A DNA stretch of 64,000 nucleotides, taken from assembly GCA_009778325.1 (NCBI GenBank), contig WRJZ01000053.1, positions 1 to 64,000 on the forward strand, given 5' to 3'. This DNA comes from Candidatus Endomicrobium neocapritermitis (GTDB lineage: Bacteria > Elusimicrobiota > Endomicrobiia > Endomicrobiales > Endomicrobiaceae). The position numbers and the translations under genes were made by a program. The notes beneath the pieces were generated by a model. The model searched no databases. It had not been told where the DNA came from and was given only the letters and a program-made list of their open reading frames with translations. Every line of letters starts with the position of its first letter. Positions within the stretch are counted from its first letter, which is position 1. Of this stretch, positions 1 to 64,000 are shown in pieces.

Positions 1-828
1 TTGTTGGCAAGACAGGTAAACGTGCCTTCGATAGTAGTATTTTTGAACAAATGCGATGCGGTAGATGATAAAGACTTGTTGGACTTGGTGGAAATGGAAG
101 TAAGAGATCTTCTTACGAAGTACAACTTCCCCGGAGACAAGACGCCGGTAATAAGAGGTTCTGCGCTACAGGCCTTGCAGGGAATAAAAGAAGGCGTAGA
201 TTCGATAATGGCCTTGATGGACGCGGTGGACACAACAATACCGCTGCCGGCAAGAGATATAGATAAACCGTTTTTGATGAGCGTGGAAGACGTGTTTTCA
301 ATAACGGGAAGAGGAACGGTAGCTACGGGAAGAGTGGAAAAAGGAAAAGTGAAAGTAGGAGATAACGTAGAGATAATAGGAATAACGGATACGAAGAAAT
401 CGGTAGTTACCGGAATAGAAATGTTCAGGAAACTGCTTGACGAAGCGCAGGCGGGAGATAATATAGGTATGCTGCTGAGAGGAATAGAAAAGAATCAGGT
501 AGAAAGAGGGCAGGTAATAGCAGCGCCTGGAAGCATAAAGCCGCACAAGAAGTTCAAAGGGCAGGTATATATATTGACAAAAGAAGAAGGCGGAAGACAT
601 ACGCCATTTTTTACGGGATACAGGCCGCAGTTTTATTTCAGAACGACGGACGTGACGGGGATAGCGAATTTGCCTGCGGGAGTGGAGATGGTGATGCCCG
701 GAGACAATATAACGATGGATATAGAATTGATAATGCCGGTAGCGATGGAGCCGCAGCTGAGATTTGCGATAAGAGAAGGCGGAAGAACGGTAGGCTCCGG
801 CGTTGTAACGGAAATAATAGATAAATAA
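1..828 (+). CDS. tuf: Elongation factor Tu, C-terminal two thirds (cut by window start)
   Basis: GTPase that delivers aminoacyl-tRNA to the ribosomal A site. The frame is open from base 1, and the first residues ([19 protein letters not shown]) correspond to roughly residue 120 onward of full-length EF-Tu, so the TTG at base 1 is an internal Leu codon and not a start. NKCD is the G4 guanine-specificity motif; GSAL is the G5 region. Domains 2 and 3 follow ([13 protein letters not shown], then the C-terminal VVTEIIDK). It heads the ribosomal cluster in the order tuf-rpsJ, as in the bacterial str-S10 junction. It uses AGA and ATA codons heavily. Identification is certain; only the 5' part is missing. 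Confidence 0.98.
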
Positions 829-831
829 AAA

Positions 832-960
832 AGAGTGAAGAGTGAAAAGTGAAGAGTGAAGATACGGCAACAGATAATTTGTTGTCATTGCGAGCGGGCA
901 AAGCCAGCGCGGCAATCCAGAGTTGTTATCTTCACTCTCAACTCTTCAATCTCTACTCTG
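832..960. repeat. Heptamer-armed inverted repeat (GAGTGAA type) with TCATTGCGAG core
   Basis: The left arm (832-874) is four or five drifting copies of a GAGTGAA/AAGTGAA heptamer; the right arm (927-960) is the complementary TTCACTC/CTCTTCA series. Between them lies a TCATTGCGAGC...GCGGCAATCC palindromic module (about 893-918). It fills the tuf-rpsJ gap and could fold into a long hairpin in RNA or DNA. Confidence 0.8.
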
Positions 961-1071
961 TCTCTGTAAAGTTTATCCTCTGGCGGGGAGTTGCCGTATC
1001 TTGAAAAAGATACATAGTCTGGCAGCGCAAACTTTGCAGGAAAAAGCAAAAAAATAAACAGGATTGAAAAC

Positions 1072-1398
1072 ATGTCAAATGAAAAAGCAGTTCCAACTCA
1101 GAGATTGAGAATTAAGTTGCGCGCGTACGATCATAAAATGCTAGACGATTCTCTCGCGAAAATCGTCGAGACGGCAAGGCGTACCGGGGCCGCTATAACA
1201 GGTCCTGTTCTTTTGCCGACGCATATAAAGAAGTACACGGTCAACAGATCCGTTCATTCGGACAAAAAATCGCGCGAACAGTTTGAAATGAGAATACACA
1301 AAAGATTGGTTGACATACGCGAACCTTCGTCTAAAACGGTAGAAGAGCTGATGAAGCTCGACTTGCCGGCAGGCGTGGATATTGAAATAAAAATGTAA
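1072..1398 (+). CDS. rpsJ: 30S ribosomal protein S10
   Basis: Small-subunit head protein, also the NusE partner in transcription antitermination. 108 residues, slightly longer than the usual 102-105 because of a short N-terminal MSNEKAVPT extension. Conserved features seen are [13 protein letters not shown] near the start, [17 protein letters not shown] in the middle (the NusB/tRNA-proximal loop) and RLVDI near the end. ATG at 1072. First S10-operon gene, 243 nt behind tuf with a structured repeat between. Confidence 0.98.
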
Positions 1399-1403
1399 AT
1401 AAA

Positions 1404-1495
1404 GGCAGAAGATTAGAAGTTTGGAGAGCTTAGAAGTTTGGCAAAGGCGAAGTCGTTGCTAAACTTCCAAACTTCCAAGCCCTCTAAGCTTCCAT
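1404..1495. repeat. GAAGTTTGG-type inverted repeat
   Basis: Left arm 1404-1440 (GCAGAAG, TTAGAAGTTTGG repeats) is complementary to right arm 1459-1495 (AAACTTCCAAACTTCCAAG, CTAAGCTTCC). The loop is a short version (GCAAAGGCGAAGTCGTTGC) of the core seen at 9804 and 48043. It occupies the whole rpsJ-rplC gap. Confidence 0.75.
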
Positions 1496-1508
1496 TAAGA
1501 GAGAAAAT

Positions 1509-2186
1509 ATGTTAAAATCAATAATTGGCAAAAAAATAGGTATGACACAAGTGTTCGACGATAAAGGGAATCTTATTCCCGTGACCGTCGTTGAAGCGGG
1601 TCCTTGCATTGTTACCGGAGTACGCACTTCTGAAAAAGACGGATACACCGCTGTTCAGCTCGGATTCGGAGATATTGCGGAAAAAAAGCTTATAAAAGCT
1701 CAGACGGGTTTTTTTAAGAAAAACAATATCGCCCCTAAAAAAGTCCTTAAAGAAATAAGAGTCGCGGACATAGCTCCTTTCTCAGTCGGGCAGGAGATAA
1801 AAGTTGACGCTTTTAAAGCCGGCGATTATGTCGACGTTTCTGCCGTTACGAAAGGCAAAGGCTATTCGGGAGTTATTAAAAGACATAATTTCGGAAAACA
1901 GCCCACCACCCACGGCCAGTCCGACAGAACGCGCGCAAGAGGTTCAAGCGGCGGTCAGGGGCCTCAGAAAGTTTTGAAAGGCATGAGAATGTCTGGACAT
2001 TTAGGCAATGAATATGTTACAATCCAAAAGTTACAGGTTGTAAATGTCGATGCCGAAAAAAACCTTATGCTTATTAAGGGAGCGGTGCCTGCGGTAAAAA
2101 ACGGCACATTGTATATAAACAATACAATAAAAAGAATACCCGTTGTGCAGGTAGCGCAGGCGGATAAAAAAAGTAAAAAGAAATAA
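1509..2186 (+). CDS. rplC: 50S ribosomal protein L3
   Basis: Early-assembly large-subunit protein contacting the peptidyl-transferase region. 225 residues, normal for bacterial L3. The N-terminus MLKSIIGKKIGMTQVFDDKG is typical, and the internal extension loop is recognisable (HGQSDRTRARGSSGGQGP followed by KVLKGMRMSGHLGNE). The C-terminal KKSKKK tail is a small lysine-rich extension. An AAGAGAG Shine-Dalgarno lies just upstream of ATG 1509. Confidence 0.98.
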   Translation: MLKSIIGKKIGMTQVFDDKGNLIPVTVVEAGPCIVTGVRTSEKDGYTAVQLGFGDIAEKKLIKAQTGFFKKNNIAPKKVLKEIRVADIAPFSVGQEIKVDAFKAGDYVDVSAVTKGKGYSGVIKRHNFGKQPTTHGQSDRTRARGSSGGQGPQKVLKGMRMSGHLGNEYVTIQKLQVVNVDAEKNLMLIKGAVPAVKNGTLYINNTIKRIPVVQVAQADKKSKKK

Positions 2187-2244
2187 CATCGCTCGCGGTT
2201 AGCGTAAGCGAAGACGGATTAATTGTTATAAGAGAGAGAGAAGA

Positions 2245-2865
2245 ATGGAAACGATAGTTTATAATGCCAAAGGTCAGGAAAAAGGAAAGATAGAGCTTCC
2301 TGCTTTTTTCAATACAGAAGTGTCAAACACGCTTTTGCATGAAATAACTACAGCCTATTTGAATAATCAGAGAGCCGGAACGGCAAAAACAAAATCAAGA
2401 GGCGAAGTGGCTTTTTCGGGAGCTAAGCCTTGGAAACAGAAAGGTACGGGCAATGCTCGCGCAGGTCAGAGAAACTCTCCTCTTTGGAGAAAAGGCGGAG
2501 TGATTTTCGGGCCGAAACCGAGAGATTATTACACAAAAATGTCAAAGCAGAAAAAGAGGCTTTCTCTTAATATGGCGTTTTCGGCGCAGTTTCAGAACGG
2601 CAATGTTATAGTCGTTGATTCCGTTAAAGTCGAAGAAGCTAAGACAAAGAAAGTTGTCGAACTTATTAAAAATCTCAAAGTTGAAGGTAAGAAAGTCGTA
2701 TTTGCGATAAACGCCAATTCCGATTTTAAACTTGCCGCTCGCAACATCGAGAACGTAGTTGTAGAAAATATAAAAAATATAAATGCTTATCAGGTTCTTT
2801 GGGCTGACAAAGTTATCACCACCCCCGAAGCGATAGAAAGCATAAAAGAAAGACAGTCTTTATAA
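2245..2865 (+). CDS. rplD: 50S ribosomal protein L4
   Basis: Large-subunit protein whose central loop lines the nascent-peptide exit tunnel; in E. coli it also represses its own operon. 206 residues. The tunnel loop is seen as KPWKQKGTGNARAGQRNSP around residues 70-88. A purine-rich GAGAGAGAAGA stretch immediately before ATG 2245 serves as ribosome-binding site. It lies 58 nt after rplC. Confidence 0.98.
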   Translation: METIVYNAKGQEKGKIELPAFFNTEVSNTLLHEITTAYLNNQRAGTAKTKSRGEVAFSGAKPWKQKGTGNARAGQRNSPLWRKGGVIFGPKPRDYYTKMSKQKKRLSLNMAFSAQFQNGNVIVVDSVKVEEAKTKKVVELIKNLKVEGKKVVFAINANSDFKLAARNIENVVVENIKNINAYQVLWADKVITTPEAIESIKERQSL

Positions 2866-2899
2866 AAAGATTGTCTTTATTAATTAGACAGGGAATAAA

Positions 2900-3187
2900 A
2901 TGGATATCAGAAACATTATTAAAAAACCGATAGTAACGGAAAAAGCAGCCTTAATGAAAGAAAAAGACAATAAATATACTTTCATGGTTGATAAAGACGC
3001 GAACAAGTTTCAGATTAAGCAGGCGATTGAAACTTTGTTTAAAGTTAAAGTTGAAAGCGTGCACACTGCAAACTATTTGGGAAAAGCAAAAAGAATGGGC
3101 GTGCACTCAGGATATAAAAGCGATTGGAAAAAAGCAATCGTAAAACTTGGCAAAGGCCAAGAAATTCAAATGGTCGACGAAGCTTAA
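2900..3187 (+). CDS. rplW: 50S ribosomal protein L23
   Basis: Tunnel-exit protein that docks trigger factor and SRP. 95 residues, normal. Typical features are IIKKPIVTEKA at the start and the KFQIKQAIETLFKVKVESVHT block that packs on 23S rRNA. AGGGA precedes ATG 2900. It follows rplD by 34 nt. Confidence 0.97.
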   Translation: MDIRNIIKKPIVTEKAALMKEKDNKYTFMVDKDANKFQIKQAIETLFKVKVESVHTANYLGKAKRMGVHSGYKSDWKKAIVKLGKGQEIQMVDEA

Positions 3188-3225
3188 CGGCAGTTAAATT
3201 AATAACTAACAGTTAATAATTAATG

Positions 3226-3289
3226 TTGTCGAAGCAAGAAGCAAATATGGGTGTTCATAACTGAAAAAAATGTCGAAGACACCCGACAA
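3226..3289. other. Nested hairpin upstream of rplB
   Basis: TTGTCG (3226-3231) pairs with CGACAA (3284-3289), enclosing GGGTGT (3249-3254) pairing with ACACCC (3279-3284). It does not match the other repeat classes in the window. It ends 15 nt before the rplB start, so a role in translation control is conceivable, but nothing else supports this. Confidence 0.3.
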
Positions 3290-3304
3290 TAGGAAGAAAG
3301 TACA

Positions 3305-4141
3305 ATGCCGATTAAAACATTTAAGCCGTACACGCAGTCCAGAAGACAGATGTCCGTTTCGGATTTTTCAGACATAACAAAAACCACTCCGGAAAAATCA
3401 TTAGTATCAATCATAAAAAAATCAGGCGGCCGCAACAATACCGGCCAGGTAATGGTGCGTTTCAGAGGCGGCGGCCATAAAAGATTTTACAGAATGATAG
3501 ACTTCAAAAGGGATAAAATAAATATTCCGGCTGAAGTTATTGCTATTGAATATGATCCGAACCGTTCCAGCAGAATAGCGCTTCTGCAATATCAGGACGG
3601 TGAAAAAAGATATATAATTCAGCCTGTGGGTGTAAAAGTAGGAGACTCGCTTATGTCAGGTCCGGATGCCGAGATAAAAGCGGGAAATGCTCTTCCTATA
3701 ATAAACATTCCCGTAGGTACGTTTATACATAACATCGAACTTGTTCCGGGCAAAGGCGCGCAGATGGTTCGCTCGGCCGGTGCTGCTGCACAGCTTCTTG
3801 CGAAAGAAGGCGACTATGCTCATATAAGAATGCCTTCCGGTGAAATAAGACTTGTTCGGGTAAAATGTTATGCGACGATTGGTCAGGTAGGAAATATTGA
3901 CCATGAAAACATTACGATAGGCTCTGCAGGAAGAAACCGCCATAAGGGATTTAAACCTCATGTCCGCGGAACTGCAATGAACGCTGTCGACCATCCGCAC
4001 GGTGGAGGCAGAGGCAGATCTAAAGGTAATAACCAGCCGAGAAGCCCATGGAACCAGCCTGCGAAAGGTTTTAAAACAAGACCTACAAAGGTTTGGGACT
4101 GGGTTATCGTAAGCCATCGTAATAAAGCAAAGAAGGCGTAG
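3305..4141 (+). CDS. rplB: 50S ribosomal protein L2
   Basis: Core large-subunit protein needed for subunit association and peptidyl-transferase activity. 278 residues. The highly conserved C-terminal signature [19 protein letters not shown] (about residues 227-245, with the functionally important histidine) is intact, as is [17 protein letters not shown] near residue 45. AGGAAG precedes ATG 3305. Confidence 0.98.
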
Positions 4142-4149
4142 TTAAAAAA

Positions 4150-4275
4150 GACAGAGTGTAGATTGAAGAGTGTAGAGTATAGATGTTGTGTTTCGGCGAA
4201 GCCGAAACGTATTTATAGGTTTTCGCTTCGCGAAAACTCTTTATCTAAACTCTAATCTCTAAACTCTAATCTCTG
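4150..4275. repeat. Three-way-junction repeat, copy 1 (GAGTGTA arms)
   Basis: Outer arms of GAGTGTAGA-like heptamers (4150-4185) pair with CTAAACTCTAATCTCT repeats (about 4241-4275). Inside are two perfect 8-bp hairpins: GTTTCGGC-GAA-GCCGAAAC (4190-4208) and GTTTTCGC-TTC-GCGAAAAC (4219-4237), separated by a 10-nt AT-rich linker. Same layout as copies at 19333, 22774, 33450, 34339, 34821 and 43506. Confidence 0.85.
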
Positions 4276-4295
4276 ATGTTAAAAGGGAAATAAAA

Positions 4296-4580
4296 ATGAG
4301 TCGTTCAACTAAAAAGGGACCTTATGTAGACGAGAAGCTTTTGAAAAAAATGCAGAAGCTTAATGAAACCGGTGAAAAAAAGGTTATAAAAACGTGGGCA
4401 AGAGCCAGCGTGATAACTCCGGAATTTGTAGGACACACAATAGCCATACATAACGGTAAAAAGTTTCTGCCGATTTTTATATCGGAACAAATGGTCGGAC
4501 ACAGACTTGGCGAATTTGCTCCCACAAGGACATTTAAAGGCCACGGCGGTATGACCAAGCAGGAAACTTCACTTACATAA
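4296..4580 (+). CDS. rpsS: 30S ribosomal protein S19
   Basis: Small-subunit head protein contacting tRNA and S13. 94 residues, standard. [38 protein letters not shown] and [16 protein letters not shown] are all diagnostic. AAAAGGGA precedes ATG 4296. It follows rplB across a three-way-junction repeat. Confidence 0.98.
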
Positions 4581-4597
4581 AAAAAGGACAAATTAAG

Positions 4598-5053
4598 ATG
4601 GAAGCAAGAGCAACAGCAAAATTTGTAAGATATACGCCGAGAAAAGTTAATCAGGTCTGCACGCTTATAAGGGGCAAAAAAGTTGAGAAAGCGTTCGAGA
4701 CACTTTCTTTTCTTCCCAAATCCGCTGCAACGCTTGTTGAAAAAGTTTTGAAAAGCGCGACGGCAAATTCAGGCAAACTTAAAGATCCTTCGGGTCTTAA
4801 AGTAAAAGAAGCCTGGGTCGGTAACGGTCCTATTCTTAAAAGAATGAGGCCAGGACCGATGGGAAGAGGAATGCCCATAAAAAAAAGAACATCGCATTTA
4901 ACGATAGTTGTTACCAGCGTAGGCGTTACGCCGGACAAAAGAAAGAAAAAAGCTGTCGCAAAACCGGTAAGCGCAAATACAACAACAGCGGTAAAGCCTG
5001 AAATAAAAAAAGAAAAAAATGTTTTAGGCGCTAAAAAAGAAGAAAAAAAATAA
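4598..5053 (+). CDS. rplV: 50S ribosomal protein L22 with lysine-rich C-terminal extension
   Basis: Exit-tunnel protein. The normal L22 fold occupies roughly residues 1-112, with RYTPRKVNQVCTLIRGK at the start and the tunnel hairpin LKRMRPGPMGRGMPIKKRTS (about 86-105). About 40 further residues form a Lys/Ala/Val-rich low-complexity tail (KKKAVAKPVSANTTTAVK..., ending KKEEKK), making 151 residues against the usual 110. The tail is probably disordered and rRNA-binding. AAGGA precedes ATG 4598, 17 nt after rpsS. Confidence 0.97.
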   Translation: MEARATAKFVRYTPRKVNQVCTLIRGKKVEKAFETLSFLPKSAATLVEKVLKSATANSGKLKDPSGLKVKEAWVGNGPILKRMRPGPMGRGMPIKKRTSHLTIVVTSVGVTPDKRKKKAVAKPVSANTTTAVKPEIKKEKNVLGAKKEEKK

Positions 5054-5058
5054 AGAAA

Positions 5059-5146
5059 GGCAGAAGACGGGATGATGAGCAGGCGGGCAAAGGCAAAGAC
5101 TTTTATGACCGGAGCTCCTCTCAACATCTCAGCTTCTCAGCTTCTA
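5059..5146. repeat. GAAG-type inverted repeat with conserved core
   Basis: Left arm 5059-5084 (GCAGAAGACGGGATGATGAG) and right arm 5121-5146 (CAACATCTCAGCTTCTCAGC) are imperfectly complementary. The core 5085-5120 contains GGCAAAGACTTTTATGACC and GGAGCTCCTC, the same core as at 9804, 48043 and 60220. Confidence 0.7.
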
Positions 5147-5166
5147 AAAAAGGGTAAGGCAAAAAT

Positions 5167-5880
5167 ATGGGGCATAAAGTTCATCCTAAAAGCGTAAGAT
5201 TAGGGTATATTAAAGATTGGGACTCCAAGTGGTTTAATCTTAAAGAAATGCCGGATTTTATTGAAGAAGATCGCAGAATCAGGACGGTTCTTAAAGAAAA
5301 ACTCAAATTGGCTTCCGTCTCAAAAATAGGTATTGAAAGAGCGGGAAAATATCTTCGCGTCAATATTTATACCGCGCGTCCCGGCATAGTTATCGGCAAG
5401 GGCGGGCAGGGAATCGAAACGCTGAGAAAAGAAATTGAAAGCATGACGTCAAGAAAAACATTCGTGAACGTCATGGAAATTAAAAGACCTGAAACGGACG
5501 CGCAGCTTGCGGCTGAAGGAATCGCTTTTCAGCTGGAAAAGCAGATTGCTTTCAGAAGAGCAATGAAAAAAACCATTGAAAAAGCAATGGCAGCCGGCGC
5601 TCAGGGAATAAAAGTTATGGTTGCAGGCCGTCTCGGCGGAGCTGAAATAGCAAGAACGGAATGGCTTAAAGAAGGAAGAGTTCCTTTGCAGACATTCAGA
5701 GCCGACATAGACTATGGTTTTACGGAAGCTTATACAACCATGGGACAGATAGGCGTAAAAGTTTGGATATTTAAAAAAGAGCACTTTAAGAAAACCGCGA
5801 AAGAACTTCTTGAAGAAGCAAAGCTTGTTGACGCTGAAACGCTGTCGGCAAACGTTGCAAATCCGGAAGCGTCTAAATAA
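5167..5880 (+). CDS. rpsC: 30S ribosomal protein S3
   Basis: Small-subunit protein at the mRNA entry channel with helicase-like function. 237 residues. The N-terminus [20 protein letters not shown] is typical. A type-II KH domain shows as [18 protein letters not shown] (about residues 75-93), and the C-terminal domain includes [24 protein letters not shown] precedes ATG 5167. Confidence 0.98.
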
Positions 5881-5909
5881 ATTAAGACATAAAGTTAAAG
5901 GACATTTAT

Positions 5910-6323
5910 ATGTTAATGCCAAAAAGAGTAAAATATAGAAAGACCCATAGGGGAAGGATGAAAGGCAATGCCAAAGGCGGCACTTATTTGGCGTTTGGCA
6001 AATACGGCCTTCAAGCTCTTGAACCTGTTTGGATAAACAGCAATCAGATAGAAGCAGCGCGTATAACTCTTGCCAGGTTCACTAAAAAAGGCGGAAAAGT
6101 TTGGATCAGAATATTCCCTGATAAACCAATCACAAAAAAGCCTGCAGAAACCAGAATGGGTAAGGGTAAAGGCGATCCGCAGTTTTGGGTCGCGGTAGTA
6201 AAACCGGGAAGAATAATGTTTGAAATGGAAGGTATTCCCGAAGCGGAAGCAAGAAAAGCGTTAAGACTTGCGTCCAATAAACTTCCGATAAACACAAAAA
6301 TTTTAGTGAGAGCGGATATTTAA
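5910..6323 (+). CDS. rplP: 50S ribosomal protein L16
   Basis: Large-subunit protein organising the A-site region. 137 residues. [19 protein letters not shown] is the family N-terminus. ATG 5910 is preferred over ATG 5916 because AAAGGA (5897-5902) lies 7 nt upstream of it and the ML-PKR start is conserved. The C-terminus [18 protein letters not shown] is normal. Confidence 0.98.
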
Positions 6324-6324
6324 G

Positions 6325-6522
6325 ATGAAAAGTAAAAACTGGCAGGAAATGAAAAGTATGTCGGACGCGGAACTCAACGCGAAGCTCAACGATATGCAGG
6401 ACAGAATTTTTAAATTGAAATTTCGTCACACGACGACTCCTGTGAAAAATCCCCTTGAGATAAGAGGCTTGAGAAGAGACATTGCAAGAGTAAAAACGCT
6501 TCTTGCGCAGAAAAAAGGATAA
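6325..6522 (+). CDS. rpmC: 50S ribosomal protein L29
   Basis: Small two-helix protein at the tunnel exit next to L23. 65 residues. Typical pattern: ELNAKLNDMQDRIFKLKFRH then NPLEIRGLRRDIARVKTLL. Its ATG comes one base after the rplP stop, so translation is probably coupled. Confidence 0.97.
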   Translation: MKSKNWQEMKSMSDAELNAKLNDMQDRIFKLKFRHTTTPVKNPLEIRGLRRDIARVKTLLAQKKG

Positions 6523-6533
6523 GTTTCCGGAGG

Positions 6534-6590
6534 TATCCCCGATTACTGATTTTGGGGATGACACGGCAAAGCGTGTCAGCTCGGGATGAC
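6534..6590. repeat. TCATCCCCGA/TCGGGGATGA-type palindromic module
   Basis: ATCCCCGA...TGGGGAT forms one hairpin and GACACGGCAAAGCGTGTC (6560-6577) a second perfect hairpin inside TGACA...TCGGGATGACA. This short dispersed palindrome type recurs at 10303, 14858, 58873 and 61281. It fills the rpmC-rpsQ gap. Confidence 0.65.
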
Positions 6591-6613
6591 AATCGAAATA
6601 ATAGGAAGGAAAA

Positions 6614-6871
6614 ATGGTTGAACGTGGAAAACGCAAATATCGTACAGGCTTAGTAGTAAGCGACAAAAGCAGCAAAACAAGATTGGTTTCAGTTGAAAGA
6701 TCATACCGTCATGCTTTATATGACCGCGTAATACGTTCCAAAAGAAAGTTTGCGGTTCATGATGAAAACAATGAGTCGCGCATTGGCGATACGGTAAAAA
6801 TAATGGAATGCAGACCTCTCTCAAAAACAAAGAGGTGGGTAATGGTTGAAGTGATAAACAAAGCACAGTAG
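6614..6871 (+). CDS. rpsQ: 30S ribosomal protein S17
   Basis: Primary 16S-binding protein with OB fold. 85 residues. Conserved block KTRLVSVERSYRHALYDRVI followed by the typical GDTVKIMECRPLSKTKRW. AGGAAGGA precedes ATG 6614. Confidence 0.97.
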   Translation: MVERGKRKYRTGLVVSDKSSKTRLVSVERSYRHALYDRVIRSKRKFAVHDENNESRIGDTVKIMECRPLSKTKRWVMVEVINKAQ

Positions 6872-6873
6872 TC

Positions 6874-7000
6874 TGTCATTGCGAGCGGACAATGTCCGCT
6901 CGGCAATCTAGAAGATAAGCAGGGTAGGCGCGAAGGCGAAACGGATAACGAAATGGCGACAGTCTAGGTTCTTCGGCAATAAAATTGCCTCAGAATGACA
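6874..7000. repeat. TCATTGCGAGC palindromic element
   Basis: Outer TGTCATT (6874-6880) pairs with AATGACA (6994-7000). Inside, GAGCGGACAATGTCCGCTC (6883-6901) and GGCAATAAAATTGCC (6975-6989) are perfect hairpins. It occupies the rpsQ-rplN gap. Confidence 0.65.
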
Positions 7001-7022
7001 ATAAGGTAAAAGGAATTAGAAA

Positions 7023-7391
7023 ATGATTCAGGAAAGATCGATTTTAAATGTAGCAGATAATTCAGGCGCAAAATCAATACGCTGTTTCAGGCTGACAAAA
7101 GGCTTGAAACGCCGTTATGCCAGTATCGGAGATGTTATACATGCTTCTGTTCAGGACGCGATACCGCACGGCAATATTAAAAAAGGCGACGTGGTTAAAG
7201 CCGTAATAGTGCGCACGGTAAAAGAAATCCGCAGAACTGACGGAACGTATATAAAGTTTGACGACAACGCAGCCGTTATCATCAATGACGAAGGCGAACC
7301 TAAGGGAACGCGCATATTCGGGCCTGTCGCAAGAGAGCTCAGGGAAAATAATTATATTAAAATTATTTCTTTGGCTCCCGAGGTGATATAA
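7023..7391 (+). CDS. rplN: 50S ribosomal protein L14
   Basis: Interface protein forming bridge B8 and the docking site of RsfS. 122 residues, standard. [19 protein letters not shown] and [18 protein letters not shown] are diagnostic, with [14 protein letters not shown] near the C-terminus. AAAAGGA precedes ATG 7023. Confidence 0.98.
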
Positions 7392-7469
7392 AGACGGCAG
7401 TTTACCCGTCTTCGCAGCGCAGCTGCTACGATGCGGCTTGCAATTGTTAAAAAATAAAGGATGCAAGAA

Positions 7470-7781
7470 ATGCTTAATATTAAGAAGAAAGACAAAGTTG
7501 TGGTTTTATCTGGAAAAGATAAAGGAAAAAAAGGCGAAGTTCTTAAAGTTTATCCGGAAGAAGGGAAGGTTATAGTCGCGAAAGTCAATTTCGTGAAAAG
7601 ACACACGAAGCCTACGCAGAGAGATCCCGGAGGAATCCGCGAAAAAGAAGCTCCTATGGCTATCGGCAAAGTGAAGCTCATATGCCCTAAATGCGATCAG
7701 GCTTCAAGGCCGAAGTTTGACGCGCTTTCAGACGGAAAAAAAATAAGAGTATGCCGCAAATGCGGTGAAATGATAGTTTAA
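7470..7781 (+). CDS. rplX: 50S ribosomal protein L24 (zinc-ribbon form)
   Basis: Assembly-initiator protein. The start at 7470 is preferred: AAAGGA (7456-7461) sits 8 nt upstream of it but abuts the alternative ATG 7461. 103 residues. The KOW motif [20 protein letters not shown] is clear. The C-terminus carries a CPKC...CRKC pair (about residues 74-77 and 93-96), the putative zinc ribbon found in many bacterial L24 proteins. Confidence 0.96.
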
Positions 7782-7837
7782 GTGTCTGGGGGACGGGGGA
7801 GTTGACAGACATGTCAAATGCCCCGTCACACTGACAC
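7782..7837. repeat. GTGTC...GACAC palindromic element
   Basis: GTGTC (7782-7786) pairs with GACAC near 7833-7837, with ACGGGG/CCCCGT and TTGACA/TGTCAA pairs inside, giving a long imperfect hairpin in the rplX-rplE gap. It is the only copy of this type in the window. Confidence 0.5.
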
Positions 7838-7902
7838 GACCGGATAAGCATATAGCCGAAGCGGAATACAGTCCGCTTAAAGAAACAAAAAGGGAAATAA
7901 TA

Positions 7903-8460
7903 ATGAATCAACCTCGTTTAAAAGAATTTTATCAAAAAAACGTAACACCGGAACTTCTGAAACAGTTTAAGTTTAAGAATGTTCATCAGGTTCCAAAACT
8001 TGAAAAAGTCGTAATTAATATCGGCGTTGGCGAAGCAAAAGAAAATATTAAGGCTTTGGAAATAGCAATTTCCGAGCTCGGCCTTATAACCGGCCAGAAA
8101 CCTGCGACTTGCCGCGCGAAAAAGTCGGTTTCAAACTTTAAAATCCGTGAAAATATGCCTATAGGCACAAAAGTTACTCTGAGAAATGCGATGATGTACG
8201 AATTTTTGGACAGGCTTATCAATGTCGCTATTCCGCGTATCAGGGACTTTAGGGGCATAGAACCTAACGGTTTCGACGGAAAAGGAAATTTTAATCTCGG
8301 GCTTACCGAACAGTATATATTTCCTGAAATCAACGTTGAGAAATCCGATAAAGCCAGAGGGATGAATATAACTATAGTCACATCGGCGCAAAAAGACGAG
8401 CACGCGAAAGCTTTGCTTGATCTTATCGGGCTGCCTTTCAAAAAAAGAGATAATAAATAA
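7903..8460 (+). CDS. rplE: 50S ribosomal protein L5
   Basis: Binds 5S rRNA and contacts P-site tRNA. 185 residues. [32 protein letters not shown]-like [18 protein letters not shown], and [20 protein letters not shown] are diagnostic. AAAGGGA precedes ATG 7903. Confidence 0.98.
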
Positions 8461-8478
8461 AGTAAAGGATATTTTTTT

Positions 8479-8664
8479 ATGGCAACAACTTCAGCAGAAG
8501 CAAAGATGAGAAGACCCCAGAAATTTGCAACACGGTACAGGAACAGATGTCGCCTGTGTGGAAGACCGCGCGGCTATTACAGGGATTTCGGGCTTTGCAG
8601 AATATGTTTGCGCAAGTTAGCGCATAATGGCGAAATACCAGGCGTCACAAAATCAAGCTGGTAA
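8479..8664 (+). CDS. rpsN: 30S ribosomal protein S14, zinc-binding type Z
   Basis: 61-residue short S14. Four cysteines in [20 protein letters not shown] (C-x2-C...C-x2-C) define the zinc-binding form (rpsZ-like), and the KSSW C-terminus is invariant. TAAAGGA precedes ATG 8479. No zinc-free paralogue is visible in the window. Confidence 0.98.
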
Positions 8665-8688
8665 TATTTTTTTTAAAGAGGTCGGTTA

Positions 8689-9084
8689 ATGATTACGGAT
8701 CCAATATCAGATATGTTTTCACGTATTCGCAACGCGAATACCAAGCTGCATGAAAAAGTAGATGTCCCGTCTTCAAAGGTGAAAGTGGAATTGGCAAGAA
8801 TCCTTAAAGAAGAAGGATATATCGCTAATTACAAAAATATTGAAGACCACAAGCAGGGCGTTTTAAGAGTTTATCTTAAGTACACAGCCGAAGGAAAAAA
8901 GGTTCTTCAGGGAATAAAGAGAGTTTCAAAATCAAGCCTCAGGATATACAAAGGCTATGCCGACATGCCTAAAACCGTAGGCGGTTTGGGCGTTACTATC
9001 GTTTCTACGTCAAAAGGTTTGATGACGGACAGGCAGGCCAGAAAAGACAAAGTCGGCGGAGAAGTTATAGGATACGTTTGGTAA
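8689..9084 (+). CDS. rpsH: 30S ribosomal protein S8
   Basis: Central-domain 16S-binding protein and, in E. coli, the spc-operon repressor. 131 residues. DPISDMFSRIRNANTKLHEKVDVP at the start and VSTSKGLMTDRQARKDKVGGEVIGYVW at the end are typical. AAAGAGG precedes ATG 8689. Confidence 0.98.
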   Translation: MITDPISDMFSRIRNANTKLHEKVDVPSSKVKVELARILKEEGYIANYKNIEDHKQGVLRVYLKYTAEGKKVLQGIKRVSKSSLRIYKGYADMPKTVGGLGVTIVSTSKGLMTDRQARKDKVGGEVIGYVW

Positions 9085-9172
9085 CGGCAATTACAAATTA
9101 CGAATGACGAATTACGAATCAACGGCAAAGCCGTCATTGCGAGGAGCGTCGTAGACGCGACGAAGCAATCCA
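9085..9172. repeat. AATTACG heptamer run plus TCATTGCGAGGAGC palindrome
   Basis: 9087-9122 is a run of AATTACA/AATTACG/AATGACG/AATTACG/AATCAACGG heptamers. It is followed by CCGTCATTGCGAGGAGCGTC...GACGCGACGAAGCAATCC, a palindromic repeat of a kind seen in many bacterial genomes. The complementary heptamer arm is absent, so this looks like a half-element. Confidence 0.7.
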
Positions 9173-9197
9173 TTAAGTTTACATAGAGGAATAAACA

Positions 9198-9764
9198 ATG
9201 AGTCGCTTAGGTAAAAAACCGGTTCAACTGCCGGAAAAAGTAAAAGCAGAGTTCAAAAACGGAGTCTTGGAAATAACCGGTCCCGGCGGAAAACTTTCAC
9301 AGGCAATTGATAAAAAGATATCCGTGAAAATTGATAAAAATTCAGTGCTTTTGGAAGCCCTCGGAGAGAGCCGCGAGCACAATATGATGCACGGTCTTTA
9401 CAGAGGTTTGGCAAATAATATGATAGAAGGCGTTACAAAAGGTTTTAAGAAAGAGCTTGAAATCATAGGTTTGGGTTATAAGGCGAATGTGGAAGGCGGA
9501 AAAAATCTTGTGATGTCCGTAGGCTTTTCGCATACGGTTTCGCTTCCGATTCCGGCGGCAGTAAAAGTTACTTCCGCTCTTACGCCGGATAAAAATACGC
9601 TTGTTACAATAACCGGAATAGATAAATATGAAGTCGGAGCATTTGCCGCTAAAATCAGAGCGGTTAAACCCCCGGAGCCGTACAAGGGTTTCGGAGTCAG
9701 ATATGTCGGTGAACACATAATAAGAAAAGCCGGCAAAGCAGCAGCAGGCGCAGGCAAAAAATAA
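9198..9764 (+). CDS. rplF: 50S ribosomal protein L6
   Basis: Stalk-base and sarcin-ricin-loop neighbour with two tandem domains. 188 residues, a little longer than usual from an Ala/Gly/Lys tail (KAAAGAGKK). MSRLGKKPVQLPEKV starts it, and the conserved C-terminal block PPEPYKGFGVRYVGEHIIRKAGK is intact. GAGGA precedes ATG 9198. Confidence 0.98.
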   Translation: MSRLGKKPVQLPEKVKAEFKNGVLEITGPGGKLSQAIDKKISVKIDKNSVLLEALGESREHNMMHGLYRGLANNMIEGVTKGFKKELEIIGLGYKANVEGGKNLVMSVGFSHTVSLPIPAAVKVTSALTPDKNTLVTITGIDKYEVGAFAAKIRAVKPPEPYKGFGVRYVGEHIIRKAGKAAAGAGKK

Positions 9765-9766
9765 TA

Positions 9767-9872
9767 ACGGCAGAAGCTTAGAAGTTTGGAAGCTCGGAAG
9801 TTCGGCAACGGCAAAAGGCTTTAACGACCGGAGCTGCTCCGAACTTCTGAGCATCCGAGCTCTCCGAGCTTC
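9767..9872. repeat. GGAAGTT-armed repeat with conserved core
   Basis: Left arm 9767-9803 (GAAGTTTGGAAGCTCGGAAG) pairs with right arm 9841-9872 (GAACTTCTGAGC, CCGAGCTCTCCGAGCTTC). The core 9804-9840 reads GGCAACGGCAAAAGGCTTT then AACGACCGGAGCTGCTCC and is shared with the elements at 5085, 11393, 13717, 18193, 40840, 48043 and 60220. Confidence 0.8.
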
Positions 9873-9887
9873 AATAAGAGGATTTAG

Positions 9888-10247
9888 ATGAAAGGTTCAA
9901 CAAAAAGATTTGATTACCGGGTAAAAAGAGTGAGAAGTAAAATAGAAGGAACGCAGGAAAGGCCGCGTTTGGCGGTGCACCGCGGGCATAAGCATATTTA
10001 CGCCCAGATTATTGACGACAGCAAAGGCGTAACTCTTGCCGCGGCTTCAACATTGTCTCCTGAATTAAAGGGGAAGCTGAAAGTTACGGATACGGTTTCC
10101 GCGGCAAAATCAGTCGGCGATTTGATTGCTAAAAAAGCGGGTGAAAAAGGCGTAAAAAAAGTTGTTTTTGACCGCAGAGGTTATGAATATACAGGTAAGA
10201 TTAAAGCTCTTGCCGACGCCGCAAGAGAAAGCGGGCTGGAGTTTTAA
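9888..10247 (+). CDS. rplR: 50S ribosomal protein L18
   Basis: 5S rRNA-binding protein. 119 residues. [20 protein letters not shown] and [27 protein letters not shown] are the family signatures. AAGAGGA precedes ATG 9888. Confidence 0.98.
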
Positions 10248-10395
10248 AGACAGAGTTAAAAGTAAAGAGTGGAGAGTGAAGATACGGCAATGCTCGAGTC
10301 TGCCATTCCCGCAAGGTTTAATCGGGAATCCGTTTTAACTAAAAATAGCGGCTTCGCCGCACGATAATTATAAATTGTTAATTATTAATTGTAGT
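10248..10395. repeat. Composite intergenic repeat
   Basis: A GAGTGGAGAGTGAAGATACGGCAA half-arm (about 10250-10290) is followed by a CATTCCCGC...CGGGAATCC palindrome (10303-10331), a GCGGCTTCGCCGC hairpin (10348-10360) and an AATTATAAATTGTTAATTATTAATTG run. Three repeat classes appear stacked here without the matching right arm. Confidence 0.6.
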
Positions 10396-10409
10396 TTTAG
10401 GAGGATCAG

Positions 10410-10916
10410 TTGGCTGAACAATTTGGAAAACAAAATCAGAATGATAGCGGTTTAAAAGAAACTGTCGTCGCGGTTAACAGAGTCGCGAAAGTTGTTAAAG
10501 GCGGAAAGAGATTTTCTTTTAACGCTTTGGTAGTAGTAGGCGACGGCGCTGGAAAAGTCGGCTGCGGGCTCGGTAAGGCGAACGAAGTCCAGGCTGCGAT
10601 ACAGAAAGGCAGCACGCATGCGGCGAAACATATGGTGCCGGTGCAGCTTAAAGGAAGTACCATACCTCATGAAATAATCGGAGTGTCCGGCGCTGGAAAA
10701 GTTTTGCTTAAACCCGCGGCGCCAGGAACAGGCGTTATTGCCGGCGGAGCTGTCAGAGCCGTGCTTGAAGCGGTAGGAATAAAAGATATTCTTACCAAGT
10801 CAATGCGTTCCTCAAATCCTTTCAATGTGGTTTATGCCACGCTGGAAGCGCTTAAAGACCTTCGCACGAAAGAGGACGTAGCAAAAATCAGAAATAAAGA
10901 GGTTGCGGAAATATGA
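10410..10916 (+). CDS. rpsE: 30S ribosomal protein S5
   Basis: Decoding-fidelity protein at the mRNA channel. 168 residues. The start is TTG 10410, set by a strong AGGAGGA (10399-10405). Family motifs seen: [35 protein letters not shown] and [19 protein letters not shown]. The gene overlaps rplO by 4 nt, leaving no space for rpmD, which normally sits here. Confidence 0.97.
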
Positions 10917-11359
10917 TAGGCTTAAATAGTTTAAAGCCCGCAAAAGGCTCAAAGCATAGAAAGAAAATCGTCGGACGCGGACTCGGTTCCGGACATGGGC
11001 GTACGTCTACGCGCGGTAGTAAAGGTCAGAAATCACGTTCCGGCGACGGATCAAAGAAGATAGGTTTTGAAGGCGGTCAGATGCCGATTTTGAGGAGAAT
11101 TCCCAAAAGAGGCTTTAATAATATGTTCCGCAAAGAATTTGAAATCGTTAATGTCGACAAATTGAACAAATTTGATGCCGGAACGGAAATTACTCCTGAA
11201 AAACTTAAATCTGCGGGAATGGTTTCAGACGTAAAGCTTGTGAAAATTTTAGGCGTCGGAGATTTGAAAAAATCTTTGACCGTCAAAGCGGCGGCTTTCT
11301 CAAAGTCCGCCATGGATAAAATAAAAGCAGCCGGCGGAAAGGCTGAAATAATAAAATAG
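10913..11359 (+). CDS. rplO: 50S ribosomal protein L15
   Basis: Late-assembly large-subunit protein. 148 residues. Glycine-rich N-terminal tail [22 protein letters not shown] and [16 protein letters not shown] are diagnostic. ATG 10913 overlaps the rpsE stop (ATGA), so it is translationally coupled directly to S5. L30 is missing from this position. Confidence 0.98.
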
Positions 11360-11474
11360 GCGGAAGTTTTGAGGTTTGGAAGCTTGGAAGTTTTGCAAAA
11401 ACAAAGATAACGTCAAAGACAAAACGACCATAGTTCCTCTAAACTTCTAAACATCCAAGCCTCTAAGCTTCTAA
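11359..11474. repeat. GGAAGTT-armed repeat with conserved core
   Basis: Left arm 11359-11392 (GAGGTTTGGAAGCTTGGAAG) pairs with right arm 11441-11474 (AAACTTCTAAACATCCAAGC, CTCTAAGCTTC). The core 11393-11440 contains AAAGACAAAACGACC and AGTTCCTCT, an A-rich variant of the shared core. Confidence 0.75.
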
Positions 11475-11487
11475 ATAGGAATACAAT

Positions 11488-12831
11488 ATGCATAACAGTT
11501 TCGCTGATATTTTTAAAGTTCCTGAGCTAAAAAGAAGAGTTCTTTTTTCATTGCTTATTATTATCGCTTACAGAATAGGAGCTTCGATTCCTATTCCCGG
11601 CATTAACGCCGAAGCGATAAAATCTTTGTTTACCGCGCAGAGTCACGGGTTACTTGGCTTTCTTGACATGTTTTCAGGCGGCGCTCTCAGCAGGATGTCG
11701 GTTTTTTCTATGGGTATTATGCCGTATATCAACGCATCCATTATTATGAGCTTAATGCAGGGCGCGCATGTCATTCCTTATCTTGACAGGCTTGCGAAAG
11801 AAGGCGAGCAGGGCAGAAAAAAGCTTACTCAAATCACAAGGTATGCCACGCTCATATTGGGCGCGGTGCAATCGTTTGGTTTGACTATGGCAATAAGCAG
11901 AATGCCTACCCCTTCTGGCATGCCCATTGTTGTTGACCCTTCAATGTCATGGATTATAATGACCGTAACGACTCTTGTTACAGGTACTGTTTTAATAATG
12001 TGGCTGGGTGAACAGGTTACCGAAAGAGGTATCGGAAACGGTATTTCTCTTATCATTTTCGCCGGTATAGTTGAGCGGCTTCCGCATGCGGTGCTGGGGG
12101 TTATAAAGCTTATACAAATGGATGAGCTTTCAATACTTTATGCGTTAGGCCTTCTGATTCTGGTGCTGGGAGTTCTTGTTACGGTAGTATGGGTTGCAAC
12201 CGGCCAAAGAAAGATACCTATTCACTATGCAAAAAGAATGGTAGGCAGAAAAATGTACGGAGGGCAAACGTCATTCCTTCCTTTGAAGGTTGACCAAAGC
12301 GGCGTTATAGCCGTTATATTCTCCGTGTCTATATTGTCCGCGCCGTTGACCATAGCCCAGTTTGTTCCGGATTGGACGGTTTTCGGATTTCCTGTGGCAA
12401 AAAAGATAACAGAGTTGTTTAATCACGGTTCCGTATGGTACAGCATGGTATATGCGTCGCTTGTTATTTTCTTCTGTTATTTTTATACATCAATAACTTT
12501 CAATCCGAAAGATTTGGCTGAAAATATGAAAAAATCAGGCGGTTTTATCCCGGGAATAAGACCCGGCGATCCTACTGCTCATTACATACAAAGAGTATTA
12601 GACAGAGTCACTTTGGGCGGCGCTTTGTTTGTTGCCTGTATAGCGGTTCTTCCTGACTATTTGAGAACAGTGATGAGCGCTCCGTTCTTCTTCGGAGGAA
12701 CTTCGCTTCTTATTGTCGTAGGCGTTTCTTTGGACACGATAGGGCAGATAGAATCGCACCTTATTATGCGCCATTATGAAGGATTTATGAAAGAAGGCCG
12801 CATAAAAGGAAGATGGTTTAACGTAAAATAA
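11488..12831 (+). CDS. secY: Protein translocase subunit SecY
   Basis: Channel subunit of the SecYEG translocon in the inner membrane. 447 residues with ten predicted membrane helices. The N-terminus (DIFKVPELKRRVLFSLLIII), the plug region (GLLGFLDMFSGGALSRMSVF), GERGIGNGISLIIFAGI-like TERGIGNGISLIIFAGI and the cytoplasmic loop GQRKIPIHYAKRMVGRKMYG are all present. TAGGA precedes ATG 11488. Standard spc-operon position after rplO. Confidence 0.98.
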   Translation: MHNSFADIFKVPELKRRVLFSLLIIIAYRIGASIPIPGINAEAIKSLFTAQSHGLLGFLDMFSGGALSRMSVFSMGIMPYINASIIMSLMQGAHVIPYLDRLAKEGEQGRKKLTQITRYATLILGAVQSFGLTMAISRMPTPSGMPIVVDPSMSWIIMTVTTLVTGTVLIMWLGEQVTERGIGNGISLIIFAGIVERLPHAVLGVIKLIQMDELSILYALGLLILVLGVLVTVVWVATGQRKIPIHYAKRMVGRKMYGGQTSFLPLKVDQSGVIAVIFSVSILSAPLTIAQFVPDWTVFGFPVAKKITELFNHGSVWYSMVYASLVIFFCYFYTSITFNPKDLAENMKKSGGFIPGIRPGDPTAHYIQRVLDRVTLGGALFVACIAVLPDYLRTVMSAPFFFGGTSLLIVVGVSLDTIGQIESHLIMRHYEGFMKEGRIKGRWFNVK

Positions 12832-12871
12832 TTATTTGAAATTTGTAATTAATTGCAAAACGTTAAATATT

Positions 12872-12899
12872 TTGATAAACTTGATAAGTTACATATAAA
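12872..12899 (+). promoter_or_regulatory. Candidate sigma-70 promoter upstream of adk
   Basis: TTGATA (12872-12877), 16-nt spacer, TATAAA (12894-12899). Each box is one mismatch from consensus. It would give adk-map-infA and downstream genes a promoter of their own with a leader of about 165 nt containing the repeat at 12972. Confidence 0.45.
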
Positions 12900-12971
12900 A
12901 TTGAATCTAAAACGCGCGCGTATTGATTCGTGATATACCTCACTACGCACCGCGTTTGTTGCTGTTTTAAA

Positions 12972-13057
12972 GACAGATAATAGAGTACAGAGAAGAGAGA
13001 ATAGATACGACAGCAAAAAATTATTATCTTTTCTCTATTATCTATTCTCTGTCTTGA
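12972..13057. repeat. AGAGAAT-type heptamer inverted repeat
   Basis: Left arm 12972-13006 (AGATAAT, AGAGTAC, AGAGAAG, AGAGAAT, AGATA) pairs with right arm 13022-13057 (TTATCTTTTCTCTATTATCT, ATTCTCTGTCTTG). The loop is only about 15 nt. The perfect 7-nt step is especially clear here. Confidence 0.75.
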
Positions 13058-13070
13058 AAAAAGGATTTTT

Positions 13071-13700
13071 ATGAATTATATATTATTCGGGCCTCCCGGA
13101 GCAGGTAAAGGCACACAGGCTAAAAGAATCGTTGAAAAATACGGAATCGTTCATTTGTCTACGGGAGATATGTTCAGGGAAGCTAAAAAAAGCGATGAAA
13201 AAATAAGCGCTTTGATGGCTTCCGGAAAGCTTATACCCGACGAAACAGTTGTTGAAATGGTGCAGAAGCGTCTTCAAAAAGACGATGTTAAAAAGGGTTT
13301 CCTTTTAGACGGTTTCCCGAGAACTCTGAACCAGGCGGCGGCTCTTGATGAAATGCTTAAAAAAGAAAATATAAAAATAGACGCTGTCTTTTCGATATAT
13401 ATAGATAATGATGAAGCCGTAAAAAGAATTTCAGGCAGAAGAGTCTGCGCTTGCGGCGAAAGTTATCATATGCATTTTTTGCCGCCTAAAAAAGAAAATG
13501 TCTGCAATGCCTGCGGCGGAGCGCTTGTGCAGAGAAGCGATGATAAAGAAAATGTAGTCATAGACAGACTGACTGTTTATGAAAATCAGACAAAACCGTT
13601 GATAGATTATTATAAAAAAGCGGGAATACTCGTAGAAATAAACGGACAGCAAAACGAAAAAGAAGTTTTTAAACAAATAGAAAAGAAGATAAGAGGTTGA
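13071..13700 (+). CDS. adk: Adenylate kinase (cysteine lid)
   Basis: Interconverts ATP + AMP and 2 ADP in the cytoplasm. 209 residues. P-loop [14 protein letters not shown] (residues 7-20), NMP-binding HLSTGDMFR and [10 protein letters not shown] are intact. The LID carries a cysteine cluster, VCACGESYH and NVCNACGG (about residues 123-150). The first pair is C-x-C instead of the usual C-x2-C of zinc-lid enzymes, so metal binding may be altered. AAAAGGA precedes ATG 13071. Standard position after secY. Confidence 0.97.
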
Positions 13701-13785
13701 GAAGGTAAGAAGTTGAGAGGAGCTGTGGTCGTTAAAGTCTTTGCCGTTGCTCAGCTTCTCAGCTTCCCAACTTCCCATCTTCTGC
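13687..13785. repeat. GAAG-armed repeat (reverse orientation) overlapping the adk end and abutting map
   Basis: Left arm 13687-13716 (AAGATAAGAGGTTGAGAAGG, TAAGAAGTTGAG) pairs with right arm 13750-13785 (CTCAGCTTCTCAGCTTCCCA, ACTTCCCATCTTC). The core, in reverse complement, reads CAACGGCAAAGACTTTAACG then ACCACAGCTCCTCTC (13717-13752). It contributes the last codons of adk (KKIRG) and lies just before the map start. Confidence 0.8.
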
Positions 13786-13799
13786 CGAAGGCAAAATTG

Positions 13800-14570
13800 G
13801 TGTTTTTCAAAAAAAGCGGTATTGAAATTAAGACAAAACAAGAATTAGATAAAATGCGTACGGCAGGCAGAGTCGTAGGCGAGATTTTGCAAAAACTCAC
13901 TGATATAATTAAGCCCGGCGTTACGACTAAAGATATAAATGAGTTTGCCGAACAGTACGTAAGATCATTGAAGATGGCGCCGGCGTTTCTCGGATACAGA
14001 GGGTATCCCGCATCGGCATGCGTATCGATAAACGACGAAGTTGTGCATGGGATTCCGAATGCTTCCCGTGTGCTTAAAGAAGGCGATATAGTTTCTGTTG
14101 ATATGGGAGTAATTTACGAAGGGTATTATGGCGACGCGGCAAAAACCTACGCAGTCGGCAGTATCTCCGACACCGCCGGAAAACTTCTGAAAATTACGGA
14201 ACTTTCACTGCAGAAAGCAATAGAGCAGGTATTGCCGGGTAAAAGGCTCGGCGATGTTTCTTATGCGGTTCAAAAAACCGTTGAGGATGTCGGTTTCTCG
14301 GTAGTAAGAGACTTTGTAGGCCATGGCATCGGAAGATCAATGCATGAAGAACCTCCGATTCCGAACTTCGGCAAAGCCGGTACCGGAGTAAAGCTGCAGC
14401 CAGGCATGGTTTTAGCTGTTGAGCCCATGGTTAATGTCGGCGGATATGAAGTCAACATACTTGGTGACGACTGGACGGTTGTTACAAGAGACGGCAGCTT
14501 GAGCGCTCATTTTGAGCATACGATAGCGATAACGGAAGACGGGAATGAAATCCTGACGGCAAGCCGTTGA
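13800..14570 (+). CDS. map: Methionine aminopeptidase type I
   Basis: Removes N-terminal Met from nascent proteins. With GTG 13800 as start it is 256 residues, the normal length. GAAGG (13787-13791) is 8 nt upstream. The reading frame is open upstream to TTG 13713, but that stretch is the intergenic repeat, not protein. Metal and catalytic features: HGIPN with conserved His, [17 protein letters not shown] (two Asp ligands), [12 protein letters not shown] (His ligand), EPMVN and the terminal FEHTIAIT (Glu ligands). Confidence 0.96.
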
Positions 14571-14643
14571 AATCGGCGAAGTTCGGAAACTAAGAAGTTT
14601 GGCAACGGCAAAAGCAAAAGCCGACAGCAAGAGGCAAGTTATA

Positions 14644-14859
14644 ATGAAAGAAGAAAAAATTGAAGTTACAGGCAAAATTTTAGAAGCTCTTCCGAATGCG
14701 ATGTTTAAAGTCGAAATCGAAGGCGGGCATGTTATTTTGGCGCACATATGCGGCAAAATGAGAATGCACTACATTAAGATTTTGCCTGGAGATAAAGTAA
14801 AATTAGAGCTTTCTCCGTATGATTTAACAAGGGGAAGGATAACTTATAGAGAGAAATGA
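14644..14859 (+). CDS. infA: Translation initiation factor IF-1
   Basis: OB-fold factor that binds the 30S A site during initiation. 71 residues from ATG 14644, exactly the family length. A longer reading from 14599 would only translate repeat sequence ([11 protein letters not shown]). [20 protein letters not shown] and [20 protein letters not shown] are diagnostic. Confidence 0.97.
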
Positions 14860-14903
14860 CGCAAAGCGTCATCCCCGAACCCGAAGGTTGTATCGGGGAT
14901 CCG
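14858..14903. repeat. TCATCCCCGA-type palindrome
   Basis: GACGCAAAGCGTC (14858-14870) and ATCCCCGA...TCGGGGAT (14871-14900) hairpins sit between infA and rpmJ, beginning inside the infA stop codon. Confidence 0.6.
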
Positions 14904-14938
14904 TTTTAATTTTAGTAACTAGCAATAGGAGCAGCGTA

Positions 14939-15052
14939 ATGAAAGTCAGAGCATCAGTAAAACCAATTTGCCAGAAATGCAAGGTTGTAAAACGCAGAGG
15001 CGTAGTAAGAGTAACTTGTTCGGATCCCAGACACAAACAAAGACAGGGATAA
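14939..15052 (+). CDS. rpmJ: 50S ribosomal protein L36
   Basis: 37-residue ribosomal protein with zinc-binding residues. [20 protein letters not shown] is the classical start; the metal site is C11, C14, C27 and H32 (CxxC...C...H). An AGGAGC ribosome-binding site precedes the ATG that spans 14939-14941. Standard alpha-operon position between infA and rpsM. Confidence 0.98.
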
Positions 15053-15116
15053 GTGGGTTGTTCGGATGTTTGCAGATATTAAAAATAATGGAAGTAAGGA
15101 ATTCGGAGGAAAATAA

Positions 15117-15506
15117 ATGGCGCGTGTAGCTGGAGTTGACTTACCTAAGAATAAAAGACTTGATATAGCGCTCAGGTATATTTACGGAATAGGGCCTGCT
15201 ATAGCAAATGAAATGATTGCGGAACTTAATTTGGACCCCGCAAAAAGAGTTAAAGATTTAACGGAAGAAGAAGTAAATAGAATCAATAACTTAATTACAA
15301 AAAACCTTAAAGTTGAAGGTGATTTGAGACGCGAAATTCAGGGCAATATAAAAAGACTTATCGAAATCGGAAGTTACAGAGGACTGCGTCACAGAAGAAA
15401 TCTTCCCGTAAGAGGGCAGAGATCTAAAACCAACGCTCGTACGAGACGTGGCAAGAGAAAAACCGTGGGCGCGGGAAAAGCGCCGGCTCCGGGAAAGAAA
15501 GGCTAG
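15117..15506 (+). CDS. rpsM: 30S ribosomal protein S13
   Basis: Head protein contacting S19 and the P-site tRNA. 129 residues. [33 protein letters not shown] and [20 protein letters not shown] are diagnostic; the C-terminal basic tail ([20 protein letters not shown]) reaches the decoding centre. GGAGGA precedes ATG 15117. Confidence 0.98.
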
Positions 15507-15514
15507 TAAAACGG

Positions 15515-15570
15515 CAGAGTGAAAAGTGAAGATAAAACGAACAAAAGCAGTATCTCAACTCTTCACTCTG
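15515..15570. repeat. Minimal GAGTGAA inverted repeat
   Basis: CAGAGTGAAAAGTGAAGATA (15515-15534) and TATCTCAACTCTTCACTCTG (15551-15570) are near-perfect complements around a 16-nt loop, the shortest full-arm example in the window. Confidence 0.8.
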
Positions 15571-15653
15571 AAATGAGAATATAACAGCGCGTTGTAAAAG
15601 ATTTACAAACAGTCGGTGTTTAGGTTCGTATAAAAATGTGGAGGAAACATAGC

Positions 15654-16049
15654 ATGGCAGAAGAAAAAAAAGTATCCGGAGCGTCGAAAAAGAAAAAATA
15701 TACCGGCGGAGTAGCAAGAGCGTACATATTGTCTTCATTTAATAATACTATAGTAAATATAACGGATGAAAAAGGAAACACTTTGGCCTGGGCATCGGCA
15801 GGCGGCTCGGGATTTAAAGGGACAAAGAAAGGAACTCCTTTTGCAGCTCAGATGACGGCTGCCGCGGTAGGTAAAAAAGCGTCCGATATGGGTGTTAAGA
15901 GCGTTGCGGTTTTTGTAAACGGCCCGGGGCCGGGAAGAGAAACTGCGATAAGAGGCTTGCAGAGTTCGGGTTTGGGAATTACGGCGATAAAAGATATTAC
16001 GCCTGTTCCTCACGACGGCTGCCGCCCTCCTAAACCGAGAAGAGTGTAA
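15654..16049 (+). CDS. rpsK: 30S ribosomal protein S11
   Basis: Platform protein near the E site. 131 residues from ATG 15654; GGAGGA (15640-15645) lies 8 nt upstream, so the earlier in-frame ATG at 15636 (overlapping that site) is rejected. [39 protein letters not shown] and the C-terminal [12 protein letters not shown] are typical. The site that is an isomerised Asn in E. coli is encoded as Asp here. Confidence 0.97.
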
Positions 16050-16166
16050 ACGTCAGTTACGAATTACGAATGAAAAGACAGAAATTTGTAATTAAATAAA
16101 TTTTCGGCGTCACGGCTGCCGCGGGAAATTAAATATAGGATTAAAATAAGCACAGGAGTTTAATAG

Positions 16167-16793
16167 ATGTCACGTTATTTAGAATCAGTATGCAAGTTGT
16201 GCCGCAGAGAACGGGAAAAGCTTTTTCTTAAAGGCGAGAGATGCACTACAAACTGCACTCTTGACAGAAAAAGAGGAAAGAACGGTCCCGGACAGCACGG
16301 ATCAGCAAAAGGCAAAATGTCGGACTACGCAAAACATTTGCGTGAAAAACAGAAGGCAAGAAGAGTTTACGGATTGACCGAAGAACAGTTTCGACATTAT
16401 TATGAAGCCGCGGAAAGAATGAAAGGTTCTACCGGCGACAATCTTTTGAAACTTTTGGAACTCAGAATCGACAATGTTGTTTTCCGCCTGGGATTCGCAA
16501 GCTCAAAAAAGCAGGCAAGACAGATTGTCAACCACGGCAATGTAATTGTTAACGGCAATAAAATTGACGTTCCGCGTTATCAGGTAAAAGCAGGAGACAC
16601 TATAACGGTTCCGGAGAAATATAAAGACAATTCGGTTTTGAAAAAAATGCTTGAAAAAACATCGACAAATGTTCCGGGATGGCTTGCTCTTGACAAGGGC
16701 AAAGTCATCGGAACAGTGGTAAGCGAACCGATGCCGGGTGAAACGTCTCATCCTATCGACAGTCAGCTTATCGTCGAATATTATTCAAAATAA
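16167..16793 (+). CDS. rpsD: 30S ribosomal protein S4 (cysteine-containing form)
   Basis: Primary 16S-binding assembly protein. 208 residues. Zinc-type N-terminus: SVCKLCRREREKLFLKGERC then TTNC, giving CxxC plus CxxxC. An S4 RNA-binding domain follows (RIDNVVFRLGFASSKKQARQ, IVNHGNVIVNG). AGGAG precedes ATG 16167. No second, cysteine-free S4 is visible here. Confidence 0.98.
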   Translation: MSRYLESVCKLCRREREKLFLKGERCTTNCTLDRKRGKNGPGQHGSAKGKMSDYAKHLREKQKARRVYGLTEEQFRHYYEAAERMKGSTGDNLLKLLELRIDNVVFRLGFASSKKQARQIVNHGNVIVNGNKIDVPRYQVKAGDTITVPEKYKDNSVLKKMLEKTSTNVPGWLALDKGKVIGTVVSEPMPGETSHPIDSQLIVEYYSK

Positions 16794-16833
16794 ACTAACA
16801 GCCAATAAGGCTTGTTAAGTGAGGTTATATAGC

Positions 16834-17805
16834 ATGAAAATGCCAGATTTAGAAAAATTACGTAAACTTACGATGGATGAAAAAACGGCGACCGAATATT
16901 ACGGACGCTTTACCGCAGAGCCTTTTGAACGCGGTTATGGTCATACAATAGGGAATTCATTGCGCAGAATTCTTCTTTCGAGCCTTGAGGGCGCAGCAAT
17001 TACTTCCGTCAAAATTACCGGAGCTTTGCACGAATTCGCGGTTTTAAAAGGCGTTAAAGAAGACGTGGCGCAGATAATTTTGAATCTCAAAAAAATAAGA
17101 GTAAAGCTTCACTCCGGAGCTTCGGAAAAACTTTATTTAAAAATAAAGAAAGCCGGAAAAGTTACTGCGAAAAACATCGAAGCTAACGCGAATGTCGAGA
17201 TAATGAATCCGGAACAGGAAATCGCCAATATCGATAACGGAACAACGCTTGAAATGGAAATGGAAGTTATGTCCGGGAAGGGATACGTTCTCGCGGATGA
17301 AATAAAAAATCATAAATATTCCGTCGGAACTATAGTTCTTGATTCATTGTTTTCTCCTATAACGAAAGTAAATTACGAAGTTGAAAATACGCGCGTTGAG
17401 CAAACGCTTAACTATGACAGACTTGTAATGGAAATTTGGACGGACGGTTCAATAGCGCCGAAAGACGCGCTGATAGAATCCGCGAAAATTTTGAAAAACA
17501 GCCTGAGCATATTTACCGGCGTAACGCCGGAAGAAGAGATCGAAGAAGACCCTGCGAAAAAAGAAGACGATAAGGTTTCCGATCTTTTAGACCAGCCTCT
17601 CAGTATTATGGATCTTTCAACCAGATCGTCAAACAGTTTGAAGAACGCGGGCATAGAAACGCTCAGAGAACTTGTGGAAGTTAAAGAAGAAGATATGATG
17701 AATTTTGATAATTTCGGCAAACGCTCGCTTGAAGAAATTAAGGAAAAGCTTGCTGAGCTCGGTTTGTCGCTCGGCATGGAAATAAAGAAGGGAGCAAAGA
17801 AATGA
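16834..17805 (+). CDS. rpoA: DNA-directed RNA polymerase alpha subunit
   Basis: Scaffold for RNA polymerase assembly plus upstream-DNA-binding C-terminal domain. 323 residues from ATG 16834; GAGG (16821-16824) is 9 nt upstream, so GTG 16819 is unlikely. N-terminal dimer domain: FERGYGHTIGNSLRRILLSS. Linker around 235-255 is acidic. Alpha-CTD: LSTRSSNSLKNAGIETLREL and FGKRSLEEIKEKLAELGLSL. Overlaps rplQ by 4 nt. Confidence 0.98.
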   Translation: MKMPDLEKLRKLTMDEKTATEYYGRFTAEPFERGYGHTIGNSLRRILLSSLEGAAITSVKITGALHEFAVLKGVKEDVAQIILNLKKIRVKLHSGASEKLYLKIKKAGKVTAKNIEANANVEIMNPEQEIANIDNGTTLEMEMEVMSGKGYVLADEIKNHKYSVGTIVLDSLFSPITKVNYEVENTRVEQTLNYDRLVMEIWTDGSIAPKDALIESAKILKNSLSIFTGVTPEEEIEEDPAKKEDDKVSDLLDQPLSIMDLSTRSSNSLKNAGIETLRELVEVKEEDMMNFDNFGKRSLEEIKEKLAELGLSLGMEIKKGAKK

Positions 17806-18155
17806 TAAAGAATCATAACGGGAGCAAACTCGGAGTCACAAGTTCGCATAAAAAAGCCATGCTTCGCAACTTGGCCGCCGAATTGTTTCTCCATGAAAAA
17901 ATAACAACAACGCTGCCGAAAGCGAAAGAGCTTGTCAGTTACTCGGAAAAACTTGTCACAAAAGCAAAACCGGGAGATTTGAACGCGATAAGAGCTATTA
18001 ACGGTGAAATAAATAATAAAGATGTTGTAAAGAAAGTTTTTGAAGTTTTGGTTCCGAGATACAAAGAAAGAAAGGGCGGATACACGCAGATTCTTAAAGT
18101 CGGCCCGAGACGCGGCGATAGCGCGGAAATGGCTATTGTTAGATTGGTAATATAA
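17802..18155 (+). CDS. rplQ: 50S ribosomal protein L17
   Basis: Tunnel-exit-side protein. 117 residues. LGVTSSHKKAMLRNLAAELF and VLVPRYKERKGGYTQILKVG then PRRGDSAEMAIVRLV are diagnostic. ATG overlaps the rpoA stop (ATGA). Last gene of the ribosomal supercluster. Confidence 0.98.
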   Translation: MIKNHNGSKLGVTSSHKKAMLRNLAAELFLHEKITTTLPKAKELVSYSEKLVTKAKPGDLNAIRAINGEINNKDVVKKVFEVLVPRYKERKGGYTQILKVGPRRGDSAEMAIVRLVI

Positions 18156-18272
18156 ACGGCAGAAGTTCGGAAGTTTGGCAGCTCGGAAGTTCGGTAAAGA
18201 CAAAGGCAATGTCAAAGACAAAACAACCAAAGCTCCTCTGAGCTGCCAAGCTTCCAAGCTCTCTGAGCTTCT
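18156..18272. repeat. GGAAGTT-armed repeat with conserved core
   Basis: Left arm 18156-18192 (GAAGTTCGGAAGTTTGGCAG) pairs with right arm 18241-18272 (AGCTGCCAAGCTTCCAAGCT). The core 18193-18240 contains AAAGACAAAACAACC and AGCTCCTC. It separates the ribosomal cluster from mreB. Confidence 0.75.
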
Positions 18273-18288
18273 ATAACGGAGTTATAAA

Positions 18289-19317
18289 GTGTTTAATTAT
18301 TTATTAAGTTTGTTTTCAAATGATATGGGCATAGATTTGGGTACGGCCTCTGTTTTGGTCTATATAAAAGGGCAGGATATAGTGCTTAGAGAGCCGTCTG
18401 TCGTCGCTATGGAGAGAGATACGAAAAAAGTGCTGGCCATAGGAATCGAGGCAAAAAGAATGCTTGGAAAAACGCCCGCAAATATTACTGCCGTCAGGCC
18501 GTTGCGCAACGGCGTAATCGCTGATTTTGAAGCAACGGAAAGAATGATCAGATATTTTATAAAAAAAGTTCACAGCAGAAGAAGTCTTTTGCATCCCAGG
18601 GTAGTTATCGGAGTACCTTCCGGAATTACGGAAGTTGAAAGACGCGCCGTAAGAGAGTCTGCCGAGCAGGCGGGAGCAAGAGAAGTTTTTTTAATAGAAG
18701 AACCTATGGCGGCGGCAATCGGCGCGGGAATACCTATTCAGGAACCGGAAGGCAGCATGATAGTCGATATCGGCGGCGGAACGACTGAAGTCGCGGTTAT
18801 TTCGCTTGGCGGAATGGTTGTCGCGAAATCGCTTGGTATAGCCGGCGATGAAATGGACGAAGCCATAGTGCAGTACTTCAGAAGAAAATATAATCTTATA
18901 GTAGGCGACAATACGGCGGAAGACGTGAAGATGAAAGTAGGTTCGGTTTATCCTCTTGAAAAAGAGATGACCATGGACGTAAAAGGAAGAGACCAGGTTA
19001 CAGGTCTTCCTAAAACGGTAAAAATTACGTCTGAAGAAGTGAGATCGGCTCTTTCCGATCCTGTTAAAGCGATTATTGAAGTAGTGAAAAATACTCTGGA
19101 AGAAACGCCGGCGGAAATTGCGGCAGACCTTGTTGACCGCGGCATAATTTTAAGCGGAGGCGGTTCTCTTATAAAAGGCTTGCCGGAGCTTTTAGCGCGG
19201 GAAACCGAGCTTCCAGTAAATTTGGCGGACGATCCTCTTACATGCGTTGCAAGAGGCACAGGCATATATCTGGAAGAGTTGGACAATATAAAAAATTCCA
19301 AGAAAAATAACTTTTAG
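18289..19317 (+). CDS. mreB: Rod shape-determining protein MreB
   Basis: Actin-like filament that organises lateral wall synthesis under the inner membrane. 342 residues, GTG start 18289 with CGGAG upstream. Nucleotide-binding signatures: [20 protein letters not shown] (phosphate 1, about residue 14), [18 protein letters not shown] (phosphate 2) and [17 protein letters not shown] (adenosine). The N-terminal [13 protein letters not shown] is amphipathic and probably membrane-binding. First gene of mreBCD-mrdA-rodA. Confidence 0.98.
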
Positions 19318-19332
19318 GAATACTATTTTCAG

Positions 19333-19457
19333 GGTGAAGTGTGAAGTTTGAAGAGTGAAGTTGTTGTGTTTCGCCTTCGGCGAAACTTATTTTAGGTTTT
19401 TGCTTCGCAAAAACACATTAACTCCACACTCCACACTCCAAACTTCTAACTGTCCTA
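19333..19457. repeat. Three-way-junction repeat, copy 2 (GTGAAGT arms)
   Basis: Outer arms GTGAAGTGTGAAGTTTGAAG (about 19333-19362) and CTCCACACTCCACACTCCAA (about 19421-19450) are complementary. Inner hairpins: GTTTCGCC-TTC-GGCGAAAC (19368-19386) and GTTTTTGC-TTC-GCAAAAAC (19396-19414), with a 9-nt AT linker between. Confidence 0.85.
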
Positions 19458-19462
19458 AGAAA

Positions 19463-20302
19463 ATGCAAGAAAATCACAACTCTAAATATTCAAATATAGT
19501 TTTAATAATACTTCTTTTAGTAGGATTTCTTTTCATTGCCGTAAACATGACTCCTCCCATAAAATTAATTAAAAATTTTGTTTACTATGCCGCTTACCAT
19601 AATGTCAATGCCGCAAACCAAATATTTCAATCCGCAGGCAATTTCGCCGGTAATATTAAATCAATAGTTTATGTCAGCCAGGAAAATAATTTCTATAAGC
19701 AAAAAAATCAGGAGCTTATTGATAAGCTTAGAAATTATGAGGCTATGTGCGCTCAATATAATGAGCTTATACATCTTCTTGATATTGCTAAAATGAAAAA
19801 AACAAAGTCGGTTTTTGCCAGAGTTTCAGTCAGAGAGCCTGGAGAGTGGTATCAATGGCTGATTATTGACAAGGGTCTTAATCATAATCTTTACAACGAA
19901 CTTCCCGTTGTTGTTCCTGGACCTGACGGTACTTTGATGGCTTTGGGACGCATAGTCGAAACTTATAAGAATTCGGCAAAAGTCGCGCTTATTACAAATG
20001 CTTTATCGGCAGTTCCTGCTAAAATTAAAAATAAAAAAATAGATTGTCTTGCCGAAGGTTCTAACTCAGGTTTAATAAAAATAACTTATCTTCCGCTTCA
20101 GGCTGACATTGAAGTCGGCGATGTAATTGTAACAAGCCCTTTAAGTTCTGTTTTTTCAGAAGGCATATATATAGGAGTAGTAACAAGCGTTGCTACACAG
20201 CCGGCTCTTGATTTTCAGACTGCGACTGCCGAAGTTATGTTTGATTCGGACTCGCTTTATGAAGTTATTGTTTTGGTGCCGGAAGAAGAGGAAACGGAAT
20301 GA
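19463..20302 (+). CDS. mreC: Rod shape-determining protein MreC
   Basis: Bitopic periplasmic scaffold of the elongasome that activates PBP2-RodA. 279 residues from ATG 19463; the frame is open further upstream only through repeat sequence. One membrane helix (YSNIVLIILLLVGFLFIAVN, about residues 9-28), a coiled-coil (about 60-100) and the beta-domain with GVVTSVATQPALDFQTATAE near the end. Overlaps mreD by 4 nt. Confidence 0.93.
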   Translation: MQENHNSKYSNIVLIILLLVGFLFIAVNMTPPIKLIKNFVYYAAYHNVNAANQIFQSAGNFAGNIKSIVYVSQENNFYKQKNQELIDKLRNYEAMCAQYNELIHLLDIAKMKKTKSVFARVSVREPGEWYQWLIIDKGLNHNLYNELPVVVPGPDGTLMALGRIVETYKNSAKVALITNALSAVPAKIKNKKIDCLAEGSNSGLIKITYLPLQADIEVGDVIVTSPLSSVFSEGIYIGVVTSVATQPALDFQTATAEVMFDSDSLYEVIVLVPEEEETE

Positions 20303-20799
20303 GGAAAATACTATACTACATTTTCTTTTATGTTTTGTTCTGCCTTTTACAGTTTTTTTTCGGAAGGTATATCAATGTTTACGGCATATTTCCGAACTTC
20401 ATTTTGATAGCGGTTGTGTATCTTGGTCTTTCAAGAGGCAGACTGACCGGTGAAACAATGGGTTTTTTTCTGGGTCTTACATGGGACGCTTTTTCAACCG
20501 ATGTTTTCGGCGTGAGGGCGATAATGTTTACAGTTATCGGATATTTTGCCGGCATGATGAATAAAAGTTTTGACAAAGACCAGATTTTCACGCAAATTAT
20601 AGTCGTATTTTTTGCTAATGTGATTTACTGGGCAGGCTTTAGCCTTTTATATTACATAATCCCGGAAGGTTCAAGCAGCTATACACCTTTCGTCATAACA
20701 ATGCAGGGCTCAATAAAAATCGCCGTTACCGTTGTAATCACGCCTGTAATTTTCTATATTTTAAACGCTATGACAAAGTTTGGAAGAAAACACATATAA
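20299..20799 (+). CDS. mreD: Rod shape-determining protein MreD
   Basis: Polytopic inner-membrane protein of the elongasome. 166 residues with five or six hydrophobic segments. Typical pattern: FPNFILIAVVYLGLSRGRLT, then GFFLGLTWDAFSTDVFG (the GFxxGLxxD segment), and FGVRAIMFTVIGYFAG. ATG overlaps the mreC stop. Confidence 0.92.
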   Translation: MRKILYYIFFYVLFCLLQFFFGRYINVYGIFPNFILIAVVYLGLSRGRLTGETMGFFLGLTWDAFSTDVFGVRAIMFTVIGYFAGMMNKSFDKDQIFTQIIVVFFANVIYWAGFSLLYYIIPEGSSSYTPFVITMQGSIKIAVTVVITPVIFYILNAMTKFGRKHI

Positions 20800-20801
20800 A
20801 A

Positions 20802-20916
20802 GGCAATTACGAATGACGAATCAAAGACAAAACAAAAAAATAATTACAGATTACAATTTATTCGTAATTGCCGTTGTCGTTCGCTGTTGATTCGTCATTC
20901 GTAATTCGTAATTGTC
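20802..20916. repeat. AATTACG-armed inverted repeat
   Basis: GCAATTACGAATGACGAATC (20802-20822) pairs with GATTCGTCATTCGTAATTCG (20889-20908 and beyond). A second inner pair, AATTACAGATTACAATTTAT against ATTCGTAATTG, lies in the loop, which also holds AAAGACAAAAC like the class II core. Confidence 0.7.
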
Positions 20917-20934
20917 TTCATAGGGTATTTTTAA

Positions 20935-22755
20935 ATGGTTTGGCAGAGAGAAGATAAATTTTCATATGAAATGTTCTTGGAAAAACACAAGATAATACTT
21001 GTGTTTTTTATGTTTTTATTTGCGATTGTTTCTTTGAGAATTTTTTACCTTCAGATAATCAAAGGCGGAAATTACAGGAAAATTTCAGAACAGCAGAGAA
21101 TGCACAATACCCGGGAACGCGCTCCGCGCGGCATTATTTATTCGGACAGCGGCAGCATAATGGTAGGCAATGATTTTACTTATGTCGCTTTGTTCTATCC
21201 TTTTGAGCAGCAGAAAATGCCGTCTGAAGAAACTATAGCAGAGCTTAACAAAATTTTAAAAAGAGATATAAAGCCTAATATTGAGCAAGGGCGGCGCTTC
21301 GGAAGAGTGGTAAAACTTGCCGATAACTTATCAACGGAAGAAATGTTTAAAATACAGGAAAAAAAAATCTCGCTTCCGGGGATATCGGTTGTTAAAGAGC
21401 CTAAAAGAGTTTATTTTCTGGCGGAACCCAACAGCCACGTAACGGGCTATACCGGAGAAATAAGGGCTGACGAAATAGAAAAACTGTCGGATTACGGATA
21501 TAAAATAGGCGATTTTGTCGGCAGAGGCGGCATAGAGCAGGTGTACGACAGATTCCTGCAAGGCATTGACGGAGGATGGCAGATTGAAGTTAACGCTAAA
21601 GGATACCAGACAAAAGCTTTCCGGTATATTCCTCCGCAGATAGGCGCGGGAGTATATACCACGATAAATATGAAACTTCAGTCCGCGGCATATGAAGCTT
21701 TGAGGAATAGCCCTACCGGAAGAGGCGCTGCCATAGCCATAGACACAAGAACCGGAGCTGTAAAATTTTTGGTGTCATGTCCGGGTTTTGATACCAACAG
21801 AGTAAATACCAGGGATTTCTATAAATTTTTAAATGATAAAAATCTTCCTCTTTTCAACAGAGCTTTACAGGCATTGTATCCTCCCGGGTCAATATTCAAA
21901 ATTATAACTTTTGCGGCTGCGGTAGATTTGCTGAATATAGGGTGGTTAAAAGAAACGGAATACTGCACAGGCAGTTTTGAGCTCGGGGACAGATGGTATA
22001 ATTGCTGGCTAAAAACAGGCCACGGAAAAATGAATCTTATTTCGGCGATGGCGCAGTCGTGCAATGTTTATTTTTACCAGCTTGGTTTGAAACTCGGCGT
22101 AAGAAATCTCGAAAAATACGCCAAAAAATTTTATTTAGGCGAAAAAACCGGCATTGATTTGCCCGGCGAGAAAAGAGGGGTTATTCCCAATCCGGAATGG
22201 AAAAAGCTTCAAATGAAAATGTCGTGGCTTCAGGGCGACACGGTTATTCTTTCAATAGGACAGGGCGGGCTTTTGGTTACGCCGCTGCAAATGGCCAGTA
22301 TGATATGCGCCGTTGCCAACGGAGGAATATACTACAGACCTTTTGTCGTAGATAAAGTTGTGGATACAAACGGCGTGCAGCTTTACAAACATACTATAAG
22401 GATAAACGAGCCGATTGAGCTTTCGGAAACAACCTGGGAACTGCTGCACAAATCGCTTATTGAAGCCGTTGATAACGGAACCGGCAGGAGAAGCCAGCTT
22501 AAAGACGTTTTTATTGCCGGCAATCCCAAACCTGTCACGATAAAAGTTGCCGGAAAAACAGGCACGGCGCAGAATCCTCACGGCGATGACCACGCGTGGT
22601 TTGTGACATACGCTCCCGCGGACAACCCTGAGATAGCGATTGCGGTTATAGTTGAAAACGGCGGCGGCGGCGGGCTTAACGCCGTTCCGGTGGCGAGAAA
22701 AATATACGAGGCATACTTTAACGTGGAAGTCCCGGCGGAAGAGGAAAAAAAGTAA
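20935..22755 (+). CDS. mrdA: Penicillin-binding protein 2 (elongasome transpeptidase)
   Basis: Class B PBP cross-linking lateral-wall peptidoglycan with RodA. 606 residues: one N-terminal membrane helix (ILVFFMFLFAIVSLRIFYL, about 19-38), a pedestal/dimerisation domain with RAPRGIIYSDSG, and a transpeptidase domain. Active-site motifs: PPGSIFKI (SxxK, about residue 320), SCN in AQSCNVYFYQ, and KTGTAQNPHGDDHAW near the C-terminus. AGGG precedes ATG 20935. Confidence 0.96.
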   Translation: MVWQREDKFSYEMFLEKHKIILVFFMFLFAIVSLRIFYLQIIKGGNYRKISEQQRMHNTRERAPRGIIYSDSGSIMVGNDFTYVALFYPFEQQKMPSEETIAELNKILKRDIKPNIEQGRRFGRVVKLADNLSTEEMFKIQEKKISLPGISVVKEPKRVYFLAEPNSHVTGYTGEIRADEIEKLSDYGYKIGDFVGRGGIEQVYDRFLQGIDGGWQIEVNAKGYQTKAFRYIPPQIGAGVYTTINMKLQSAAYEALRNSPTGRGAAIAIDTRTGAVKFLVSCPGFDTNRVNTRDFYKFLNDKNLPLFNRALQALYPPGSIFKIITFAAAVDLLNIGWLKETEYCTGSFELGDRWYNCWLKTGHGKMNLISAMAQSCNVYFYQLGLKLGVRNLEKYAKKFYLGEKTGIDLPGEKRGVIPNPEWKKLQMKMSWLQGDTVILSIGQGGLLVTPLQMASMICAVANGGIYYRPFVVDKVVDTNGVQLYKHTIRINEPIELSETTWELLHKSLIEAVDNGTGRRSQLKDVFIAGNPKPVTIKVAGKTGTAQNPHGDDHAWFVTYAPADNPEIAIAVIVENGGGGGLNAVPVARKIYEAYFNVEVPAEEEKK

Positions 22756-22773
22756 TAATCTTAGTCGGTTATT

Positions 22774-22890
22774 AATGATAAATGGTTAACGGTTAATGGT
22801 TAATGAAGGAGCGCGCGAAGTGCGCCTGTTAATAAGCGGGGCTTTGCCCCGCACAACAATTTATCATTTATCGTTAACCATTAATCATTG
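22774..22890. repeat. Three-way-junction repeat, copy 3 (GGTTAAT arms)
   Basis: Outer arms: AATGATAAATGGTTAACGGT plus TAATGGTTAATGA (22774-22806) pair with ATCATTTATCGTTAACCATT plus AATCATTG (about 22861-22890). Hairpin 1 GCGC...GCGC (22811-22825), 10-nt linker, hairpin 2 GCGGGG-CTTTG-CCCCGC (22836-22852). Same core layout as copy 1 with wholly different stem sequences. Confidence 0.85.
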
Positions 22891-22908
22891 AATTTTTAAA
22901 GAGGACTA

Positions 22909-24258
22909 ATGAAAAAAGAAAAAAGTTTTTTATATAAGCTTGCCGGCGGCATAGACATATGGCTGCTTGCTTCGCTGTTCGCGCTGGTGACAATAGGCTC
23001 TTTATCGGTTTATTCTGCGAGTTATAATTACGGCGTTTCTGCAAAATATATAAGCGTTCAGCTTTTTGCTTTCGGGCTTGGGCTGGCGTTTATGTTTTTG
23101 CTTGCAAATGTAAACTATCAATATTACAGGCAGTTTGATAAGCAAATTTATATAATTTCTATTTTGCTCCTTGTTTCTGTATTAATTTTCGGGACGACGG
23201 TAAACGCCGCAAAAAGATGGATTAATTTCGGGTTTGCCTCATTTCAGCCGGTTGAAGCCGCAAAAATTTTATACATACTTGTGATAGCGTCATTTCTTGA
23301 TAAACATTGGAAAAGCATAAAAAAACCTTCAATCCTTATATATACTTTTTTGCTTCTGATAGGGCATTTTATCCTGATAATGATGCAGCCCGCGTTTTCG
23401 TCGACTTTGTCATATTTTCTTGTTACGCTTGTTCTTTTATATGCCGCGGGAACTGAACCGTTTTATCTTCTTTGCATAGGCATATTCGGAGGTCTCAGCG
23501 TCGGTGTGCCGCTGTTTATTGAATTTTTGAGACTTCAGCCTTTTGTCTCCGAGTACGGCTCGTTAACAGGCATGTTTATTAATTCGCTCCAGGCAAGCGT
23601 TATGGGAATTTTTTATGTCGCGGTTGCCGTAATCGCGATAATATTTTTTGTCTGGTGGTTTTTGTGGAAACTAAGAATAAGAATTTCAATAATATACCCG
23701 GCTCTGCTTGCCTTTGCCGTATTGTTCGGAAGCCTGGCGGCAATGTCCGTTGAAAAATCCATGAAAGATTACCAGCGTAAAAGAATGGTTGTTTTTTTAT
23801 ACCCTGAAACAGACCCGCGCGGAACCGGATACAATGTAATACAGTCAAAAATCGCCATGGGGTCGGGAAAATTTTTGGGTAAAGGATTTTTAAGAGGCAC
23901 GCAGACACAGCTCGGCTTTCTTCCTGAGCAGCATACGGATTTTATTTTTTCGGTGATCGGCGAAGAAGGCGGATGGGTTTTTTCACAGCTGACCATAATT
24001 TTATATCTCATATTTATATGGAGAGCTTTTGTTATTTCGCGTGAAGCCAGAGACAAATATGGTTCATACGTAGCTCTCGGCATTGCCGCGATGTTTACTT
24101 TTTACGCGGTCATAAATATAAGCATGGTTACGGGAATGATGCCCGTAGCGGGAATACCTCTTCTGTTTATTTCGTACGGAGGCTCTTCAATGCTTTCGTC
24201 GGTGTGCGCTGTGGGAATACTTACGTCTATTCATGCAAGGCGGCATACTTATTATTAA
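22909..24258 (+). CDS. rodA: Peptidoglycan glycosyltransferase RodA
   Basis: SEDS-family lipid II polymerase partnered with PBP2. 449 residues, about ten membrane helices. Family features: AKRWINFGFASFQPVEAAKI near residue 103, ETDPRGTGYNVIQSKIAMGS, then GKFLGKGFLRGTQTQLGFLP and EQHTDFIFSVIGEEGG, and the C-terminal GMMPVAGIPLLFISYGGSSM. Slightly longer than E. coli RodA (370) through extra loop sequence in the middle. AAAGAGGA precedes ATG 22909. Confidence 0.95.
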   Translation: MKKEKSFLYKLAGGIDIWLLASLFALVTIGSLSVYSASYNYGVSAKYISVQLFAFGLGLAFMFLLANVNYQYYRQFDKQIYIISILLLVSVLIFGTTVNAAKRWINFGFASFQPVEAAKILYILVIASFLDKHWKSIKKPSILIYTFLLLIGHFILIMMQPAFSSTLSYFLVTLVLLYAAGTEPFYLLCIGIFGGLSVGVPLFIEFLRLQPFVSEYGSLTGMFINSLQASVMGIFYVAVAVIAIIFFVWWFLWKLRIRISIIYPALLAFAVLFGSLAAMSVEKSMKDYQRKRMVVFLYPETDPRGTGYNVIQSKIAMGSGKFLGKGFLRGTQTQLGFLPEQHTDFIFSVIGEEGGWVFSQLTIILYLIFIWRAFVISREARDKYGSYVALGIAAMFTFYAVINISMVTGMMPVAGIPLLFISYGGSSMLSSVCAVGILTSIHARRHTYY

Positions 24259-24326
24259 CTGCAATTACGAATTACGAATGACGAATTACGAATCAACGGC
24301 AAAATGAAAAGTTCAAAAAGGATAAC

Positions 24327-24602
24327 ATGATTAAAAATATTTTTCTGTTAATACTGCTTCTTTTGTTTTTTTCTTCCAATGTGTTTTCTCATCCGGGGAA
24401 AACGGATGCGCAGGGCGGGCATAAGGACAATAAAAATATCAGCGGTTTAGGCTCATACCACTATCATCACGGCAGGCAAGCGCATCTTCATGAAGGCGGA
24501 GTATGCCCGTACGCCAAAAAAAATGAAGAAGCATCAAAACGTGAAAATCATTCCGGCCGCGAAAGAGTATTTCCTGAAACAAATAACGCGGCAGAAGAAT
24601 AA
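24327..24602 (+). CDS. Small exported YHYH-type protein
   Basis: 91 residues. An N-terminal signal peptide (KNIFLLILLLLFFSSNVFS, residues 3-21) is followed by HPGKTDAQGGHKDN and GSYHYHHGRQAHLHEGG, a His-rich motif typical of YHYH-domain proteins of unknown function, then CPYAKKNEE. The histidines and the Cys suggest periplasmic metal binding, but this is inference. AAAAAGGA precedes ATG 24327. It stands alone between rodA and the channel gene. Confidence 0.8.
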   Translation: MIKNIFLLILLLLFFSSNVFSHPGKTDAQGGHKDNKNISGLGSYHYHHGRQAHLHEGGVCPYAKKNEEASKRENHSGRERVFPETNNAAEE

Positions 24603-24639
24603 ACTTTTATAAATAAAGGATTTTATATATAATAATTTT

Positions 24640-25896
24640 ATGGAACTTGTAATAAGGTTTTTAAAATTTCTTAATGTGTCGGAACAGTATATCATGCCTG
24701 CTGCGGGAGTCTCTACGATTCTCCTGTTTATAGCTCTTTTGTGCCTGTCATGGCTCATCTTTAAGACGGCTTCCAAAAAATATCTTAAAAGTAAATACTT
24801 CCACCTGAAAAATCCGGAATGGTACAAGGCAATAAAAGATACGAATTTTCTTGCATCTTTCGGATATCTTGGTGCCGGAATAATAGCCAAAATGTTTGTA
24901 GATGTTTTTTTTCCTCAAACCTACGGCGCGTATAATCTTATCGCGCACAATATTGTCATTATATATTTTCAAATCTGCATTCTTTTAATTATCAATGAAG
25001 TGCTGACCATTACAATGATTGTTCTCGGCAAAAATCCCAATATTCCCGTCAAAGGGCTGGGGCAATTCTTAAAAATATTCGTAAACTTTTTCGGTATATT
25101 GATAATATTCGCTTTCCTGATAGGCAAAGAGCCCACTTATTTTATATCGGCCATTGGTATTGTCGCGTCTGTTTTGATGATAGTGTTTAAAGATACGATT
25201 CTCGGGCTTACCGCAAGCTGGCAGCTGTCGATGAACAATATGCTTCATATCGGCGACTGGATAGAAATGCCGTCGCACAATGCTAACGGAAATGTCATAG
25301 ATATTTCGCTGACGACCGTTTCGGTGCAAAACTGGGATAAAACTATTGTGACAATTCCCGCGTATGATCTTATATCCAAGTCGTTTATTAATTGGCGCGG
25401 GATGGATGAAGCCGGCGGCCGAAGAATCAAAAGAGCGATTAATATAGATATGCAGAGCATAAAATTCGTGAATGAAGAGATGCTCGCGCGTTTGAAAAAA
25501 ATCGCATTATTGAAAGATTATCTTACGGCAAAAGAAAATGAAATAAGAGAATACAATAAAATATACGATGTAAAAGGAAGTCTTTACAACGGAAGATATC
25601 TGACAAATATAGGAACTTTCCGGGCATACTGCCAAGCCTATTTAAAAAGCCGTCCGTACATAAATGATAAGCTTACCCTGATGGTCCGCCAGCTACAGCC
25701 AGGCCCTGAAGGACTGCCTCTCGAAATTTATTGTTTCACGTCAACCACCCAGTGGATACCTTATGAAAATTACCAGTCTGATATTTTCGACCATCTGTTA
25801 TCTATTATGGAAGAATTTGAACTTTACGTTTTCCAAAATCCCACAAGCGGAAATTTCAGAGCGCTTATCGCTTCAAATTCAAAATCCGCACAATGA
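24640..25896 (+). CDS. MscS-family mechanosensitive channel (YbdG-like)
   Basis: Inner-membrane channel that would release osmolytes on hypo-osmotic shock. 418 residues, close to E. coli YbdG. Four or five N-terminal membrane helices. The pore-lining helix and beta-domain junction are GIVASVLMIVFKDTILGLTA (about 181-200) followed by HIGDWIEMPSHNANGNVIDI. PAYDLISKSFINWRGMDEAG resembles YbdG. The nearest AAAGGA is about 19 nt before ATG 24640, so the ribosome-binding site is poor. Confidence 0.88.
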   Translation: MELVIRFLKFLNVSEQYIMPAAGVSTILLFIALLCLSWLIFKTASKKYLKSKYFHLKNPEWYKAIKDTNFLASFGYLGAGIIAKMFVDVFFPQTYGAYNLIAHNIVIIYFQICILLIINEVLTITMIVLGKNPNIPVKGLGQFLKIFVNFFGILIIFAFLIGKEPTYFISAIGIVASVLMIVFKDTILGLTASWQLSMNNMLHIGDWIEMPSHNANGNVIDISLTTVSVQNWDKTIVTIPAYDLISKSFINWRGMDEAGGRRIKRAINIDMQSIKFVNEEMLARLKKIALLKDYLTAKENEIREYNKIYDVKGSLYNGRYLTNIGTFRAYCQAYLKSRPYINDKLTLMVRQLQPGPEGLPLEIYCFTSTTQWIPYENYQSDIFDHLLSIMEEFELYVFQNPTSGNFRALIASNSKSAQ

Positions 25897-25925
25897 GAGA
25901 CTGCCGAAATTTTACCGGAGGAAAA

Positions 25926-26810
25926 ATGAAGAAGACGGCAATAATTTGTTTAGTATTCGTCTGTGTCATATCTTTCTTATATGCCGGCGCGTATGCGGAA
26001 AATAAAAAGGAGCCGAGAATGTTTAAATTCGGTAAAGCTGAAGTGTGGGCAATAGCCGACAGTATAAGAAAATCCGACCCTGGAATTTTTAGCGTAGGCC
26101 CTGAAGTGTACGAAAAATATTTAAAATCAGGTTCTCTTGAGTCGGCTGTCATGACTTTTATAATAAAAACCGGTAATGACATTATTTTGGTTGATACAGG
26201 TTTTGGCAATAAAGAAAGCATGCTGATGGACGGGCTTGGCAAAGCCGGCATAAAACCTGAGGATATTACGATTGTATTAATAACGCATATGCACCGCGAC
26301 CATATCGGCGGTTTGCTTTTTGAAGATAAGATTGCTTTTCCCAACGCGAAAGTCAAAATCGGAAGAATAGAGCGCGATTTTTGGATTGACGACAAGTCTG
26401 TTGGGCAATTTCCCGACCGCAAAGCAAATTTTGAACTCGCTAAAAAAGTAGCTGAAGCGTACGGAAGCGCCGTAGAAATTTTTGAATTCGGCGCCGAAGT
26501 CGCGCCCGGTATAACGGCGATTGACGCAAGCGGACATACGCCCGGACAGACTTCATATATACTTGAATCAAACGGCAAAAAAATTCAATTTATAGGGGAT
26601 ATTATCAATGCTCCGTTTTTGCAGCTGCCAAGGCCGGATATCAGCAGCAGGTTTGACATGAATCCCGAAAAAGCCGCCCTGACAAGAGAAAAGATTCTTT
26701 CGGAAGCGGCAAAAAATAAAACGGAAATTGCCGGAGCTCATATTGCTTTCCCCGGAATTGCAAGAATAAAAAGAGACGGCAAGCAGGGATTTGAATATAA
26801 GCTAAAATAA
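25926..26810 (+). CDS. Exported metallo-beta-lactamase-fold hydrolase
   Basis: 294 residues from ATG 25926, chosen because GGAGGA is directly upstream. Signal peptide: KKTAIICLVFVCVISFLYAG then AYAE. MBL fold: TFIIKTGNDIILVDTGFGNK, then THMHRDHIGG (metal site H-x-H-x-D-H, about residues 118-127), SGHTPGQTSY (third His) and GDIINAP (bridging Asp). The substrate cannot be read from sequence; related exported MBL proteins include lactonase-like enzymes. It follows the channel gene by 29 nt and may be co-transcribed. Confidence 0.85.
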   Translation: MKKTAIICLVFVCVISFLYAGAYAENKKEPRMFKFGKAEVWAIADSIRKSDPGIFSVGPEVYEKYLKSGSLESAVMTFIIKTGNDIILVDTGFGNKESMLMDGLGKAGIKPEDITIVLITHMHRDHIGGLLFEDKIAFPNAKVKIGRIERDFWIDDKSVGQFPDRKANFELAKKVAEAYGSAVEIFEFGAEVAPGITAIDASGHTPGQTSYILESNGKKIQFIGDIINAPFLQLPRPDISSRFDMNPEKAALTREKILSEAAKNKTEIAGAHIAFPGIARIKRDGKQGFEYKLK

Positions 26811-26826
26811 AATATTTGGGGCTTCT

Positions 26827-27438
26827 ATGTCGGAAATTACGAATATAAAAAACGGAACATGGATAAAACCTCCTGAAAAATTCATTTTAGGCGAAGACAG
26901 CGTCAAAATAACTACAAATCCGAATACCGGTTTCTGGCAGAAAACATATTGCGGTTTAAAAAATGATAATGCCCATGCTTTTGTTTTTGAAACTTATGAA
27001 AAATACTTTTCTTTTTACGCAAAAGTTAAATTTGATTATAAAAAACGTTTTGACCAATGCGGCGTTGTCATATATCAAAACAGCAATAATTGGTTTAAAG
27101 CTTCTGCTGAATATGAAAATGAAAAAATACAAAAACTCTGCAGCGTTGTAACAAATAACGGCTTTTCGGATTTAGCTTCGCAGGATATTAACGCTGACAT
27201 AAAAGAGCTGTACTTCCGTTTAAGCCGAAGGCATAATGATTTTCTTACGGAGTGGTCAAAAGACGGAAAAGAGTTTTATCGGATGAGAATGTTTCATTTG
27301 TTTCAGGGGTGTAAAAAAGTAAGTTTCGGAATATACGCGTCAAGTCCTTTGGATTCTTCGTTTGAAGCGGAGTTTTCAAATATGCGGCTTACCGAATGTG
27401 TTTGGGAAGAATATAGAACGGCAATTACAAATTACTAA
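26827..27438 (+). CDS. DUF1349 family protein
   Basis: 203 residues; beta-sandwich DUF1349 (concanavalin-like) by recognition of NPNTGFWQKTYCG, DQCGVVIYQNSNNWFKASAE and the C-terminal FGIYASSPLDSSFEAEFSNM. Function unknown; possibly carbohydrate-related. No signal peptide. ATG 26827 follows the hydrolase by 16 nt. The last seven residues (RTAITNY) and stop are encoded by the start of an AATTACG repeat, so the native C-terminus has been replaced. Confidence 0.8.
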   Translation: MSEITNIKNGTWIKPPEKFILGEDSVKITTNPNTGFWQKTYCGLKNDNAHAFVFETYEKYFSFYAKVKFDYKKRFDQCGVVIYQNSNNWFKASAEYENEKIQKLCSVVTNNGFSDLASQDINADIKELYFRLSRRHNDFLTEWSKDGKEFYRMRMFHLFQGCKKVSFGIYASSPLDSSFEAEFSNMRLTECVWEEYRTAITNY

Positions 27439-27490
27439 GTACGAATTACGAATCAAAGGCAGAGCGGCAATTAACAAATAACAACCGGAG
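27419..27490. repeat. AATTACG heptamer run entering the DUF1349 3' end
   Basis: CGGCAATTACAAATTACTAA followed by GTACGAATTACGAATCAAAG and GGCAATTAACAAATAACAAC. The first copy supplies the stop codon of the upstream gene. No long complementary arm is present. Confidence 0.65.
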
Positions 27491-27495
27491 GACAA

Positions 27496-28392
27496 ATGAT
27501 TAAAGCAATAATAGTTGGATACGGCAACATAGGCAAGTTTGCTCTTGAAGCTTTGTTTGAGGCGAAAGATTTTGAAATAGCCGGGATAGTAAGTTCTCAT
27601 GCCGATGCCGAAAAAAATCCGGAACTTAAAAATATACAAGTCGTGAAAAAATTTTCCGAACTCAAAATAAAACCCGACATAGCGATTTTGTGCTCTCCGT
27701 CGCGAGATATTGCCGACACGGCAAAGGAATATTTGAAAAACGGAATAAATACGGTTGATTCTTTTGATATGCACCAAAGTATAGTGAACGTCCGCAGGGA
27801 AATCGATAAAGCCGCGAAAGAAGCCGGAAAAGTAAGCATAATGTCAGCCGGATGGGATCCGGGCTTGGATTCCGTTGTGAGAGCTTTGCTTGAAGCTGCC
27901 GCTCCGAAAGGAATTACATATACAAATTTCGGACCGGGAATGTCCATGGGGCATTCCGTTGCGGTTAAAGCTGTGAAAGGCGTAAAAAAAGCGCTTTCAA
28001 TTACAATTCCGCTCGGCTCTTCCATACACCGCAGAATGGTTTACGTTGAAACAGAAGAAGGTTTTGATTTTAACGATATCGCAAAAAAAATCAAGGCTGA
28101 CGCCTACTTTGCCGGCGATGAAACGCATGTCATAAAAGTTGAAGATGTTGACGCTCTTAAAGATATGGGGCACGGAGTAAACCTTATGCGCAAAGGCGTT
28201 TCTGGAAAAACGCACAATCAGATGTTTGAGTTTAACATGAAGATAAATAATCCCGCTCTCACGGCGCAGATACTTGTTTCCGCTGCTCGCGCTTCAATGA
28301 AACAAAAGCCGGGCTGCTACACCATGATTGAAATCCCGATGATAGATATGCTTTACGGCGATAAAGAAGAATTGATAAAAAGGTTTGTATAG
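27496..28392 (+). CDS. ddh: meso-Diaminopimelate dehydrogenase
   Basis: Catalyses NADPH-dependent amination of tetrahydrodipicolinate (L-2-amino-6-oxopimelate) to meso-DAP, the one-step branch to lysine and peptidoglycan precursors. 298 residues. Rossmann motif VGYGNIGKFALEAL (residues 8-21), NTVDSFDMH, MSAGWDPGLDSVVRALLE and FGPGMSMGHSVAVKAVKGVK are characteristic of Ddh. GGAGGA precedes ATG 27496. A strong terminator follows at 28409, so it is probably the last gene of its unit. Confidence 0.93.
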   Translation: MIKAIIVGYGNIGKFALEALFEAKDFEIAGIVSSHADAEKNPELKNIQVVKKFSELKIKPDIAILCSPSRDIADTAKEYLKNGINTVDSFDMHQSIVNVRREIDKAAKEAGKVSIMSAGWDPGLDSVVRALLEAAAPKGITYTNFGPGMSMGHSVAVKAVKGVKKALSITIPLGSSIHRRMVYVETEEGFDFNDIAKKIKADAYFAGDETHVIKVEDVDALKDMGHGVNLMRKGVSGKTHNQMFEFNMKINNPALTAQILVSAARASMKQKPGCYTMIEIPMIDMLYGDKEELIKRFV

Positions 28393-28408
28393 TTTTTGTT
28401 TAAAAAAC

Positions 28409-28455
28409 AATAAAGCCGGACTGGTTTTTGTAATCAGCCCGGCTTTATTTATTGT
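28409..28455 (+). terminator. Rho-independent terminator after ddh
   Basis: AATAAAGCCGGACTG (28409-28423) and CAGCCCGGCTTTATT (28435-28449) pair with one mismatch around an 11-nt loop, followed by a T-rich tract. Confidence 0.85.
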
Positions 28456-28506
28456 ATATAAAACTACTTGCATGTCCAATGATGTAGTCTTATACTTTAA
28501 ATAAAT

Positions 28507-30783
28507 ATGAAAATGAACGGCAATTACGAATTACGAATGACGAATTATGAATCAACGGCAATTCCTCACCCTCTTGCTTCGCAAGAAGAGGCAAGGGAAA
28601 ATACTTTTTTGTCTTTGATTCGTAATTCGTCATTCGTAATTCGTAATTGCCGTTTACTCGCTTTAGCCCTGTTCCTGAGCGCGCAATGTTTCATTTCCGA
28701 TGTTTATGCGGGAAATCCATGGCCGAATGATCCTGATTTTTTAGTTGGTGTTGCGGGTCATCCAGGCAATCCAGTCTATCCATCCACAACTTTTACAGGA
28801 TATGGGCATGGTGATGCGGATATAGAAAAACAGATTCACCTGTTAGCTGAGATGGGTGCAAAAATTTACCGATTGGACTCTAATCCTCCCATAGACCAGT
28901 TGGAAAAGATAATCACACTTTGTGAAAAATACGGTATTGAACTTCTGCTGATCACCGGCGGTACCCCTTCAAGCGTAGTGAGATGGTTTAAAGGAAGAGT
29001 CAAATACTATCAGGTGGGTAACGAGATGAATCTTCAGGCGCAAAAATCTGGCAATGGAACTCAGATAAGCCATTACTGGATGTCGACAGATACAGAACCT
29101 CTGCCTGCGGATAAGAAATATTTGGATGTCATGATCAGCAACACCATCCAAACCATCAAGATAATTCGCGCGGATGATCCGGACGTGAAGATCCTGATCA
29201 ATGGAACAGGTGTACATTACGCTTTTCTTGATTATGCTTTTGAGGAATTTGCGAAAGCGGGCGTTGACATCGACCTTATCGGCTGGGACTGGTATTCCTT
29301 TATGGAAAACAACAGGACAACCCATTCTTCCGCCATAGACGGCTTGAACAGTGTCGCAAAATTTATGTATGACCGTTACGGTAAGGATATTATAATTTGC
29401 GAATACAATATGGCTCCTTCTTACTTTGATATGGTGCAGCTTAATCCGCAGCATATTCCATTTCTTCCCGGAAACGGAAACGGTATAATGGACCTTTTCG
29501 AAGAAAATAATATGGATATATTAGTGGGACCCTATTTGGTCAATAATATTCAATATTTGTATAAGAATAGAGGTGAAAATCATATTAAAGGTATTATGAT
29601 TTATGAGCTCATGGAGCAGCCGGGTCACCTCAGCCAGTGGGAAGCAAAATACGGCATAACATATGCCAAAATGCTCAATCTTAGTCAAAGACGCTATCAG
29701 ATATTGGGGCCAAAAGCAGCGTATTACCATGTCCAAAAACTCCTCGGCGGCGGTTTTGTGCCGATACAAAGATTGAATCCTTCCGTGGTAATTCCCGAAC
29801 ATACGATAACAGCGTCAGTTATAGACGAGGACACAGACGGCACAGTTCTGTCCTCGCAAGCAGGCGGCACAGTTACCGGAAGCGGTATATACCGAGAAAA
29901 CTCTGTTGTTACACTGGCAGCTGCCGCCAAACCCGGATACGAATTTCTGGGCTGGTACAGAGGCGGAATAAGAATCAGTAAAAATCCTGTTTATAAATTT
30001 ACAGCTTATGAAGACGCCAGCAATGCCGACAGAGATAGCGCCGAAGGAAAGTTTGCGTATGAAGCAAGGTATGTTTTCAGGGGCGCTTATGAAGGAGCAG
30101 TAATAACATTTCCGGTAATATCAAAAGACGGCGCTCAAAGCACCGGAATGCTGACAGTGCCTGCAAAAACATTCAGCGCGAATGTGGAAATCGATGTGAA
30201 ACAGTACAGCAAATTCATTTTAGCGCCTGCGGAATCGTATGTGAGAGAATTAAGTCATACGAATATAGGTGCGATTATAAACGCGCAGGGCAAGCCGGAA
30301 AAGGAGATGGAGCTGAAAATACCGTATAACAATTCGGACATAACCGGAATGAACGAAGACACTTTGGTGATATCAAGATATGATGAAGAAAAACAGGTAT
30401 GGGTTCCGTTAAAGTCAAAAGTGGACAGTAATAACAAACAGATAATAGCCTATATAGATAAAGTATCGATATATGCCATAATGGGAACGGCAAATGCGCT
30501 AAAAGCGTTTGAGAATATGAGATATTATCCGAATCCGCTGCAGCCGTCAAAGGGACTGAATTATTCAAAGATGAATTTTGCGAATATGCCGCCGGGAACA
30601 CACATAAAGATATACACAATGTTGGGACAAGTAGTACGAGACTTAGAAGCAGACGCAAGCGGAATGGCAGTTTGGGACGGAAAAAATAATGCAGGCGAAA
30701 AAGCTGCAAGCGGAGTGTATATAATATACATGAAAGACAGGAACGGAAATAAAAAGAGAATAAAAATAGCAGTGGAAAGATAA
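28507..30783 (+). CDS. Large secreted glycoside-hydrolase-like protein (clan GH-A type) with InlB-like and FlgD-like domains
   Basis: 758 residues as read from ATG 28507. Probable order: repeat-encoded N-terminus (1-46), hydrophobic signal core LLALALFLSAQ (about 50-60), a TIM-barrel-like region (70-430) with YYQVGNEMN (candidate acid/base E173) and DIIICEYN (candidate nucleophile E299), an InlB B-repeat-like segment (GYEFLGWYRGGI, about 475), a beta domain, and a C-terminal FlgD/sorting-type Ig domain (YPNPLQPSKG, then GVYIIYMKDRNG). TTG 28609 with AAGGG 11 nt upstream is an alternative start giving a compact signal peptide. Substrate unknown. Confidence 0.72.
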   Translation: MKMNGNYELRMTNYESTAIPHPLASQEEARENTFLSLIRNSSFVIRNCRLLALALFLSAQCFISDVYAGNPWPNDPDFLVGVAGHPGNPVYPSTTFTGYGHGDADIEKQIHLLAEMGAKIYRLDSNPPIDQLEKIITLCEKYGIELLLITGGTPSSVVRWFKGRVKYYQVGNEMNLQAQKSGNGTQISHYWMSTDTEPLPADKKYLDVMISNTIQTIKIIRADDPDVKILINGTGVHYAFLDYAFEEFAKAGVDIDLIGWDWYSFMENNRTTHSSAIDGLNSVAKFMYDRYGKDIIICEYNMAPSYFDMVQLNPQHIPFLPGNGNGIMDLFEENNMDILVGPYLVNNIQYLYKNRGENHIKGIMIYELMEQPGHLSQWEAKYGITYAKMLNLSQRRYQILGPKAAYYHVQKLLGGGFVPIQRLNPSVVIPEHTITASVIDEDTDGTVLSSQAGGTVTGSGIYRENSVVTLAAAAKPGYEFLGWYRGGIRISKNPVYKFTAYEDASNADRDSAEGKFAYEARYVFRGAYEGAVITFPVISKDGAQSTGMLTVPAKTFSANVEIDVKQYSKFILAPAESYVRELSHTNIGAIINAQGKPEKEMELKIPYNNSDITGMNEDTLVISRYDEEKQVWVPLKSKVDSNNKQIIAYIDKVSIYAIMGTANALKAFENMRYYPNPLQPSKGLNYSKMNFANMPPGTHIKIYTMLGQVVRDLEADASGMAVWDGKNNAGEKAASGVYIIYMKDRNGNKKRIKIAVER
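28515..28655. repeat. AATTACG-armed inverted repeat inside the 5' end of a gene
   Basis: GAACGGCAATTACGAATTAC (from 28515) through GAATCAACGG pairs with TGATTCGTAATTCGTCATTC and GTAATTCGTAATTGCCGTT (ending about 28655). The loop holds CCTCACCCTCTTGCTTCGCA and AGAAGAGGCAAGGG, another repeat module. The whole element lies within the reading frame of the secreted protein. Confidence 0.85.
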
Positions 30784-30900
30784 ACGGCAATTACTAATTA
30801 CGAATTACGAATCAACGGCGAACGACAAAAGCAATTACGAATTAACGGCAGCGAAAGGTGAAAGATCGGCAGTTCAGCAGCTCGGCAACGGCAAGGGCTT
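30784..30900. repeat. Tandem AATTACG and GGCAGCTCGG repeat debris
   Basis: CGGCAATTACTAATTACGAA, TTACGAATCAACGGCGAACG, GCAATTACGAATTAACGGCA and then GGCAGTTCAGCAGCTCGGCA followed by ACGGCAAGGGCTTTAA. Half-arms of two classes lie side by side without right arms. The remaining 30901-31050 holds nothing I can assign. Confidence 0.6.
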
Positions 30901-31050
30901 TAATAAAAAAAGAGAGAGCGAAACCTAAGCAATTCAGCAAAGGTTGCGCCCTCCGTGACTAAAGTATAGTAAAACTGCCTATTTAACTCAAGTAGTTAAA
31001 ACTCTAGACTTTTTAATAACAATTATTGGCTTAATCAAATTAAATTTATT

Positions 31051-31863
31051 TTACTTCAAAAGTTTTTGTTCATGAGTTTTCTGCCGTAGTTCGCTCTTTT
31101 TTTGTTTTGTAGTAGTTTGAAACTCCGTCATATTGCTCCAGTATCTTTTCGGCATGAGCGTCATGCGGCATTTCGGGTTTTCGCGGCCTTCAATGGCAAT
31201 CGTGTCGTAAAATATCTTCCATAAATCCCTGTAAGTTTGTTCTTCTTCGTCAGCTTCGGGAATATTTACTTCGTCGGTTTCGGAAATAATATATCTGCCT
31301 TTGGCGTAAGCGCAGATAAATTTGTTTGTCTCATCGTAAATCACGAATTTTTCATTGGGCATTCTCTCGCAAAAGTGCCGCGCAAGAATGTGCAGTACAA
31401 AATTTTTCGGCTTTATTTTGGAAATCAGCAAATCGCCGTAAGCTGAAAAACGCGCGAAACCCGTAAATTTGTGCGCTTCGTGCGTCATTTGTCTTACCGC
31501 TTTTGTGAGAATCAGCACCGTGTCATTTGCCAGCATGTTCATAATTTTCGGACCTGTTTTATATCCCAGCCGCATAAAATCAAGCATATGCATTTCCTTG
31601 TGTTCAAGACATGTCATAAGCGCGTTTTCCAGAAAAGGCAATGCTTCGCAGCCCATTTCTTTTGGAATTGATTTTCTGACGCGCCCGGCTTTTTGCGTAT
31701 CCGTAACTATATTGTATTGTTCAAGCAGACCAGGCTGAATATCTTTTTGTCTTACAATGTCAGCCGGTTTTTCTTTACGCGTAAAACTTTCAAACGCGCA
31801 GCATAAAAACCCGTCAAAAGTTCCGTCGTAATTGTAAATTATGTTTTTTTGCATGAAAGTCAT
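31051..31863 (-). CDS. DUF4130-type putative DNA-metabolism protein
   Basis: 270 residues. NIIYNYDGTFDGFLCCAFES at the start and KFTGFARFSAYGDLLISKIK then DWxxP-like PKNFVLHILARHFCERMPNE mark the family usually annotated as a probable DNA metabolism protein (DUF4130/TIGR03915, by memory). It is the regular partner of the radical SAM/HhH protein encoded upstream. CAGGAG lies just before the ATG at 31863. The C-terminus is Lys/Gln-rich. Biochemical role unknown; the pairing suggests both act on the same DNA or nucleotide substrate. Confidence 0.8.
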   Translation of the reverse strand: MTFMQKNIIYNYDGTFDGFLCCAFESFTRKEKPADIVRQKDIQPGLLEQYNIVTDTQKAGRVRKSIPKEMGCEALPFLENALMTCLEHKEMHMLDFMRLGYKTGPKIMNMLANDTVLILTKAVRQMTHEAHKFTGFARFSAYGDLLISKIKPKNFVLHILARHFCERMPNEKFVIYDETNKFICAYAKGRYIISETDEVNIPEADEEEQTYRDLWKIFYDTIAIEGRENPKCRMTLMPKRYWSNMTEFQTTTKQKKSELRQKTHEQKLLK

Positions 31864-31906
31864 TATGTTCTCCTGATATGATTAACGTCATTAGGGAGCT
31901 GTTTTT

Positions 31907-32042
31907 CCTCTCCCCATGCGGGAGAGGGTAGGGTGAGGGGTTGCCGTTTTCAAGAAGGTTAGCGTAATAATGACTAAAAAACGACAACGGCAACCCCTCA
32001 TCCTCTTGCTTCGCAAGTCCTTCTCCCGCAAGGGGAGAAGGT
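31907..32042. repeat. CCTCTCCC/GGGAGAGG inverted repeat
   Basis: CCTCTCCCCATGCGGGAGAG followed by GGTAGGGTGAGGGGTTGCCG (31907-31947) pairs with ACGGCAACCCCTCATCCTCT and CTTCTCCCGCAAGGGGAGAA (31984-32042). Hairpins nest inside each arm. It separates the two genes of the minus-strand pair. Confidence 0.75.
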
Positions 32043-32044
32043 AA

Positions 32045-33364
32045 CTACTTATGCCCAGCTGTTAACACCGGCCGCTCTCCTCCACTTAAAAGTTTTTCCG
32101 CTTCAATAAAATCCAGCTGTTTCGGGCAATTAGCGTCTTTGTACATGTCAAACTCTTTTTTTGACATTAAAGATTTTAAAATATTGTCATGTTTTATTAT
32201 CAAACCTTCATTTTTTCTGCCTTTGCACGTGACAAAATACTGTGCGCGTTTTAAGACAACTCCGAGTTTTTTTAATGACAAAAAATCCAAAGTATTGTAA
32301 CGTCTGGCGACTATTATTCTTTGAGCGCTTCTCACGCCTATGCCGGGTACGCGTAAAAGCTCTTCATATGACGCCTGATTTACTTCAACCGGAAAAAAAT
32401 CCGGATGATTTACCGCCCAATTGCATTTAGGATCCATGAACGGATTGAAGTTCGGCGAGTTATCGTCTAAAATTTCTCCCGCGCTGAATTTATAAACCCG
32501 CATAAGCCAGTCAGCCTGATAAAGGCGGTGTTCCCTGAGCAAAGGCGGATGCGTGTCCAATGACGGCAGCATTGTGTCATTGGACACGGGAATATAAGCT
32601 GAAAAGAAAACTCTTTTAAGCTTATATTTTTTATAAAGGCTTTCAGTAAGCTTTAAAATATGGCTGTCTGTTTCCGGAGAAGCGCCGATAATCATCTGCG
32701 TGCTTTGCCCGGCAGGCGCGAATTTCGGGGCTTTTTTATATACGGTTAAATCCCTGCAGTTTTCAGATATGCTTTCTTTTATGAACCCCATCGGCTCCAA
32801 AATGGAATTTTTGCTTTTGTCAGGCGCTAAAAGGGCAAGACTGCTTTGCGAAGGCATTTCTATGTTTACGCTCATGCGGTCTGCCAGCAGGCCAAGCTGC
32901 CGTAAAAGTTTGCTGTCAGCGCCGGGTATTGCTTTTGCGTGAATATATCCGTTGAAATTATGGACATTCCGCAGCAGCATAAGGGTGCGAATCATAAGTT
33001 CGCAGGTATAATCCGGATTTTTTATTACGCCTGAACTTAAAAACAAACCTTCAATATAATTGCGTTTATAAAACTGTATGGTCAAATCCGCAAGTTCTTC
33101 GGGTTTGAAAACAGCCCTTTTTATTTCTGCGTTTGATTTTCTGTTTAAACAGTACTTGCAATCGTATATACATATATTTGTCTGAAGAACTTTTAAAAGG
33201 GATATGCAGCGTCCGTCAGCGGCAAAACTGTGGCATACTCCGGCAAGACATGTGCTGCCCATGCCGCCGCTGCCTGCAACAGAACTCGCTGTTCCGCTGG
33301 AAGTGCACGCCGCGTCATATTTAGCGGAGTCCGCAAGGATTTGTAATTTATCAAAAATTTCCAT
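32045..33364 (-). CDS. Putative DNA modification/repair radical SAM protein with helix-hairpin-helix
   Basis: 439 residues. Radical SAM cluster motif CIYDCKYC (C-x3-C-x2-C, about residues 65-72) after a Cys/Gly-rich N-terminus (GSTCLAGVCHSFAADGRC). The C-terminal helix-hairpin-helix ELLRVPGIGVRSAQRIIVAR (about 334-353) indicates DNA binding. This matches the TIGR03916-type family, which is distantly like spore photoproduct lyase. The ATG is at 33364, with an inverted repeat at 33397-33425 upstream. Function has not, to my knowledge, been established. Confidence 0.85.
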   Translation of the reverse strand: MEIFDKLQILADSAKYDAACTSSGTASSVAGSGGMGSTCLAGVCHSFAADGRCISLLKVLQTNICIYDCKYCLNRKSNAEIKRAVFKPEELADLTIQFYKRNYIEGLFLSSGVIKNPDYTCELMIRTLMLLRNVHNFNGYIHAKAIPGADSKLLRQLGLLADRMSVNIEMPSQSSLALLAPDKSKNSILEPMGFIKESISENCRDLTVYKKAPKFAPAGQSTQMIIGASPETDSHILKLTESLYKKYKLKRVFFSAYIPVSNDTMLPSLDTHPPLLREHRLYQADWLMRVYKFSAGEILDDNSPNFNPFMDPKCNWAVNHPDFFPVEVNQASYEELLRVPGIGVRSAQRIIVARRYNTLDFLSLKKLGVVLKRAQYFVTCKGRKNEGLIIKHDNILKSLMSKKEFDMYKDANCPKQLDFIEAEKLLSGGERPVLTAGHK

Positions 33365-33396
33365 TTTTATTTCCTAGTGTGATACGCCATAAAGGA

Positions 33397-33425
33397 GTAC
33401 ATTTGTTTCAGGGATACAAATGTAC
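33397..33425 (-). promoter_or_regulatory. Candidate operator upstream of the radical SAM gene
   Basis: Perfect 10-bp inverted repeat GTACATTTGT (33397-33406) and ACAAATGTAC (33416-33425) with a 9-nt spacer, 33 nt upstream of the minus-strand start. On that strand TTGCAA followed 17 nt later by TACATT would put the repeat over the -10 region, as for a repressor site. Confidence 0.4.
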
Positions 33426-33449
33426 TATATTTTTGTTGGTTTTGCAAGA

Positions 33450-33586
33450 GGCAATTAATAATGATAAATGGTTAACGGTTAATGGTTAATTGCGGAGTGC
33501 GCGAAGTGCACCTATTTAATAAGCGAGGCAAAGCCTCGCACAATAATTTATCATTTATCATCAACCATTTATCATTATTAATTGCC
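33450..33586. repeat. Three-way-junction repeat, copy 4 (GGTTAAT arms)
   Basis: Left arm GGCAATTAATAATGATAAAT plus GGTTAACGGTTAATGGTTAA (33450-33489); right arm TTTATCATTTATCATCAACC then ATTTATCATTATTAATTGCC (33547-33586). Hairpin 1 GTGC...GTGCAC (about 33497-33511), 11-nt linker, hairpin 2 GCGAGGC-AAA-GCCTCGC (33523-33539). It accounts for most of the 306-nt gap 33365-33671; 33587-33671 shows no other feature. Confidence 0.85.
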
Positions 33587-33671
33587 GTTTTTGCTTTTTC
33601 AGCCAATAAAACTTATAATAAAGACAAATCTCTAATCTTCAAACTCCATACTGCAGTTAAAAGGATATTTA

Positions 33672-34334
33672 ATGGGTAATTTTAACGTCAGTCTTAATTT
33701 AAAACTTTCCAAAGAAGAAGCGCCTAAAGTAATACCGAAGATAATAAGGTGCATGGTGCTGACGATCCTGATTTATTTCATAAATATATTCTTTGCGGTT
33801 TGGGGAATAATCAGATTTATACAGCTTGATATTTATACGGCATACAATATTTCATTTTTTGTATTATTACTGTTCTTGGCAGGCTTGTTTATGTTTGCGG
33901 CGGTTTTTTTTACGCAAAAATATGTAATTATAACCGTTATAAAAACCACATATAAAAAAATGATGCCGTTTTTTAAAACCGTCAGCCTGGTAATAGCCGA
34001 ACGGTATGCCTCGGACGACAAATTTCAGGAAAAAATAAATAAGGCTTTTGACATCGGCGCTGATTTTGGCGTCTTTTATGATAAAAATGCCCCGTGGATT
34101 GTAAAAAAGGCCGTCAGTTTTTTTGTAAACCGTCTGCCGTTTGTGGATTTTTTAAAAAACATGTCGCCCGGAATAAATAAAAAAGATATACATGCCGTCA
34201 GCGAGGCAATATACGTCCAGATGGACGATTACATGATTAATAAGCTTTTTGTTAATAATAACTTGAACAAGATTTTCGCTTTATATATCGTAAACATAGC
34301 AACGCAAGTTTTGTTATTGCTGCTTATCAAGTAA
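33672..34334 (+). CDS. Membrane protein of unknown function
   Basis: 220 residues, not recognised. Two adjacent membrane helices near the N-terminus (about residues 29-50 and 58-82), a cytoplasmic or periplasmic central region of about 115 residues (with MPFFKTVSLVIAERYASDDK), and a C-terminal helix (IFALYIVNIATQVLLLLLIK). AAAAGGA precedes ATG 33672. It is bracketed by three-way-junction repeats on both sides. Confidence 0.75.
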   Translation: MGNFNVSLNLKLSKEEAPKVIPKIIRCMVLTILIYFINIFFAVWGIIRFIQLDIYTAYNISFFVLLLFLAGLFMFAAVFFTQKYVIITVIKTTYKKMMPFFKTVSLVIAERYASDDKFQEKINKAFDIGADFGVFYDKNAPWIVKKAVSFFVNRLPFVDFLKNMSPGINKKDIHAVSEAIYVQMDDYMINKLFVNNNLNKIFALYIVNIATQVLLLLLIK

Positions 34335-34338
34335 AAAT

Positions 34339-34467
34339 GGCAATTAATAATTAACAAATAACAATGAATAATGTCGGAGTTTCGCGAAAGCGAAACCTAA
34401 TTAATAAGTTTTTGCTTCGCAAAAACACAATAATTGTTACTTATTATTTGTTAATTGTTAATTGCCG
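34339..34467. repeat. Three-way-junction repeat, copy 5 (AATTAACAAATAAC arms)
   Basis: Left arm GGCAATTAATAATTAACAAA then TAACAATGAATAATG (34339-34373); right arm ATTGTTACTTATTATTTGTT then AATTGTTAATTGCC (34433-34467). Hairpin 1 GTTTCGC-GAAA-GCGAAAC (34379-34396), 11-nt linker, hairpin 2 GTTTTTGC-TTC-GCAAAAAC (34408-34426, identical to copy 2). Confidence 0.88.
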
Positions 34468-34482
34468 TTAAAGGGGGAATTA

Positions 34483-34806
34483 ATGAAAGGTTTAGAAACA
34501 GCATTCTATGCAAGTGTGGGAATGGCTTTGAAAGGAAAAGAAAAAGTTGAAAAATGGGCAAAACAGGTTGTAAAAGAAAGCAAAATGGAAGCCGGCGCAG
34601 GTAAAAAATTTGTAGACAACGCTGTAAAGCACGCGGAAGAAGCAAAGAAAGAGCTTTCCAAAAAAATAGATGACACTGTAAAAACTGCCGCAGGGAAAAT
34701 GGGATTTATAACGAAAAAAGAAGCGAATTTGCTTAAAAGCGAGATAGAAAAATTAAAAAAACAGCTCAATTTTAAAGCGAAGAAGGCAGTTAAAACTAAA
34801 AAGTAA
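34483..34806 (+). CDS. Phasin-like small helical protein
   Basis: 107 residues from ATG 34483 (GGGGGAATTA upstream). Almost entirely helical and lysine-rich: LETAFYASVGMALKGKEKVE at the start, VKHAEEAKKELSKKIDDTVK in the middle and a coiled coil ending in AKKAVKTKK. Resembles phasin-superfamily/PhaI-like proteins that often precede a UbiB kinase gene. Role unknown; membrane or granule-surface association is an inference. Confidence 0.65.
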   Translation: MKGLETAFYASVGMALKGKEKVEKWAKQVVKESKMEAGAGKKFVDNAVKHAEEAKKELSKKIDDTVKTAAGKMGFITKKEANLLKSEIEKLKKQLNFKAKKAVKTKK

Positions 34807-34820
34807 AATTAGTTGTTGCT

Positions 34821-34944
34821 ATTGTAAATGATAAATGGTTAACGGTTAATGGTTAATTGCGGAGTGCGCGAAGCGCACCTATTAATAAGCGAGGCAAAGC
34901 CTCGCACAATAATTTATCATTAACCATTTATCATTGTTAATTGT
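34821..34944. repeat. Three-way-junction repeat, copy 6 (GGTTAAT arms)
   Basis: Left arm GTAAATGATAAATGGTTAAC then GGTTAATGGTTAAT (34821-34857); right arm AATTTATCATTAACCATTTA then TCATTGTTAATTGTC (34908-34944). Hairpin 1 GTGCGC-GAA-GCGCAC (34864-34878, perfect), 10-nt linker, hairpin 2 GCGAGGC-AAA-GCCTCGC (34889-34905, identical to copy 4). Confidence 0.88.
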
Positions 34945-34963
34945 CGTTTACGGGGGTAATTTA

Positions 34964-36691
34964 ATGGGTTTCGTTTCTAAAACCATACGCCATACGCAGC
35001 GTTATACGGAAATCATAAAAATACTTATTAAATACGGAATGGGCGATATTGTCCGTTCAATGAAACTTGCCGAAACTTTTCCTTTTGTAAAAAAACTTAT
35101 CCCGCATAAAAATAATAAGCCTGTTAACGAATTTACCGGATATGAAGATATCAGAATGGCTTTGGAAGAGCTTGGCCCGACATTTATAAAATTCGGACAG
35201 ATGCTCAGCAACAGGCCTGACATTGCGCCCATGCCTTTGATAGTCGAATTAGAAAAACTTCAGGATAATATTCCTCCTTTTTCATATGAAGAAGCCGTTA
35301 ATATAATAGAAAAAGATTTCGGCAAACCACCGCAGGAATTGTTCAAAACTTTCGTTAAAAAACCGGCTGCCGCAGCTTCCATCTCACAGGTGCATAAAGG
35401 CACGCTTCATGACGGCACACATGTCGCGGTAAAAATAAGGCGTCCGGGAATCGAAGAAACGGTTTCCGTTGACCTTGAAATACTTCATGACCTTGTTTCT
35501 ATGGCGGAAAATAATATAGAACGGGTAAAATACTTTAATCTTTCAGGAATGGTAAAAGAGTTTGAAGAGCATATTTTGCAGGAAATGGATTTTAACCATG
35601 AAAGGTATAATTTAGAGCGCTTCAGAAAAAATTTTGAGAAAGACAACAGCCTTTTTCTTCTTAAAGCGTATAAAGAATATTCTTCAAAACGCGTGCTGAC
35701 AATGGATTTTATAGAAGGTATTAAAGTCAGAAAAATATATGAAGATAATCTTGAAAATTATGACAGGCAGCTTATTGCCAAAAACGGCGCGCGTGTAATG
35801 CTTAGGCAAATTTTTATTGACGGATATTTTCACGCTGACCCTCATCCCGGCAACATAATGATAATGCCTGACAATAAAATCTGCTTCCTGGATTTCGGAA
35901 TGATGGGAACGCTGATGCAGTCGCAGAAAGACGAACTCGGCGCGCTTATAGTGGCTTTAATGTATAGAAATTCGTCAATGGTTTTAAGCTCTCTTTTATC
36001 AGTTGTTAACCGTCCTGACCATCCCCATGCCCGCGAAATAGAATTTGAAATCCAAAAACTAATAGAAAGATATATGGATATTCCTCTCGGCGAGGTAAAT
36101 ATAACCGAAATACTGACGGCTCTTTTGGCTTTAATAATAAAGTTTGAGCTGAAAATGCCGTCGAACTTTGCTTTTATGGTAAAAGCTCTTATAACCATAG
36201 AAGGCGTAGGCAGGCAGCTTGATCCGGATTTCAGGATAATCGAGATAATCCGGTCATTTTCAAAATCTATAATAAGAAACCAGCTTAGCCCAAAGCGTTT
36301 CGCTGCGTCTTCCGCGATAACTCTTTTAGAAACAAAAAAGCTTATTGAAACAGCCCCGCGCGATTTGCGCGAATTGCTGCACAAAGCGAAACAAGGGCAC
36401 ATGAAAATAGAGTTTGAACACAGGCGGCTCGGGAAGCTTTTGCAAACAATCGAAGAGGCAAGCAGACGCCTTGTTTTCGGGTTTACTCTCGGCGCTTTGA
36501 TAGTAGGTTCGTCAATAATGGTGCATGCCGGCATCGCGCCTAAAATGTACGGTATCCCGATTATCGGGCTGATAGGGTTTATGATAAGCGCAATAATGGC
36601 AGTTTATATTATTATCGCAACTGCCATAGTAAGATACAGAAATTGGAAAAAAGATGAAGAAAATAAGCTGAAATACGAAGAGCAGGAATAA
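34964..36691 (+). CDS. ubiB: UbiB/ABC1-family atypical kinase
   Basis: 575 residues from ATG 34964. Family marks: the KxGQ motif in FIKFGQMLSNRPDIAP (about residues 80-92), AAASISQVHKGTLHDG (Ala-rich nucleotide loop), VAVKIRRPGIEE (Lys), and FHADPHPGNIMIMPDN with CFLDFGMMG (catalytic loop and metal Asp). Two C-terminal membrane helices (about 510-560). UbiB homologues support quinone biosynthesis or lipid handling, but no quinone genes are nearby; the adjacent phasin-like gene is a common companion. Confidence 0.9.
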   Translation: MGFVSKTIRHTQRYTEIIKILIKYGMGDIVRSMKLAETFPFVKKLIPHKNNKPVNEFTGYEDIRMALEELGPTFIKFGQMLSNRPDIAPMPLIVELEKLQDNIPPFSYEEAVNIIEKDFGKPPQELFKTFVKKPAAAASISQVHKGTLHDGTHVAVKIRRPGIEETVSVDLEILHDLVSMAENNIERVKYFNLSGMVKEFEEHILQEMDFNHERYNLERFRKNFEKDNSLFLLKAYKEYSSKRVLTMDFIEGIKVRKIYEDNLENYDRQLIAKNGARVMLRQIFIDGYFHADPHPGNIMIMPDNKICFLDFGMMGTLMQSQKDELGALIVALMYRNSSMVLSSLLSVVNRPDHPHAREIEFEIQKLIERYMDIPLGEVNITEILTALLALIIKFELKMPSNFAFMVKALITIEGVGRQLDPDFRIIEIIRSFSKSIIRNQLSPKRFAASSAITLLETKKLIETAPRDLRELLHKAKQGHMKIEFEHRRLGKLLQTIEEASRRLVFGFTLGALIVGSSIMVHAGIAPKMYGIPIIGLIGFMISAIMAVYIIIATAIVRYRNWKKDEENKLKYEEQE

Positions 36692-36697
36692 AAAACG

Positions 36698-36782
36698 GCG
36701 GAAGATAAGATGATAGGATGATAAGAGGATAAGAAAAACAAGGTTTGTGAACTTGTCTTCATAACTTCCTATCATCTTCTTA
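36698..36782. repeat. GATAAGATGATAGG-armed inverted repeat
   Basis: GGCGGAAGATAAGATGATAG plus GATGATAAGAGGATAAG (36698-36733) pairs with CTTCCTATCATCTTCTTACA (about 36765-36784) and ATAACTTCC; the loop is about 25 nt. The arm is made of GATAAGA/TGATAGG heptamers. Confidence 0.65.
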
Positions 36783-36794
36783 CATGAGGCAAGC

Positions 36795-37361
36795 TTGAAA
36801 AGTATCGGGACGCGAACTATTGAAACGGCAAGGCTCATTCTCAGGCGCGTTAGGACTGAAGACGCCGAAGACATGTTTTTCGGATGGGCAAGCGATGACG
36901 AAGTCACAAAATATATGACGTGGAAATCTCATCTGAACATTGAAGCGACAAAAAGTTATATAGATTTTGTTTTAAAAAACCTTGAGAGCGAAGATGTTTA
37001 CGAATGGATTATTGAATATAAAGAGAACGGAAAAGCAATAGGTTCATGCGGAGCAGTCGGCTTAGACAAAACTAATGAAATCGCCTCAATAGGATACTGC
37101 CTTTCAAAAAAATATTGGAATAAAGGCATAATGTCTGAAGCGGTGAACGCGGTGATTCGGTATTTGTTTGATAAGGCTGAAGTTAACAGAATTGAAGCAG
37201 CCCATCATTTAGATAATCCTGCGTCAGGCAAAGTTATGCAAAAATGCGCAATGAAATACGAAGGCATAAAAAAGCACGGCATGAAAGACAGCAGCGGCAG
37301 CTTTTCAGATGTAGCCGTATACGCGGTAATCAAATCCGATTGGAAAAAAGATAAAAATTAA
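36795..37361 (+). CDS. GNAT-family N-acetyltransferase (RimJ/RimL type)
   Basis: 188 residues, TTG start 36795 with GAGG 5 nt upstream. ETARLILRRVRTEDAEDMFF is the RimJ/RimL-like N-terminus, GSCGAVGLDKTNEIASIGYC the core strand, and KYWNKGIMSEAVNAVIRYLF the acetyl-CoA-binding loop region. NRIEAAHHLDNPASGKVMQK then CAMKYEG completes the fold. Substrate (protein N-terminus or small amine) cannot be told. Confidence 0.85.
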   Translation: MKSIGTRTIETARLILRRVRTEDAEDMFFGWASDDEVTKYMTWKSHLNIEATKSYIDFVLKNLESEDVYEWIIEYKENGKAIGSCGAVGLDKTNEIASIGYCLSKKYWNKGIMSEAVNAVIRYLFDKAEVNRIEAAHHLDNPASGKVMQKCAMKYEGIKKHGMKDSSGSFSDVAVYAVIKSDWKKDKN

Positions 37362-37416
37362 ATCCTAAACTTGTGATGGCGGAAACGGCTGAAAAATATA
37401 AAAGAAAGAGATTATA

Positions 37417-38862
37417 ATGAAAAAACTTAACAGATTATTTGTTTTACTTCTTTGCGCCGGTTTGCTTTTAAATTCCTGTTCGACAAAATTGATATCTCCT
37501 GACAGGCTTTCACTTGAAAAAATACCTATATTGCAAGAATATGACTATACAAAGTTCGACCATAAACAATTTCTTGAAGAAATTAAAGCGCTTAATAAAA
37601 TCTTGTCAGAGAAAAATATTCCGGAAAGCAAATATGAAGATATTTTAAACCGCCTTGAACTTTTGGGCAGGCAAATGAAAATATTTGAAAGCATTAAGTT
37701 CAACAGGAAAGAAGCTTCTTTTACAATACCCGCTAAAAGCAGGACAGCTTTAAACTTTAAATCATATTGTTTAAACGGCGGCAGAGGATGTCCCGCTGAG
37801 AAAGAGCAGTTTGTGCTTAGAAAAAAATCGCCTGATATACCGCTTTACAAAGATATAATGATATATACAAATTCCGGGCAGGAAATAAAAACAGTCAATA
37901 AACAGCACTTGCTGTGGAATTTAAAAAATAATGTTAAATTCGAAAATCTCCCCTCTGACCAACAGGCTTTTCTTTTAAAAATGGATCCGATGTCTTATTT
38001 GAAAGTAAACAACTTTATTACATCCGAAGTAAAATCTCAGCTGACAGAATTTGCAAAAACGCAAGTGCCTTTTTACAATCAGGTTACGGATACAATAAAA
38101 TTAGTGCAGGGCAAGGCGCATACGTATGAAGAATACGCGAAAAACATTGAAAACATTGCCGTAAAAGCAAAACTTATAGATAATGCCGCTCCTATACAAT
38201 CTGACGGTTATGATATTTTTACACAGACGCAAAGCTCAGGTTATTCCAATACAAAAATAATATTTATTAATATTAACCAGCATCCGATAGCAATAGATTG
38301 CACGGCATTTTTAGACCCTTTCCGTCCCGTGCAGCCTATAGGATTTGATTTTCCCAAATTTTTTGAAGAGCATGAAAAGTACGAGGATGAAATTTTAAGC
38401 GAATTGGATAAGCTGCTTATATCCTTGTATAAAAAGATTTCAAAACTGCTTGGACGAGATAATGAAGGAGACTTTAAAACTATTGAAGAAAATATTAAAG
38501 ATAAAACCAGTTTGTTTCATTTTCTTGCCGATGCTGTTGTAGCGGAATACTCGACATGGATAAACTTTTTCCGTAGTGATAATTCTGATGAAAGCGATGC
38601 CTTCAGGCATGCGCTTTGGAGCGCGCTTCTGACAAGAGATATCGGCGAAAAATTGGCTGAAGAATTTACTACAAACCACGAAACTATGCCGCATTCTGAA
38701 CCTACGACGAAAATGGATTTACATAATAATAAAATAGGCAGGGAAATTGGAAAAAGATTATCAGAATCAGGTATTACTTCATATAACAGATATAAAGAAG
38801 AAATTTTAAAAAATAAAGACAGCCTTGAAGTCTATATACCAACAGGAAAATGGCCAAAATGA
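37417..38862 (+). CDS. Lipoprotein with C-terminal toxin-like domain (candidate polymorphic toxin)
   Basis: 481 residues. N-terminal lipoprotein signal LFVLLLCAGLLLNSC with lipobox Cys at residue 21. The middle (about 110-210) has a Cys-containing segment KSYCLNGGRGCPAEKEQF and LLWNLKNNVKF. The C-terminal ~90 residues carry DAFRHALWSALLTRDIG (R397, H398, W401), NHE (H421, E422) and MDLHNNKIGREIG (D434, H436), ending PTGKWPK. That pattern recalls the DUF6973-type domains at the ends of polymorphic toxins (from memory). A second copy of only this C-terminus follows at 39201. The next gene overlaps its stop. Toxicity is inference. Confidence 0.65.
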   Translation: MKKLNRLFVLLLCAGLLLNSCSTKLISPDRLSLEKIPILQEYDYTKFDHKQFLEEIKALNKILSEKNIPESKYEDILNRLELLGRQMKIFESIKFNRKEASFTIPAKSRTALNFKSYCLNGGRGCPAEKEQFVLRKKSPDIPLYKDIMIYTNSGQEIKTVNKQHLLWNLKNNVKFENLPSDQQAFLLKMDPMSYLKVNNFITSEVKSQLTEFAKTQVPFYNQVTDTIKLVQGKAHTYEEYAKNIENIAVKAKLIDNAAPIQSDGYDIFTQTQSSGYSNTKIIFININQHPIAIDCTAFLDPFRPVQPIGFDFPKFFEEHEKYEDEILSELDKLLISLYKKISKLLGRDNEGDFKTIEENIKDKTSLFHFLADAVVAEYSTWINFFRSDNSDESDAFRHALWSALLTRDIGEKLAEEFTTNHETMPHSEPTTKMDLHNNKIGREIGKRLSESGITSYNRYKEEILKNKDSLEVYIPTGKWPK

Positions 38863-39194
38863 AACGAATAATAAAAATATCAATAATTTCTTCTTTATCT
38901 TTTTCTTTGCCTATAATATCTTTAGTATTCCCTCAAAAAATACGAGTTTTTATATTTGAAGATATTGGTGCAATATTTCAAGCAACAGATGTGATTATGA
39001 GGTATACTCATATTTATTTAATTTTATCAATAGTCCTTTTTATTCTATCCATAATAACCGGTATTTTATATTTTATTTTAAAAGAAAGAATTTTCTTTAA
39101 AATATCTGTTTTTTCTATAATTTTTTCATCAATTCAATTTATTACGCTTATTATTGTCGGTATATATATACTGGCTAATTCGCAGAGTTCTTAA
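38859..39194 (+). CDS. Candidate immunity membrane protein 1
   Basis: 111 residues from ATG 38859, which overlaps the toxin-like gene's stop as ATGA, with AGGA 10 nt upstream; ATG 38850 is the alternative. Three predicted membrane helices (about 4-23, 49-71, 76-99). Shares with the next two small genes an N-terminal ISxxxxxxFSLPI motif and, before the last helix, KISVFSIIFSSIQF. Very AT-rich. No known family recognised. Position and coupling suggest it protects against the upstream toxin. Confidence 0.6.
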   Translation: MKRIIKISIISSLSFSLPIISLVFPQKIRVFIFEDIGAIFQATDVIMRYTHIYLILSIVLFILSIITGILYFILKERIFFKISVFSIIFSSIQFITLIIVGIYILANSQSS

Positions 39195-39200
39195 AACTTT

Positions 39201-39410
39201 TTCATAAAATTTACCGCAGACCATGAAATTCCGAGAGGTCAAGACGAAGGAAGAGAAATGGATTTACATAATAACAGAATCGGCAGGCAAATTGCTATAG
39301 AATTATTAGAGTCAGGCAGTAATATATCCAAACAATCAGTAATTGACAAAATTATAGAATACAAAGACAAATTTATAGTTACAAAACCTACGGGAAACTG
39401 GGGAAAATAA
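39201..39410 (+). pseudogene. Orphan C-terminal toxin cassette
   Basis: An open frame starting right after the stop of the previous gene (in the same frame as that gene) encodes FIKFTADHEIPRGQDEGREM then DLHNNRIGRQIAIELLESGS, ending KPTGNWGK. This aligns with the last ~65 residues of the lipoprotein at 37417 (FTTNHE...MDLHNNKIGREIG...PTGKWPK) but differs at about half the positions. It lacks signal peptide and body. ATG 39258 with AAGGA 6 nt upstream could express a 50-residue piece. It resembles displaced toxin tips of Rhs/CDI loci. Confidence 0.7.
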
Positions 39411-39413
39411 ATA

Positions 39414-39710
39414 ATGGAAAAGACACTTCTTATATCATTCCTTATGTCGTTTACTTTTTCTTTACCTATGCTATTTCCTCATCTATTTAGCTTTTTTTTT
39501 GACAGTAGAAAACATGTATATATATATATTTTTTTTGCCAGTTTAATTATCTTTTTTATTTTATTTATCGTATTCGGTATTTTATATTTAATTATAAGAA
39601 AAAAAATTCTTATTAAAATATCCGCTTTTTCTATAACCTTTTCATCAGTTCTATTTGTTGTATTTATGATTACTATGGTTATGGCAATATCAATAGTGTC
39701 GGACTTCTGA
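39414..39710 (+). CDS. Candidate immunity membrane protein 2
   Basis: 98 residues, ATG 39414 three bases after the orphan cassette's stop. Three membrane helices (about 4-28, 35-60, 66-92). Clear relative of the protein at 38859: FTFSLPM near residue 13 and ILYLIIRKKILIKISAFSIT then FSSVLFV. This pairing (toxin C-terminus followed by membrane protein) repeats the full-length arrangement upstream, which supports an immunity role. Confidence 0.6.
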   Translation: MEKTLLISFLMSFTFSLPMLFPHLFSFFFDSRKHVYIYIFFASLIIFFILFIVFGILYLIIRKKILIKISAFSITFSSVLFVVFMITMVMAISIVSDF

Positions 39711-39775
39711 AAGTTTACAGCATCCCTTAACTACGCTGTGTCAAAAGGAAAATTGCCATGGTACAAATCATAATA
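39711..39775 (+). pseudogene. Possible remnant of a third toxin C-terminus
   Basis: The frame beginning AAG TTT ACA GCA (from about 39711) reads KFTASLNYAVSKGKLPWYKS. It starts like the orphan cassette (KFTA) and ends like a toxin tail (PTGKWPK / SKGKLPW), as if the middle were deleted. It overlaps the start of the next gene, as the full-length toxin does. The match is short and may be chance. Confidence 0.3.
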
Positions 39776-40060
39776 ATATCATTTTTTACAGCGCTGTTTC
39801 TTGCTCATATCCTGTTAATTCCCAGCTTGTTACAACTGGAATTATCCGATATATTTGTAAAGTTTTTTGTAGCAATACATTTTTTATCAATTGCATTAAT
39901 GACAATGTCATTCTTGTTTATTATTCCGTTTTTAATTTCTTCTTTAACAAGCAAAAATAAAAAACATATGCAAATTACCGTCTTCCTAACTGTATTCTCA
40001 ATAACTTTATTTATAATAACCTATATTAACATTATAAAAACTGCTAGCTCCGGTCAATAA
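39758..40060 (+). CDS. Candidate immunity membrane protein 3
   Basis: 100 residues, three membrane helices (about 2-22, 34-60, 70-93). Same length, topology and basic patch before the last helix (SKNKKHMQITVFLTVFSITL) as the proteins at 38859 and 39414, though the FSLPI motif is replaced by FLAHI. No intact toxin precedes it, only a possible remnant, so it looks like an orphan immunity gene. Confidence 0.55.
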   Translation: MVQIIIISFFTALFLAHILLIPSLLQLELSDIFVKFFVAIHFLSIALMTMSFLFIIPFLISSLTSKNKKHMQITVFLTVFSITLFIITYINIIKTASSGQ

Positions 40061-40102
40061 AGATAGATTAATTATTAAAGAAAAAACAGGGAAATGAGGA
40101 AA

Positions 40103-40798
40103 ATGAAAATAATTGCGGCAATAACTACTTTTATATTTGCTTTACCTATAGTTTTGTCAAATTTTATTTATTTAGGAATTCCGGGCGGATCGCTGTACTT
40201 CCTTTTGTATTTACTTTTTTGTATATGTTTTGTTCCTTTATCGGTTTTTCTTTTTATTCTTTCATTATTTTTCAAAAAAATAAGAGAGACAGCTATTACC
40301 GGCATAATTGTTTCGGCGGTTTTAATTATGATGCTGTTATTGAGCATTCTTATTTTTAAATTGCACGATGAAAGCGGATTTATTATAGGAGCGAATTATA
40401 ATAAATTTAATAGCGTAAAATGGCAAAAAGCTAAATTTTATGTATCAAACCAACGCGAATATATGTTAAAAGATTTGGTACAAAATATTCTTCCAAATAA
40501 AAATATAGAAGAAATGATAGGTCTTTTGGGGGATCCTCATGCAGTAATATCAGGTGACAACGCATATTATTTATATTCAAGAGACGGTGATACTGTGTTT
40601 CGGATAAATTACAGCGATAAAAACGGAAACAGTGCATCTTACGAGCTTATAGATAAAAAAAGTTTATACAAATCCAATATAATGAAAGGAAGCATGATTT
40701 ACTACATAACAGGCCCGGGATTTATGGATCCCTGGGCATTATATATATTTTTTGATGAAGACGGCATTTTTAAAGAGTACAAATTAGGTTCGACTTAG
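40103..40798 (+). CDS. Membrane protein with related N-terminus and BamE-like tail
   Basis: 231 residues from ATG 40103 (AGGGA 10 nt upstream; ATG 40094 is possible). The N-terminal ~90 residues (TTFIFALPIVLSNF, three or four helices) resemble the small immunity candidates. The extra C-terminal domain has IEEMIGLLGDPHAVISGDNA then YYLYSRDGDTVF, reminiscent of BamE/SmpA-fold proteins. It closes the array. Function unknown. Confidence 0.55.
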   Translation: MKIIAAITTFIFALPIVLSNFIYLGIPGGSLYFLLYLLFCICFVPLSVFLFILSLFFKKIRETAITGIIVSAVLIMMLLLSILIFKLHDESGFIIGANYNKFNSVKWQKAKFYVSNQREYMLKDLVQNILPNKNIEEMIGLLGDPHAVISGDNAYYLYSRDGDTVFRINYSDKNGNSASYELIDKKSLYKSNIMKGSMIYYITGPGFMDPWALYIFFDEDGIFKEYKLGST

Positions 40799-40803
40799 GT
40801 TTT

Positions 40804-40915
40804 AGAAACATCTGATAGAATCTCAGCAGCTCAGAAGCCCGGAGAAGCTCTGATCCTTTGTCTTTATTTTTGCTGTTGCCGAGCTGCCGAACTTCCAAAC
40901 TTCCGAGCTTCTGCC
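40804..40915. repeat. GGAAGTT-armed repeat, reverse orientation
   Basis: Left arm 40804-40838 (CAGCAGCTCAGAAGCCCGG) and right arm 40880-40915 (CCGAGCTGCCGAACTTCCAA, ACTTCCGAGCTTC) are imperfectly complementary. Reverse-complemented, the middle reads GCAACAGCAAAAATAAAGAC then AAAGGATCAGAGCTTCTCC, a divergent shared core. Confidence 0.65.
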
Positions 40916-41004
40916 GTTACATTTCATTGTATTCTCAACGAAAATTTAGTAAAATTCGTTTATAATTCAACAAATTTTGTCAAATATCTATAGAGAGGTG
41001 CTTT

Positions 41005-43503
41005 ATGCAGGCTGTTATTATGGCAGGCGGATTTGGTACAAGATTAAGGCCTATCACATGCAGTATTCCGAAACCTATGGCGCCAATGGCTAACAAGCCG
41101 ATGCTCTGCCATATTATTGACCTTCTCAAAAAACATAATTTTAAAGATATGACAATGATGCTGTATTACCAGCCGGAAATTATAATGAATTATTTCGGAG
41201 ACGGTAAGCAATTTGACGTCAGCATAAAATATCTGCGTCCGGAATCCGATTTGGGCACTGCCGGAAGCGTAAAATTCGCGCAAAAAAATATCGATGAAAC
41301 TTTCATAGTCATATCCGGAGACGTTTTAACGGACTTTGACCTCACCAAAGCAATCGAATACCATAAAAAGAAAAAAGCCGACGCTACAATGGTGCTTACA
41401 AGAGTAAGCAATCCTTTGCAGTTCGGCGTTGTAATTACGGATAAAGACGGCAAAGTTGAAAGATTTTTGGAAAAACCGTCATGGGGAGAAGTTTTTTCAG
41501 ACACAATAAACACGGGAATTTATATTTTGGAACCGGAAGTTTTAAACTACATTCCCGAAGATAAATCGTTTGATTTTTCCAAAGATTTATATCCTCTTCT
41601 TCTTAAAGAAGGAAGAGCTTTGTTCGGATATATAGCCGAAGGCTACTGGAAAGATATAGGCAATCATGACGAGTACAGGCTTGCCCAGTATGATATTTTG
41701 GAAGGCAAAGTAGCGATTAATCTGGACGGTGAAAAAATTAATATCGGCGGCAAAGAAATTATCGCGGGCAAAAACGTGCTCATAGGCAAAAACGTAAATG
41801 TCGACGGGCAGGTGCTTATCGGAGACAATGTTGTCATTGAGGACGGCGCGCGGATTTCACGGTCGGTTATAGGTTCACACGCCAAAATCGGCGCAGGCGC
41901 TGAAGTTTTGGGTTCGATTCTCTGGGATAATGTTTACGTCGGAACAGAGGCAAGGCTTAAAGAAGACGTTATAGGAAACGGAACTAAAATAGGCGACAGG
42001 GCGGTTGTCCAGGTGGGAACGATTATTGCCGACGAATGCAGTATAGGCGCTGACGCCATAATAAGAACAAATCTGAGAATATGGCCTCATAAAATAGTTG
42101 AAGCGGGCGCGATACTTTCAAGCAGTCTTGTCTGGGGCGAAAAGTGGAATAAAGCATTATTCAACGCTTACGGCATAACAGGTTTGGGCAATATAGAAAT
42201 AACTCCCGAGTTTGCGGCAAAAATAGGTTCGGCATACGGCGCTTTTGTCGGCAGCGGCGCTTATATTCTTACTTCAAGAGACGATCACCGCGCGACAAGA
42301 ATGATAAAAAGAGGGATAATTTCCGGACTTCTTTCCGCAGGCGTAAAAGTCGGAGATTTAAGAAGCTCGCCGGTGCCGGTTGTCAGATATGAAATCGGCA
42401 ATGAAGGCGAAGCAGGAGGAATTCATATCAGGCAGTCTCCTTACGACCCGCGTCTTGTCGATATAAAATTCTTTGACTCTAAAGGCGGCGATGTTTCCAT
42501 AAGCCAGGAAAAAGCGATAGAGCAGCTCTTTTTCAGGGAAGATTTTAAGCGCGCCAATATGAATGACGTCGGCGAAATTACCGTGCCTCCGAGGGCTATT
42601 GAATATTATAAGACCGGTTATTTAAACACCATTAAAAAAGAAAAAATCCAAAAATCCAAATTGAAAATAGTTATAGACTACGCGTATTCGTCGGCTTCAA
42701 TGATATTTCCGGCAATTTTAGGGGAATTAAATATTGACGTTGTGGCGCTTAACGCGTTCACGAATTCTTCGAAAATTACAAAATCTCCCGAAGAGTTTGA
42801 TAATTCGCTGAGCCAGCTTTCCGATATTGTTATTACTTTGAAATCAAACGCGGGCTTCCTTATTGACACCGGGGCGGAAAAACTTTTTCTGGTTGACGAA
42901 AAAGGTAAAATCGTGGAAGACGACCTGGCTATGCTTATAGCCGCTTATCTTGTAATGAAAACGCATAAAAACGCGACGATAGCGGTTCCGGTAAACGCCT
43001 CTTCGGTCATTGAAGAACTTGCGGCGAAATTCGGAGCGAAAGTAAAAAGAACGGCCACAAGCCCGAGAAATATAATGAACGCGGCAGGCGACAAAGACGT
43101 AGCTTTTATCGGCGACTGCATGGGAGGATTTATTTTTCCGGAGTTTCAGAACGCTTTTGACGCGATGTATGCGATAGGCAAAATAATTGAGATGCTTTCC
43201 GAAGAAAATTTATCGCTCAGCAGAATAAGCCGCGAAATACCTTCTTTTGAAGTTTTGCATAAGACGGTTCCGTGCTCATGGGATAAAAAAGGCCAGGCCA
43301 TGCGTAAAGCCATTGAAGACGCGAAAGGCAAAAAATCCGAGCTTATTGACGGCGTGAAAATATATTTTAACAACGGATGGGTTCTTTTAGTGCCTGATCC
43401 GGACGAAGCTTTCTTTCATATCTGGGCGGAAGCAAAGGATAAGTCCACCGCGGCAGGTTTTATTGAGATGTATACGGAAAAGATTAAGGCTTGGCAGGAA
43501 TAA
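41005..43503 (+). CDS. Nucleotidyltransferase fused to phosphomannomutase-like domain (mannose-1-phosphate guanylyltransferase family)
   Basis: 832 residues. N-terminal sugar-phosphate nucleotidyltransferase: MAGGFGTRLRPITCSIPKPM (residues 6-25, with catalytic Arg and Lys), ISGDVLTDFD (metal Asp), FLEKPSWGEVFS and GYWKDIGNHDEY. A left-handed beta-helix (about 245-375) follows. The C-terminal phosphomannomutase-like part (385-830) keeps a serine in IHIRQSPYDP where active enzymes have TASHNP, and the metal loop is degraded to IGDCMGG, so it is probably non-catalytic. A -10 TATAAT lies at 40961. The adjacent gene encodes an intact mutase. Confidence 0.88.
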   Translation: MQAVIMAGGFGTRLRPITCSIPKPMAPMANKPMLCHIIDLLKKHNFKDMTMMLYYQPEIIMNYFGDGKQFDVSIKYLRPESDLGTAGSVKFAQKNIDETFIVISGDVLTDFDLTKAIEYHKKKKADATMVLTRVSNPLQFGVVITDKDGKVERFLEKPSWGEVFSDTINTGIYILEPEVLNYIPEDKSFDFSKDLYPLLLKEGRALFGYIAEGYWKDIGNHDEYRLAQYDILEGKVAINLDGEKINIGGKEIIAGKNVLIGKNVNVDGQVLIGDNVVIEDGARISRSVIGSHAKIGAGAEVLGSILWDNVYVGTEARLKEDVIGNGTKIGDRAVVQVGTIIADECSIGADAIIRTNLRIWPHKIVEAGAILSSSLVWGEKWNKALFNAYGITGLGNIEITPEFAAKIGSAYGAFVGSGAYILTSRDDHRATRMIKRGIISGLLSAGVKVGDLRSSPVPVVRYEIGNEGEAGGIHIRQSPYDPRLVDIKFFDSKGGDVSISQEKAIEQLFFREDFKRANMNDVGEITVPPRAIEYYKTGYLNTIKKEKIQKSKLKIVIDYAYSSASMIFPAILGELNIDVVALNAFTNSSKITKSPEEFDNSLSQLSDIVITLKSNAGFLIDTGAEKLFLVDEKGKIVEDDLAMLIAAYLVMKTHKNATIAVPVNASSVIEELAAKFGAKVKRTATSPRNIMNAAGDKDVAFIGDCMGGFIFPEFQNAFDAMYAIGKIIEMLSEENLSLSRISREIPSFEVLHKTVPCSWDKKGQAMRKAIEDAKGKKSELIDGVKIYFNNGWVLLVPDPDEAFFHIWAEAKDKSTAAGFIEMYTEKIKAWQE

Positions 43504-43505
43504 AG

Positions 43506-43631
43506 GCAGAGTGAAGAGTGGAGAGTGAAAAGTGGAGATATTGAATTTCGGAGAAGCCGAAATCTAATTAATAGGTTTTCGCATAGCGAAAACACTTTAT
43601 CTCCACTCTCCACTCTTCAATCTTCACTCTG
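43506..43631. repeat. Three-way-junction repeat, copy 7 (GAGTGAA arms)
   Basis: Left arm GCAGAGTGAAGAGTGGAGAG then TGAAAAGTGGAGATA (43506-43540); right arm TATCTCCACTCTCCACTCTT then CAATCTTCACTCTG (43598-43631). Hairpin 1 ATTTCGG-AGAAG-CCGAAAT (43545-43563), 11-nt linker, hairpin 2 GTTTTCGC-ATA-GCGAAAAC (43575-43593). The changed G-to-A and C-to-T ends of hairpin 1 are compensatory relative to copy 1. Confidence 0.88.
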
Positions 43632-43654
43632 TAGTTAAAAATGGAGTATATTGT

Positions 43655-45076
43655 ATGATTAAATTCGGTACATCGGGATGGAGAGGAATTATTGCCGAGG
43701 AGTTTACTTATGAAAACGTAAGAATCGTAACTCAGGCAATCGCGAAGCTTATAAACGGGGAAGCGAAAAAAGCTTCGGTAATTATAGGATACGATACAAG
43801 ATTTATGTCCGAAGATTTCGCGAAAGCTTCCGCCGAAGTATTGGCGGGCAACGGCATTAAAGTTTTGCTTTGCAAAAGAGACACTCCTACGCCCGTCGTC
43901 GCTTTTGAGATAATCAATTCAAAACTTGCGGGCGGCATTAATTTTACCGCAAGCCACAATCCTTATAAGTATAACGGCATAAAATATTCTCCGTCATGGG
44001 GCGGTCCCGCTCTTCCGGAAACAACAAGTAAAATCGAAAAATACTGCGCTTCAACCGGCATAAAAGACGTAAAAATCATGCCTCTGGAACAAGGTATAAA
44101 AAATAAAATTATCGAGATGCATAATCCCCGCGCGGCTTACATGAAGAAAATAAGGGAACTTGTAAATTTTAAGGCGTTAAAAAAAGCCGGTTTAAAAGTA
44201 GCCTGCGACGTTTTACACGGCACGGGAAACGATTATTTGGATGCGCTTCTTGACGAAGCCGGCATTAAGCATAAAACCATAAATAAAAACAGGGACACGA
44301 TGTTTTCTCCGAACGGCGCTCCGGAACCAAACGAGCAAAATATCGGCGAACTTTTTCAGATGGTAAAAAAAGAATCATTTAAACTCGGCCTTGCCGCAGA
44401 CGGTGACGCCGACAGATTCGGGATAATCGATTCAAACGGCGAGTTTATAACTCCGAATCAGGTTATACCTGTCTTGCTGTACCATTTAAATAAAACAAGA
44501 GGCTGGAAAGGAATTGCCGCAAGAAGCGTTATGACAAGCCATATGCTTGACAGGCTTGCGGCAAAAATCGGCGTACAGGTTATGGAAACCCCGGTCGGAT
44601 TTAAGTATATCGGCGAGATTATGGTAAATAACCAGAAGGATTTTATTATCGGCGGCGAAGAATCCGGCGGGCTTACGATAAGAGGGCATATCCCGGAAAA
44701 GGACGGAATTCTTGCCTGTTTATTGATGGCGGAAGCCGCAGCGATGAATAAAAAGTCGGTAACCGCAATGCTTAAAGACATAAAGAAAATGACCGGCGAG
44801 GTTATAACTTCAAGGCTTAATTTTCATCTTCCCGCCGAAACTATGGAAGCTTTCAGAAATACGCTTAGAGAAAAATCGCCTGAAAGTTTTGCCGGCATGA
44901 AAGTGATAAACAATATCTCAATCGACGGGCATAAATTTATTTTGGATGACAATACATGGATAGGTTTCAGGCTTTCCGGAACAGAGCCGGTTGTGAGAGT
45001 TTATGTTGAGTCCGACAATCAGGCGAAATTGAATAAGCTTCTCAAGGCCGGTAAAGCGTTTGTTTACGGGAAATAA
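43655..45076 (+). CDS. Phosphoglucomutase/phosphomannomutase family protein
   Basis: Interconverts hexose 1- and 6-phosphates via a phosphoserine. 473 residues. MIKFGTSGWRGIIAEEFTYE at the start, catalytic TASHNPYKYNGIKYSP (Ser about residue 102), metal loop DGDADRFGIID (about 247-257), sugar-binding GGEESGG and C-terminal phosphate-binding RLSGTEPVVRVYVES. All active-site elements are present, in contrast to the upstream fusion protein; together they can supply sugar 1-phosphate and its nucleotide derivative. Confidence 0.93.
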   Translation: MIKFGTSGWRGIIAEEFTYENVRIVTQAIAKLINGEAKKASVIIGYDTRFMSEDFAKASAEVLAGNGIKVLLCKRDTPTPVVAFEIINSKLAGGINFTASHNPYKYNGIKYSPSWGGPALPETTSKIEKYCASTGIKDVKIMPLEQGIKNKIIEMHNPRAAYMKKIRELVNFKALKKAGLKVACDVLHGTGNDYLDALLDEAGIKHKTINKNRDTMFSPNGAPEPNEQNIGELFQMVKKESFKLGLAADGDADRFGIIDSNGEFITPNQVIPVLLYHLNKTRGWKGIAARSVMTSHMLDRLAAKIGVQVMETPVGFKYIGEIMVNNQKDFIIGGEESGGLTIRGHIPEKDGILACLLMAEAAAMNKKSVTAMLKDIKKMTGEVITSRLNFHLPAETMEAFRNTLREKSPESFAGMKVINNISIDGHKFILDDNTWIGFRLSGTEPVVRVYVESDNQAKLNKLLKAGKAFVYGK

Positions 45077-45105
45077 AGATATGAAATTTACATTTGGGGC
45101 ATAAT

Positions 45106-46410
45106 ATGGGCAAAGACGATTTTTTACCCGCTGCCGGGACAAGAGATATAGAACCTGTACAGGCTGAAATAAGAAGCGGAGTTATTGATAAAATAGCGTC
45201 AAGTTATAAAAAATACGGTTTTAATTCCATAGAAACGCCAGCTATTGAAAAACTTGAAAATCTGACCGGAAAAAAAGGCGGAGAAAACGAGAAGCTGATT
45301 TTTAAGATACTCAAACGCGGTGAAGAATTAAAAGAAGCTTTGAAAGAAAGCAGTGAAGAAAACAATATTGCGGATTTCGGGCTTCGCTATGACCTTACGG
45401 TTCCTCTCGCGCGCTATTACGCGCATTATAAAGATAAACTCCCGAAACCATTTAAAGTTTTTCAGATAGGAAATGTGTGGCGTGCTGAAAGACAGCAAAA
45501 ATCAAGATACAGGCAGTTCACGCAATGCGACATAGATATTATAGGGGACCCTACGCCAAACTGCGAAATAGAATTAATTTATGTGACGTGCAAAACTTTG
45601 AATGAACTTGGAATTAAGAACTTTGAAATAAGAATAAATGACAGGCAGATACTTAAAAAAATAAGCAAAGACTGCGGCATAAATGACGACGATAAATACA
45701 GGGATTTTCTTATAGCTTTGGATAAATTGGATAAAAAATCTCTTGACGATATTATTGAAGAATTGAGAAAGAAAAATTTTGAAGAATCAGTTCTTGCAAA
45801 TATCAAAAGGGTTTTCGAAAATCTGAAAGAAGGAAAAACCAATATAGATTTATCCGGGGAAAATGAATCTGAAACCGAAGACGCAAAGTATTATAAAGCC
45901 TGCAGAGATTTAAGTACAATAATCAGCTCCGTTAAAAGTTTAACGGATGACGTTAATATAAGATTTGACCCAATGTTAGTGCGCGGTATGGATTATTATA
46001 CCGGCGCGATTTACGAAGTTAACGAAATAAACGGGAATCTCTCTTTCGGCGGCGGCGGGCGTTATGATAATATGATAGGCGGTTTTTCCGGTCATGATGT
46101 TTCCGCCTGCGGATTTTCGTTAGGATTTGAGAGAGTAATCGACGCGTTTTTTTCAGGTTCCGAAGCGGCGCAAAACAGCGGTTTGAAAAAAGCCGCTTTA
46201 TTATATGATTCCGAAAAGGATAATTATTCGGATATAGCTGTTTTGTCGGAAGATTTAAGAAAAGAGTATGATGTCGTCTCAATTTTTGCCCGCCAAAAAA
46301 ATATGTCAAACCAGCTGGAAAAACTTAAAAACATCGGATTTACCCACTGGGGTATTTTTAAAGGTCCTGAAACGGCAATTAACAAATTACAATTAACAAA
46401 TAACAAATAA
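45106..46410 (+). CDS. hisS: Histidyl-tRNA synthetase with repeat-encoded C-terminus
   Basis: Charges tRNA-His. 434 residues. Class II motif 2 region WRAERQQKSRYRQFTQCDID (about 125-144), RYDLTVPLARYYAH, the His-specific LVRGMDYYTGAIYEV and motif 3 SLGFERVIDAF are present, followed by the anticodon-binding domain. Its last residues (ETAINKLQLTNNK) come from an AATTAAC repeat run that also supplies the stop codon, so the native C-terminus is altered. ATG 45106 lacks a strong Shine-Dalgarno. A bidirectional terminator follows. Confidence 0.94.
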   Translation: MGKDDFLPAAGTRDIEPVQAEIRSGVIDKIASSYKKYGFNSIETPAIEKLENLTGKKGGENEKLIFKILKRGEELKEALKESSEENNIADFGLRYDLTVPLARYYAHYKDKLPKPFKVFQIGNVWRAERQQKSRYRQFTQCDIDIIGDPTPNCEIELIYVTCKTLNELGIKNFEIRINDRQILKKISKDCGINDDDKYRDFLIALDKLDKKSLDDIIEELRKKNFEESVLANIKRVFENLKEGKTNIDLSGENESETEDAKYYKACRDLSTIISSVKSLTDDVNIRFDPMLVRGMDYYTGAIYEVNEINGNLSFGGGGRYDNMIGGFSGHDVSACGFSLGFERVIDAFFSGSEAAQNSGLKKAALLYDSEKDNYSDIAVLSEDLRKEYDVVSIFARQKNMSNQLEKLKNIGFTHWGIFKGPETAINKLQLTNNK

Positions 46411-46425
46411 GACAAATACCTCGCA

Positions 46426-46472
46426 AAAGGCAAAAAAGACAGCACGAAAATCGCGCTGTCTTTTTTGCCTTT
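46426..46472. terminator. Bidirectional terminator between hisS and the citrate synthase gene
   Basis: Perfect 18-bp stem AAAGGCAAAAAAGACAGC (46426-46443) with GCTGTCTTTTTTGCCTTT (46455-46472), 11-nt loop. The A/T-rich outer stem gives U-tracts in both directions, suited to two converging genes. Confidence 0.85.
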
Positions 46473-46517
46473 GCTATGTCCAATTATTATTTATTAATTG
46501 TTAATTATTAATTGCCT

Positions 46518-47891
46518 TTACGCGTATTGAGATAAATATTTCTTTGCAAGTTCCATCATTTCCGCGTGAGTCATTGACGTTGTTCTTCCGTTTTTAAACA
46601 ATTCGTCAATATCTTCTTTTATCTTTAATACCGCGGGATTGTTTTTATCAAGCTTTTCTTCTTTTTCCTTAAGCCCCGGCATTTGCGTGTTAATCCAGAA
46701 AGCTATCCCGGCAAGCCCTGCTCTGTCGGTTATTTCAACTTCCGGCGGCCTGTTAAGAATCGACTGAGTGTCAAACACATTATAAATTTCCTGCTCTTTT
46801 AAAAGACCGTCAGCGTGAATGCCCGCTTTTGTCATATTAAAATTTGCTCCGACAAAAGGCTGGTTTTTCGGAATATCATAGTTGAGTTCTCTTTTGAAAT
46901 AATCGGCAATTTCGGTAATTGCCGACAAATCCATACCGTTTGTGGTTCCTCTTAAAGATACATATTCGATAGCCAAAGCTTCGACCGGAGTGTTTCCCGT
47001 TCTTTCGCCTATTCCTAAAAGAGAACCGTTTATTGACGAACAGCCGTAAAGCCACGCGGCTGTTGAATTGCTGAGCGCTCTGTAAAAATCATTGTGTCCG
47101 TGCCATTCAATGCATTCCGAAGGCACTCCCGCGTGATGCGTGAGTCCGAACATTATTCCGTTTACGTTTCTCGGCATTGCGGCTCCCGGATAACTTACTC
47201 CGAAACCCAATGTGTCGCATGCTCTTATTTTTACGGGTATTTTTGCTTCCTTTGAAAGTTTCATAAGTTCTACGGCGAAAGGAACGACAAAACCGTAAAA
47301 ATCGGCTCTTGTTATATCTTCAAAATGACAGCGTGGAAGAATTCCTTCGGCAAGAGCGGCTTTAACTATGTCCAAATACATTTCCAAAGCTTGCCTGCGG
47401 GTTTTTTTGAGTTTTAAAAATATGTGGTAATCCGAGCAGGAAGTTAAAATTCCGGTTTCTTTAAGCCCCATTTCTTTAACAAGTTTAAAGTCTTCCTTAT
47501 TTGCTCTTATCCATGAAGTTATTTGCGGAAATTCATATCCTTTTTCCTGACATTTTCTTACGGCTTCTTTATCTTTGTCGGAATAAAGAAAAAATTCCGT
47601 CTGTTTAATTATGCCGTTAGGCCCTCCGAGTTTATGCATCAAATCGTACAGATCGGCTATTTGGTCCGCGGTAAACGGATCCATTGCCTGCTGCCCGTCG
47701 CGGAACGTTGTGTCCGTGATCCAAATGTCATCCGGGACATTCATAGGCACTACCATATTATTGAACCCTATTTTCGGGATTTCGGTGTACTGAAAAGTCT
47801 CCCTGAAAAGATTTGGTTCCTTCACATCTTGAAGCTCGTAATGATACTCTTCCGGCTCAAGAATGTTTTTCTTCTTGTTGAAAGTAAGCAT
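46518..47891 (-). CDS. Re-citrate synthase-like protein (isopropylmalate/homocitrate synthase family)
   Basis: 457 residues from the ATG at 47891 (GGGAGG 5 nt upstream; an overlapping GTG at 47897 is less likely). A DRE-TIM metallolyase: ITDTTFRDGQQAMDPFTADQ (about 58-77) holds the catalytic Arg-Asp, and IEWHGHNDFYRALSNSTAAW the metal HxH. The sequence KLGGPNGIIKQTEFFLYSDK matches the group containing the Re-face citrate synthase of anaerobic clostridia rather than LeuA. It would make citrate from acetyl-CoA and oxaloacetate for glutamate synthesis. Homocitrate synthase activity is the alternative. Confidence 0.78.
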   Translation of the reverse strand: MLTFNKKKNILEPEEYHYELQDVKEPNLFRETFQYTEIPKIGFNNMVVPMNVPDDIWITDTTFRDGQQAMDPFTADQIADLYDLMHKLGGPNGIIKQTEFFLYSDKDKEAVRKCQEKGYEFPQITSWIRANKEDFKLVKEMGLKETGILTSCSDYHIFLKLKKTRRQALEMYLDIVKAALAEGILPRCHFEDITRADFYGFVVPFAVELMKLSKEAKIPVKIRACDTLGFGVSYPGAAMPRNVNGIMFGLTHHAGVPSECIEWHGHNDFYRALSNSTAAWLYGCSSINGSLLGIGERTGNTPVEALAIEYVSLRGTTNGMDLSAITEIADYFKRELNYDIPKNQPFVGANFNMTKAGIHADGLLKEQEIYNVFDTQSILNRPPEVEITDRAGLAGIAFWINTQMPGLKEKEEKLDKNNPAVLKIKEDIDELFKNGRTTSMTHAEMMELAKKYLSQYA

Positions 47892-47962
47892 GGGCACCTC
47901 CCTATTTAGTCAACTATATATTATATTAATTATAGGGCAAGATTGCAAATTTATGCAACATT

Positions 47963-48104
47963 AGAAGTTGAGAGTTTGGCAACTGAGAAGATGGGCAATG
48001 GCGAGAACGGAATAAGATGGTATGATAGGATGATAAGAAATTTAGCAACAGCAAGGACTTTAACGACCACAGCTCTTCTAGACTTCTTAACTTCCCAACT
48101 TCTA
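47963..48104. repeat. GAAGTT/GATAAG-armed repeat with conserved core
   Basis: Left side mixes GAAGTTGAGAGTTTGGCAAC, GAGAAGATGG and AATAAGATGGTATGATAGGA; right arm 48078-48104 is CTAGACTTCTTAACTTCCCA. The core 48043-48080 reads AGCAACAGCAAGGACTTTAA then CGACCACAGCTCTTC, one of the best-preserved copies. Confidence 0.7.
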
Positions 48105-48116
48105 TTCATCTATTCT

Positions 48117-48145
48117 TTGACACATTCTTCAATTTAGAATATAAT
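48117..48145 (+). promoter_or_regulatory. Consensus sigma-70 promoter of the PBP1A gene
   Basis: TTGACA (48117-48122), 17-nt spacer, TATAAT (48140-48145): both boxes and the spacing match consensus exactly. Transcription would begin near 48152, leaving a leader of about 26 nt before the ATG at 48178. Confidence 0.88.
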
Positions 48146-48177
48146 CTTTAAGATATACAGTATTACCGGAGAGTTAA

Positions 48178-50295
48178 ATGAGCGTAAAAATAACGTTTAA
48201 AAAATTAGTTTTTTTCTTTTTTTTAATAGCCGTGCCTTTGTGCATAATTGTAGGCGCAAAAATTCTGGAAAAAATGACCGAAGATTTGCCGTCAATCAGC
48301 CAGCTTGAAAATTATACGCCCAGTCTTTCAACAAAAATCTACGATAAAGACAACAACTTAATCGCCGAGCTGTTTATGGAGAGAAGAATGCTCGTTCCCA
48401 TAAACGAAATTCCGATAGACCTTCAAAATGCTTTCATATCTATTGAAGACAATGACTTTTTTTACCATTGGGGCGTTTCTACAAAAGGCGTAATACGCGC
48501 GCTTTCAAGAATAGCGTTGAGAAGAAAAGTAGCCGAAGGCGGCTCCACAATAACACAGCAGCTTGCCAAAACAATATTTTTGACTCCTGAAAAAACACTG
48601 AAGCGCAAAATAAAAGAGGCTCTGCTTACAATCCAGCTTGAAAAAGATTATTCAAAAGACGAAATCCTTCAGTTTTATATAAACCAAATTTATTTCGGCA
48701 GCGGAGCATACGGAGCCCAGTCGGCGGCAAAAGTTTATTTCAATAAAAACGTTGAAGATTTGAATCTTGCGGAAAGCGCAACCCTTGCGGCAATACCAAA
48801 GTCGCCGAATTTTTATAATCCTTTTAGAAATATAAAAGCGTCGCAAGCAAGAAGAAATCTTGTTTTGGCAAGAATGAGACAGCTTGGATATATTACTCCC
48901 GAGCAGGAACAGGAAGCGCTCGCAGTGCCGCTCCCGGAAAGAGAAGAAATCCCAAAGCAGGAATCGGGACATTATTTTGTGGAATTTTTGAGAATAATGC
49001 TTGAACCGAAATACGGAACAAACGTTTTATTCAAAGGCGGCCTTTCAATTTTCACGACTCTTGATATGCAGGCGCAGACGGCGGCGGAAAAAGTGCTTGA
49101 GTCGGAATTGGAAAAGTTTGACGAAAACAGAGCGAAAGCTTTTGAAAAAGAAGGCGCCGAACCGGTTAAAGCGCAGGGCGCGCTTATTGCCATGGACATA
49201 AACACCGGAGCTATCAGAGCAATGGTCGGCGGAAGAAGTTTTAAGGAAACCCAGTTTAACCGCGCGACGCAGGCAAAGCGGCAGGCCGGCTCTTCTTTCA
49301 AACCTTTTGTTTATCTCGCCGCTCTTGAAGCTGGATTTACGGCGGCAACTTTACTTGACGATGAACCGATGGTTTTTGTTTATGACGGAGCAAACTGGAA
49401 TTTAGTTTCCCGCGATATCAGAGCGCTGGAAGATATAGCCGAAGAAATTCCCGAATCAGACCTGGTAGACGTTCAAAAAGTATGGACTCCGGTTAATTAC
49501 GGCGGAAAATACAGAGGCCCGGTAACATTAAGGACCGCTCTCGCTTTGTCGATAAACACATGCGCGATACAAACCATAATGCATGTTACGCCGCGGAAAG
49601 TTATTCAGGCGGCAAGAAGACTCGGCATTACAACGCCGCTCTCCAACTCGTATTCGCTGGCTTTGGGAGCAAGCGACGTAACATTGCAGGAGATGGTTTC
49701 GGCTTATTCCGTGTTCGGGTCGGGAGGAGTTAAAACAACGCCTTATGTTATCACGAAAATTACCGACAAAGACGGACGTATTCTTGAACAAAACCTTCCG
49801 CAGCAGAAAGAAGTTTTATCGCCTCAAATATGTTTCGTGATGACGAACATGCTTAAATCCGTAATTGAAAGAGGAAGCGGCTGGTACGCAAAAAATCTTA
49901 ACAGGCCTTGCGCCGGAAAAACAGGAACTACAAACGAAGGCGGCGACGTCTGGTTTATAGGATATACTCCGCAGCTTGCGGCCGGAGTATGGGTAGGATA
50001 TGACAACCGCTCGATATCTCTGGGGGAAAGAGTCACCGGCGGAACTTTGGCATGCCCCATATGGACAAAATTTATGAAAGAATCTTTAGCGGGAAAACCC
50101 ATAGTCGATTTCAGCCAGCCGGATAATATCGAATGGGCATTGGTTGACCCGCAGACAGGCTTACTGGCATTAAGCAAAACGCCGGGAGCGTTTCTTGAAG
50201 CTTTTATAAAAGGAACAGCGCCTAAACAATATTATAATCAGGTTTTTCCGGATTCAAAAAGAGTTGACCTTACAATCGAGGAAGAGGGATTTTAG
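48178..50295 (+). CDS. mrcA: Penicillin-binding protein 1A (bifunctional class A)
   Basis: Polymerises and cross-links peptidoglycan. 705 residues: one N-terminal membrane helix (about 9-29), a glycosyltransferase domain with EDNDFFYHWGVS (catalytic Glu about 92), GGSTITQQLAKTIFLTPEKT and RKIKEALLTIQLEKDYSKDE, then a transpeptidase domain with GSSFKPFVYLAAL (SxxK), SINTCA (SxN) and GKTGTTNEGGDVWFIGYTP. Expressed from its own consensus promoter. Its 3' end overlaps the convergent gene at 50270 by 26 nt. Confidence 0.95.
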   Translation: MSVKITFKKLVFFFFLIAVPLCIIVGAKILEKMTEDLPSISQLENYTPSLSTKIYDKDNNLIAELFMERRMLVPINEIPIDLQNAFISIEDNDFFYHWGVSTKGVIRALSRIALRRKVAEGGSTITQQLAKTIFLTPEKTLKRKIKEALLTIQLEKDYSKDEILQFYINQIYFGSGAYGAQSAAKVYFNKNVEDLNLAESATLAAIPKSPNFYNPFRNIKASQARRNLVLARMRQLGYITPEQEQEALAVPLPEREEIPKQESGHYFVEFLRIMLEPKYGTNVLFKGGLSIFTTLDMQAQTAAEKVLESELEKFDENRAKAFEKEGAEPVKAQGALIAMDINTGAIRAMVGGRSFKETQFNRATQAKRQAGSSFKPFVYLAALEAGFTAATLLDDEPMVFVYDGANWNLVSRDIRALEDIAEEIPESDLVDVQKVWTPVNYGGKYRGPVTLRTALALSINTCAIQTIMHVTPRKVIQAARRLGITTPLSNSYSLALGASDVTLQEMVSAYSVFGSGGVKTTPYVITKITDKDGRILEQNLPQQKEVLSPQICFVMTNMLKSVIERGSGWYAKNLNRPCAGKTGTTNEGGDVWFIGYTPQLAAGVWVGYDNRSISLGERVTGGTLACPIWTKFMKESLAGKPIVDFSQPDNIEWALVDPQTGLLALSKTPGAFLEAFIKGTAPKQYYNQVFPDSKRVDLTIEEEGF

Positions 50296-50689
50296 TTTGT
50301 TCTATTATTTCGTATTCTGTCATACCGTCGCGGATGTTATATTTTACGTAAAGCTCAGTGCCTTTAAAAAAGCCGTCCGTAGATTTTGCGTATAACATCA
50401 AAGTGTCACCAACCGCTTCAATGCGCATTAAAGTAAAATACCTATTTCCTTCCAAACTGATTTGAAGAGCTTCGCTTTTAGAGAGCTCTTCCAAAGCGTC
50501 AAATTCACCGTACGCGTTAAAATACGCCTGCTCTCTGCTTATTATCGTGCCTGCAACAACTCCTGCTTCGGCAGTCATTTCAATCCTTAGCTGCTTCAGG
50601 TAAACAAAAATAGCGGCAGCGGCAAAAAATACAAAAATGGCCGCGACTATTATGATTTGTTTTTTATTTAATTTTTTCATTTTTTCCAT
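50270..50689 (-). CDS. Single-helix membrane-anchored protein, unknown
   Basis: 139 residues from the ATG at 50689; ATG 50680 is equally possible, and ATG 50701 lies inside a palindromic repeat. A basic N-terminus (KMKKLNKKQ), one membrane helix (IIIVAAIFVFFAAAAIFVYL) and a ~100-residue extracytoplasmic domain (GTIISREQAYFNAYGEFDAL). It loosely resembles minor pilin-like proteins but lacks a prepilin cleavage motif. Third gene of the minus-strand group behind the HD protein. Confidence 0.6.
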   Translation of the reverse strand: MEKMKKLNKKQIIIVAAIFVFFAAAAIFVYLKQLRIEMTAEAGVVAGTIISREQAYFNAYGEFDALEELSKSEALQISLEGNRYFTLMRIEAVGDTLMLYAKSTDGFFKGTELYVKYNIRDGMTEYEIIEQTKIPLPRL

Positions 50690-50696
50690 CTTTGCC

Positions 50697-50835
50697 GTCA
50701 TTGCGAGAAATTTACATCCGTTTGTAAATTTCGCGGCAATCTAGACAATAAAATTATTATTGAAGCATACATTGAGAGATGCCAGCAGGAGCAGCTTTCC
50801 GGATTGCTTCGGGAACTTCGTTCCCTCGCAATGAC
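50697..50835. repeat. Nested GTCATTGCGAG palindrome
   Basis: GTCATTGCGAG (50697-50707) pairs with CTCGCAATGAC (50825-50835). Inside are GAAATTTACA-TCCGT-TTGTAAATTTC and GGATTGCTTCGGGAAC. It spans most of the gap between the HD gene and the downstream membrane-protein gene. Confidence 0.7.
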
Positions 50836-50863
50836 AAAAGAGCGGAATTAAAGCCTGCTTTTG

Positions 50864-52042
50864 TCATTTAAAATAATCAAAAAGCTGTTTAAAATCCAAA
50901 TTATTTTTATCTACAACCGCGTATTTATCATATAAATCCTGCTTGGACTTCATTAAAGTGTCGGACTTGATTCCGTACTCCAACGCCATGGAAGCTTCTA
51001 TGTACGCGCAAAGTTTGTCGCATGAAGACGTAAGCGTGCCGTCAACGGCGTTATACTGGTCATAGTTATATTCAGCCGCGTTTTTAACTTCTTTAACTTC
51101 GCCGTTTTCGATTATTTTATCCGCAAATTCATTCTGCACGAAATATACCATTTCCCTGTGCCAGTCATCAGGTATCAAAGGGAGAATCCTCTCCCTCACC
51201 TGCTTTTCTTCATACACTTTAATTATATCTTCAAGACCCGTAATTGAAGATTTTATCGGGCGGATAATATCTTTGGTAAGGATTTCCGGCAAATCGTGGA
51301 ACAATGCCGAATAAAAATTATTGTACATTCTCGTTCTGCACGCGCCCATCTCGTTTGAAAATAAATACGCGAAAATCGCCACGGTAAGCATATGACCCAA
51401 AACCGTTGTTTTGGGAATTCTGTAAGCCTGCGCCCATCTCTGCTGAAAACGAAGCTGTCCGCACAAATCGAGAAATCCGTAATATCTTTTATTTATCATC
51501 AGCTTTCTTATTCCGGACAAATCGTCAAAAGTAGCGATGCTGGATTCTATCTCTTCTTTTGTTCTTTCTATGCCGTAGATCATCGCGTTCCACGGATAAA
51601 TTATGCCGAACTCCCACTTTGTGGAAAGACTGTGCGCCGCGCTTAAAATTCTTTTTTCCTGTTTCGCGTAGCCCGGATCGGAAAAATATTCGGAAAATCT
51701 TTCTTTTATGCCGTGCTGCAGAGCTTTCAAATCTTTTTCAAGGTTTTTCATTACCCATTCATTCAGCTCTTTTTCTTTTTTTGACATCAGTTCGTGGAAA
51801 ACTTCAGGCTTTAAATCCGTAAGCATTATCCTCTGGAAAAACTCAAATATCCCGCCTTCAATAAGTTTTATCCAGTCGATTTTTTTGCCTTCGTCTTCTT
51901 CAAACTTAGCGACAATATAGGCGATTATCATTTTATGAGCCTGCTTATCCAGCTCAAAAAAATCAAAAGGTCTTATGTGGTCATTCCACCTTAAAATATT
52001 CGCCGCGGAGAAAATTCTTAAAATCAGTTCTTTTGTGATCAT
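50864..52042 (-). CDS. HD-domain hydrolase (YfbR-like)
   Basis: 392 residues. HD superfamily metal site: VLGHMLTVAIFAYLFSNEMG (first His), SALFHDLPEILTKDI (His-Asp pair, about residues 250-264) and a later CDKLCAYIEASMALEYG (Asp). Related proteins are nucleotide or deoxynucleotide phosphohydrolases, larger than E. coli YfbR because of an N-terminal ~190-residue helical extension. It begins 7 nt after the holin-like gene's stop, so the two are probably co-transcribed. Confidence 0.78.
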   Translation of the reverse strand: MITKELILRIFSAANILRWNDHIRPFDFFELDKQAHKMIIAYIVAKFEEDEGKKIDWIKLIEGGIFEFFQRIMLTDLKPEVFHELMSKKEKELNEWVMKNLEKDLKALQHGIKERFSEYFSDPGYAKQEKRILSAAHSLSTKWEFGIIYPWNAMIYGIERTKEEIESSIATFDDLSGIRKLMINKRYYGFLDLCGQLRFQQRWAQAYRIPKTTVLGHMLTVAIFAYLFSNEMGACRTRMYNNFYSALFHDLPEILTKDIIRPIKSSITGLEDIIKVYEEKQVRERILPLIPDDWHREMVYFVQNEFADKIIENGEVKEVKNAAEYNYDQYNAVDGTLTSSCDKLCAYIEASMALEYGIKSDTLMKSKQDLYDKYAVVDKNNLDFKQLFDYFK

Positions 52043-52049
52043 TTATTTT

Positions 52050-52427
52050 CTATCTCCTGTTTTCGTCCTGCAAATTCCGCATTTCATTACTGCCTATTAT
52101 AACATTCAAAATTATGCTTACTATGCTGAAAAGAACCGCTCCCCAAAAAGCGTCCCAAAAACCGCCGACCGTAAATTCTATTATAATTTTCGAAGTAAGA
52201 TAAAAAAGAAACGCGTTTATGAAAAGCGTGAAAATTCCTAATGTTAAAATATTTATCGGAAGAGTAAGAAGTATAAGAACGGGTTTTAAAACAGCATTCA
52301 AAAGCCCTATAACAATAGCGGTGGCAATCAAAACGCCCCACGTCGGAATATTTATCCCGGAAATAATGTTTACGGCAACAAGCAAAGCTGCCGAGTTAAC
52401 TACAAGCCGTATCAGAATATTTTTCAT
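52050..52427 (-). CDS. Phage-holin-family (4-TMS) membrane protein
   Basis: 125 residues from the ATG at 52427 (GAGGTAAT upstream). Four membrane helices; ILIRLVVNSAALLVAVNIIS and LLNAVLKPVLILLTLPINIL are typical of the superfamily IV holin-like proteins (PF04020), which are usually chromosomal and not phage-derived. Function unknown. Confidence 0.85.
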   Translation of the reverse strand: MKNILIRLVVNSAALLVAVNIISGINIPTWGVLIATAIVIGLLNAVLKPVLILLTLPINILTLGIFTLFINAFLFYLTSKIIIEFTVGGFWDAFWGAVLFSIVSIILNVIIGSNEMRNLQDENRR

Positions 52428-52440
52428 ATTACCTCTATTT

Positions 52441-52626
52441 AGAGTGACTTCACACATATTACGCACATGCGCTGCTAGGATTTTTGAGGAAATTTTCATT
52501 TTTTTGTGCCAAAGATACAGAGACGTATCTGCGAAGCAAAAAAAAGAAAATTTACCAAAAAGCTGCCGCAGCCCTTCGGGCTTGTTTTGACCAAACGCAT
52601 GCGCGTAATATGTGTGAAGTCACTCT
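52441..52626. repeat. Long-armed inverted repeat (31-bp arms, one mismatch)
   Basis: AGAGTGACTTCACACATATT ACGCACATGCG (52441-52471) is the reverse complement, with one mismatch, of 52596-52626. The 124-nt interior contains AGATAC-AGAGAC-GTATCT and GCAGCCCTTCGGGCTTG elements but no ORF. It sits exactly between two minus-strand genes. No target-site duplication is evident. It could be a small non-autonomous mobile element or a structured RNA. Confidence 0.75.
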
Positions 52627-52886
52627 AATTTATTCCAGTTAAAATAAATGAAAATTCTGCCAAAATTTTTATTATCGACATCAAGGCGCGAATACTTCTG
52701 CCTAATATCCTTCTGATTAAAAAATTTCAGGACTTTTTCTTTCAGCTGCCCTGAGCCTTTGCCGGGAATAATTTCGATAAAATCCAGCTTTTTTGCCCAT
52801 GCATTATTTAAAATTCTTTTGAGTTCGCTTTCAATCTGCCCGCCCTTATTGAAAATCGGATGAAGATCAAGCTTTTCAAAAGACAT
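52620..52886 (-). CDS. Smr-domain protein
   Basis: 88 residues from the ATG at 52886 (GGAG upstream), one base after the alkD stop. A minimal Smr nuclease-like domain: FEKLDLHPIFNKGG (LDLH motif) and FIEIIPGKGSGQLKEKVLKF (GKGxG motif). Free-standing Smr proteins are nicking endonucleases or RNA-binding. Its stop codon falls inside the right arm of the inverted repeat. Linkage to alkD suggests a DNA-repair role. Confidence 0.85.
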   Translation of the reverse strand: MSFEKLDLHPIFNKGGQIESELKRILNNAWAKKLDFIEIIPGKGSGQLKEKVLKFFNQKDIRQKYSRLDVDNKNFGRIFIYFNWNKLE

Positions 52887-52887
52887 G

Positions 52888-53613
52888 TCACTTCTCCATA
52901 TAATGCTTTCGTTTTCTTTCCGGAAGCTTTTCAATCGCGTAACGCAGCATGGTTCTCGGCATTACTTTGCGGTATTTATCCAAAAATTTATACAGAACGT
53001 CCGCGCTGCGTTTTCCTGCCTCTCTAAGCATCCAGCCGACAGCCTTGTGCATTAAATCATGTTCATGCTTAAGAAAAAATACGGCAAGTTCAAGCGTTTT
53101 ATCAAAAACATCCCGCCTTATAAAATAAAGGGTCGCAAGAACGGATATTCTTTCCTGCCACAAATTTTTAGATTTGGCGTATTTCCATAAATTCTGCGGC
53201 GAATTGTTAAACCAATACTCGCCGATAATATGCGGAGCCGAAATATCAACCAAATCCCAATTGTTTATATATTTGCTGTTTCTTAAGTATGCGCCGGCTA
53301 TTTCTTTTTTTTCTTTATCGGAAATTTTTTTCTTTTTATATTTTTCAATTAAAATTGCCAAGGCCACATATCTTGCTTCATGAAATTTATTTCTTAAAAG
53401 TTTTTCGGTTTCTTTAACCGTTATATCTCTATAGTATTTACCGGCTGCTTTTCTTTGCTGCGGCACAGTGAGCCCCAAAAACAAATCGCCTTCGCCATAT
53501 CCGCCTTTATGCGTTTGAAAGAATTTTGAGCGGTTTTTCGCGCATGTTTCGTCTTTAAGAGCTTTTAGCTCGTTTAATATCTCTTGGCTGTTTGCTTTTT
53601 TTGTTTTTATCAT
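52888..53613 (-). CDS. DNA alkylation repair protein (AlkD-like HEAT-repeat glycosylase)
   Basis: 241 residues. GLTVPQQRKAAGKYYRDI, HEARYVALAILIEKYKKKK, NNWDLVDISAPHIIGEYW (conserved Trp-Asp of the AlkD cleft), and LMHKAVGWMLREAGKR are family landmarks. AlkD enzymes remove bulky or cationic N3/N7-alkylpurines without base flipping. Middle gene of a minus-strand operon with a 57-residue membrane ORF upstream and smr downstream. Confidence 0.93.
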   Translation of the reverse strand: MIKTKKANSQEILNELKALKDETCAKNRSKFFQTHKGGYGEGDLFLGLTVPQQRKAAGKYYRDITVKETEKLLRNKFHEARYVALAILIEKYKKKKISDKEKKEIAGAYLRNSKYINNWDLVDISAPHIIGEYWFNNSPQNLWKYAKSKNLWQERISVLATLYFIRRDVFDKTLELAVFFLKHEHDLMHKAVGWMLREAGKRSADVLYKFLDKYRKVMPRTMLRYAIEKLPERKRKHYMEK

Positions 53614-53637
53614 CCTGCTGCCGGCTCGTATTTTAAT

Positions 53638-53811
53638 TTATATTTGCAAGAATTTACTCAAAAACAGCGTCAAAATAAAATATACTATTGTCGTGAAGAA
53701 AAACATGCTTGCAAAATTAACCTTCCAAATTTTTATTTTTTGGAGAAACAAAAATAACAGCGTGAAAAAAATCCCGAAAATTACCGAGTTAATGGCTAAA
53801 TTCAAATACAT
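53638..53811 (-). CDS. 57-residue membrane microprotein upstream of alkD
   Basis: ATG at 53811 with a strong AAAGGAG 5 nt upstream. It encodes MYLNLAINSVIFGIFFTLLF then LFLQKIKIWK, a basic loop, and SMFFFTTIVYFILTLFLSKF: two membrane helices. It ends 24 nt before the alkD start, so it reads as the first gene of the alkD-smr operon. No family recognised. The strong ribosome-binding site and good topology argue that it is real. Confidence 0.65.
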   Translation of the reverse strand: MYLNLAINSVIFGIFFTLLFLFLQKIKIWKVNFASMFFFTTIVYFILTLFLSKFLQI

Positions 53812-53919
53812 AGGCTCTCCTTTAACGGATTTTTATTTTCAGCCGCGCAATACGCGGGGCTTTATTTAATGATTTTACTAAATTTAAATAAAAATTTACA
53901 TAAAAAGATGAATTCAAGT

Positions 53920-53948
53920 TTAATAAATCCGAAATAATTTGCTATAAT
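53920..53948 (+). promoter_or_regulatory. Candidate promoter of the tRNA-Ala gene
   Basis: TTAATA (53920-53925), 17-nt spacer, perfect TATAAT (53943-53948), 22 nt before the tRNA 5' end. Confidence 0.6.
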
Positions 53949-53970
53949 ACAATCCTTCCGAACAGTATAT

Positions 53971-54043
53971 GGGGCTGTAGCTCAGCTGGGAGAGCGCATC
54001 GTTCGCAACGATGAGGCCGTCGGTTCAATCCCGATCAGCTCCA
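53971..54043 (+). tRNA. tRNA-Ala (anticodon CGC)
   Basis: Folds as a full cloverleaf: acceptor GGGGCTG/CAGCTCC with the alanine identity pair G3:U70, D arm GCTC...GAGC, anticodon stem CATCG/CGATG with loop TTCGCAA (anticodon CGC, reads GCG), T arm GTCGG/CCGAT with TTCAATC loop. Discriminator A; CCA is not encoded. Confidence 0.96.
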
Positions 54044-54054
54044 CATACAAATAG

Positions 54055-54136
54055 CAGAGTGAAGAGTGAAAAGTGAAGAGTTAAAAGGCTTTTAGCCTTT
54101 CTTTAACTCCACTCTTCACACTCCAATCTCCACTCT
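54055..54136. repeat. GAGTGAA-armed inverted repeat
   Basis: GCAGAGTGAAGAGTGAAAAG then TGAAGAGTTAAA (54055-54084) pairs with TTTAACTCCACTCTTCACAC then TCCAATCTCCACTCTT (54101-54136). The loop is a small AAGGCTTTTAGCCTT hairpin. Between the tRNA and dnaX it could act as an attenuator or processing site. Confidence 0.8.
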
Positions 54137-54147
54137 TTTTTTATATT

Positions 54148-55803
54148 ATGTCATACTTAGTATTAGCCAGAAAGTTTCGCCCTCAAAATTTTGACGAAGT
54201 TATCGGTCAGGAGCATATCTCTCAGACCTTAAAAAACGCTATTTCCGAAAACAGAATAGCGCATGCTTATCTTTTTTCCGGGCCGAGAGGCTGCGGAAAA
54301 ACCACAATGGCAAGAATTCTTGCAAAAGCCCTGAACTGTAAAAACGGACCCACAGCCAACCCTTGCGGCGTATGCGAAAATTGCGTTGAAATAGGCAAAA
54401 GCGCCAATATTGACGTTTTAGAAATTGACGGCGCGTCAAACAACGGGATAGACGAAATAAGAGCTTTAAGGGAAAATGTAAAATTTTCCGCTGCAAATTC
54501 GAAATATAAAATTTATATCATAGACGAAGCCCACCAGATAACCACGCAGGCGTTTAACGCGCTGCTTAAAACTTTGGAAGAGCCTCCGGCGCATGTTGTT
54601 TTTATACTTGCGACTACCGAACAGCACAAAATTCCCGTAACTATTCTTTCCAGATGCCAGAGATACCGCTTCAAGCTTATCTCCACAAAAGAAATTGCAA
54701 ACGCGATAAAAAATATAGGACAGAAAGAAGGTTTTGAAATAGACGACGATGCTTTAAGCATAGTTGTGAGCGCTTCAGGCGGTTCAATGAGAGACGCTTT
54801 AAGTCTGCTTGACCAGGCAGTTTCTTCAAGCGTCGGCAAAATAACCGGCGACTACATAAGAGGTCTTTTAGGCCTTCTTCCCAAAGAAATAATAGCTTTA
54901 GTTACCGAAAATCTGGCTAAGGGCGATATTCTGGCAATACTAAAAACAGTAAAAGAAATTTCTGAACAGGGGTACAATATTTTACAGTTTGCCAGAGATT
55001 TGCGCGACCATCTGCGCCAGGTGATGATTTATTCGATAAATCCTGAAATCGCGGAAATTTCAACGGAAGATAAAAAACTTTTTGAAGTGCAGAAAACTCT
55101 TTTTACCGTTTCACGGCATGTCAGAATGAACAATCTTATTTCAAAAGCGCTGGAAGAGATGCGCTGGCACGATCAGCCCAGGATTCTTCTTGAAATGTAT
55201 CTGCTTAAAATGTCGGAACCGTATTATAATGTCGGGGAACTTATAAACAGAATTGCCGATTTGGAAAAGAATTTAAAAAGCGGGGATTATTTTGCCGCGG
55301 AAATACCCCCGTCTCCGGTGTCATCAGCTTTTGCGAATAAAAAAGACGACAGCGGCATTGTTGCCGCCGCAGGAGATATTGAAGGCGGAGCTGACTTAAT
55401 AAGCGTTTGGAAAGAGATAGTTTCGGAAATTACTAAAAAACATCCGCTTACCTCGCAGTCGTTGCTTAAAACCCTTGTGAAAATACTTTCTCCAAAATCA
55501 GTGCAGATAACCGTAACGAATAAATTCGATTATGAAGGCGTGCAGGAGTTTCAGGAGCAGATTTCAAAACTCTACCAGCGTAAAACCGGCAATAATATTG
55601 CCGTTAAAATAGCCGTTGAAGACATAAAGATTGACGAAAAACCCGAAAAAGAAGAGATTGTAATTGCCGAAGAAGAGCAGCCTCAGGCAGCCGCGGTTCA
55701 ATATGAAGTTGAGGAAGATTTCAAAGAAAGCGCGAAAACGGCGGTGCCGCAGCATATTCAGGATATAGCAAAAAAGTTCGGCGGAAAAGCGAAAAAAATT
55801 TAA
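54148..55803 (+). CDS. dnaX: DNA polymerase III gamma/tau subunit
   Basis: Clamp-loader ATPase. 551 residues. SYLVLARKFRPQNFDEVIGQ, Walker A GPRGCGKTTMAR (about residues 45-56), the zinc module CKNGPTANPCGVCENC, Walker B YIIDEAHQITTQAFNALLKT and sensor I ILATTEQHKI are intact. Domains I-III end near 360; the rest is a shorter tau-like C-terminus rich in Glu/Ala. ATG 54148 lies directly after a heptamer repeat. The expected partner genes nearby are ybaB and recR; only recR is found. Confidence 0.97.
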   Translation: MSYLVLARKFRPQNFDEVIGQEHISQTLKNAISENRIAHAYLFSGPRGCGKTTMARILAKALNCKNGPTANPCGVCENCVEIGKSANIDVLEIDGASNNGIDEIRALRENVKFSAANSKYKIYIIDEAHQITTQAFNALLKTLEEPPAHVVFILATTEQHKIPVTILSRCQRYRFKLISTKEIANAIKNIGQKEGFEIDDDALSIVVSASGGSMRDALSLLDQAVSSSVGKITGDYIRGLLGLLPKEIIALVTENLAKGDILAILKTVKEISEQGYNILQFARDLRDHLRQVMIYSINPEIAEISTEDKKLFEVQKTLFTVSRHVRMNNLISKALEEMRWHDQPRILLEMYLLKMSEPYYNVGELINRIADLEKNLKSGDYFAAEIPPSPVSSAFANKKDDSGIVAAAGDIEGGADLISVWKEIVSEITKKHPLTSQSLLKTLVKILSPKSVQITVTNKFDYEGVQEFQEQISKLYQRKTGNNIAVKIAVEDIKIDEKPEKEEIVIAEEEQPQAAAVQYEVEEDFKESAKTAVPQHIQDIAKKFGGKAKKI

Positions 55804-55839
55804 GAAGCGGATAAAATAAAAAAGAGCGGAGAGTGGAAA

Positions 55840-56970
55840 GTGAAAAAAATTCTTTTGGCGTTGTTATTATGTTTTGCGGTTTCAGGCGTTTTTGCCATGA
55901 CCGCTGAGGAAGTGTTACGGAAATCCGGAGAAAAAGATTTATTAAGCAATTTAAACTTTAAGTCTTATGAAGTCGAATATGAATTAGTGTTCGGTCAAGG
56001 CATGTCTGTCATCATGAGGGAAACTGTTGACGGCACAAATAGAAGAATGGAAGCTAAATCGGGCGGATATGTGCATGCATCGTTTATAAGTACCGATGAA
56101 GCTGATTATGTCAGCGTCAAATTTATTTCTTCTGAAGGCGAAACAGTTGTTTTTAGGGACTATCAGGAGGCAAAAAGTACCTCAACAGTTGCACCTTTTA
56201 ACAAGAAGGCTGCCCAGCAGGATTATTTATACTCCCATCTTAATATTACTTTTGACCCAAGCCATTCCCAAAATAAAAAAGAGTATGTAATCAATATGTC
56301 TGTGAAAGATCCGGAAAAAATTCGTAAAGAGATAAAAAGGAAAAGAGAGAACAAAGAAGAAGTGACTCCTGAAGAGTTCGCACTTTCCATACTTTCTTTA
56401 TTTGATTCAAAAATCTTTTTAGACAGAAATACTTTGTTGACAAATGTCACTCAAATTAAATTCGCTGAAGAAGAGATTTACAGAGGCGTAAGCGAATCTG
56501 ACGAATATAAGGATAAAAGCGAAGAAGAAAAGCGTAAAATAGCTAAAGAACTTGCCGATAACGCAGAATCATTCGCGAAAATTATTTACTCCGGCTATAA
56601 ACAGGTCGAGGGAACAAAATTATTCTATCCTTCGGAAATGACTATGCAGTCTCCGCTGCTGCAGGAGTATTATGCTGACGGAGTTTACGCAATATTTAAA
56701 ATAAACTCTTTTAAAGTTTTAAATTCAGGCGAAATAGGCCCATCTGCTTTTGTCCCGACAAATATTAAAAAGGGTAAGGGAAAAGTTCCGAAAGAGTTTT
56801 CCATGCAGCCTGATATTTACGGCGAAATGATAAAGCAGATGAAAAGAGAGATAACGAAGTCTTTAAAAGAAGCCCTCAAAGAATCCGTTAAAGAAGGCGT
56901 CAAAGAAGGCGCAAAAGACGCGCTTAAAGACGGTGCAAAAAGCGTTTTTAAAGGTTTAGGCAAATTTTAA
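55840..56970 (+). CDS. Exported protein of unknown function (LolA-like flavour)
   Basis: 376 residues, GTG start 55840 with GGAG 8 nt upstream. Signal peptide KKILLALLLCFAVSGVFAM. The mature part begins MTAEEVLRKSGEKDLLSNLN and has YEVEYELVFGQGMSVIMRET and GYKQVEGTKLFYPSEMTMQS, resembling outer-membrane lipoprotein-sorting (LolA/LolB-fold) proteins, low certainty. The C-terminus is an 8-residue-like amphipathic repeat (KEALKESVKEGVKEGAKDAL). It ends 1 nt before recR. Its ribosome-binding site and start codon lie in a GAGTGGAAAGTGAA repeat fragment. Confidence 0.65.
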   Translation: MKKILLALLLCFAVSGVFAMTAEEVLRKSGEKDLLSNLNFKSYEVEYELVFGQGMSVIMRETVDGTNRRMEAKSGGYVHASFISTDEADYVSVKFISSEGETVVFRDYQEAKSTSTVAPFNKKAAQQDYLYSHLNITFDPSHSQNKKEYVINMSVKDPEKIRKEIKRKRENKEEVTPEEFALSILSLFDSKIFLDRNTLLTNVTQIKFAEEEIYRGVSESDEYKDKSEEEKRKIAKELADNAESFAKIIYSGYKQVEGTKLFYPSEMTMQSPLLQEYYADGVYAIFKINSFKVLNSGEIGPSAFVPTNIKKGKGKVPKEFSMQPDIYGEMIKQMKREITKSLKEALKESVKEGVKEGAKDALKDGAKSVFKGLGKF

Positions 56971-56971
56971 T

Positions 56972-57568
56972 ATGAACAGACCGCAGCCCGTAGAAAAAAT
57001 GATAGACATAATAAAAAAGCTGCCGGGCGTAGGCCCGAAAATGGCTGAACGCCTGAGCTATCATATATTGAAAATGCCGCAGGGTGAAGTTGAAAGGCTT
57101 ATAGATTCCATACAAAAAGCAAGACAGACAATGAAGTATTGCAGCGCATGCTTCAATTTAAGCGAAAGCGACCCCTGCCCTATATGCTCCGATACCGCAA
57201 GAGAACACAATATTATATGCGTTGTTGAAACACCGCAGGACCTTATCGCGGTAAGCAAAGTTAAAGACTATAAAGGATTATACTTTGTGCTCGGCGGGGC
57301 GCTTTCTCCTCTTGACGCGGTTGGGCCTGACGACATAAGAATTGATAAGTTGCTAAAAAGATTAAAAAGTAGTAAAATCACTGAAGTCATCCTTGCCACT
57401 GATACGGATTCAAAGGGTGAAACTACTGCATTATACCTTGCAGAAATTATCAAGCCAATAGGAATTACGGTTACAAGATTGGGTTACGGTTTGCCTGTCG
57501 GCGGAGACATTGAATACGCTGACGAGCTTACTATTTCCCGAGCTATTTTGGGCAGAAAAGAAATGTAA
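56972..57568 (+). CDS. recR: Recombination protein RecR
   Basis: Loads RecA with RecF/RecO at gaps. 198 residues. The N-terminal HhH (IIKKLPGVGPKMAERLSYHI), four-cysteine zinc finger CSACFNLSESDPCPIC (about residues 55-70) and Toprim domain (VVETPQDLIAV, ATDTDSKGETTALYL) are intact. ATG immediately follows the stop of the exported-protein gene. Confidence 0.97.
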   Translation: MNRPQPVEKMIDIIKKLPGVGPKMAERLSYHILKMPQGEVERLIDSIQKARQTMKYCSACFNLSESDPCPICSDTAREHNIICVVETPQDLIAVSKVKDYKGLYFVLGGALSPLDAVGPDDIRIDKLLKRLKSSKITEVILATDTDSKGETTALYLAEIIKPIGITVTRLGYGLPVGGDIEYADELTISRAILGRKEM

Positions 57569-57571
57569 AAA

Positions 57572-57728
57572 AGGCAATTACAAATTACGAATTACGAATT
57601 ACGAATCAACGGCAAAAGACAAAAAGGCAATTAAGAATAAACAAATAAAAGCCATCCTCTTATAAATGTGTATAAATTGTAGTTAAGTAGTTGTAGTTGA
57701 TTAGTAATTAGTAATTTGTAATTGTCGT
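57572..57728. repeat. AATTACG-armed inverted repeat
   Basis: GGCAATTACAAATTACGAAT then TACGAATTACGAATCAACGG (57572-57612) faces GTTGATTAGTAATTAGTAAT then TTGTAATTGTC (57695-57727). The loop (about 80 nt) contains GGCAATTAAGAATAAACAAA and is not obviously structured. Confidence 0.65.
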
Positions 57729-57765
57729 TATATTACTATTTATAAAAAAATGGTTTCAAAATAAT

Positions 57766-57791
57766 GTTTTGATTGAAAATTCAATTAAAAC
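57766..57791 (+). promoter_or_regulatory. Candidate operator upstream of porC
   Basis: GTTTTGATTGAA (57766-57777) and TTCAATTAAAAC (57780-57791) form a 12-bp inverted repeat with one mismatch and a 2-nt centre, 20 nt before the porC ATG. Spacing suits a dimeric regulator or a leader hairpin. Confidence 0.4.
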
Positions 57792-57811
57792 AACACTAAA
57801 AGGAGCGAGAA

Positions 57812-58390
57812 ATGTCAGCAAAAATGATTGAAGTTCGTTGGCATGGCCGCGGCGGTCAGGGAGCAAAAACAGCCGCGCTTCTGTTTGCCGAAGCAGTTTT
57901 GGCAACAGGCAAATATATTCAGGCTTTTCCTGAATATGGTCCGGAAAGAATGGGTGCGCCTGTTCAGTCTTTTAACAGGATAAGTGAAGAACCGATAACA
58001 ATTCATTCGGGCATTACACATCCGCAGTATGTCGTAATTCTTGACCCGTCTCTTATGGACTGTGTTGACGTTGCCGACGGTATCGGTAAAACCGGAAAAG
58101 TAATCGTAAATTCAACGTTCAGCGCCGAAGAGATATCCAAACAGCTTAACATTGACAAATCGCAGGTTTACGTTGTAAACGCAAGCCACATTGCGCTTGA
58201 AACCATAGGCAAAAATATTCCGAACACTCCGATGCTCGGCGCTTTGGTAAAAGTTATCGGAAATTTAGATATTAATGCCGTTTTAGAAGACACAAAAGTA
58301 AAACTCACGGCAAAATTCCGTCACAAACCGGAAGTTATTGAAGGAAACCTCTCTTCAATAAAAAGAGCTTATGACGAAGTGAAAAACTGA
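57812..58390 (+). CDS. porC: Pyruvate:ferredoxin oxidoreductase gamma subunit
   Basis: Catalytic-complex subunit of the four-subunit POR that oxidises pyruvate to acetyl-CoA and CO2 with ferredoxin reduction. 192 residues. MIEVRWHGRGGQGAKTAALL and FPEYGPERMGAPVQSFNRIS are diagnostic, with NTPMLGALVKVIG later. AAAAGGAG precedes ATG 57812. First gene of porC-D-A-B, the order typical of the four-subunit enzymes. Confidence 0.95.
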   Translation: MSAKMIEVRWHGRGGQGAKTAALLFAEAVLATGKYIQAFPEYGPERMGAPVQSFNRISEEPITIHSGITHPQYVVILDPSLMDCVDVADGIGKTGKVIVNSTFSAEEISKQLNIDKSQVYVVNASHIALETIGKNIPNTPMLGALVKVIGNLDINAVLEDTKVKLTAKFRHKPEVIEGNLSSIKRAYDEVKN

Positions 58391-58418
58391 CAAAAGCAGT
58401 TTTTTATTCCGCTCTTTT

Positions 58419-58460
58419 GTCATTGCGAGGAAGGGCAAAGCCCTGACGCGGCAAACCAAG
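58419..58460. repeat. TCATTGCGAGG palindrome
   Basis: GTCATTGCGAGGAAGGGCAA then AGCCCTGACGCGGCAAACC: a degenerate copy of the TCATTGCGAG...GCGGCAATCC module with a GGGC-AAA-GCCC hairpin, between porC and porD. Confidence 0.6.
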
Positions 58461-58542
58461 GTTGTTGTCAAAAAAGCAGAAATAATGAAAAAATCAGTAA
58501 AAATGAATTCTTGATTTAAAGATTTGAGAACGGAGGAATAAA

Positions 58543-58860
58543 GTGAAAAAGAACGATTGTAAAATAAAATTATCGGCTGCGCAGCTTCCTGCGGGAGGTA
58601 TAGTCGAAGCAGGAACGGCAAACGATTTTATCACAGGCGACTGGCGCTCGGAAAGGCCTATATGGCATAAAGATAAGTGCATACATTGCCTTATATGCTG
58701 GATATCATGTCCGGATTCTTCAATTTTGGTTGCTCCGGACGAAAAAAAGACAACCGTTATTACAGGCATAGATTATGACCATTGCAAAGGCTGCGGCATT
58801 TGCGCTAATGAATGTCCTGTTAAAGGTAAAGCCATTACGATGGAAGAAGAAAAAAAATGA
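58543..58860 (+). CDS. porD: Pyruvate:ferredoxin oxidoreductase delta subunit (2x4Fe-4S)
   Basis: Ferredoxin-like electron-transfer subunit. 105 residues, GTG start 58543 set by GGAGGA. Two cluster motifs: CIHCLICWISCPDSS (about 46-60) and CKGCGICANECPVKGKA (about 83-99). The N-terminal TGDWRSERPIWHKDKCIHC segment is typical of PorD. Confidence 0.95.
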   Translation: MKKNDCKIKLSAAQLPAGGIVEAGTANDFITGDWRSERPIWHKDKCIHCLICWISCPDSSILVAPDEKKTTVITGIDYDHCKGCGICANECPVKGKAITMEEEKK

Positions 58861-58872
58861 CTTATACAATAA

Positions 58873-58959
58873 GTCATTCCCGAGTGTTTTAATCGGGGAT
58901 CCATGTTCAAATAAACAAAATATAAAAATAGATTCCCGATAAAGACTTTCGGGAATGAC
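58873..58959. repeat. GTCATTCCCGA palindrome
   Basis: GTCATTCCC (58873-58881) pairs with GGGAATGAC (58951-58959); inner pairs CCCGA...TCGGGG and TCCCGATAAAGACTTTCGGGA form further hairpins. It overlaps an upstream, rejected start of porA. Confidence 0.65.
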
Positions 58960-58978
58960 AGACAAAAAAGAGGCTAAA

Positions 58979-60184
58979 ATGATAAAGACAGTATATTCAA
59001 AAGGCAAACTTGTCGCAAAAACCGGCAACGAAGTTATGGCCGAAGCAATGCGCCAGATAGAGCCGGACGTAGTAGCCGCGTATCCTATCACTCCCGCTAC
59101 GGAAATCGTGCAGATTTTTTCACAGTTTGTAGCCGACGGAATCGTAAAAAGCGAATATGTCGCGGTAGAAAGCGAGCATTCGGCGATGTCGGCGACAATT
59201 GCCGCCGCTGCCGCAGGCGCCAGGGCAATGACAGGCACTTCGGCGCAGGGTCTTGCGCTTATGTGGGAAATGCTATACATAGCCGCGGGTCTCAGGCTGC
59301 CTATAGTTATGGCGGAAGTAAACAGAGCGTTGTCCGCTCCTATAAACATACACGGCGACCAGTCCGACACGATGGGCGCGAGAGATTCCGGCTGGATACA
59401 GATTTATTCCGAAAATTCGCAGGAAGCTTACGACAATATGATTCAGGCGGTAAAAATCGCCGAAAAAGCGAAACTTCCGGCAATGGTAACTACGGACGGA
59501 TTTATTATTTCCCACTGCATGGAAGTGGTTGAAACATATCCGGATGAAGACGTAAAAAAATTCGTCGGCGAATATAAGCCGGAAAGAAGTCTTCTTGACA
59601 CAAAGAAGCCATACACATTAGGCTCTATCGAACTTCAGGATTATTATTTCGAACACAGATGGCAGCTTGCCGAAGGCATGAGAAACGCGAAAAATATTAT
59701 CGCGGAAGTAGCGAAAGATTTCGAAAAAACTTTCGGACGCAAATATGACATGTATGAAAAATACATGATGGACGACGCTGAAATTGCGATAGTCGTTATC
59801 GGCTCAACGGCCGGCACGGCAAAAGTAGTTGTAAAAGAGCTCAGGGAAAAAGGAATAAAAGCCGGTCTTCTTAAAATAAGAGTTTTCAGGCCTTTCCCCT
59901 TTGAAATGATCGCGAAAGATTTGGCAAACGTTAAAGCGATTGCTGTTATGGACAGGGCGGATTCCTGCTCCGGAACGTACGCTCCGTTATATTCGGACGT
60001 TGTTACGGCTTTGTTTGCCGCAGGAGTTATGGCTCCTAAAGTAGTTAACTATGTTTACGGGCTCGGCGGAAGAGAAATCAATACCGATCATATTGCCGCG
60101 GTTTATGACAAGCTCGGCAAAATAGCTTCGGGCGCTGAAAAGCCTTTTACGGGAATTGAATATATTAATGTAAGAATAAAGTAA
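58979..60184 (+). CDS. porA: Pyruvate:ferredoxin oxidoreductase alpha subunit
   Basis: 401 residues from ATG 58979 with AGAGG upstream; the frame extends to ATG 58955, but that lies inside a palindromic repeat. AAYPITPATEIVQIFSQFVA, ESEHSAMSATIAAAAAGARA and INIHGDQSDTMGARDSGWIQ are typical of the alpha subunit; the C-terminal domain has VIGSTAGTAKVVVKELREKG. Pyruvate is the most likely substrate, though 2-oxoisovalerate enzymes share the architecture. Confidence 0.94.
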   Translation: MIKTVYSKGKLVAKTGNEVMAEAMRQIEPDVVAAYPITPATEIVQIFSQFVADGIVKSEYVAVESEHSAMSATIAAAAAGARAMTGTSAQGLALMWEMLYIAAGLRLPIVMAEVNRALSAPINIHGDQSDTMGARDSGWIQIYSENSQEAYDNMIQAVKIAEKAKLPAMVTTDGFIISHCMEVVETYPDEDVKKFVGEYKPERSLLDTKKPYTLGSIELQDYYFEHRWQLAEGMRNAKNIIAEVAKDFEKTFGRKYDMYEKYMMDDAEIAIVVIGSTAGTAKVVVKELREKGIKAGLLKIRVFRPFPFEMIAKDLANVKAIAVMDRADSCSGTYAPLYSDVVTALFAAGVMAPKVVNYVYGLGGREINTDHIAAVYDKLGKIASGAEKPFTGIEYINVRIK

Positions 60185-60185
60185 A

Positions 60186-60301
60186 GACAGAAGTTGAGAA
60201 GTTGGGAAGCTGGGAAGTTGAGCAAAGACAAAGGCAACGAAAAAGACAAAACGACCACAGCTCCTCTCAGCTTCCCAACTTCTCAGCTCTCTAAACTTCT
60301 A
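60186..60301. repeat. GAAGTT-armed repeat with conserved core
   Basis: Left arm 60186-60219 (CAGAAGTTGAGAAGTTGGGA, AGCTGGGAAGTTG) pairs with right arm 60269-60301 (CAGCTTCCCAACTTCTCAGC, TCTCTAAACTTCT). The core 60220-60268 contains AAAGACAAAACGACCACAGC and CTCCTC. Confidence 0.8.
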
Positions 60302-60318
60302 AAATGGAGAATTATAAC

Positions 60319-61251
60319 ATGGCAAATTTAAAAGAATTAAGTAAATGTCCCGAACGCCTTACTGGCGGACACCGTCTCTGCGCGGGCTGCGGAGCGGGCA
60401 TAGTCGCCAGACAAACGCTTCTTGCGGCAGGCAATACTCCTGTTGTTGTTACAAGCGCTACGGGCTGCCTGGAAGTTTCTACGACAATATTTCCTTACAG
60501 CTCATGGAAAGATTCATTTTTTCACAGCGCTTTTGAAAATTCTGCGGCAACATGTTCCGGCATAGAAGCGGCATATAAAAGCCTTAAAAAGCAGGGGAAA
60601 ATAACTGAAGATATAAGATTCATAGCTTTCGGCGGCGACGGCGGAACTTATGATATCGGACTTCAGTCTTTGTCCGGCGCGGTAGAACGCGGGCACAGAA
60701 TGCTTTACATATGCTACAACAATGAAGCGTACATGAACACCGGCATACAGCGCTCAGGCGCGACTCCGAGAGGCGCCCATACGACAACCGCTCCCGCCGG
60801 GAAATCAATTCACGGTAAGCAGCAGACAAGAAAAGATTTGACCGAAATAATGGTCGCCCATGACATTCCTTATGTTGCGCAGGCTTATGTCGGCAACTGG
60901 AACGACTATATAACAAAAGTTCAGAAAGCTTTGGCGGTTGACGGTCCTTCTTTTATAAATATTTTAACGCCTTGCAGGCTGGGCTGGGCATATAAACCGG
61001 AAGATACGATGTCTCTTAACAGGCTTGCAGTTGAAACCTGCATATGGCCTTCGTACGAAGTTGAAAACGGCGTTTACAAAATAAACGTAATGCCGAAAGA
61101 AAAAAAGCCGGTAACGGAATTCTTAAAACCCCAGGGAAGATTCAGCCATCTTTTTAAACCGGGAAGCGAAGGCATTATTGAACAGATTCAAAAAGAAGTT
61201 GACGCGAAATGGGAGCTTTTGCAGAAAAAAGTCGCAATGACGGCAAAGTGA
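60319..61251 (+). CDS. porB: Pyruvate:ferredoxin oxidoreductase beta subunit
   Basis: TPP-binding subunit. 310 residues from ATG 60319 (GGAG at 60306-60309). Cys cluster LCAGCGAGIVARQTLLA (CxxC, about residue 21) plus a later conserved Cys, the TPP motif GGDGGTYDIGLQSLSGAVER (about 108-127) and ICYNNEAYMNTGIQRSGATP. Last gene of the por operon; repeats and a terminator follow. Confidence 0.95.
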   Translation: MANLKELSKCPERLTGGHRLCAGCGAGIVARQTLLAAGNTPVVVTSATGCLEVSTTIFPYSSWKDSFFHSAFENSAATCSGIEAAYKSLKKQGKITEDIRFIAFGGDGGTYDIGLQSLSGAVERGHRMLYICYNNEAYMNTGIQRSGATPRGAHTTTAPAGKSIHGKQQTRKDLTEIMVAHDIPYVAQAYVGNWNDYITKVQKALAVDGPSFINILTPCRLGWAYKPEDTMSLNRLAVETCIWPSYEVENGVYKINVMPKEKKPVTEFLKPQGRFSHLFKPGSEGIIEQIQKEVDAKWELLQKKVAMTAK

Positions 61252-61280
61252 CAAAAGCAGGTTTTAATTCAACTCTTTTG

Positions 61281-61360
61281 TCATCCCCGAATGTCTTAAT
61301 CGGGGATCCAAGCAGGTTTTAAATCCTTTCTTTTGTCATTCCGCACTTGATGCGGAATCC
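61281..61360. repeat. Tandem TCATCCCCGA and TCATTCCGCA palindromes
   Basis: TCATCCCCGA...TCGGGGATCC (61281-61308) is followed by TCATTCCGCA...TGCGGAATCC (61336-61360), two short hairpins of the same family in a row, each preceded by CTTTTG. Confidence 0.65.
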
Positions 61361-61399
61361 AATTGTACGCGTGTTCATTTTAGAAAAACATTAAAAAAT

Positions 61400-61440
61400 A
61401 AAAAGCAGGACAGTTAAAAAAAACTGTCCTGCTTTTTGTA
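61400..61440 (+). terminator. Rho-independent terminator after porB
   Basis: Perfect 16-bp stem AAAAAGCAGGACAGTT (61400-61415) with AACTGTCCTGCTTTTT (61422-61437) around a 6-nt A loop, ending in a T-run. Confidence 0.88.
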
Positions 61441-61441
61441 T

Positions 61442-61470
61442 TTGTGATACTTTTTAAACTTGAGCATAGT
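61442..61470 (+). promoter_or_regulatory. Weak candidate promoter of the sigma-factor operon
   Basis: TTGTGA (61442-61447), 17-nt spacer, CATAGT (61465-61470), four of six matches each. The palindrome at 61476 would lie just downstream of the start point. Confidence 0.3.
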
Positions 61471-61475
61471 ATTTA

Positions 61476-61490
61476 TAGCAGGGCCTGCTA
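61476..61490 (+). promoter_or_regulatory. Palindromic candidate operator
   Basis: TAGCAGG-G-CCTGCTA (61476-61490) is a perfect 15-nt palindrome, with ATTTA and AAAT extending it imperfectly. It sits 25 nt before a leader ORF and 64 nt before the sigma-factor gene. Confidence 0.45.
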
Positions 61491-61515
61491 AATAATATGC
61501 GTAAAGGAGATTTAA

Positions 61516-61557
61516 ATGAAAATCGGACAAATAAATAAGGATAGGAGCCGAGCATGA
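61516..61557 (+). CDS. 13-codon leader ORF coupled to the sigma factor
   Basis: ATG 61516 with a strong AAAGGAG upstream encodes MKIGQINKDRSRA and ends at TGA 61555-61557, which overlaps the sigma-factor ATG (61554-61556). Such an arrangement would couple sigma-factor translation to that of the leader. It may be chance, but the ribosome-binding site is better than that of the sigma gene itself. Confidence 0.45.
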   Translation: MKIGQINKDRSRA

Positions 61558-62048
61558 ACTTTGAACAGACGTATAGAGAGTTCTTTAAAATAATTTACTC
61601 CTATATAATTACGCGGACGATAGAAGACAGCGTTGCCAAAGATATAGCCGCTCTTACTTGGCAAAAAGCGCTTAAAAATTTCGATACTTTCGATATAAGC
61701 AGAGGAAATATGCGCCAATGGCTTTTTACAATAGCGCGCAATGAGATAAATATGTATTACAGGATGTATTATGTAAAAAAAGTTTTATCTTTGACAGGTT
61801 TTGAGGACGCGAGCGTATCCGGTGAAAAAGGAATAGAAGAAACGCTTATAGATAATCAGGAAAAACAGCTTCTTCTTAAAGCTATGGAAACATTAAACAA
61901 GAAAGAACAGGATATAATCGCTCTTAAATTTTATTCCGGTTTAAATAACCGCCAGATAGCCGAACTTGTTAATATCAGCGAATCCAATGTCGGCACGATA
62001 ATCAACAGAGGCATGAATAAAATAAGAGTTTTTTTGGAGGTAAAATGA
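61554..62048 (+). CDS. ECF-type RNA polymerase sigma factor
   Basis: 164 residues. Region 2: KDIAALTWQKALKNFDTFDI and GNMRQWLFTIARNEINMYYR (about 33-70). Region 4: LNKKEQDIIALKFYSGLNNR then QIAELVNISESNVGTIINRG (about 114-152). No region 3, as in ECF sigma factors. TAGGAG precedes ATG 61554. Its stop overlaps the start of the downstream vWA gene (ATGA). The sigma-then-membrane-anchored-regulator order is usual for ECF pairs. Confidence 0.92.
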   Translation: MNFEQTYREFFKIIYSYIITRTIEDSVAKDIAALTWQKALKNFDTFDISRGNMRQWLFTIARNEINMYYRMYYVKKVLSLTGFEDASVSGEKGIEETLIDNQEKQLLLKAMETLNKKEQDIIALKFYSGLNNRQIAELVNISESNVGTIINRGMNKIRVFLEVK

Positions 62049-64000
62049 AAAACACGGAAAAAGAAATAATAGAACGTTTTCAAAAATTTGATTTTGACCC
62101 TGATAAAACAAAGGAAAATCAAATCTTTAATAAAATAACATCAGCCCACGCTGTAAAAAGAAGGCCGAAACGCTTGGTTTTTGCTTTTGTAGCGGCTTTC
62201 AGCGTTTTAATCGCGGTAGTTTTGATACATAAAGATAAAAATCAATTAATTGAAAGCGACAGCGGAACATATGTTCTTCAAAATGATGCTTTTCAGGGCG
62301 TTATGGTAATGAATGAAGAAGAAAAAGCGGTAACGGTAAATGTTCTTGTGGAATCAGCAGATTCAGCTATGCCAATTTCCGAGAGTCAAAAAGAAATGGC
62401 GCCCAAACGCGCAGAAGCAGAAAAGCTTAGTATCGCAGAGGAACGTCGTGCAGTCGAAGATGTTCAGAGGTTGATGAATGAAAAAGAAAAAGCGGAACCG
62501 GCAAATGTTCTTGCGGACTCAGTAGGTTCAGTTATGACAAAAAAAGAAATGGCGTCCAAACGCGAAAAAGCAAGAGAGTTTAGTATCGCAGAGGAACGTC
62601 GTGCAGTCGCTATGGCACGTGTCGAGATGGGACGTGTTTTGGCATTAAAGGCTGCTGCTGACAAGTCTGCCGCTCCTGCTGCATCCGCGAATATGAATTA
62701 TATAGGACAGGATTATAACAGTTTGCAGGACGAAAGCTATAAAAAGTACGAAGAAAATACTTTCCGTTCAACGATTTCAGATCCGCTTTCTACTTTTTCC
62801 GCTGACGTTGACGTTGCGTCATACAATATAATGAGACGTTTCATTATGTCGGGCAGTATGCCAAACCCCGATTCCGTAAGAATCGAAGAAATGCTCAATT
62901 ATTTCAATTATTCGTATCCGCAGCCTAAAGGCAAAGACCCTGTCAGCATGAACTTTGAATATACGGATTCGCCTTGGAACAAAGGCCTTAAACTTGTGAA
63001 AATAGGGGTGAAAGCCAAAGATATAAAAAAAGCCGAATTGCCGCCGAGCAATCTGGTATTTTTGATAGACGTATCAGGTTCTATGTCGCAGGAAAACAGG
63101 CTGCCTTTAGTCAAGAAATCGTTAAAAATGCTTGTTGACGAATTACGCCCCGAAGACAGGGTGTCGATAGTGACTTACGCAAGCGGCACTAATGAGCTTC
63201 TTTCAGGAGCCAAAGGCAGCGAAAAAGAAAAAATAATGCAAATAATCGATAACCTTAACGCAGGCGGCGGCACATATGGCGCCGGTGGTTTGGCTCTCGC
63301 GTATGAAGTTGCAAAAAAGAACTTTATCAGAAAAGGCAATAACAGGATAATTCTTGCTACGGACGGCGATTTTAATATCGGGCCCAGCTCGGAAAGCGAG
63401 CTTGAAAATCAAATAGTCGCGGCGCGCGAGTCGGGCGTATTTCTAAGCGTATTGGGTTACGGTATGGGCAACTATAAAGATTCAAAAGTGCAAACGCTTG
63501 CCAATAAAGGCAACGGCAATTATGCCTATATAAATGATTTGTTTGAAGCAAGAAAAACGCTTGTAAAAGAGTTTGGAGCCACTTTGTTTACCGTTGCCAA
63601 AGACGTTAAATTACAGGTAGAGTTCAATCCCGCTTATGTAGCTGCGTACCGCCTTGTAGGTTATGAAAAAATAGCTCTTAATACGCAGGATTTTAACGAC
63701 GATAAAAAAGATGCCGGTGAAATGGGCGCAGGGCATACCGTTACGGTAATCTACGAAATTATTCCGGCCGGCGTTGAAAGCGAGTTTATGCCGGATATTG
63801 AATCGCTCAAATACACTAAAGTTGCCGCTTCATCTGATAACGGCGATGTCTTAACGCTCAAATTGAGATATAAAGATCCGGATTCCGACACAAGCAAACT
63901 TATGGAAAAACAGCTGAAACAAAAAGATTATGTTCCGTTTAGCAAAACATCCGACGATATGCGTTTTGCCGTAAGCGTCGCGCAATTCGGGCAAATAGTT
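62045..64000 (+). CDS. Membrane-anchored vWA protein, YfbK-like, with possible anti-sigma N-terminus (3' end beyond window)
   Basis: 652 codons open to the window end, with no stop. ATG 62045 (GGAGGT upstream) overlaps the sigma gene's stop. Residues 1-43 are cytoplasmic (NTEKEIIERFQKFDFDPDKT), then a membrane helix (RLVFAFVAAFSVLIAVVLIH, about 44-63), a charged linker with a 51-residue in-frame tandem repeat (SIAEERRAV twice), a YfbK-type N-domain (STFSADVDVASYNIMRRFIM) and a vWA domain with MIDAS DVSGSMS (from residue 342) and ATDGDFNIG. The short N-terminal part in this position may bind the sigma factor; that is inference. Confidence 0.85.
   Translation, partial: MKNTEKEIIERFQKFDFDPDKTKENQIFNKITSAHAVKRRPKRLVFAFVAAFSVLIAVVLIHKDKNQLIESDSGTYVLQNDAFQGVMVMNEEEKAVTVNVLVESADSAMPISESQKEMAPKRAEAEKLSIAEERRAVEDVQRLMNEKEKAEPANVLADSVGSVMTKKEMASKREKAREFSIAEERRAVAMARVEMGRVLALKAAADKSAAPAASANMNYIGQDYNSLQDESYKKYEENTFRSTISDPLSTFSADVDVASYNIMRRFIMSGSMPNPDSVRIEEMLNYFNYSYPQPKGKDPVSMNFEYTDSPWNKGLKLVKIGVKAKDIKKAELPPSNLVFLIDVSGSMSQENRLPLVKKSLKMLVDELRPEDRVSIVTYASGTNELLSGAKGSEKEKIMQIIDNLNAGGGTYGAGGLALAYEVAKKNFIRKGNNRIILATDGDFNIGPSSESELENQIVAARESGVFLSVLGYGMGNYKDSKVQTLANKGNGNYAYINDLFEARKTLVKEFGATLFTVAKDVKLQVEFNPAYVAAYRLVGYEKIALNTQDFNDDKKDAGEMGAGHTVTVIYEIIPAGVESEFMPDIESLKYTKVAASSDNGDVLTLKLRYKDPDSDTSKLMEKQLKQKDYVPFSKTSDDMRFAVSVAQFGQIV

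Follow-up and report, generated by a model that had tools for sequence, protein, structure and literature searches.

The window, by which is meant the whole stretch of 64,000 nucleotides of Candidatus Endomicrobium neocapritermitis DNA analysed here, carries at positions 831 to 960 two runs of the heptamer GAGTGAA that face one another in inverted orientation, and paired arms built in the same manner from other words recur along its length. The question raised by this locus is what sort of element has arms of this kind, and how the two arms come to resemble each other. The analysis covered 1.50 Mb of the 2.38 Mb, 54-contig genome (G000), of which the window is contig C53, together with 0.51 Mb of a genome from the same genus (G001) and parts of G003, G004, G014 and G023. 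Gene positions derive from simple ORF calls. Genes in the window are approximately 66–88% identical at the DNA level to those of the Endomicrobia MAGs WRNH01 and WQUP01, and the first element-bearing gaps are located in the S10/spc ribosomal protein region. The Endomicrobia genomes that were compared are MAGs or drafts, in which repeats may be misassembled in places, although the same unit profile recurs in separately assembled genomes.

Periodic arrays and their inverted arrangement

Seven-nucleotide periodicity in intergenic DNA, as proposed in the first-pass annotation of the window, was borne out by counts of self-matching stretches in the window and in the 1.50 Mb. Within the window, 26 period-7 stretches passed a threshold of 17/21 self-matches, compared with 0.33 in Markov-1 shuffles, and other periods were close to zero with the exception of 8 (7 stretches) and 14 (9 stretches). 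Across the 1.50 Mb, 208 period-7, 33 period-8 and 25 period-14 arrays were identified, the simulated number being 0 for each; the period-14 signal fits alternating unit variants. The arrays represent about 46 canonical heptamers, led by AATTACG, GAGTGAA, AATTAAC/AATTGTT-type words, GTTAATA, GTTAGTA and GAGTTCA, and 27 octamers, GAAG(T/C)T(G/C)(G/A) and GATGCAGG among them. When neighbouring arrays within 300 bp of each other were considered, 99/107 were inverted with a common unit, and the units differed by at most one base in 86/107 (shuffled mean 15.8, maximum 25). The full detection pipeline returned 217 inverted elements with complementary arms, roughly 100–150 bases as a rule and about 80–270 bp overall, as opposed to 1 in a Markov-1 simulated genome, which upholds the further claim that the heptamers are built into inverted repeats.

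The element at 831–960 consists of a GAGTGAA-family left arm (831–862), a core containing a ATTGCGAG-type palindrome (886–917) and a right arm (929–959). GAGTGAA arms also enclose a two-hairpin core at 43505–43631, flank a short hairpin instead of such a core at 54053–54133, and delimit a short element at 15515–15570. AATTACG arms are found at 20802–20915, at 28515–28656, where they are near perfect and each contains an AATGACG variant unit, and at 57572–57725, where an AATTACG left arm faces an AATTACT/AATTACA right arm, i.e. unlike variants of one word. GGTTAAT arms with two-hairpin cores are present at 22773–22889, 33450–33590 and 34825–34937, and AGAGAAT/AGATAAT arms at 12961–13063. Convergent heptamers were accordingly confirmed for most of the arms listed previously, namely those at 832, 15515, 43506 and 54055 (GAGTGAA), 20802, 28515 and 57572 (AATTACG), 22774, 33450 and 34821 (GGTTAAT) and 12972 (AGAGAAT), but not for two others. 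The array at 36698, earlier taken as the heptamer GATAAGA, has a period of 8 and belongs to an octamer-armed element (GATAAGAT; 36698–36776), while the AATTACG arm at 9085 is a solo arm on the plus strand (9085–9121) with no inverted partner, beside a ATTGCGAG palindrome at about 9135–9172. The ATTGCGAG...CAATC palindromes at 886–917 and 9135–9172 are thus situated inside or beside arm elements.

Two-hairpin cores are also associated with GAGTGTA/GAGATTA-type arms at 4139–4278, GTGTGGA/GAGTTTG-type arms at 19331–19452 and AATTAAC arms at 34335–34466, and AATTAAC/AATAATT arms flank a terminator-like hairpin at 46370–46519. Octamer-armed elements occupy 9772–9870 (GAAGYTYG units), 11362–11475, 13683–13783, 18159–18270 and 60189–60302 (GAAGTTGG units). 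Five elements were folded as single-stranded DNA, yielding z values from -5.2 to -13.3 (831–960, -5.2; 28515–28656, -13.3; 33450–33590, -7.4; 43505–43631, -11.1; 60189–60302, -5.2). The earlier proposal that both arms always carry the same heptamer fails for a chimera at about 10252–10400, which has a GAGTGAA-type left arm and an AATTAA(T/C) right arm, and for a comparable chimera at L018:6139. Solo AATTACG arms with no matching partner start at 9085, 24263, 27423 and 30789, and in the 1.50 Mb 69/118 AATTACG arrays have no partner of at least three units within 220 bp. Those at 24263–24296, 27423–27460 and 30789–30900 are followed by AAMGRC-rich sequence.

Composition and divergence of arms and cores

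The number of units per arm is narrowly distributed. Although arrays range from three to six units, 82/92 GAGTGAA and 84/118 AATTACG arrays have four, and the modal periodic length is 31 nt (45/92 and 80/118, respectively), with a minor class of 24 nt (one unit less) and rare arms of 38 nt; octamer arms are most often 33–35 nt long, a smaller group measuring 25 nt. Relative to the core, GAGTGAA arms converge in 72 cases and diverge in 0, the corresponding values for AATTACG being 49 and 0, and the few diverging neighbour arrays are confined to A/T-rich words. The sequence immediately outside an arm is often AACGGC or AAAGAC. In many families a hexamer of this type (AACGGC, AAAGAC, AACTGC or AACGAC) borders the arms on the inside also, and it varies by two-state changes as the heptamers do.

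The space between the arms is filled by a two-hairpin core, a ATTGCGAG-type palindrome, a single hairpin or an AAMGRC-rich spacer. The two-hairpin core, comprising a hairpin, a spacer of 9–11 nt such as CTATTAATAG and a second hairpin, is present in 63/217 elements. A search for this core that was blind to the arms recovered 64 examples: 54 are flanked by periodic sequence on both sides, 10 on one side and 0 on neither, against a background of 2%. Since arms that lack the core are common, these data indicate that the core depends on the arms and not the reverse, and insertion of the core as an independent unit without arms was rejected on the same count (0/64). One two-hairpin core type is associated with GAGTGAA, AATTAAC, GTTAATA, GTTAGTA, GAGTTCA and GTGTGGA arms and, among 91 element pairs with cores at least 85% identical, the arm family differs in 33 and matches in 58. 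The heptamers can therefore be regarded as interchangeable, as had been suggested from the window. In the gap at 831–960 the palindrome is present in the G000 element and absent from the G003 element, which suggests nesting of the palindrome at this site.

Within the GAGTGAA-family unit, positions 2, 4 and 7 are fixed at 97–100%, and positions 1 (G/A), 3 (G/T), 5 (G/T) and 6 (A/G) are mainly two-state, giving the motif RAKTKRA. The AATTACG unit is fixed at AAT.A and variable at positions 4 and 7, and other families behave alike. The same position profile, with similar frequencies, is evident in G001, G003 and the WRNH/WQUP MAGs from termite-gut Endomicrobia. Two-state positions within a unit are mostly independent, although in G000 2/6 pairs of positions are short of double changes (p 0.007 and 0.028, uncorrected). 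The suggestion that the arms of a pair are homogenised together was not sustained for the GAGTGAA family. In GAGTGAA elements with two four-unit arms, 25/108 in-register units are identical, shuffled elements giving an expectation of 29.6. In unit composition, too, the two arms of an element resemble each other no more than arms of different elements do (p 0.94). Arms of the AATTACG and GAAGCTCG families, conversely, resemble each other more closely when they belong to the same element, and nine AATTACG elements have perfect arms; this similarity in cis may reflect copying in cis, or younger subfamilies or subfamily structure.

Arms and cores were compared in GAGTGAA pairs whose cores differ by 10% or less. 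In these pairs the cores differ at 84/1253 sites (6.7%) and the arms at 205/1365 (15.0%), the latter being near the 15.8% observed between random pairs of the family. All but three of the arm differences (202/205) fall at positions 1, 3, 5 and 6, with 0 at positions 2 or 4. Expressed per site, fixed positions differ at 0.5%, cores at 6.7% and two-state positions at 26% (Fisher p 3e-11 and 1e-32, values that are too small because the compared pairs share members), such that the fixed arm positions are conserved about 13 times above the cores. The elements at the unrelated loci L064:10677 and L082:7454, for example, have 44-nt cores with 0 differences and arms that differ at 8/56 positions, and several octamer pairs have 0/31 core differences with 6 to 11 arm differences in 56 to 64. 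Either the arms are quickly reshuffled or rewritten, or homogenisation or later insertion has affected the cores. That some unit positions are frozen and the two-state ones reshuffled, with the core changing more slowly than the latter, presents a concrete puzzle.

Genomic placement and distribution

Most elements are intergenic, 13/217 being situated inside an ORF call. In co-directional gaps they stand a median of 4 nt behind the stop codon and 20 nt ahead of the next start. Elements are distributed among co-directional, divergent and convergent gaps in the numbers 157/25/21 (n=203), and all gaps in the numbers 535/76/82 (n=693); the 203 elements are neither enriched in convergent gaps nor depleted in divergent ones. 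Such proportional use of the gap types is consistent with insertion wherever a gap tolerates it, and not with a function as terminators or operon-specific regulators. When arm mismatches were read in the sense of transcription, there was no preference for G-U over A-C (156 vs 173), and RNA-level selection on pairing was rejected for this reason.

Occupancy of orthologous gaps differs between related genomes. The S10-region gaps that hold elements in G000 (at 4127, 9070, 9750 and 11345) measure only 9–24 bp in G004, and G003, G001, G014 and G023 often bear other arm words in the same gap. In G003 the gap orthologous to that of 4139–4278 holds a core of the same type between GTGTGGA-type arms, and in G004 it is 17 bp. 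Similarly, at 11362–11475 G001 has GAAGATGG-type octamer arms and G004 just 12 bp; at 13683–13783 G003 has AATTAAT heptamer arms and G004 and G014 have no element; and at 18159–18270 GAGTGAA-type heptamer elements are present in G003 and G001, the gap being empty in G014. Among 135 syntenic gaps of G000 and G001, 9 are occupied in both, 16 in G000 only, 13 in G001 only and 97 in neither, with unlike arm words in 9/9 of the shared occupied gaps. Occupancy is associated between the two genomes when all gaps are considered (odds 4.2, p 0.006), but not clearly in gaps of at least 60 nt (p 0.17), so that a slot conserved by descent is at most possible. At one site with flanks about 86% identical and the outer TGCCGTTAAACGGCGCA conserved, WRNH01 (L224) has GAGTGAA arms and a two-hairpin core, and G000 (L064) has AATTACG arms and another core. 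These comparisons of orthologous and empty sites were made at approximately 80–88% DNA identity, which is too distant for target-site duplications and for setting element ends to the base. At the level of the genus, AATTACG and GAGTGRA arrays abound in G000, G001 and G003, and neither occurs in G002 or G004; elsewhere their distribution is patchy.

Inverted GAGTGRA arms spaced 40–70 nt apart were also detected in 40 stretches of species genomes. The carriers include Acidobacteria, Prevotellaceae and other Bacteroidales (among them Xylanibacter rodentium strain PROD), Clostridiales, Pirellulales, Chloroflexi and Endomicrobia; the cores differ, and unit number is more variable in Bacteroidota and Acidobacteria. 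In six Prevotellaceae stretches (L207, L210, L216, L217, L225 and L229) the GAGTGAA arm is followed by a AATTTGCT(A/T)CCGC-like sequence, with its complement before the right arm, and this AATTTGCT-CCGC sequence is a possible subterminal signal.

Inverted AATTACG arms were found in 8 viral-contig stretches, several having AATGACG as third unit, and no viral contig had inverted GAGTGRA arms. One AATTACG element lies in frame within a Mu gp16-like prophage gene (L253:5921-6000, minus strand), at a point occupied in related genes by a short linker. In that frame the standard unit would introduce a TAA stop, which the variant unit TCTCAATTC in the right arm of this element avoids. Another AATTACG element is common to three prophage contigs at an orthologous site (L253:3660-3730, L250:631-705 and L255:3320-3398), with 131/132 arm bases identical, cores matching at 9/10 and 7/10 positions and flanks 65–79% identical. 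Either the arms are strongly kept, or insertion has occurred repeatedly at one site, or the element has been exchanged between phages; conservation of the arms despite diverged flanks fits a recognised sequence.

Nature of the elements and relation to known systems

The reading that we favour, and to which we would give roughly an even chance, is that these are small, non-coding, fold-back mobile elements of MITE-like type, the degenerate fourfold arms of which serve as recognition sites acting in trans. They are short and non-coding, with terminal inverted repeats and many dispersed copies (217), as MITEs are, and identical or nearly identical asymmetric cores recur at unrelated loci. They exhibit dispersal, differences in presence between related species, a fixed unit number, convergence and degenerate constraint, with arms that outpace the cores in variation at two-state positions and lag behind them at fixed ones. 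An element would comprise two convergent arms (about 31 nt for heptamers, 33–35 nt for octamers) of four units each, placed around an optional and exchangeable core. The fourfold unit would be recognised by a trans-acting protein, perhaps a transposase or its partner, that holds unit length, unit number and the fixed positions constant while accepting either base elsewhere. New copies would presumably insert where they are least harmful, in the space from a stop codon to the ribosome-binding site that follows, and different words may mark different specificities. The differing words, together with arms that reshuffle faster than the middle, point to an unusual and widespread small mobile DNA as opposed to ordinary slippage. 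A recognition site accounts for the fixed positions, but not for the fast reshuffling of two-state positions or its rapid equilibrium, and the many words that coexist in one genome would require many specificities or a tolerant enzyme. A further idea, which we consider quite improbable, is that the arms are rewritten four units at a time from a degenerate 7- or 8-nt template whenever an element is made or repaired; this would yield a fixed unit number, fixed positions conserved above the core, and largely independent choices at two-state positions, neighbouring bases included.

The mechanism put forward in the first-pass annotation was slippage plus conversion, or hairpin-primed copying, with STRR-like arrays growing and shrinking by polymerase slippage while copying between arms keeps them alike. 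Arm lengths do step by whole units (24, 31 and 38 nt), and the closer resemblance within AATTACG and GAAGCTCG elements, nine of the former being perfect, agrees with this idea. However, such pairwise processes predict a variable unit number and matching variants, neither of which is seen in the GAGTGAA family, where most arms are held at exactly four units and identity between arms equals that of shuffled elements; AATTACG arms are mostly held at four also, and species that share an occupied gap differ there in both arms and in the core. Consequently the mechanism was not supported and is improbable. An unlikely alternative envisages old armed slots and mobile cores, in which two-hairpin, ATTGCGAG and other cores insert or swap by conversion and look younger than the arms around them. 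Elhai and colleagues reportedly described a parallel in 2008, in the form of small dispersed repeats within Nostoc heptamer arrays. Close cores with different arm words, arms that commonly lack a two-hairpin core that itself never occurs without arms, and the palindrome confined to the G000 element at 831 would all follow. Against this, the presence of arm pairs varies from species to species, as does the word at a given gap, close cores tend to share their arm family (58/91 pairs), and mere age gives no 13-fold conservation of fixed arm positions over cores.

Tight placement between stop and start codons and good folding would suit a function at the RNA level, in which a transcribed hairpin would terminate or attenuate transcription or stabilise the mRNA, and selection on the RNA would maintain its pairing. 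This is very improbable given the unbiased G-U and A-C counts and the proportional use of convergent and divergent gaps, and RNA pairing needs neither four units nor a 7- or 8-nt periodicity. Equally doubtful is movement as REPIN-like elements by RAYT (Y1) transposases, even though the two-hairpin core resembles a REP doublet and three Y1 transposase genes were found in G000, one of which (L115) lies about 40 bp downstream of an AATTACG element that is near perfect. The other two have no arm element at their ends and are flanked or bordered by GTCAAGGGGACG sequences instead. These genes (L116:1077-1929 and L114:1410-2235) have GTCAAGGGGACG(G/T)AG(G/T)A(G/A)TTGACA-like ends, inverted on both sides in L116, which appear to be terminal repeats belonging to the Y1 genes and to have no relation to the arm elements. 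No GTAG-like tag is conserved before the hairpins, the tetranucleotides there being TTGT, TTGA, CGGA, ATGA and others. Within the genus, Y1 transposases are confined to G000 and G001; none was found in G003 (70% complete), and G023 carries an element of this build with no Y1_Tnp match, a distribution that does not fit dependence on a RAYT. A retroelement origin (retron, DGR or group II) was rejected also, there being no RVT_1 match in G000–G004. The search for an autonomous partner of the mobile elements favoured here, which covered Y1_Tnp and RVT_1, found none.

For decades, heptamer arrays have been reported from unrelated bacteria and explained species by species in terms of slippage, regulation or quadruplexes. 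Terminal inverted repeats made of short tandem units are a feature of eukaryotic fold-back transposons (Drosophila FB, Galileo), which are much longer and have no known relation to the present elements. Like REPINs and GTAG REPs with their RAYTs, the elements are small, intergenic, inverted, hairpin-forming, dispersed and non-autonomous (PMC3116915, PMC3733652), but they have no GTAG tag, periodic arms replace the conserved REP palindromes, and Y1 genes are not always present. BrickBuilt of Porphyromonas gingivalis is likewise an intergenic MITE associated with tandem repeats, although its tandem 23-mers are inside and its inverted ends are short (PMC4596501), whereas here the inverted ends are themselves the tandem repeats. 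The TAACTGA arrays of Beggiatoaceae, direct, intergenic and mostly just upstream of start codons, with one indirect repeat in the genome, share with cyanobacterial STRRs and the present arrays the intergenic tandem heptamers, the related variant units and a patchy occurrence across phyla (PMC4679880). No core and no paired arms are reported for them, both of which are present here, and of the features of STRRs the intergenic tandem heptamers were found and a slippage-variable unit number was not. The non-subscription literature that was searched included no genome with many interchangeable words on shared cores and no relevant report quoting the arm sequences themselves.

The closest published case is the GGGAATC heptamer of Xanthomonas, which is mostly intergenic and close behind the upstream gene, has four units in the majority of arrays, forms inverted repeats from 70 and 75 convergent pairs, and is degenerate (GGGANTN); its long repeats differ between related species, its arrays have 2–26 units, and it was interpreted as G-quadruplex DNA (PMC4692102, 2015). 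Convergent heptamer arrays of mostly four units with degenerate positions are thus common to both systems. In Xanthomonas, however, a single G-rich word is involved, whereas here there are more than ten words, mostly not G-rich and in arrays of 3–6 units, as well as octamer versions, shared cores and a measured evolution of arms against cores. AATTACG, GTTAATA and AATTAAC have no G-tracts and are not quadruplex-capable units, and so the four-unit convergent build is not due to quadruplexes alone. One build, with four units, convergent arms and a degenerate unit, is seen here with many words in a single genome, and the words recur in several phyla, which suggests that arrays of this kind belong to one widespread class of small mobile elements, for which four units in each of two converging arms is offered as a search rule.

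Follow-up and report, generated by a model that had tools for sequence, protein, structure and literature searches.

Dispersed palindromes built around two hairpins in Candidatus Endomicrobium neocapritermitis: a candidate family of MITE-like mobile elements

A stretch of 64,000 nucleotides from Candidatus Endomicrobium neocapritermitis (assembly GCA_009778325.1, contig WRJZ01000053.1; hereafter the window) holds seven copies of a repeat whose layout is constant while its stem sequences change. The question that this raises is what is being maintained in such a repeat, and at what level. A preliminary description of the seven copies proposed that they fold as a three-way junction and took their kept pairing as a signature of selection, or of a copying mechanism, for structure. 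We have followed the repeat through its genome and its relatives, and have asked whether it behaves as an RNA structure, as a mobile element or as the product of a mutational process.

The seven copies and the layout they share

All seven copies are present where they had been placed, each with an outer stem, a hairpin, an AT-rich linker of 9-11 nt, a second hairpin and the return of the outer stem:

Copy 1: 4148..4284, minus strand; between rplB and rpsS; arms of GAGTGTA-type heptads; hairpins 4190-4208 and 4219-4237, with the linker at 4209-4218; canonical reading of the core on the minus strand
Copy 2: 19330..19455, minus strand; GAGTGAA/GTTTGAA-type arms; hairpins 19368-19386 and 19396-19414
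Copy 3: 22769..22892, plus strand; arms of TTAATGG-type heptads; core 22801-22862, its hairpins GCGC and GCGGGG
Copy 4: 33450..33590, plus strand; TTAATGG-type arms; core 33487-33549; in a divergent gap
Copy 5: 34336..34470, plus strand; arms of ATTAACA-type heptads, ends TGGCA/TGCCG; hairpins 34379-34396 and 34408-34426
Copy 6: 34818..34945, plus strand; TTAATGG-type arms; hairpins 34864-34878 and 34889-34905
Copy 7: 43504..43636, plus strand; arms of GAGTGAA/GAGTGGA heptads; hairpins 43545-43563 and 43575-43593

Given the two-hairpin module, the linker and the arms, a single strand (or a cruciform) would fold as a three-way junction. In agreement with the fold predicted earlier, every copy as single-stranded DNA beats its dinucleotide shuffles (z -3.5 to -11.3), the value of -11.3 belonging to copy 7, which begins immediately 3' of the upstream gene's stop codon. 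A script for the layout (two near-perfect hairpins 6-16 nt apart within a paired outer stem) matched five of the seven copies in the window, with zero matches in ten order-1 Markov shuffles of it. The script is strict on stems; because it loses AT-rich hairpins, copies in whole genomes were counted with a covariance model instead. The model, R1, was built from 40 copies, part of them from the window, so that its recovery of all seven (at 4180, 19358, 22801, 33487, 34369, 34854 and 43535) is not independent, whereas its matches elsewhere are. Nor had the repeat been recognised as a named family, and Rfam concurs: above gathering score its models found one tRNA only in the window, and over the copies they gave sub-threshold noise alone, at copies 4-6.

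The element is non-coding, mostly 115-139 bp long and typically about 125-135 bp. It runs from a TTAACGGCA-like end into an arm of some five units of 7 nt each, then through GGA, hairpin A, CTATTAATAA, hairpin B and ACA into the complementary arm, and it carries variable terminal inverted repeats of the AACGGCA.../...TGCCGTT kind. That the outer stem consists of 7-nt repeats of several sequence types is absent from the preliminary description. At least six types of arm heptad occur, including GAGTGAA, GAATAGA, AGTTCAA, ATTAACA, TTAATGG and TAGTGAG, and conservation is higher in the centre than in the arms, one core being common to arms of many sequences. The stems do not differ as freely as had been supposed but fall mostly into a few sequence classes (GTTTCGGC, GTTTTCGC, GTTTTTGC, ATTTTTGC, GTGCGC and GCGAGGC), hairpins A and B being drawn for the most part from GTTTCGGC and GTTTTCGC, which occur in both orders. 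In a copy set selected for good stems, the loops of hairpin B are common in both orientations (GAA 13, TTC 10; AAA 12, TTT 9), and those of hairpin A are asymmetric (GAA 14, TTC 3). The two-hairpin core also occurs, at L096 and L099 (about 1480-1660), inside a long and different composite array of hairpins spaced by ACATCAT.

Many palindromes without the core, also absent from the preliminary description, occupy other gaps of the window. One class has 8-nt arm units (GAAGTTTG/GAAGCTCG), no two-hairpin core and similar ACGGCA-like ends, and fills many gaps; another has ATTACGA heptads, and some of its members extend into open reading frames, adding peptides such as NYELRMTNYE or LIRNSSFVIRNC:

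8-nt-unit palindromes: window 1399-1508, 5054-5166, 9765-9887, 11360-11487, 18156-18288, 60185-60303 and others
ATTACGA-heptad palindromes: window 9085-9197, 20800-20934, 24259-24300, 28507-28655, 30784-30830 and 57569-57730

At window 829-1071 a TCATTGCGAG-type repeat lies within a GAGTGAA palindrome, and a relative of the same genus (G003) has the same palindrome without that repeat, which indicates one repeat nested in another.

Distribution, filled sites and empty sites

The preliminary description had allowed that a covariance search might find no excess of copies; in the genome and its relatives the excess is large. By the relatives of its SecY protein the window belongs to Endomicrobia, and its genome (G000, 2.38 Mb; family Endomicrobiaceae) gave at least 150 strand-wise R1 matches, which represent at least 113 distinct places as counted by hand from the match list, and copy 5 has about 40 close relatives there. 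Strand-wise matches in the same genus number at least 125 in G001, 96 in G003 and 3 in G004, and the R1 search of their congener G002 returned none. Genus g11 is also rich in the element, with 71 matches in G023 and ten in G014, and G085 and G086 are carriers too; an R1 search of 40-odd genomes of genus g8 found no element. Across the phylum Elusimicrobiota, 12 of 285 genomes had an R1 match at E <= 0.001. G026, from another family of the order, and genus g10 gave a few weaker matches, which keep the layout with other hairpin and arm sequences. No copies were found in the plasmid and phage records searched, and none in viral contigs searched for one exact core pattern.

Of 74 copies placed by their flanking genes, 62 lie in co-directional, 7 in convergent and 1 in divergent gaps (4 have no assignment on one side), and most begin right behind the upstream gene's stop codon. 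Short ancestral operon gaps and tolerated insertion may alone account for this bias. The ribosomal operon is instructive here. Across it G004 is collinear with G000 at about 80% nucleotide identity and, for several elements of the operon, has clean empty sites where G000 carries palindromes: the rplB-rpsS gap measures 171 nt in G000 vs 33 nt in G004, the gap after rplF 123 vs 9 and the gap before secY 128 vs 12.

Other sites are filled differently in different species. At rplB-rpsS the G003 element shares its outer end and the order of its hairpins with copy 1 of G000 but has other heptads in each arm. At the copy-7 site the palindromes have arms of GAGTGAA in G000, GTTAATA in G003 and GGTAACA in G001, they start 0-2 nt past the stop codon, the two-hairpin core is found in G000 alone, and G004 has no element; this could reflect either independent hits on one short gap or replacement of the arms in place. 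At the place of copy 4, G001 has a GAATAGA-type palindrome without the two-hairpin core. Two near-identical palindromes of 137 nt, of the same superfamily and also coreless, stand before rplD and rplW in G003 (L253). At one of these two sites the stop codon is supplied by the element's own TTAA, and no old gap sequence is left; there the old gap seems to have been replaced rather than a clean insert gained. Direct repeats of at least 5 nt flank 25% of copies, vs about 14% in controls, a weak excess from which we claim no target-site duplication.

Paired changes in the stems

In an alignment of 40 sequences 95.3% of cells are paired and 14 of 20 pairs show a double change. Double-changed cells number 131, against 45.0 +/- 7.6 in shuffles; sliding the partner by one column loses the covariation signal. 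Pairing had been described as always kept, and in 85 copies found by the model Watson-Crick pairs do fill 96.7% of stem cells, but the rule has exceptions (12 G.T and 24 A.C). When the most similar copies are compared, using model-found copies and not the set selected for perfect stems, there are 34 double and 53 single-sided stem changes, where independence would give 2.3 doubles. Stem changes are coupled, yet single-sided decay occurs too, and since such single-sided changes are found among the closest copies, simultaneous copying is not proved. These counts carry a bias, in that both model and alignment favour paired stems, and they come from related copies which are not mutually independent.

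The proposal of selection or of a copying mechanism for structure thus stands as regards strong covariation, and needs to be widened, as the element also behaves as a mobile, MITE-like repeat, with patchy presence and empty sites. Structure kept and a MITE had been set against each other as alternatives; both are partly true.

Origin of the family and its known counterparts

The repeat is dispersed in high copy, it is present or absent at the same sites in close species, and it has a fixed layout with paired stem changes. We hypothesise that it is a family of dispersed, non-autonomous, MITE-like mobile palindromes, and we infer that folded DNA is what the system uses, a reading that we hold to be somewhat more probable than all others together. 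Under this hypothesis a putative recombinase or transposase would recognise the folded DNA junction, and in replication or repair one arm would be copied from the other, so that pairing is regained. Through such arm-to-arm copying the letters may drift while the fold stays. The elements would settle between cistrons, where ancestral operon gaps are tiny and insertion may be tolerated. This explanation would require no cellular function. A bolder version, which we put forward tentatively and regard as rather doubtful, is that what is inherited and spreads is the shape of the DNA, namely that of a three-way junction with its short junction strands as the main conserved letters; stems and 7-nt arm units would be exchanged or rewritten in place by arm-to-arm copying, and one mobile system could appear as many unrelated-looking sequences.

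One alternative is a transcribed RNA element between cistrons (a processing site, insulator or stability hairpin) whose RNA fold is selected. The strong covariation would suit it, as would the 62 of 74 copies in co-directional gaps, mostly just past a stop codon, although such a bias is expected anyway with short operon gaps. A selected RNA fold predicts more G.U than A.C among arm mismatches. In the 62 copies between co-directional genes, by which the elements were oriented and where a weak effect could escape, the transcribed strand has 86 G.U vs 101 A.C (p 0.31); the core lies with transcription in 34 copies and against it in 24 (p 0.24). The RNA reading implied by the preliminary description is not supported, there being neither wobble asymmetry nor a significant strand bias of the core, which argues against selection at the RNA level and for a DNA-level fold or a copying process. 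G004, moreover, has the same ribosomal operon with empty gaps, and no Rfam family matches. An RNA element thus appears improbable to us, and the best supported reading is that the structure matters in DNA, not mRNA. A process free of any transposase, in which replication template switching, slippage by 7 nt and gene conversion between gaps would create palindromes, lengthen them and spread them, is in our view unlikely, for all that it would explain. It is consistent with the arm types that vary at one site between related species, with hairpin B loops in both orientations and with the one G003 copy that seems to carry flanking bases and to replace the old gap; template switching is a documented source of compensatory changes (PMC8794818), and motif replacement in the heptad-built stem of Nostoc trnL is on record too (PMC4476775). 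However, a two-hairpin module conserved down to its junction letters and enclosed by arms of many types has the look of a mobile unit, as does a load of more than 100 dispersed copies in certain species with zero in others, and different arms at one site could also come from independent insertion into the same short gap.

We give little credence to the idea that the element is an ordinary MITE, descended from a DDE insertion sequence and recognised via its terminal repeats, with the central hairpins as passive cargo: its terminal inverted repeats, its size, its dispersal and the empty sites agree with this, but the arms are less conserved than the centre, which many arm sequences have in common, a clear target duplication is not seen, and the core also lies in the different multi-hairpin array noted above. 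A REPIN mobilised by this genome's RAYT (Y1 transposase) genes is very improbable. Y1_Tnp genes do occur in the element-rich G000 (three) and G001 (two), but the carriers G003 (70% complete), G014 and G023 have no Y1_Tnp match, and order relatives with many such genes are mostly without the element. The three genes in G000 are of RAYT type and lie in L247, L248 and L249; in L247 and L249, and also in L250, the RAYT gene is flanked not by the element but by its own, unrelated GGGGACGTAG-like hairpin. With resident RAYTs attended by REPs of their own, and RAYTs unmatched in element-rich relatives, a REPIN/RAYT identity is disfavoured and the resident RAYTs are probably not the movers. The enzyme search, made through Y1_Tnp genes only, tied no candidate mover to the element, nor any enzyme of the IS200/IS605 kind, whose miniature derivatives have subterminal hairpins with cleavage and guide sequences and transpose as single strands.

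Known systems share several of these properties. Like the ERIC/IRU, Correia/NEMIS and RUP MITEs (PMC2229807), the element is short, non-coding, dispersed and mostly intergenic, with inverted terminal repeats, long stem-loops and same-site presence or absence in relatives; unlike them, it has arms of 7-nt tandem units, of many interchangeable types, round a conserved two-hairpin centre, and is without an established TA target duplication. It resembles REPINs and their RAYTs (PMC3116915, PMC2817692, PMC3733652) in having two hairpins per unit, more than 100 copies and intergenic placement, and differs in its long outer stem, in hairpins that do not form an inverted pair of one REP, and in that the search found no RAYT cognate to it. 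The P6b stem of the Nostoc tRNA-Leu intron (PMC4476775) is likewise a stem of 7-nt repeats whose motif class is replaced in situ while the fold is kept, but it sits in an intron at one locus, whereas the element has copies throughout the genome and two hairpins at its centre. Finally, template-switch mutations create and repair hairpins (PMC8794818) and would yield paired changes without RNA selection; template switching is, however, a mutation mechanism and not a repeat family, and for the element it is a candidate process. We did not find this architecture described in the literature searched, which covered few subscription journals. Provisionally, the family is MITE-like by behaviour and new in architecture.

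Covariation is usually taken as proof of functional RNA; here a large family has strong covariation without strand asymmetry. Its many near-neighbour copies and same-site pairs offer material with which to separate template copying from selection. Moreover, the family links to a mobile element, one with both filled and empty sites, two separate matters: the abundance of heptad repeats in some bacterial genomes and an unexplained swap of heptad class in a stem.

Follow-up and report, generated by a model that had tools for sequence, protein, structure and literature searches.

How is the sigma factor controlled in a locus where an ECF sigma gene, preceded by a palindrome and a 13-codon ORF, overlaps the gene of a large vWA protein? 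The locus lies at the end of the window, by which we mean the whole stretch of DNA analysed; it covers bases 1-64,000 of a contig 121,301 bases long in a 2.38 Mb genome (G000). We consider it probable that the locus encodes an autoregulated ECF sigma / membrane anti-sigma switch with a predicted regulon. Gene order, gene overlaps, promoter conservation and co-occurrence, and the conserved N-terminus of the partner were read from the sequence. The features are as follows.

61398..61439, + strand: terminator-like intrinsic hairpin that separates the sigma-vWA operon from the oxidoreductase genes upstream
61444..61470, + strand: predicted ECF promoter, GTGATACTTTT-N9-GCATAGT (-35 part 61444-61454, -10 part 61464-61470), presumably recognised by the sigma factor of the operon
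61476..61490, no strand assigned: 15-nt dyad TAGCAGGGCCTGCTA, close to where transcription is predicted to start
61503..61509, + strand: Shine-Dalgarno-like AAAGGAG of the leader ORF, by eye
61516..61557, + strand: 13-codon leader ORF, MKIGQINKDRSRA followed by a stop that overlaps the sigma start (ATGA)
61543..61547, + strand: Shine-Dalgarno-like AGGAG of the sigma gene, within the leader ORF, by eye
61554..62048, + strand: ECF sigma factor, 164 aa, from the ORF list, Pfam and solved relatives
62045..62173, + strand: predicted cytoplasmic anti-sigma segment, vWA protein residues 1-43, two helices predicted
62174..62233, + strand: predicted membrane helix, vWA protein residues 44-63, hydrophobic by eye and a low-confidence region of the model
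62234..62725, + strand: variable low-confidence linker, residues 64-227, with direct repeats D1/D2, from sequence comparison and the model
62726..64000, + strand: predicted extracytoplasmic part with vWF_A, VWA and the start of YfbK_C, from Pfam; the gene ends at contig position 64135

Downstream of the hairpin the order is predicted promoter, dyad, leader ORF, sigma gene, vWA gene. The palindrome, the ORF and the two gene overlaps had been described in the earlier note and were confirmed. The palindrome has two perfect 7-nt arms (TAGCAGG and CCTGCTA) around a single G, and both junctions are of the ATGA type (leader TGA 61557/sigma ATG 61554; sigma TGA 62048/vWA ATG 62045). The earlier note had placed control of the pair in the leader ORF and the palindrome and had overlooked the promoter at 61444-61470; by sequence comparison the predicted promoter is the best-supported element, and the weight shifts to it. 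No sigma-70 type promoter was found between 61200 and the sigma start. The two upstream genes resemble subunits of a 2-oxoacid:ferredoxin oxidoreductase, with matches below curated cut-offs. A 33-nt intergenic repeat, present in two copies, lies 3' of these genes (61255-61342).

The promoter motif was found by comparing sigma loci, and GTGATACTTTT-N9-GCATAGT is probably an ECF-type promoter that is autoregulatory. When at most one mismatch was allowed, 15 sites were found in 7/76 genomes of the family, and the reversed control gave sites in 0/76. The sigma factor (E<=1e-20) was present in the same 7/76 genomes, a co-occurrence with a Fisher p of 4.6e-10 that is not corrected for kinship and spans only 3/14 genera. 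In a scan of 41 genomes, sites with 0-1 mismatch were confined to the six that bear the sigma factor, and the other 35 had only sites with 2-3 mismatches, at about the control frequency. At <=3 mismatches 33/41 genomes matched, about as often as with the control, so looser matching is uninformative. The genome of the window, searched with up to three mismatches, has four sites, each with at most one mismatch. One belongs to the window operon and another to a paralogous sigma-partner pair; the remaining two precede genes for a VIT-domain protein and for a small protein whose N-terminus is signal-like. The paralogous pair lies 33 kb away and has a sigma factor 84% identical to that of the window:

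contig C53:94103-95937 (L039 14104-15937): second sigma-partner pair, partner of 403 aa, no vWA domain found

Because this pair has the same promoter, either of the two sigma factors in the genome could read any of the four sites.

For the position of the sites we counted 16, i.e. the 15 sites with at most one mismatch and the sigma site of G001, which has two. All 16 sites, in seven genomes, precede a correctly oriented gene: eight sigma operons, six genes for VIT-domain proteins, one for a serpin (PF00079, E 8e-95, in the single genome G003) and one for a small protein of exported type. Export of the targets was judged by eye from their N-termini. The second VIT site of G001 is at a contig end, whose last 77 nt are identical to the start of the contig bearing the gene. 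Five of the six VIT targets were scanned and matched VIT, TPR-like and DUF2135 domains; the sixth, G001 C56, shares 84% identity with the VIT protein of the window's genome. None of the five scanned targets had a vWA match up to E 10, so a vWA domain common to sensor and output was rejected. Altogether nine copies of the VIT protein were found in seven genomes, six with the promoter and three without, the latter being those of G004 and G005, which have no sigma factor, and a diverged second copy in G002. No VIT-protein match was found in the sigma-bearing genomes G003 and G018 (70% and 87% complete). Neighbouring genes at L079 4155-4856 and at L037 720-1319 and 2595-3029 encode look-alike small proteins with signal-like N-termini, and one of them has the promoter.

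The sigma factor matched Sigma70_r2, Sigma70_r4 and Sigma70_r4_2 above the Pfam cut-off; it has regions 2 and 4 only and no region 3, as expected of an ECF sigma factor, and the relatives found among solved structures are ECF sigma factors. Seven named loci have a sigma factor at 77-89% identity, six of them in Endomicrobium/Endomicrobia MAGs. The seventh, L090, is an Endomicrobium-like sigma-vWA locus on a contig filed under a Clostridiales MAG, and this contig is likely misbinned. No relative of the sigma factor was confirmed in viral contigs. YfbK_C was found in 20/247 Elusimicrobiota genomes searched, five of those being in Endomicrobiaceae. A diverged version of the promoter-like element, TGTRATAC ... 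GCRWATA, precedes the sigma gene in 12/12 sigma-YfbK loci of other Elusimicrobiota families, so the autoregulatory site appears to be old. Family-specific patterns gave exactly one site per genome in 13/13 genomes (7 + 6). Twelve of these 13 sites precede sigma genes of the scanned loci, and the 13th (G217) also precedes a sigma gene; as the patterns had been derived from these very sites, their single occurrence is a measure of specificity and not a discovery. The larger target set was seen only in Endomicrobiaceae genomes.

The complete vWA protein has 696 aa and extends past the window. The vWF_A, VWA and YfbK_C matches are all above the Pfam cut-off, as for a member of the YfbK family, and the vWA domain contains the motifs DVSGSM and TDGD, which we take to be MIDAS-like. 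Residues 1-43 and the hydrophobic helix are common to nine Endomicrobiaceae-type partners. Over these residues the identity to the window protein is 24/43 to 41/43, while the linker is poorly conserved, with 15-27 matches in 78-144 aligned positions. No Pfam vWA domain was found in 3/8 complete partners (G023, G081 and the second partner of G000); the ninth partner, from G002, is cut by a contig end, and a YfbK_C match lies on a separate G002 contig. The partners of G023 and G081 are nevertheless 41/43 identical to the window protein over residues 1-43. Because the segment and the helix persist in partners in which no vWA domain was found, residues 1-43, with two predicted helices, are likely the anti-sigma domain. 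Comparison thus supports the proposed pairing of the ECF sigma factor with a large vWA protein that has a single helix and probably binds it through residues 1-43. The vWA domain, suggested in the earlier note as the sensor, may still have that role; it would not be essential to the switch, since it was not found in those three partners. Two direct repeats of 67-69 nt (62309-62609; spacings of 165 and 153 nt, whole codons) suggest a duplication in the linker.

An AlphaFold model of the vWA protein was made from 16 alignment rows and had a mean pLDDT of 71 (39 with 9 rows). It places helices at residues 5-13 and 22-39, with block means of 71, 74 and 80 over residues 1-30, and a helix at 44-63, where confidence is low (block means of 50-58 over residues 41-60). 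The class I anti-sigma domain needs at least about 50 residues and forms a three-helix bundle with a fourth helix (PMC7406223, available text). Here only 43 residues with two predicted helices precede the hydrophobic helix, a length and fold that do not fit class I. In the class II (CnrY-like) domain two helices embrace sigma2 and sigma4; two helices are likewise predicted here, but no sequence match was found. The two modelled helices are consistent with, and not proof of, a CnrY-like domain. A search of solved structures with the N-terminal profile returned no known anti-sigma chain and gave hits at chance level only.

In the proposed switch we infer topology, export, binding, inhibition, release and transcription. 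The vWA protein would be anchored in the inner membrane, and the two helices of its first ~43 residues, on the cytoplasmic side, would keep the sigma factor inactive until a ligand, force or cleavage changes the extracytoplasmic part and sets the sigma factor free. Once free, the sigma factor would read the predicted promoter and increase expression of its operon and of a small group of exported proteins: the VIT-domain proteins and, in one genome each, a serpin or a small exported protein. At this locus the leader ORF would probably do no more than pass ribosomes from its stop codon to the start of the sigma gene by translational coupling.

The pair could also be read differently, with the vWA protein a mere effector cotranscribed with a sigma factor that is regulated in another way, such as through its synthesis alone. 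YfbK homologues do occur without a sigma factor directly upstream, in 3/5 annotated plasmid regions and in 1/13 Elusimicrobiota loci (L131), but an ECF sigma gene is directly upstream in 12 of those 13 loci, all scanned outside the family in a set that did not take in L144 (1,253 bases) or G191, whose YfbK matches are three divergent pieces, and the N-terminal segment stays with the sigma factor where no vWA domain is found; we regard the effector role as unlikely. Control by the leader would be of another kind. Translation of the 13-codon ORF would sense amino acid supply or the state of the ribosome and set sigma synthesis, the palindrome being part of an RNA switch. The ORF has a Shine-Dalgarno-like site, and its 13 codons and ATGA overlap are kept in 4/9 Endomicrobiaceae-type loci, the window locus included. 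To this extent the leader is conserved, but it is absent from the other 5/9. At 12/12 distant sigma-YfbK loci 4-42 nt separate the end of the -10 part from the assumed sigma start (that of L132 is probably a later ATG, by inspection), so there is no room for a 13-codon ORF with its own Shine-Dalgarno site. The four leader copies differ at 11/42 positions, and 2/11 of these are third codon positions, as against 110/181 in the sigma gene (Fisher p 0.009). The substitutions are not coding-like and, in these small numbers, give no sign of peptide selection. Neither does the leader contain a run of one codon kind, and its RNA shows no unusual folding at the window locus (z -0.4). An attenuator calls for a conserved peptide or codons together with alternative RNA structures; the leader was supported neither as an attenuator nor as a selected peptide, and we hold this kind of control to be very improbable.

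The dyad has to be weighed separately, as the operator of a separate repressor acting over the transcription start as a second input. A dyad with arms of at least 7 nt at the tested positions has P=0.0039, judged from 200,000 random 40-nt windows of related DNA in which coding and non-coding sequence is mixed. Dyads with arms of 4-7 nt, centred 12-14 nt after the -10 part, occur at 6/9 sigma loci compared with 15% at random (binomial p 7e-4, the loci being related). Within the window, five palindrome sites with <=3 mismatches were found where 1.17 were expected, and 1/100 shuffles reached five; only one of the five is exact. Against an operator, the letters of the dyad differ among loci, the dyad of G081 resembles the common AATTAC repeats of its genome, and arms of at least 4 nt were found in 0/7 target promoters tested. 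The search for the palindrome beyond the locus, which had been proposed as a check, gave no second exact copy in the genome, and the two further sites, with two mismatches each, equal the reversed control in number. On this single exact copy a genome-wide operator was rejected, and a local one appears quite improbable. With this copy number and the ordinary folding of the leader RNA, the palindrome did not hold up as the element that controls the pair, and the leader ORF and palindrome look like local extras. We keep the sigma / anti-sigma switch as the preferred reading.

Like the pair Tt-RpoE1/Tt-TolB of Thermoanaerobacter tengcongensis, which is the best architectural precedent, the window locus has an ECF sigma gene followed directly by the gene of a large single-helix protein (Tt-TolB has ~645 aa). 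According to the available text of PMC3397946, residues 1-39 of Tt-TolB bind the sigma factor in a two-hybrid assay, its membrane helix spans residues 39-61, and Tt-RpoE1 transcribes its own gene. Unlike here, the outer part of Tt-TolB is TolB-like and not vWA/YfbK, the promoter is tGTTAC-N16-CGTC, and the genes are 2 bp apart and do not overlap (PMC3397946). Plasmid pairs of Rhizobium (R. etli and R. johnstonii) are also similar. There the sigma gene and the gene of a YfbK-like vWA protein overlap by 4 nt, and a segment precedes the outer part. To the eye, neither the sigma factor nor the N-terminal segment of these pairs resembles that of the window, and the promoter motif was not seen upstream. 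Of 148 plasmid records with a match, six were inspected; the sigma gene overlaps the vWA gene in 2/5 annotated regions and not in 3/5, the L162 region having no annotation. No report on the function of the Rhizobium pairs was found in the accessible part of the literature.

By sequence comparison the locus appears to belong to the known ECF sigma / membrane anti-sigma kind, and its vWA/YfbK outer part and predicted regulon may be new. Among the papers listed, none dealt with a vWA/YfbK anti-sigma factor, which is weak evidence of novelty in a search that reached only a minority of subscription papers, and none is described in the available portions of PMC3188799, PMC3174227, PMC6180224, PMC12826043 and PMC8103513. 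The same search gave no study of this type for the phylum, and the locus offers a concrete, testable promoter and regulon for an Elusimicrobiota sigma factor. It also makes anti-sigma sensing a candidate role of vWA/YfbK proteins, and partners that naturally have no vWA domain and keep the 43-residue segment can be compared with the vWA-type partner to find where the sigma factor binds. Since two sigma-partner pairs of this genome share the promoter type, and the ~43-residue segment is joined either to vWA/YfbK or to outer parts with no recognised domain, it is conceivable, though rather doubtful, that two signals feed one regulon. On the same tentative reading, one sigma module with exchangeable outer sensors could govern exported VIT proteins, and a serpin in a relative, as a surface-protection response of a gut symbiont.

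The VIT domain of the six predicted targets is named after inter-alpha-trypsin inhibitor proteins, and in a Foldseek search with the model of the vWA protein, heavy chain 1 of this inhibitor (6fpy, 6fpz) came at ranks 5-7, after vWA proteins of ArnA/B and other types, with E-values of 2.0e-14 to 6.5e-14, a TM-score on the query of 0.32-0.33 and an rmsd of 8.9-10.7. The likeness is one of common domains and not of function.

Strong hairpins occur in some of the 16 target leaders (z -9.0 for the G000 VIT gene, -8.6 for the G001 VIT gene, -6.5 for the G003 serpin, -6.0 for the G003 sigma gene and -3.3 for the G000 small protein). They were rejected as a shared signal, since 10/16 leaders have |z| <=0.5 and one has -1.0, and similar inverted repeats lie elsewhere in the window, as judged from the best 5 of 14 pairs; we treated them as dispersed repeats. 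Such long self-complementary repeats, of the GAGTGAAGAGTGGAGAG and AATTACGAATTACG types, are found at 43507-43631, 28516-28654, 33450-33586 and 20805-20906, and the same types form the strong hairpins in the G000 VIT, G001 VIT and G003 sigma leaders.
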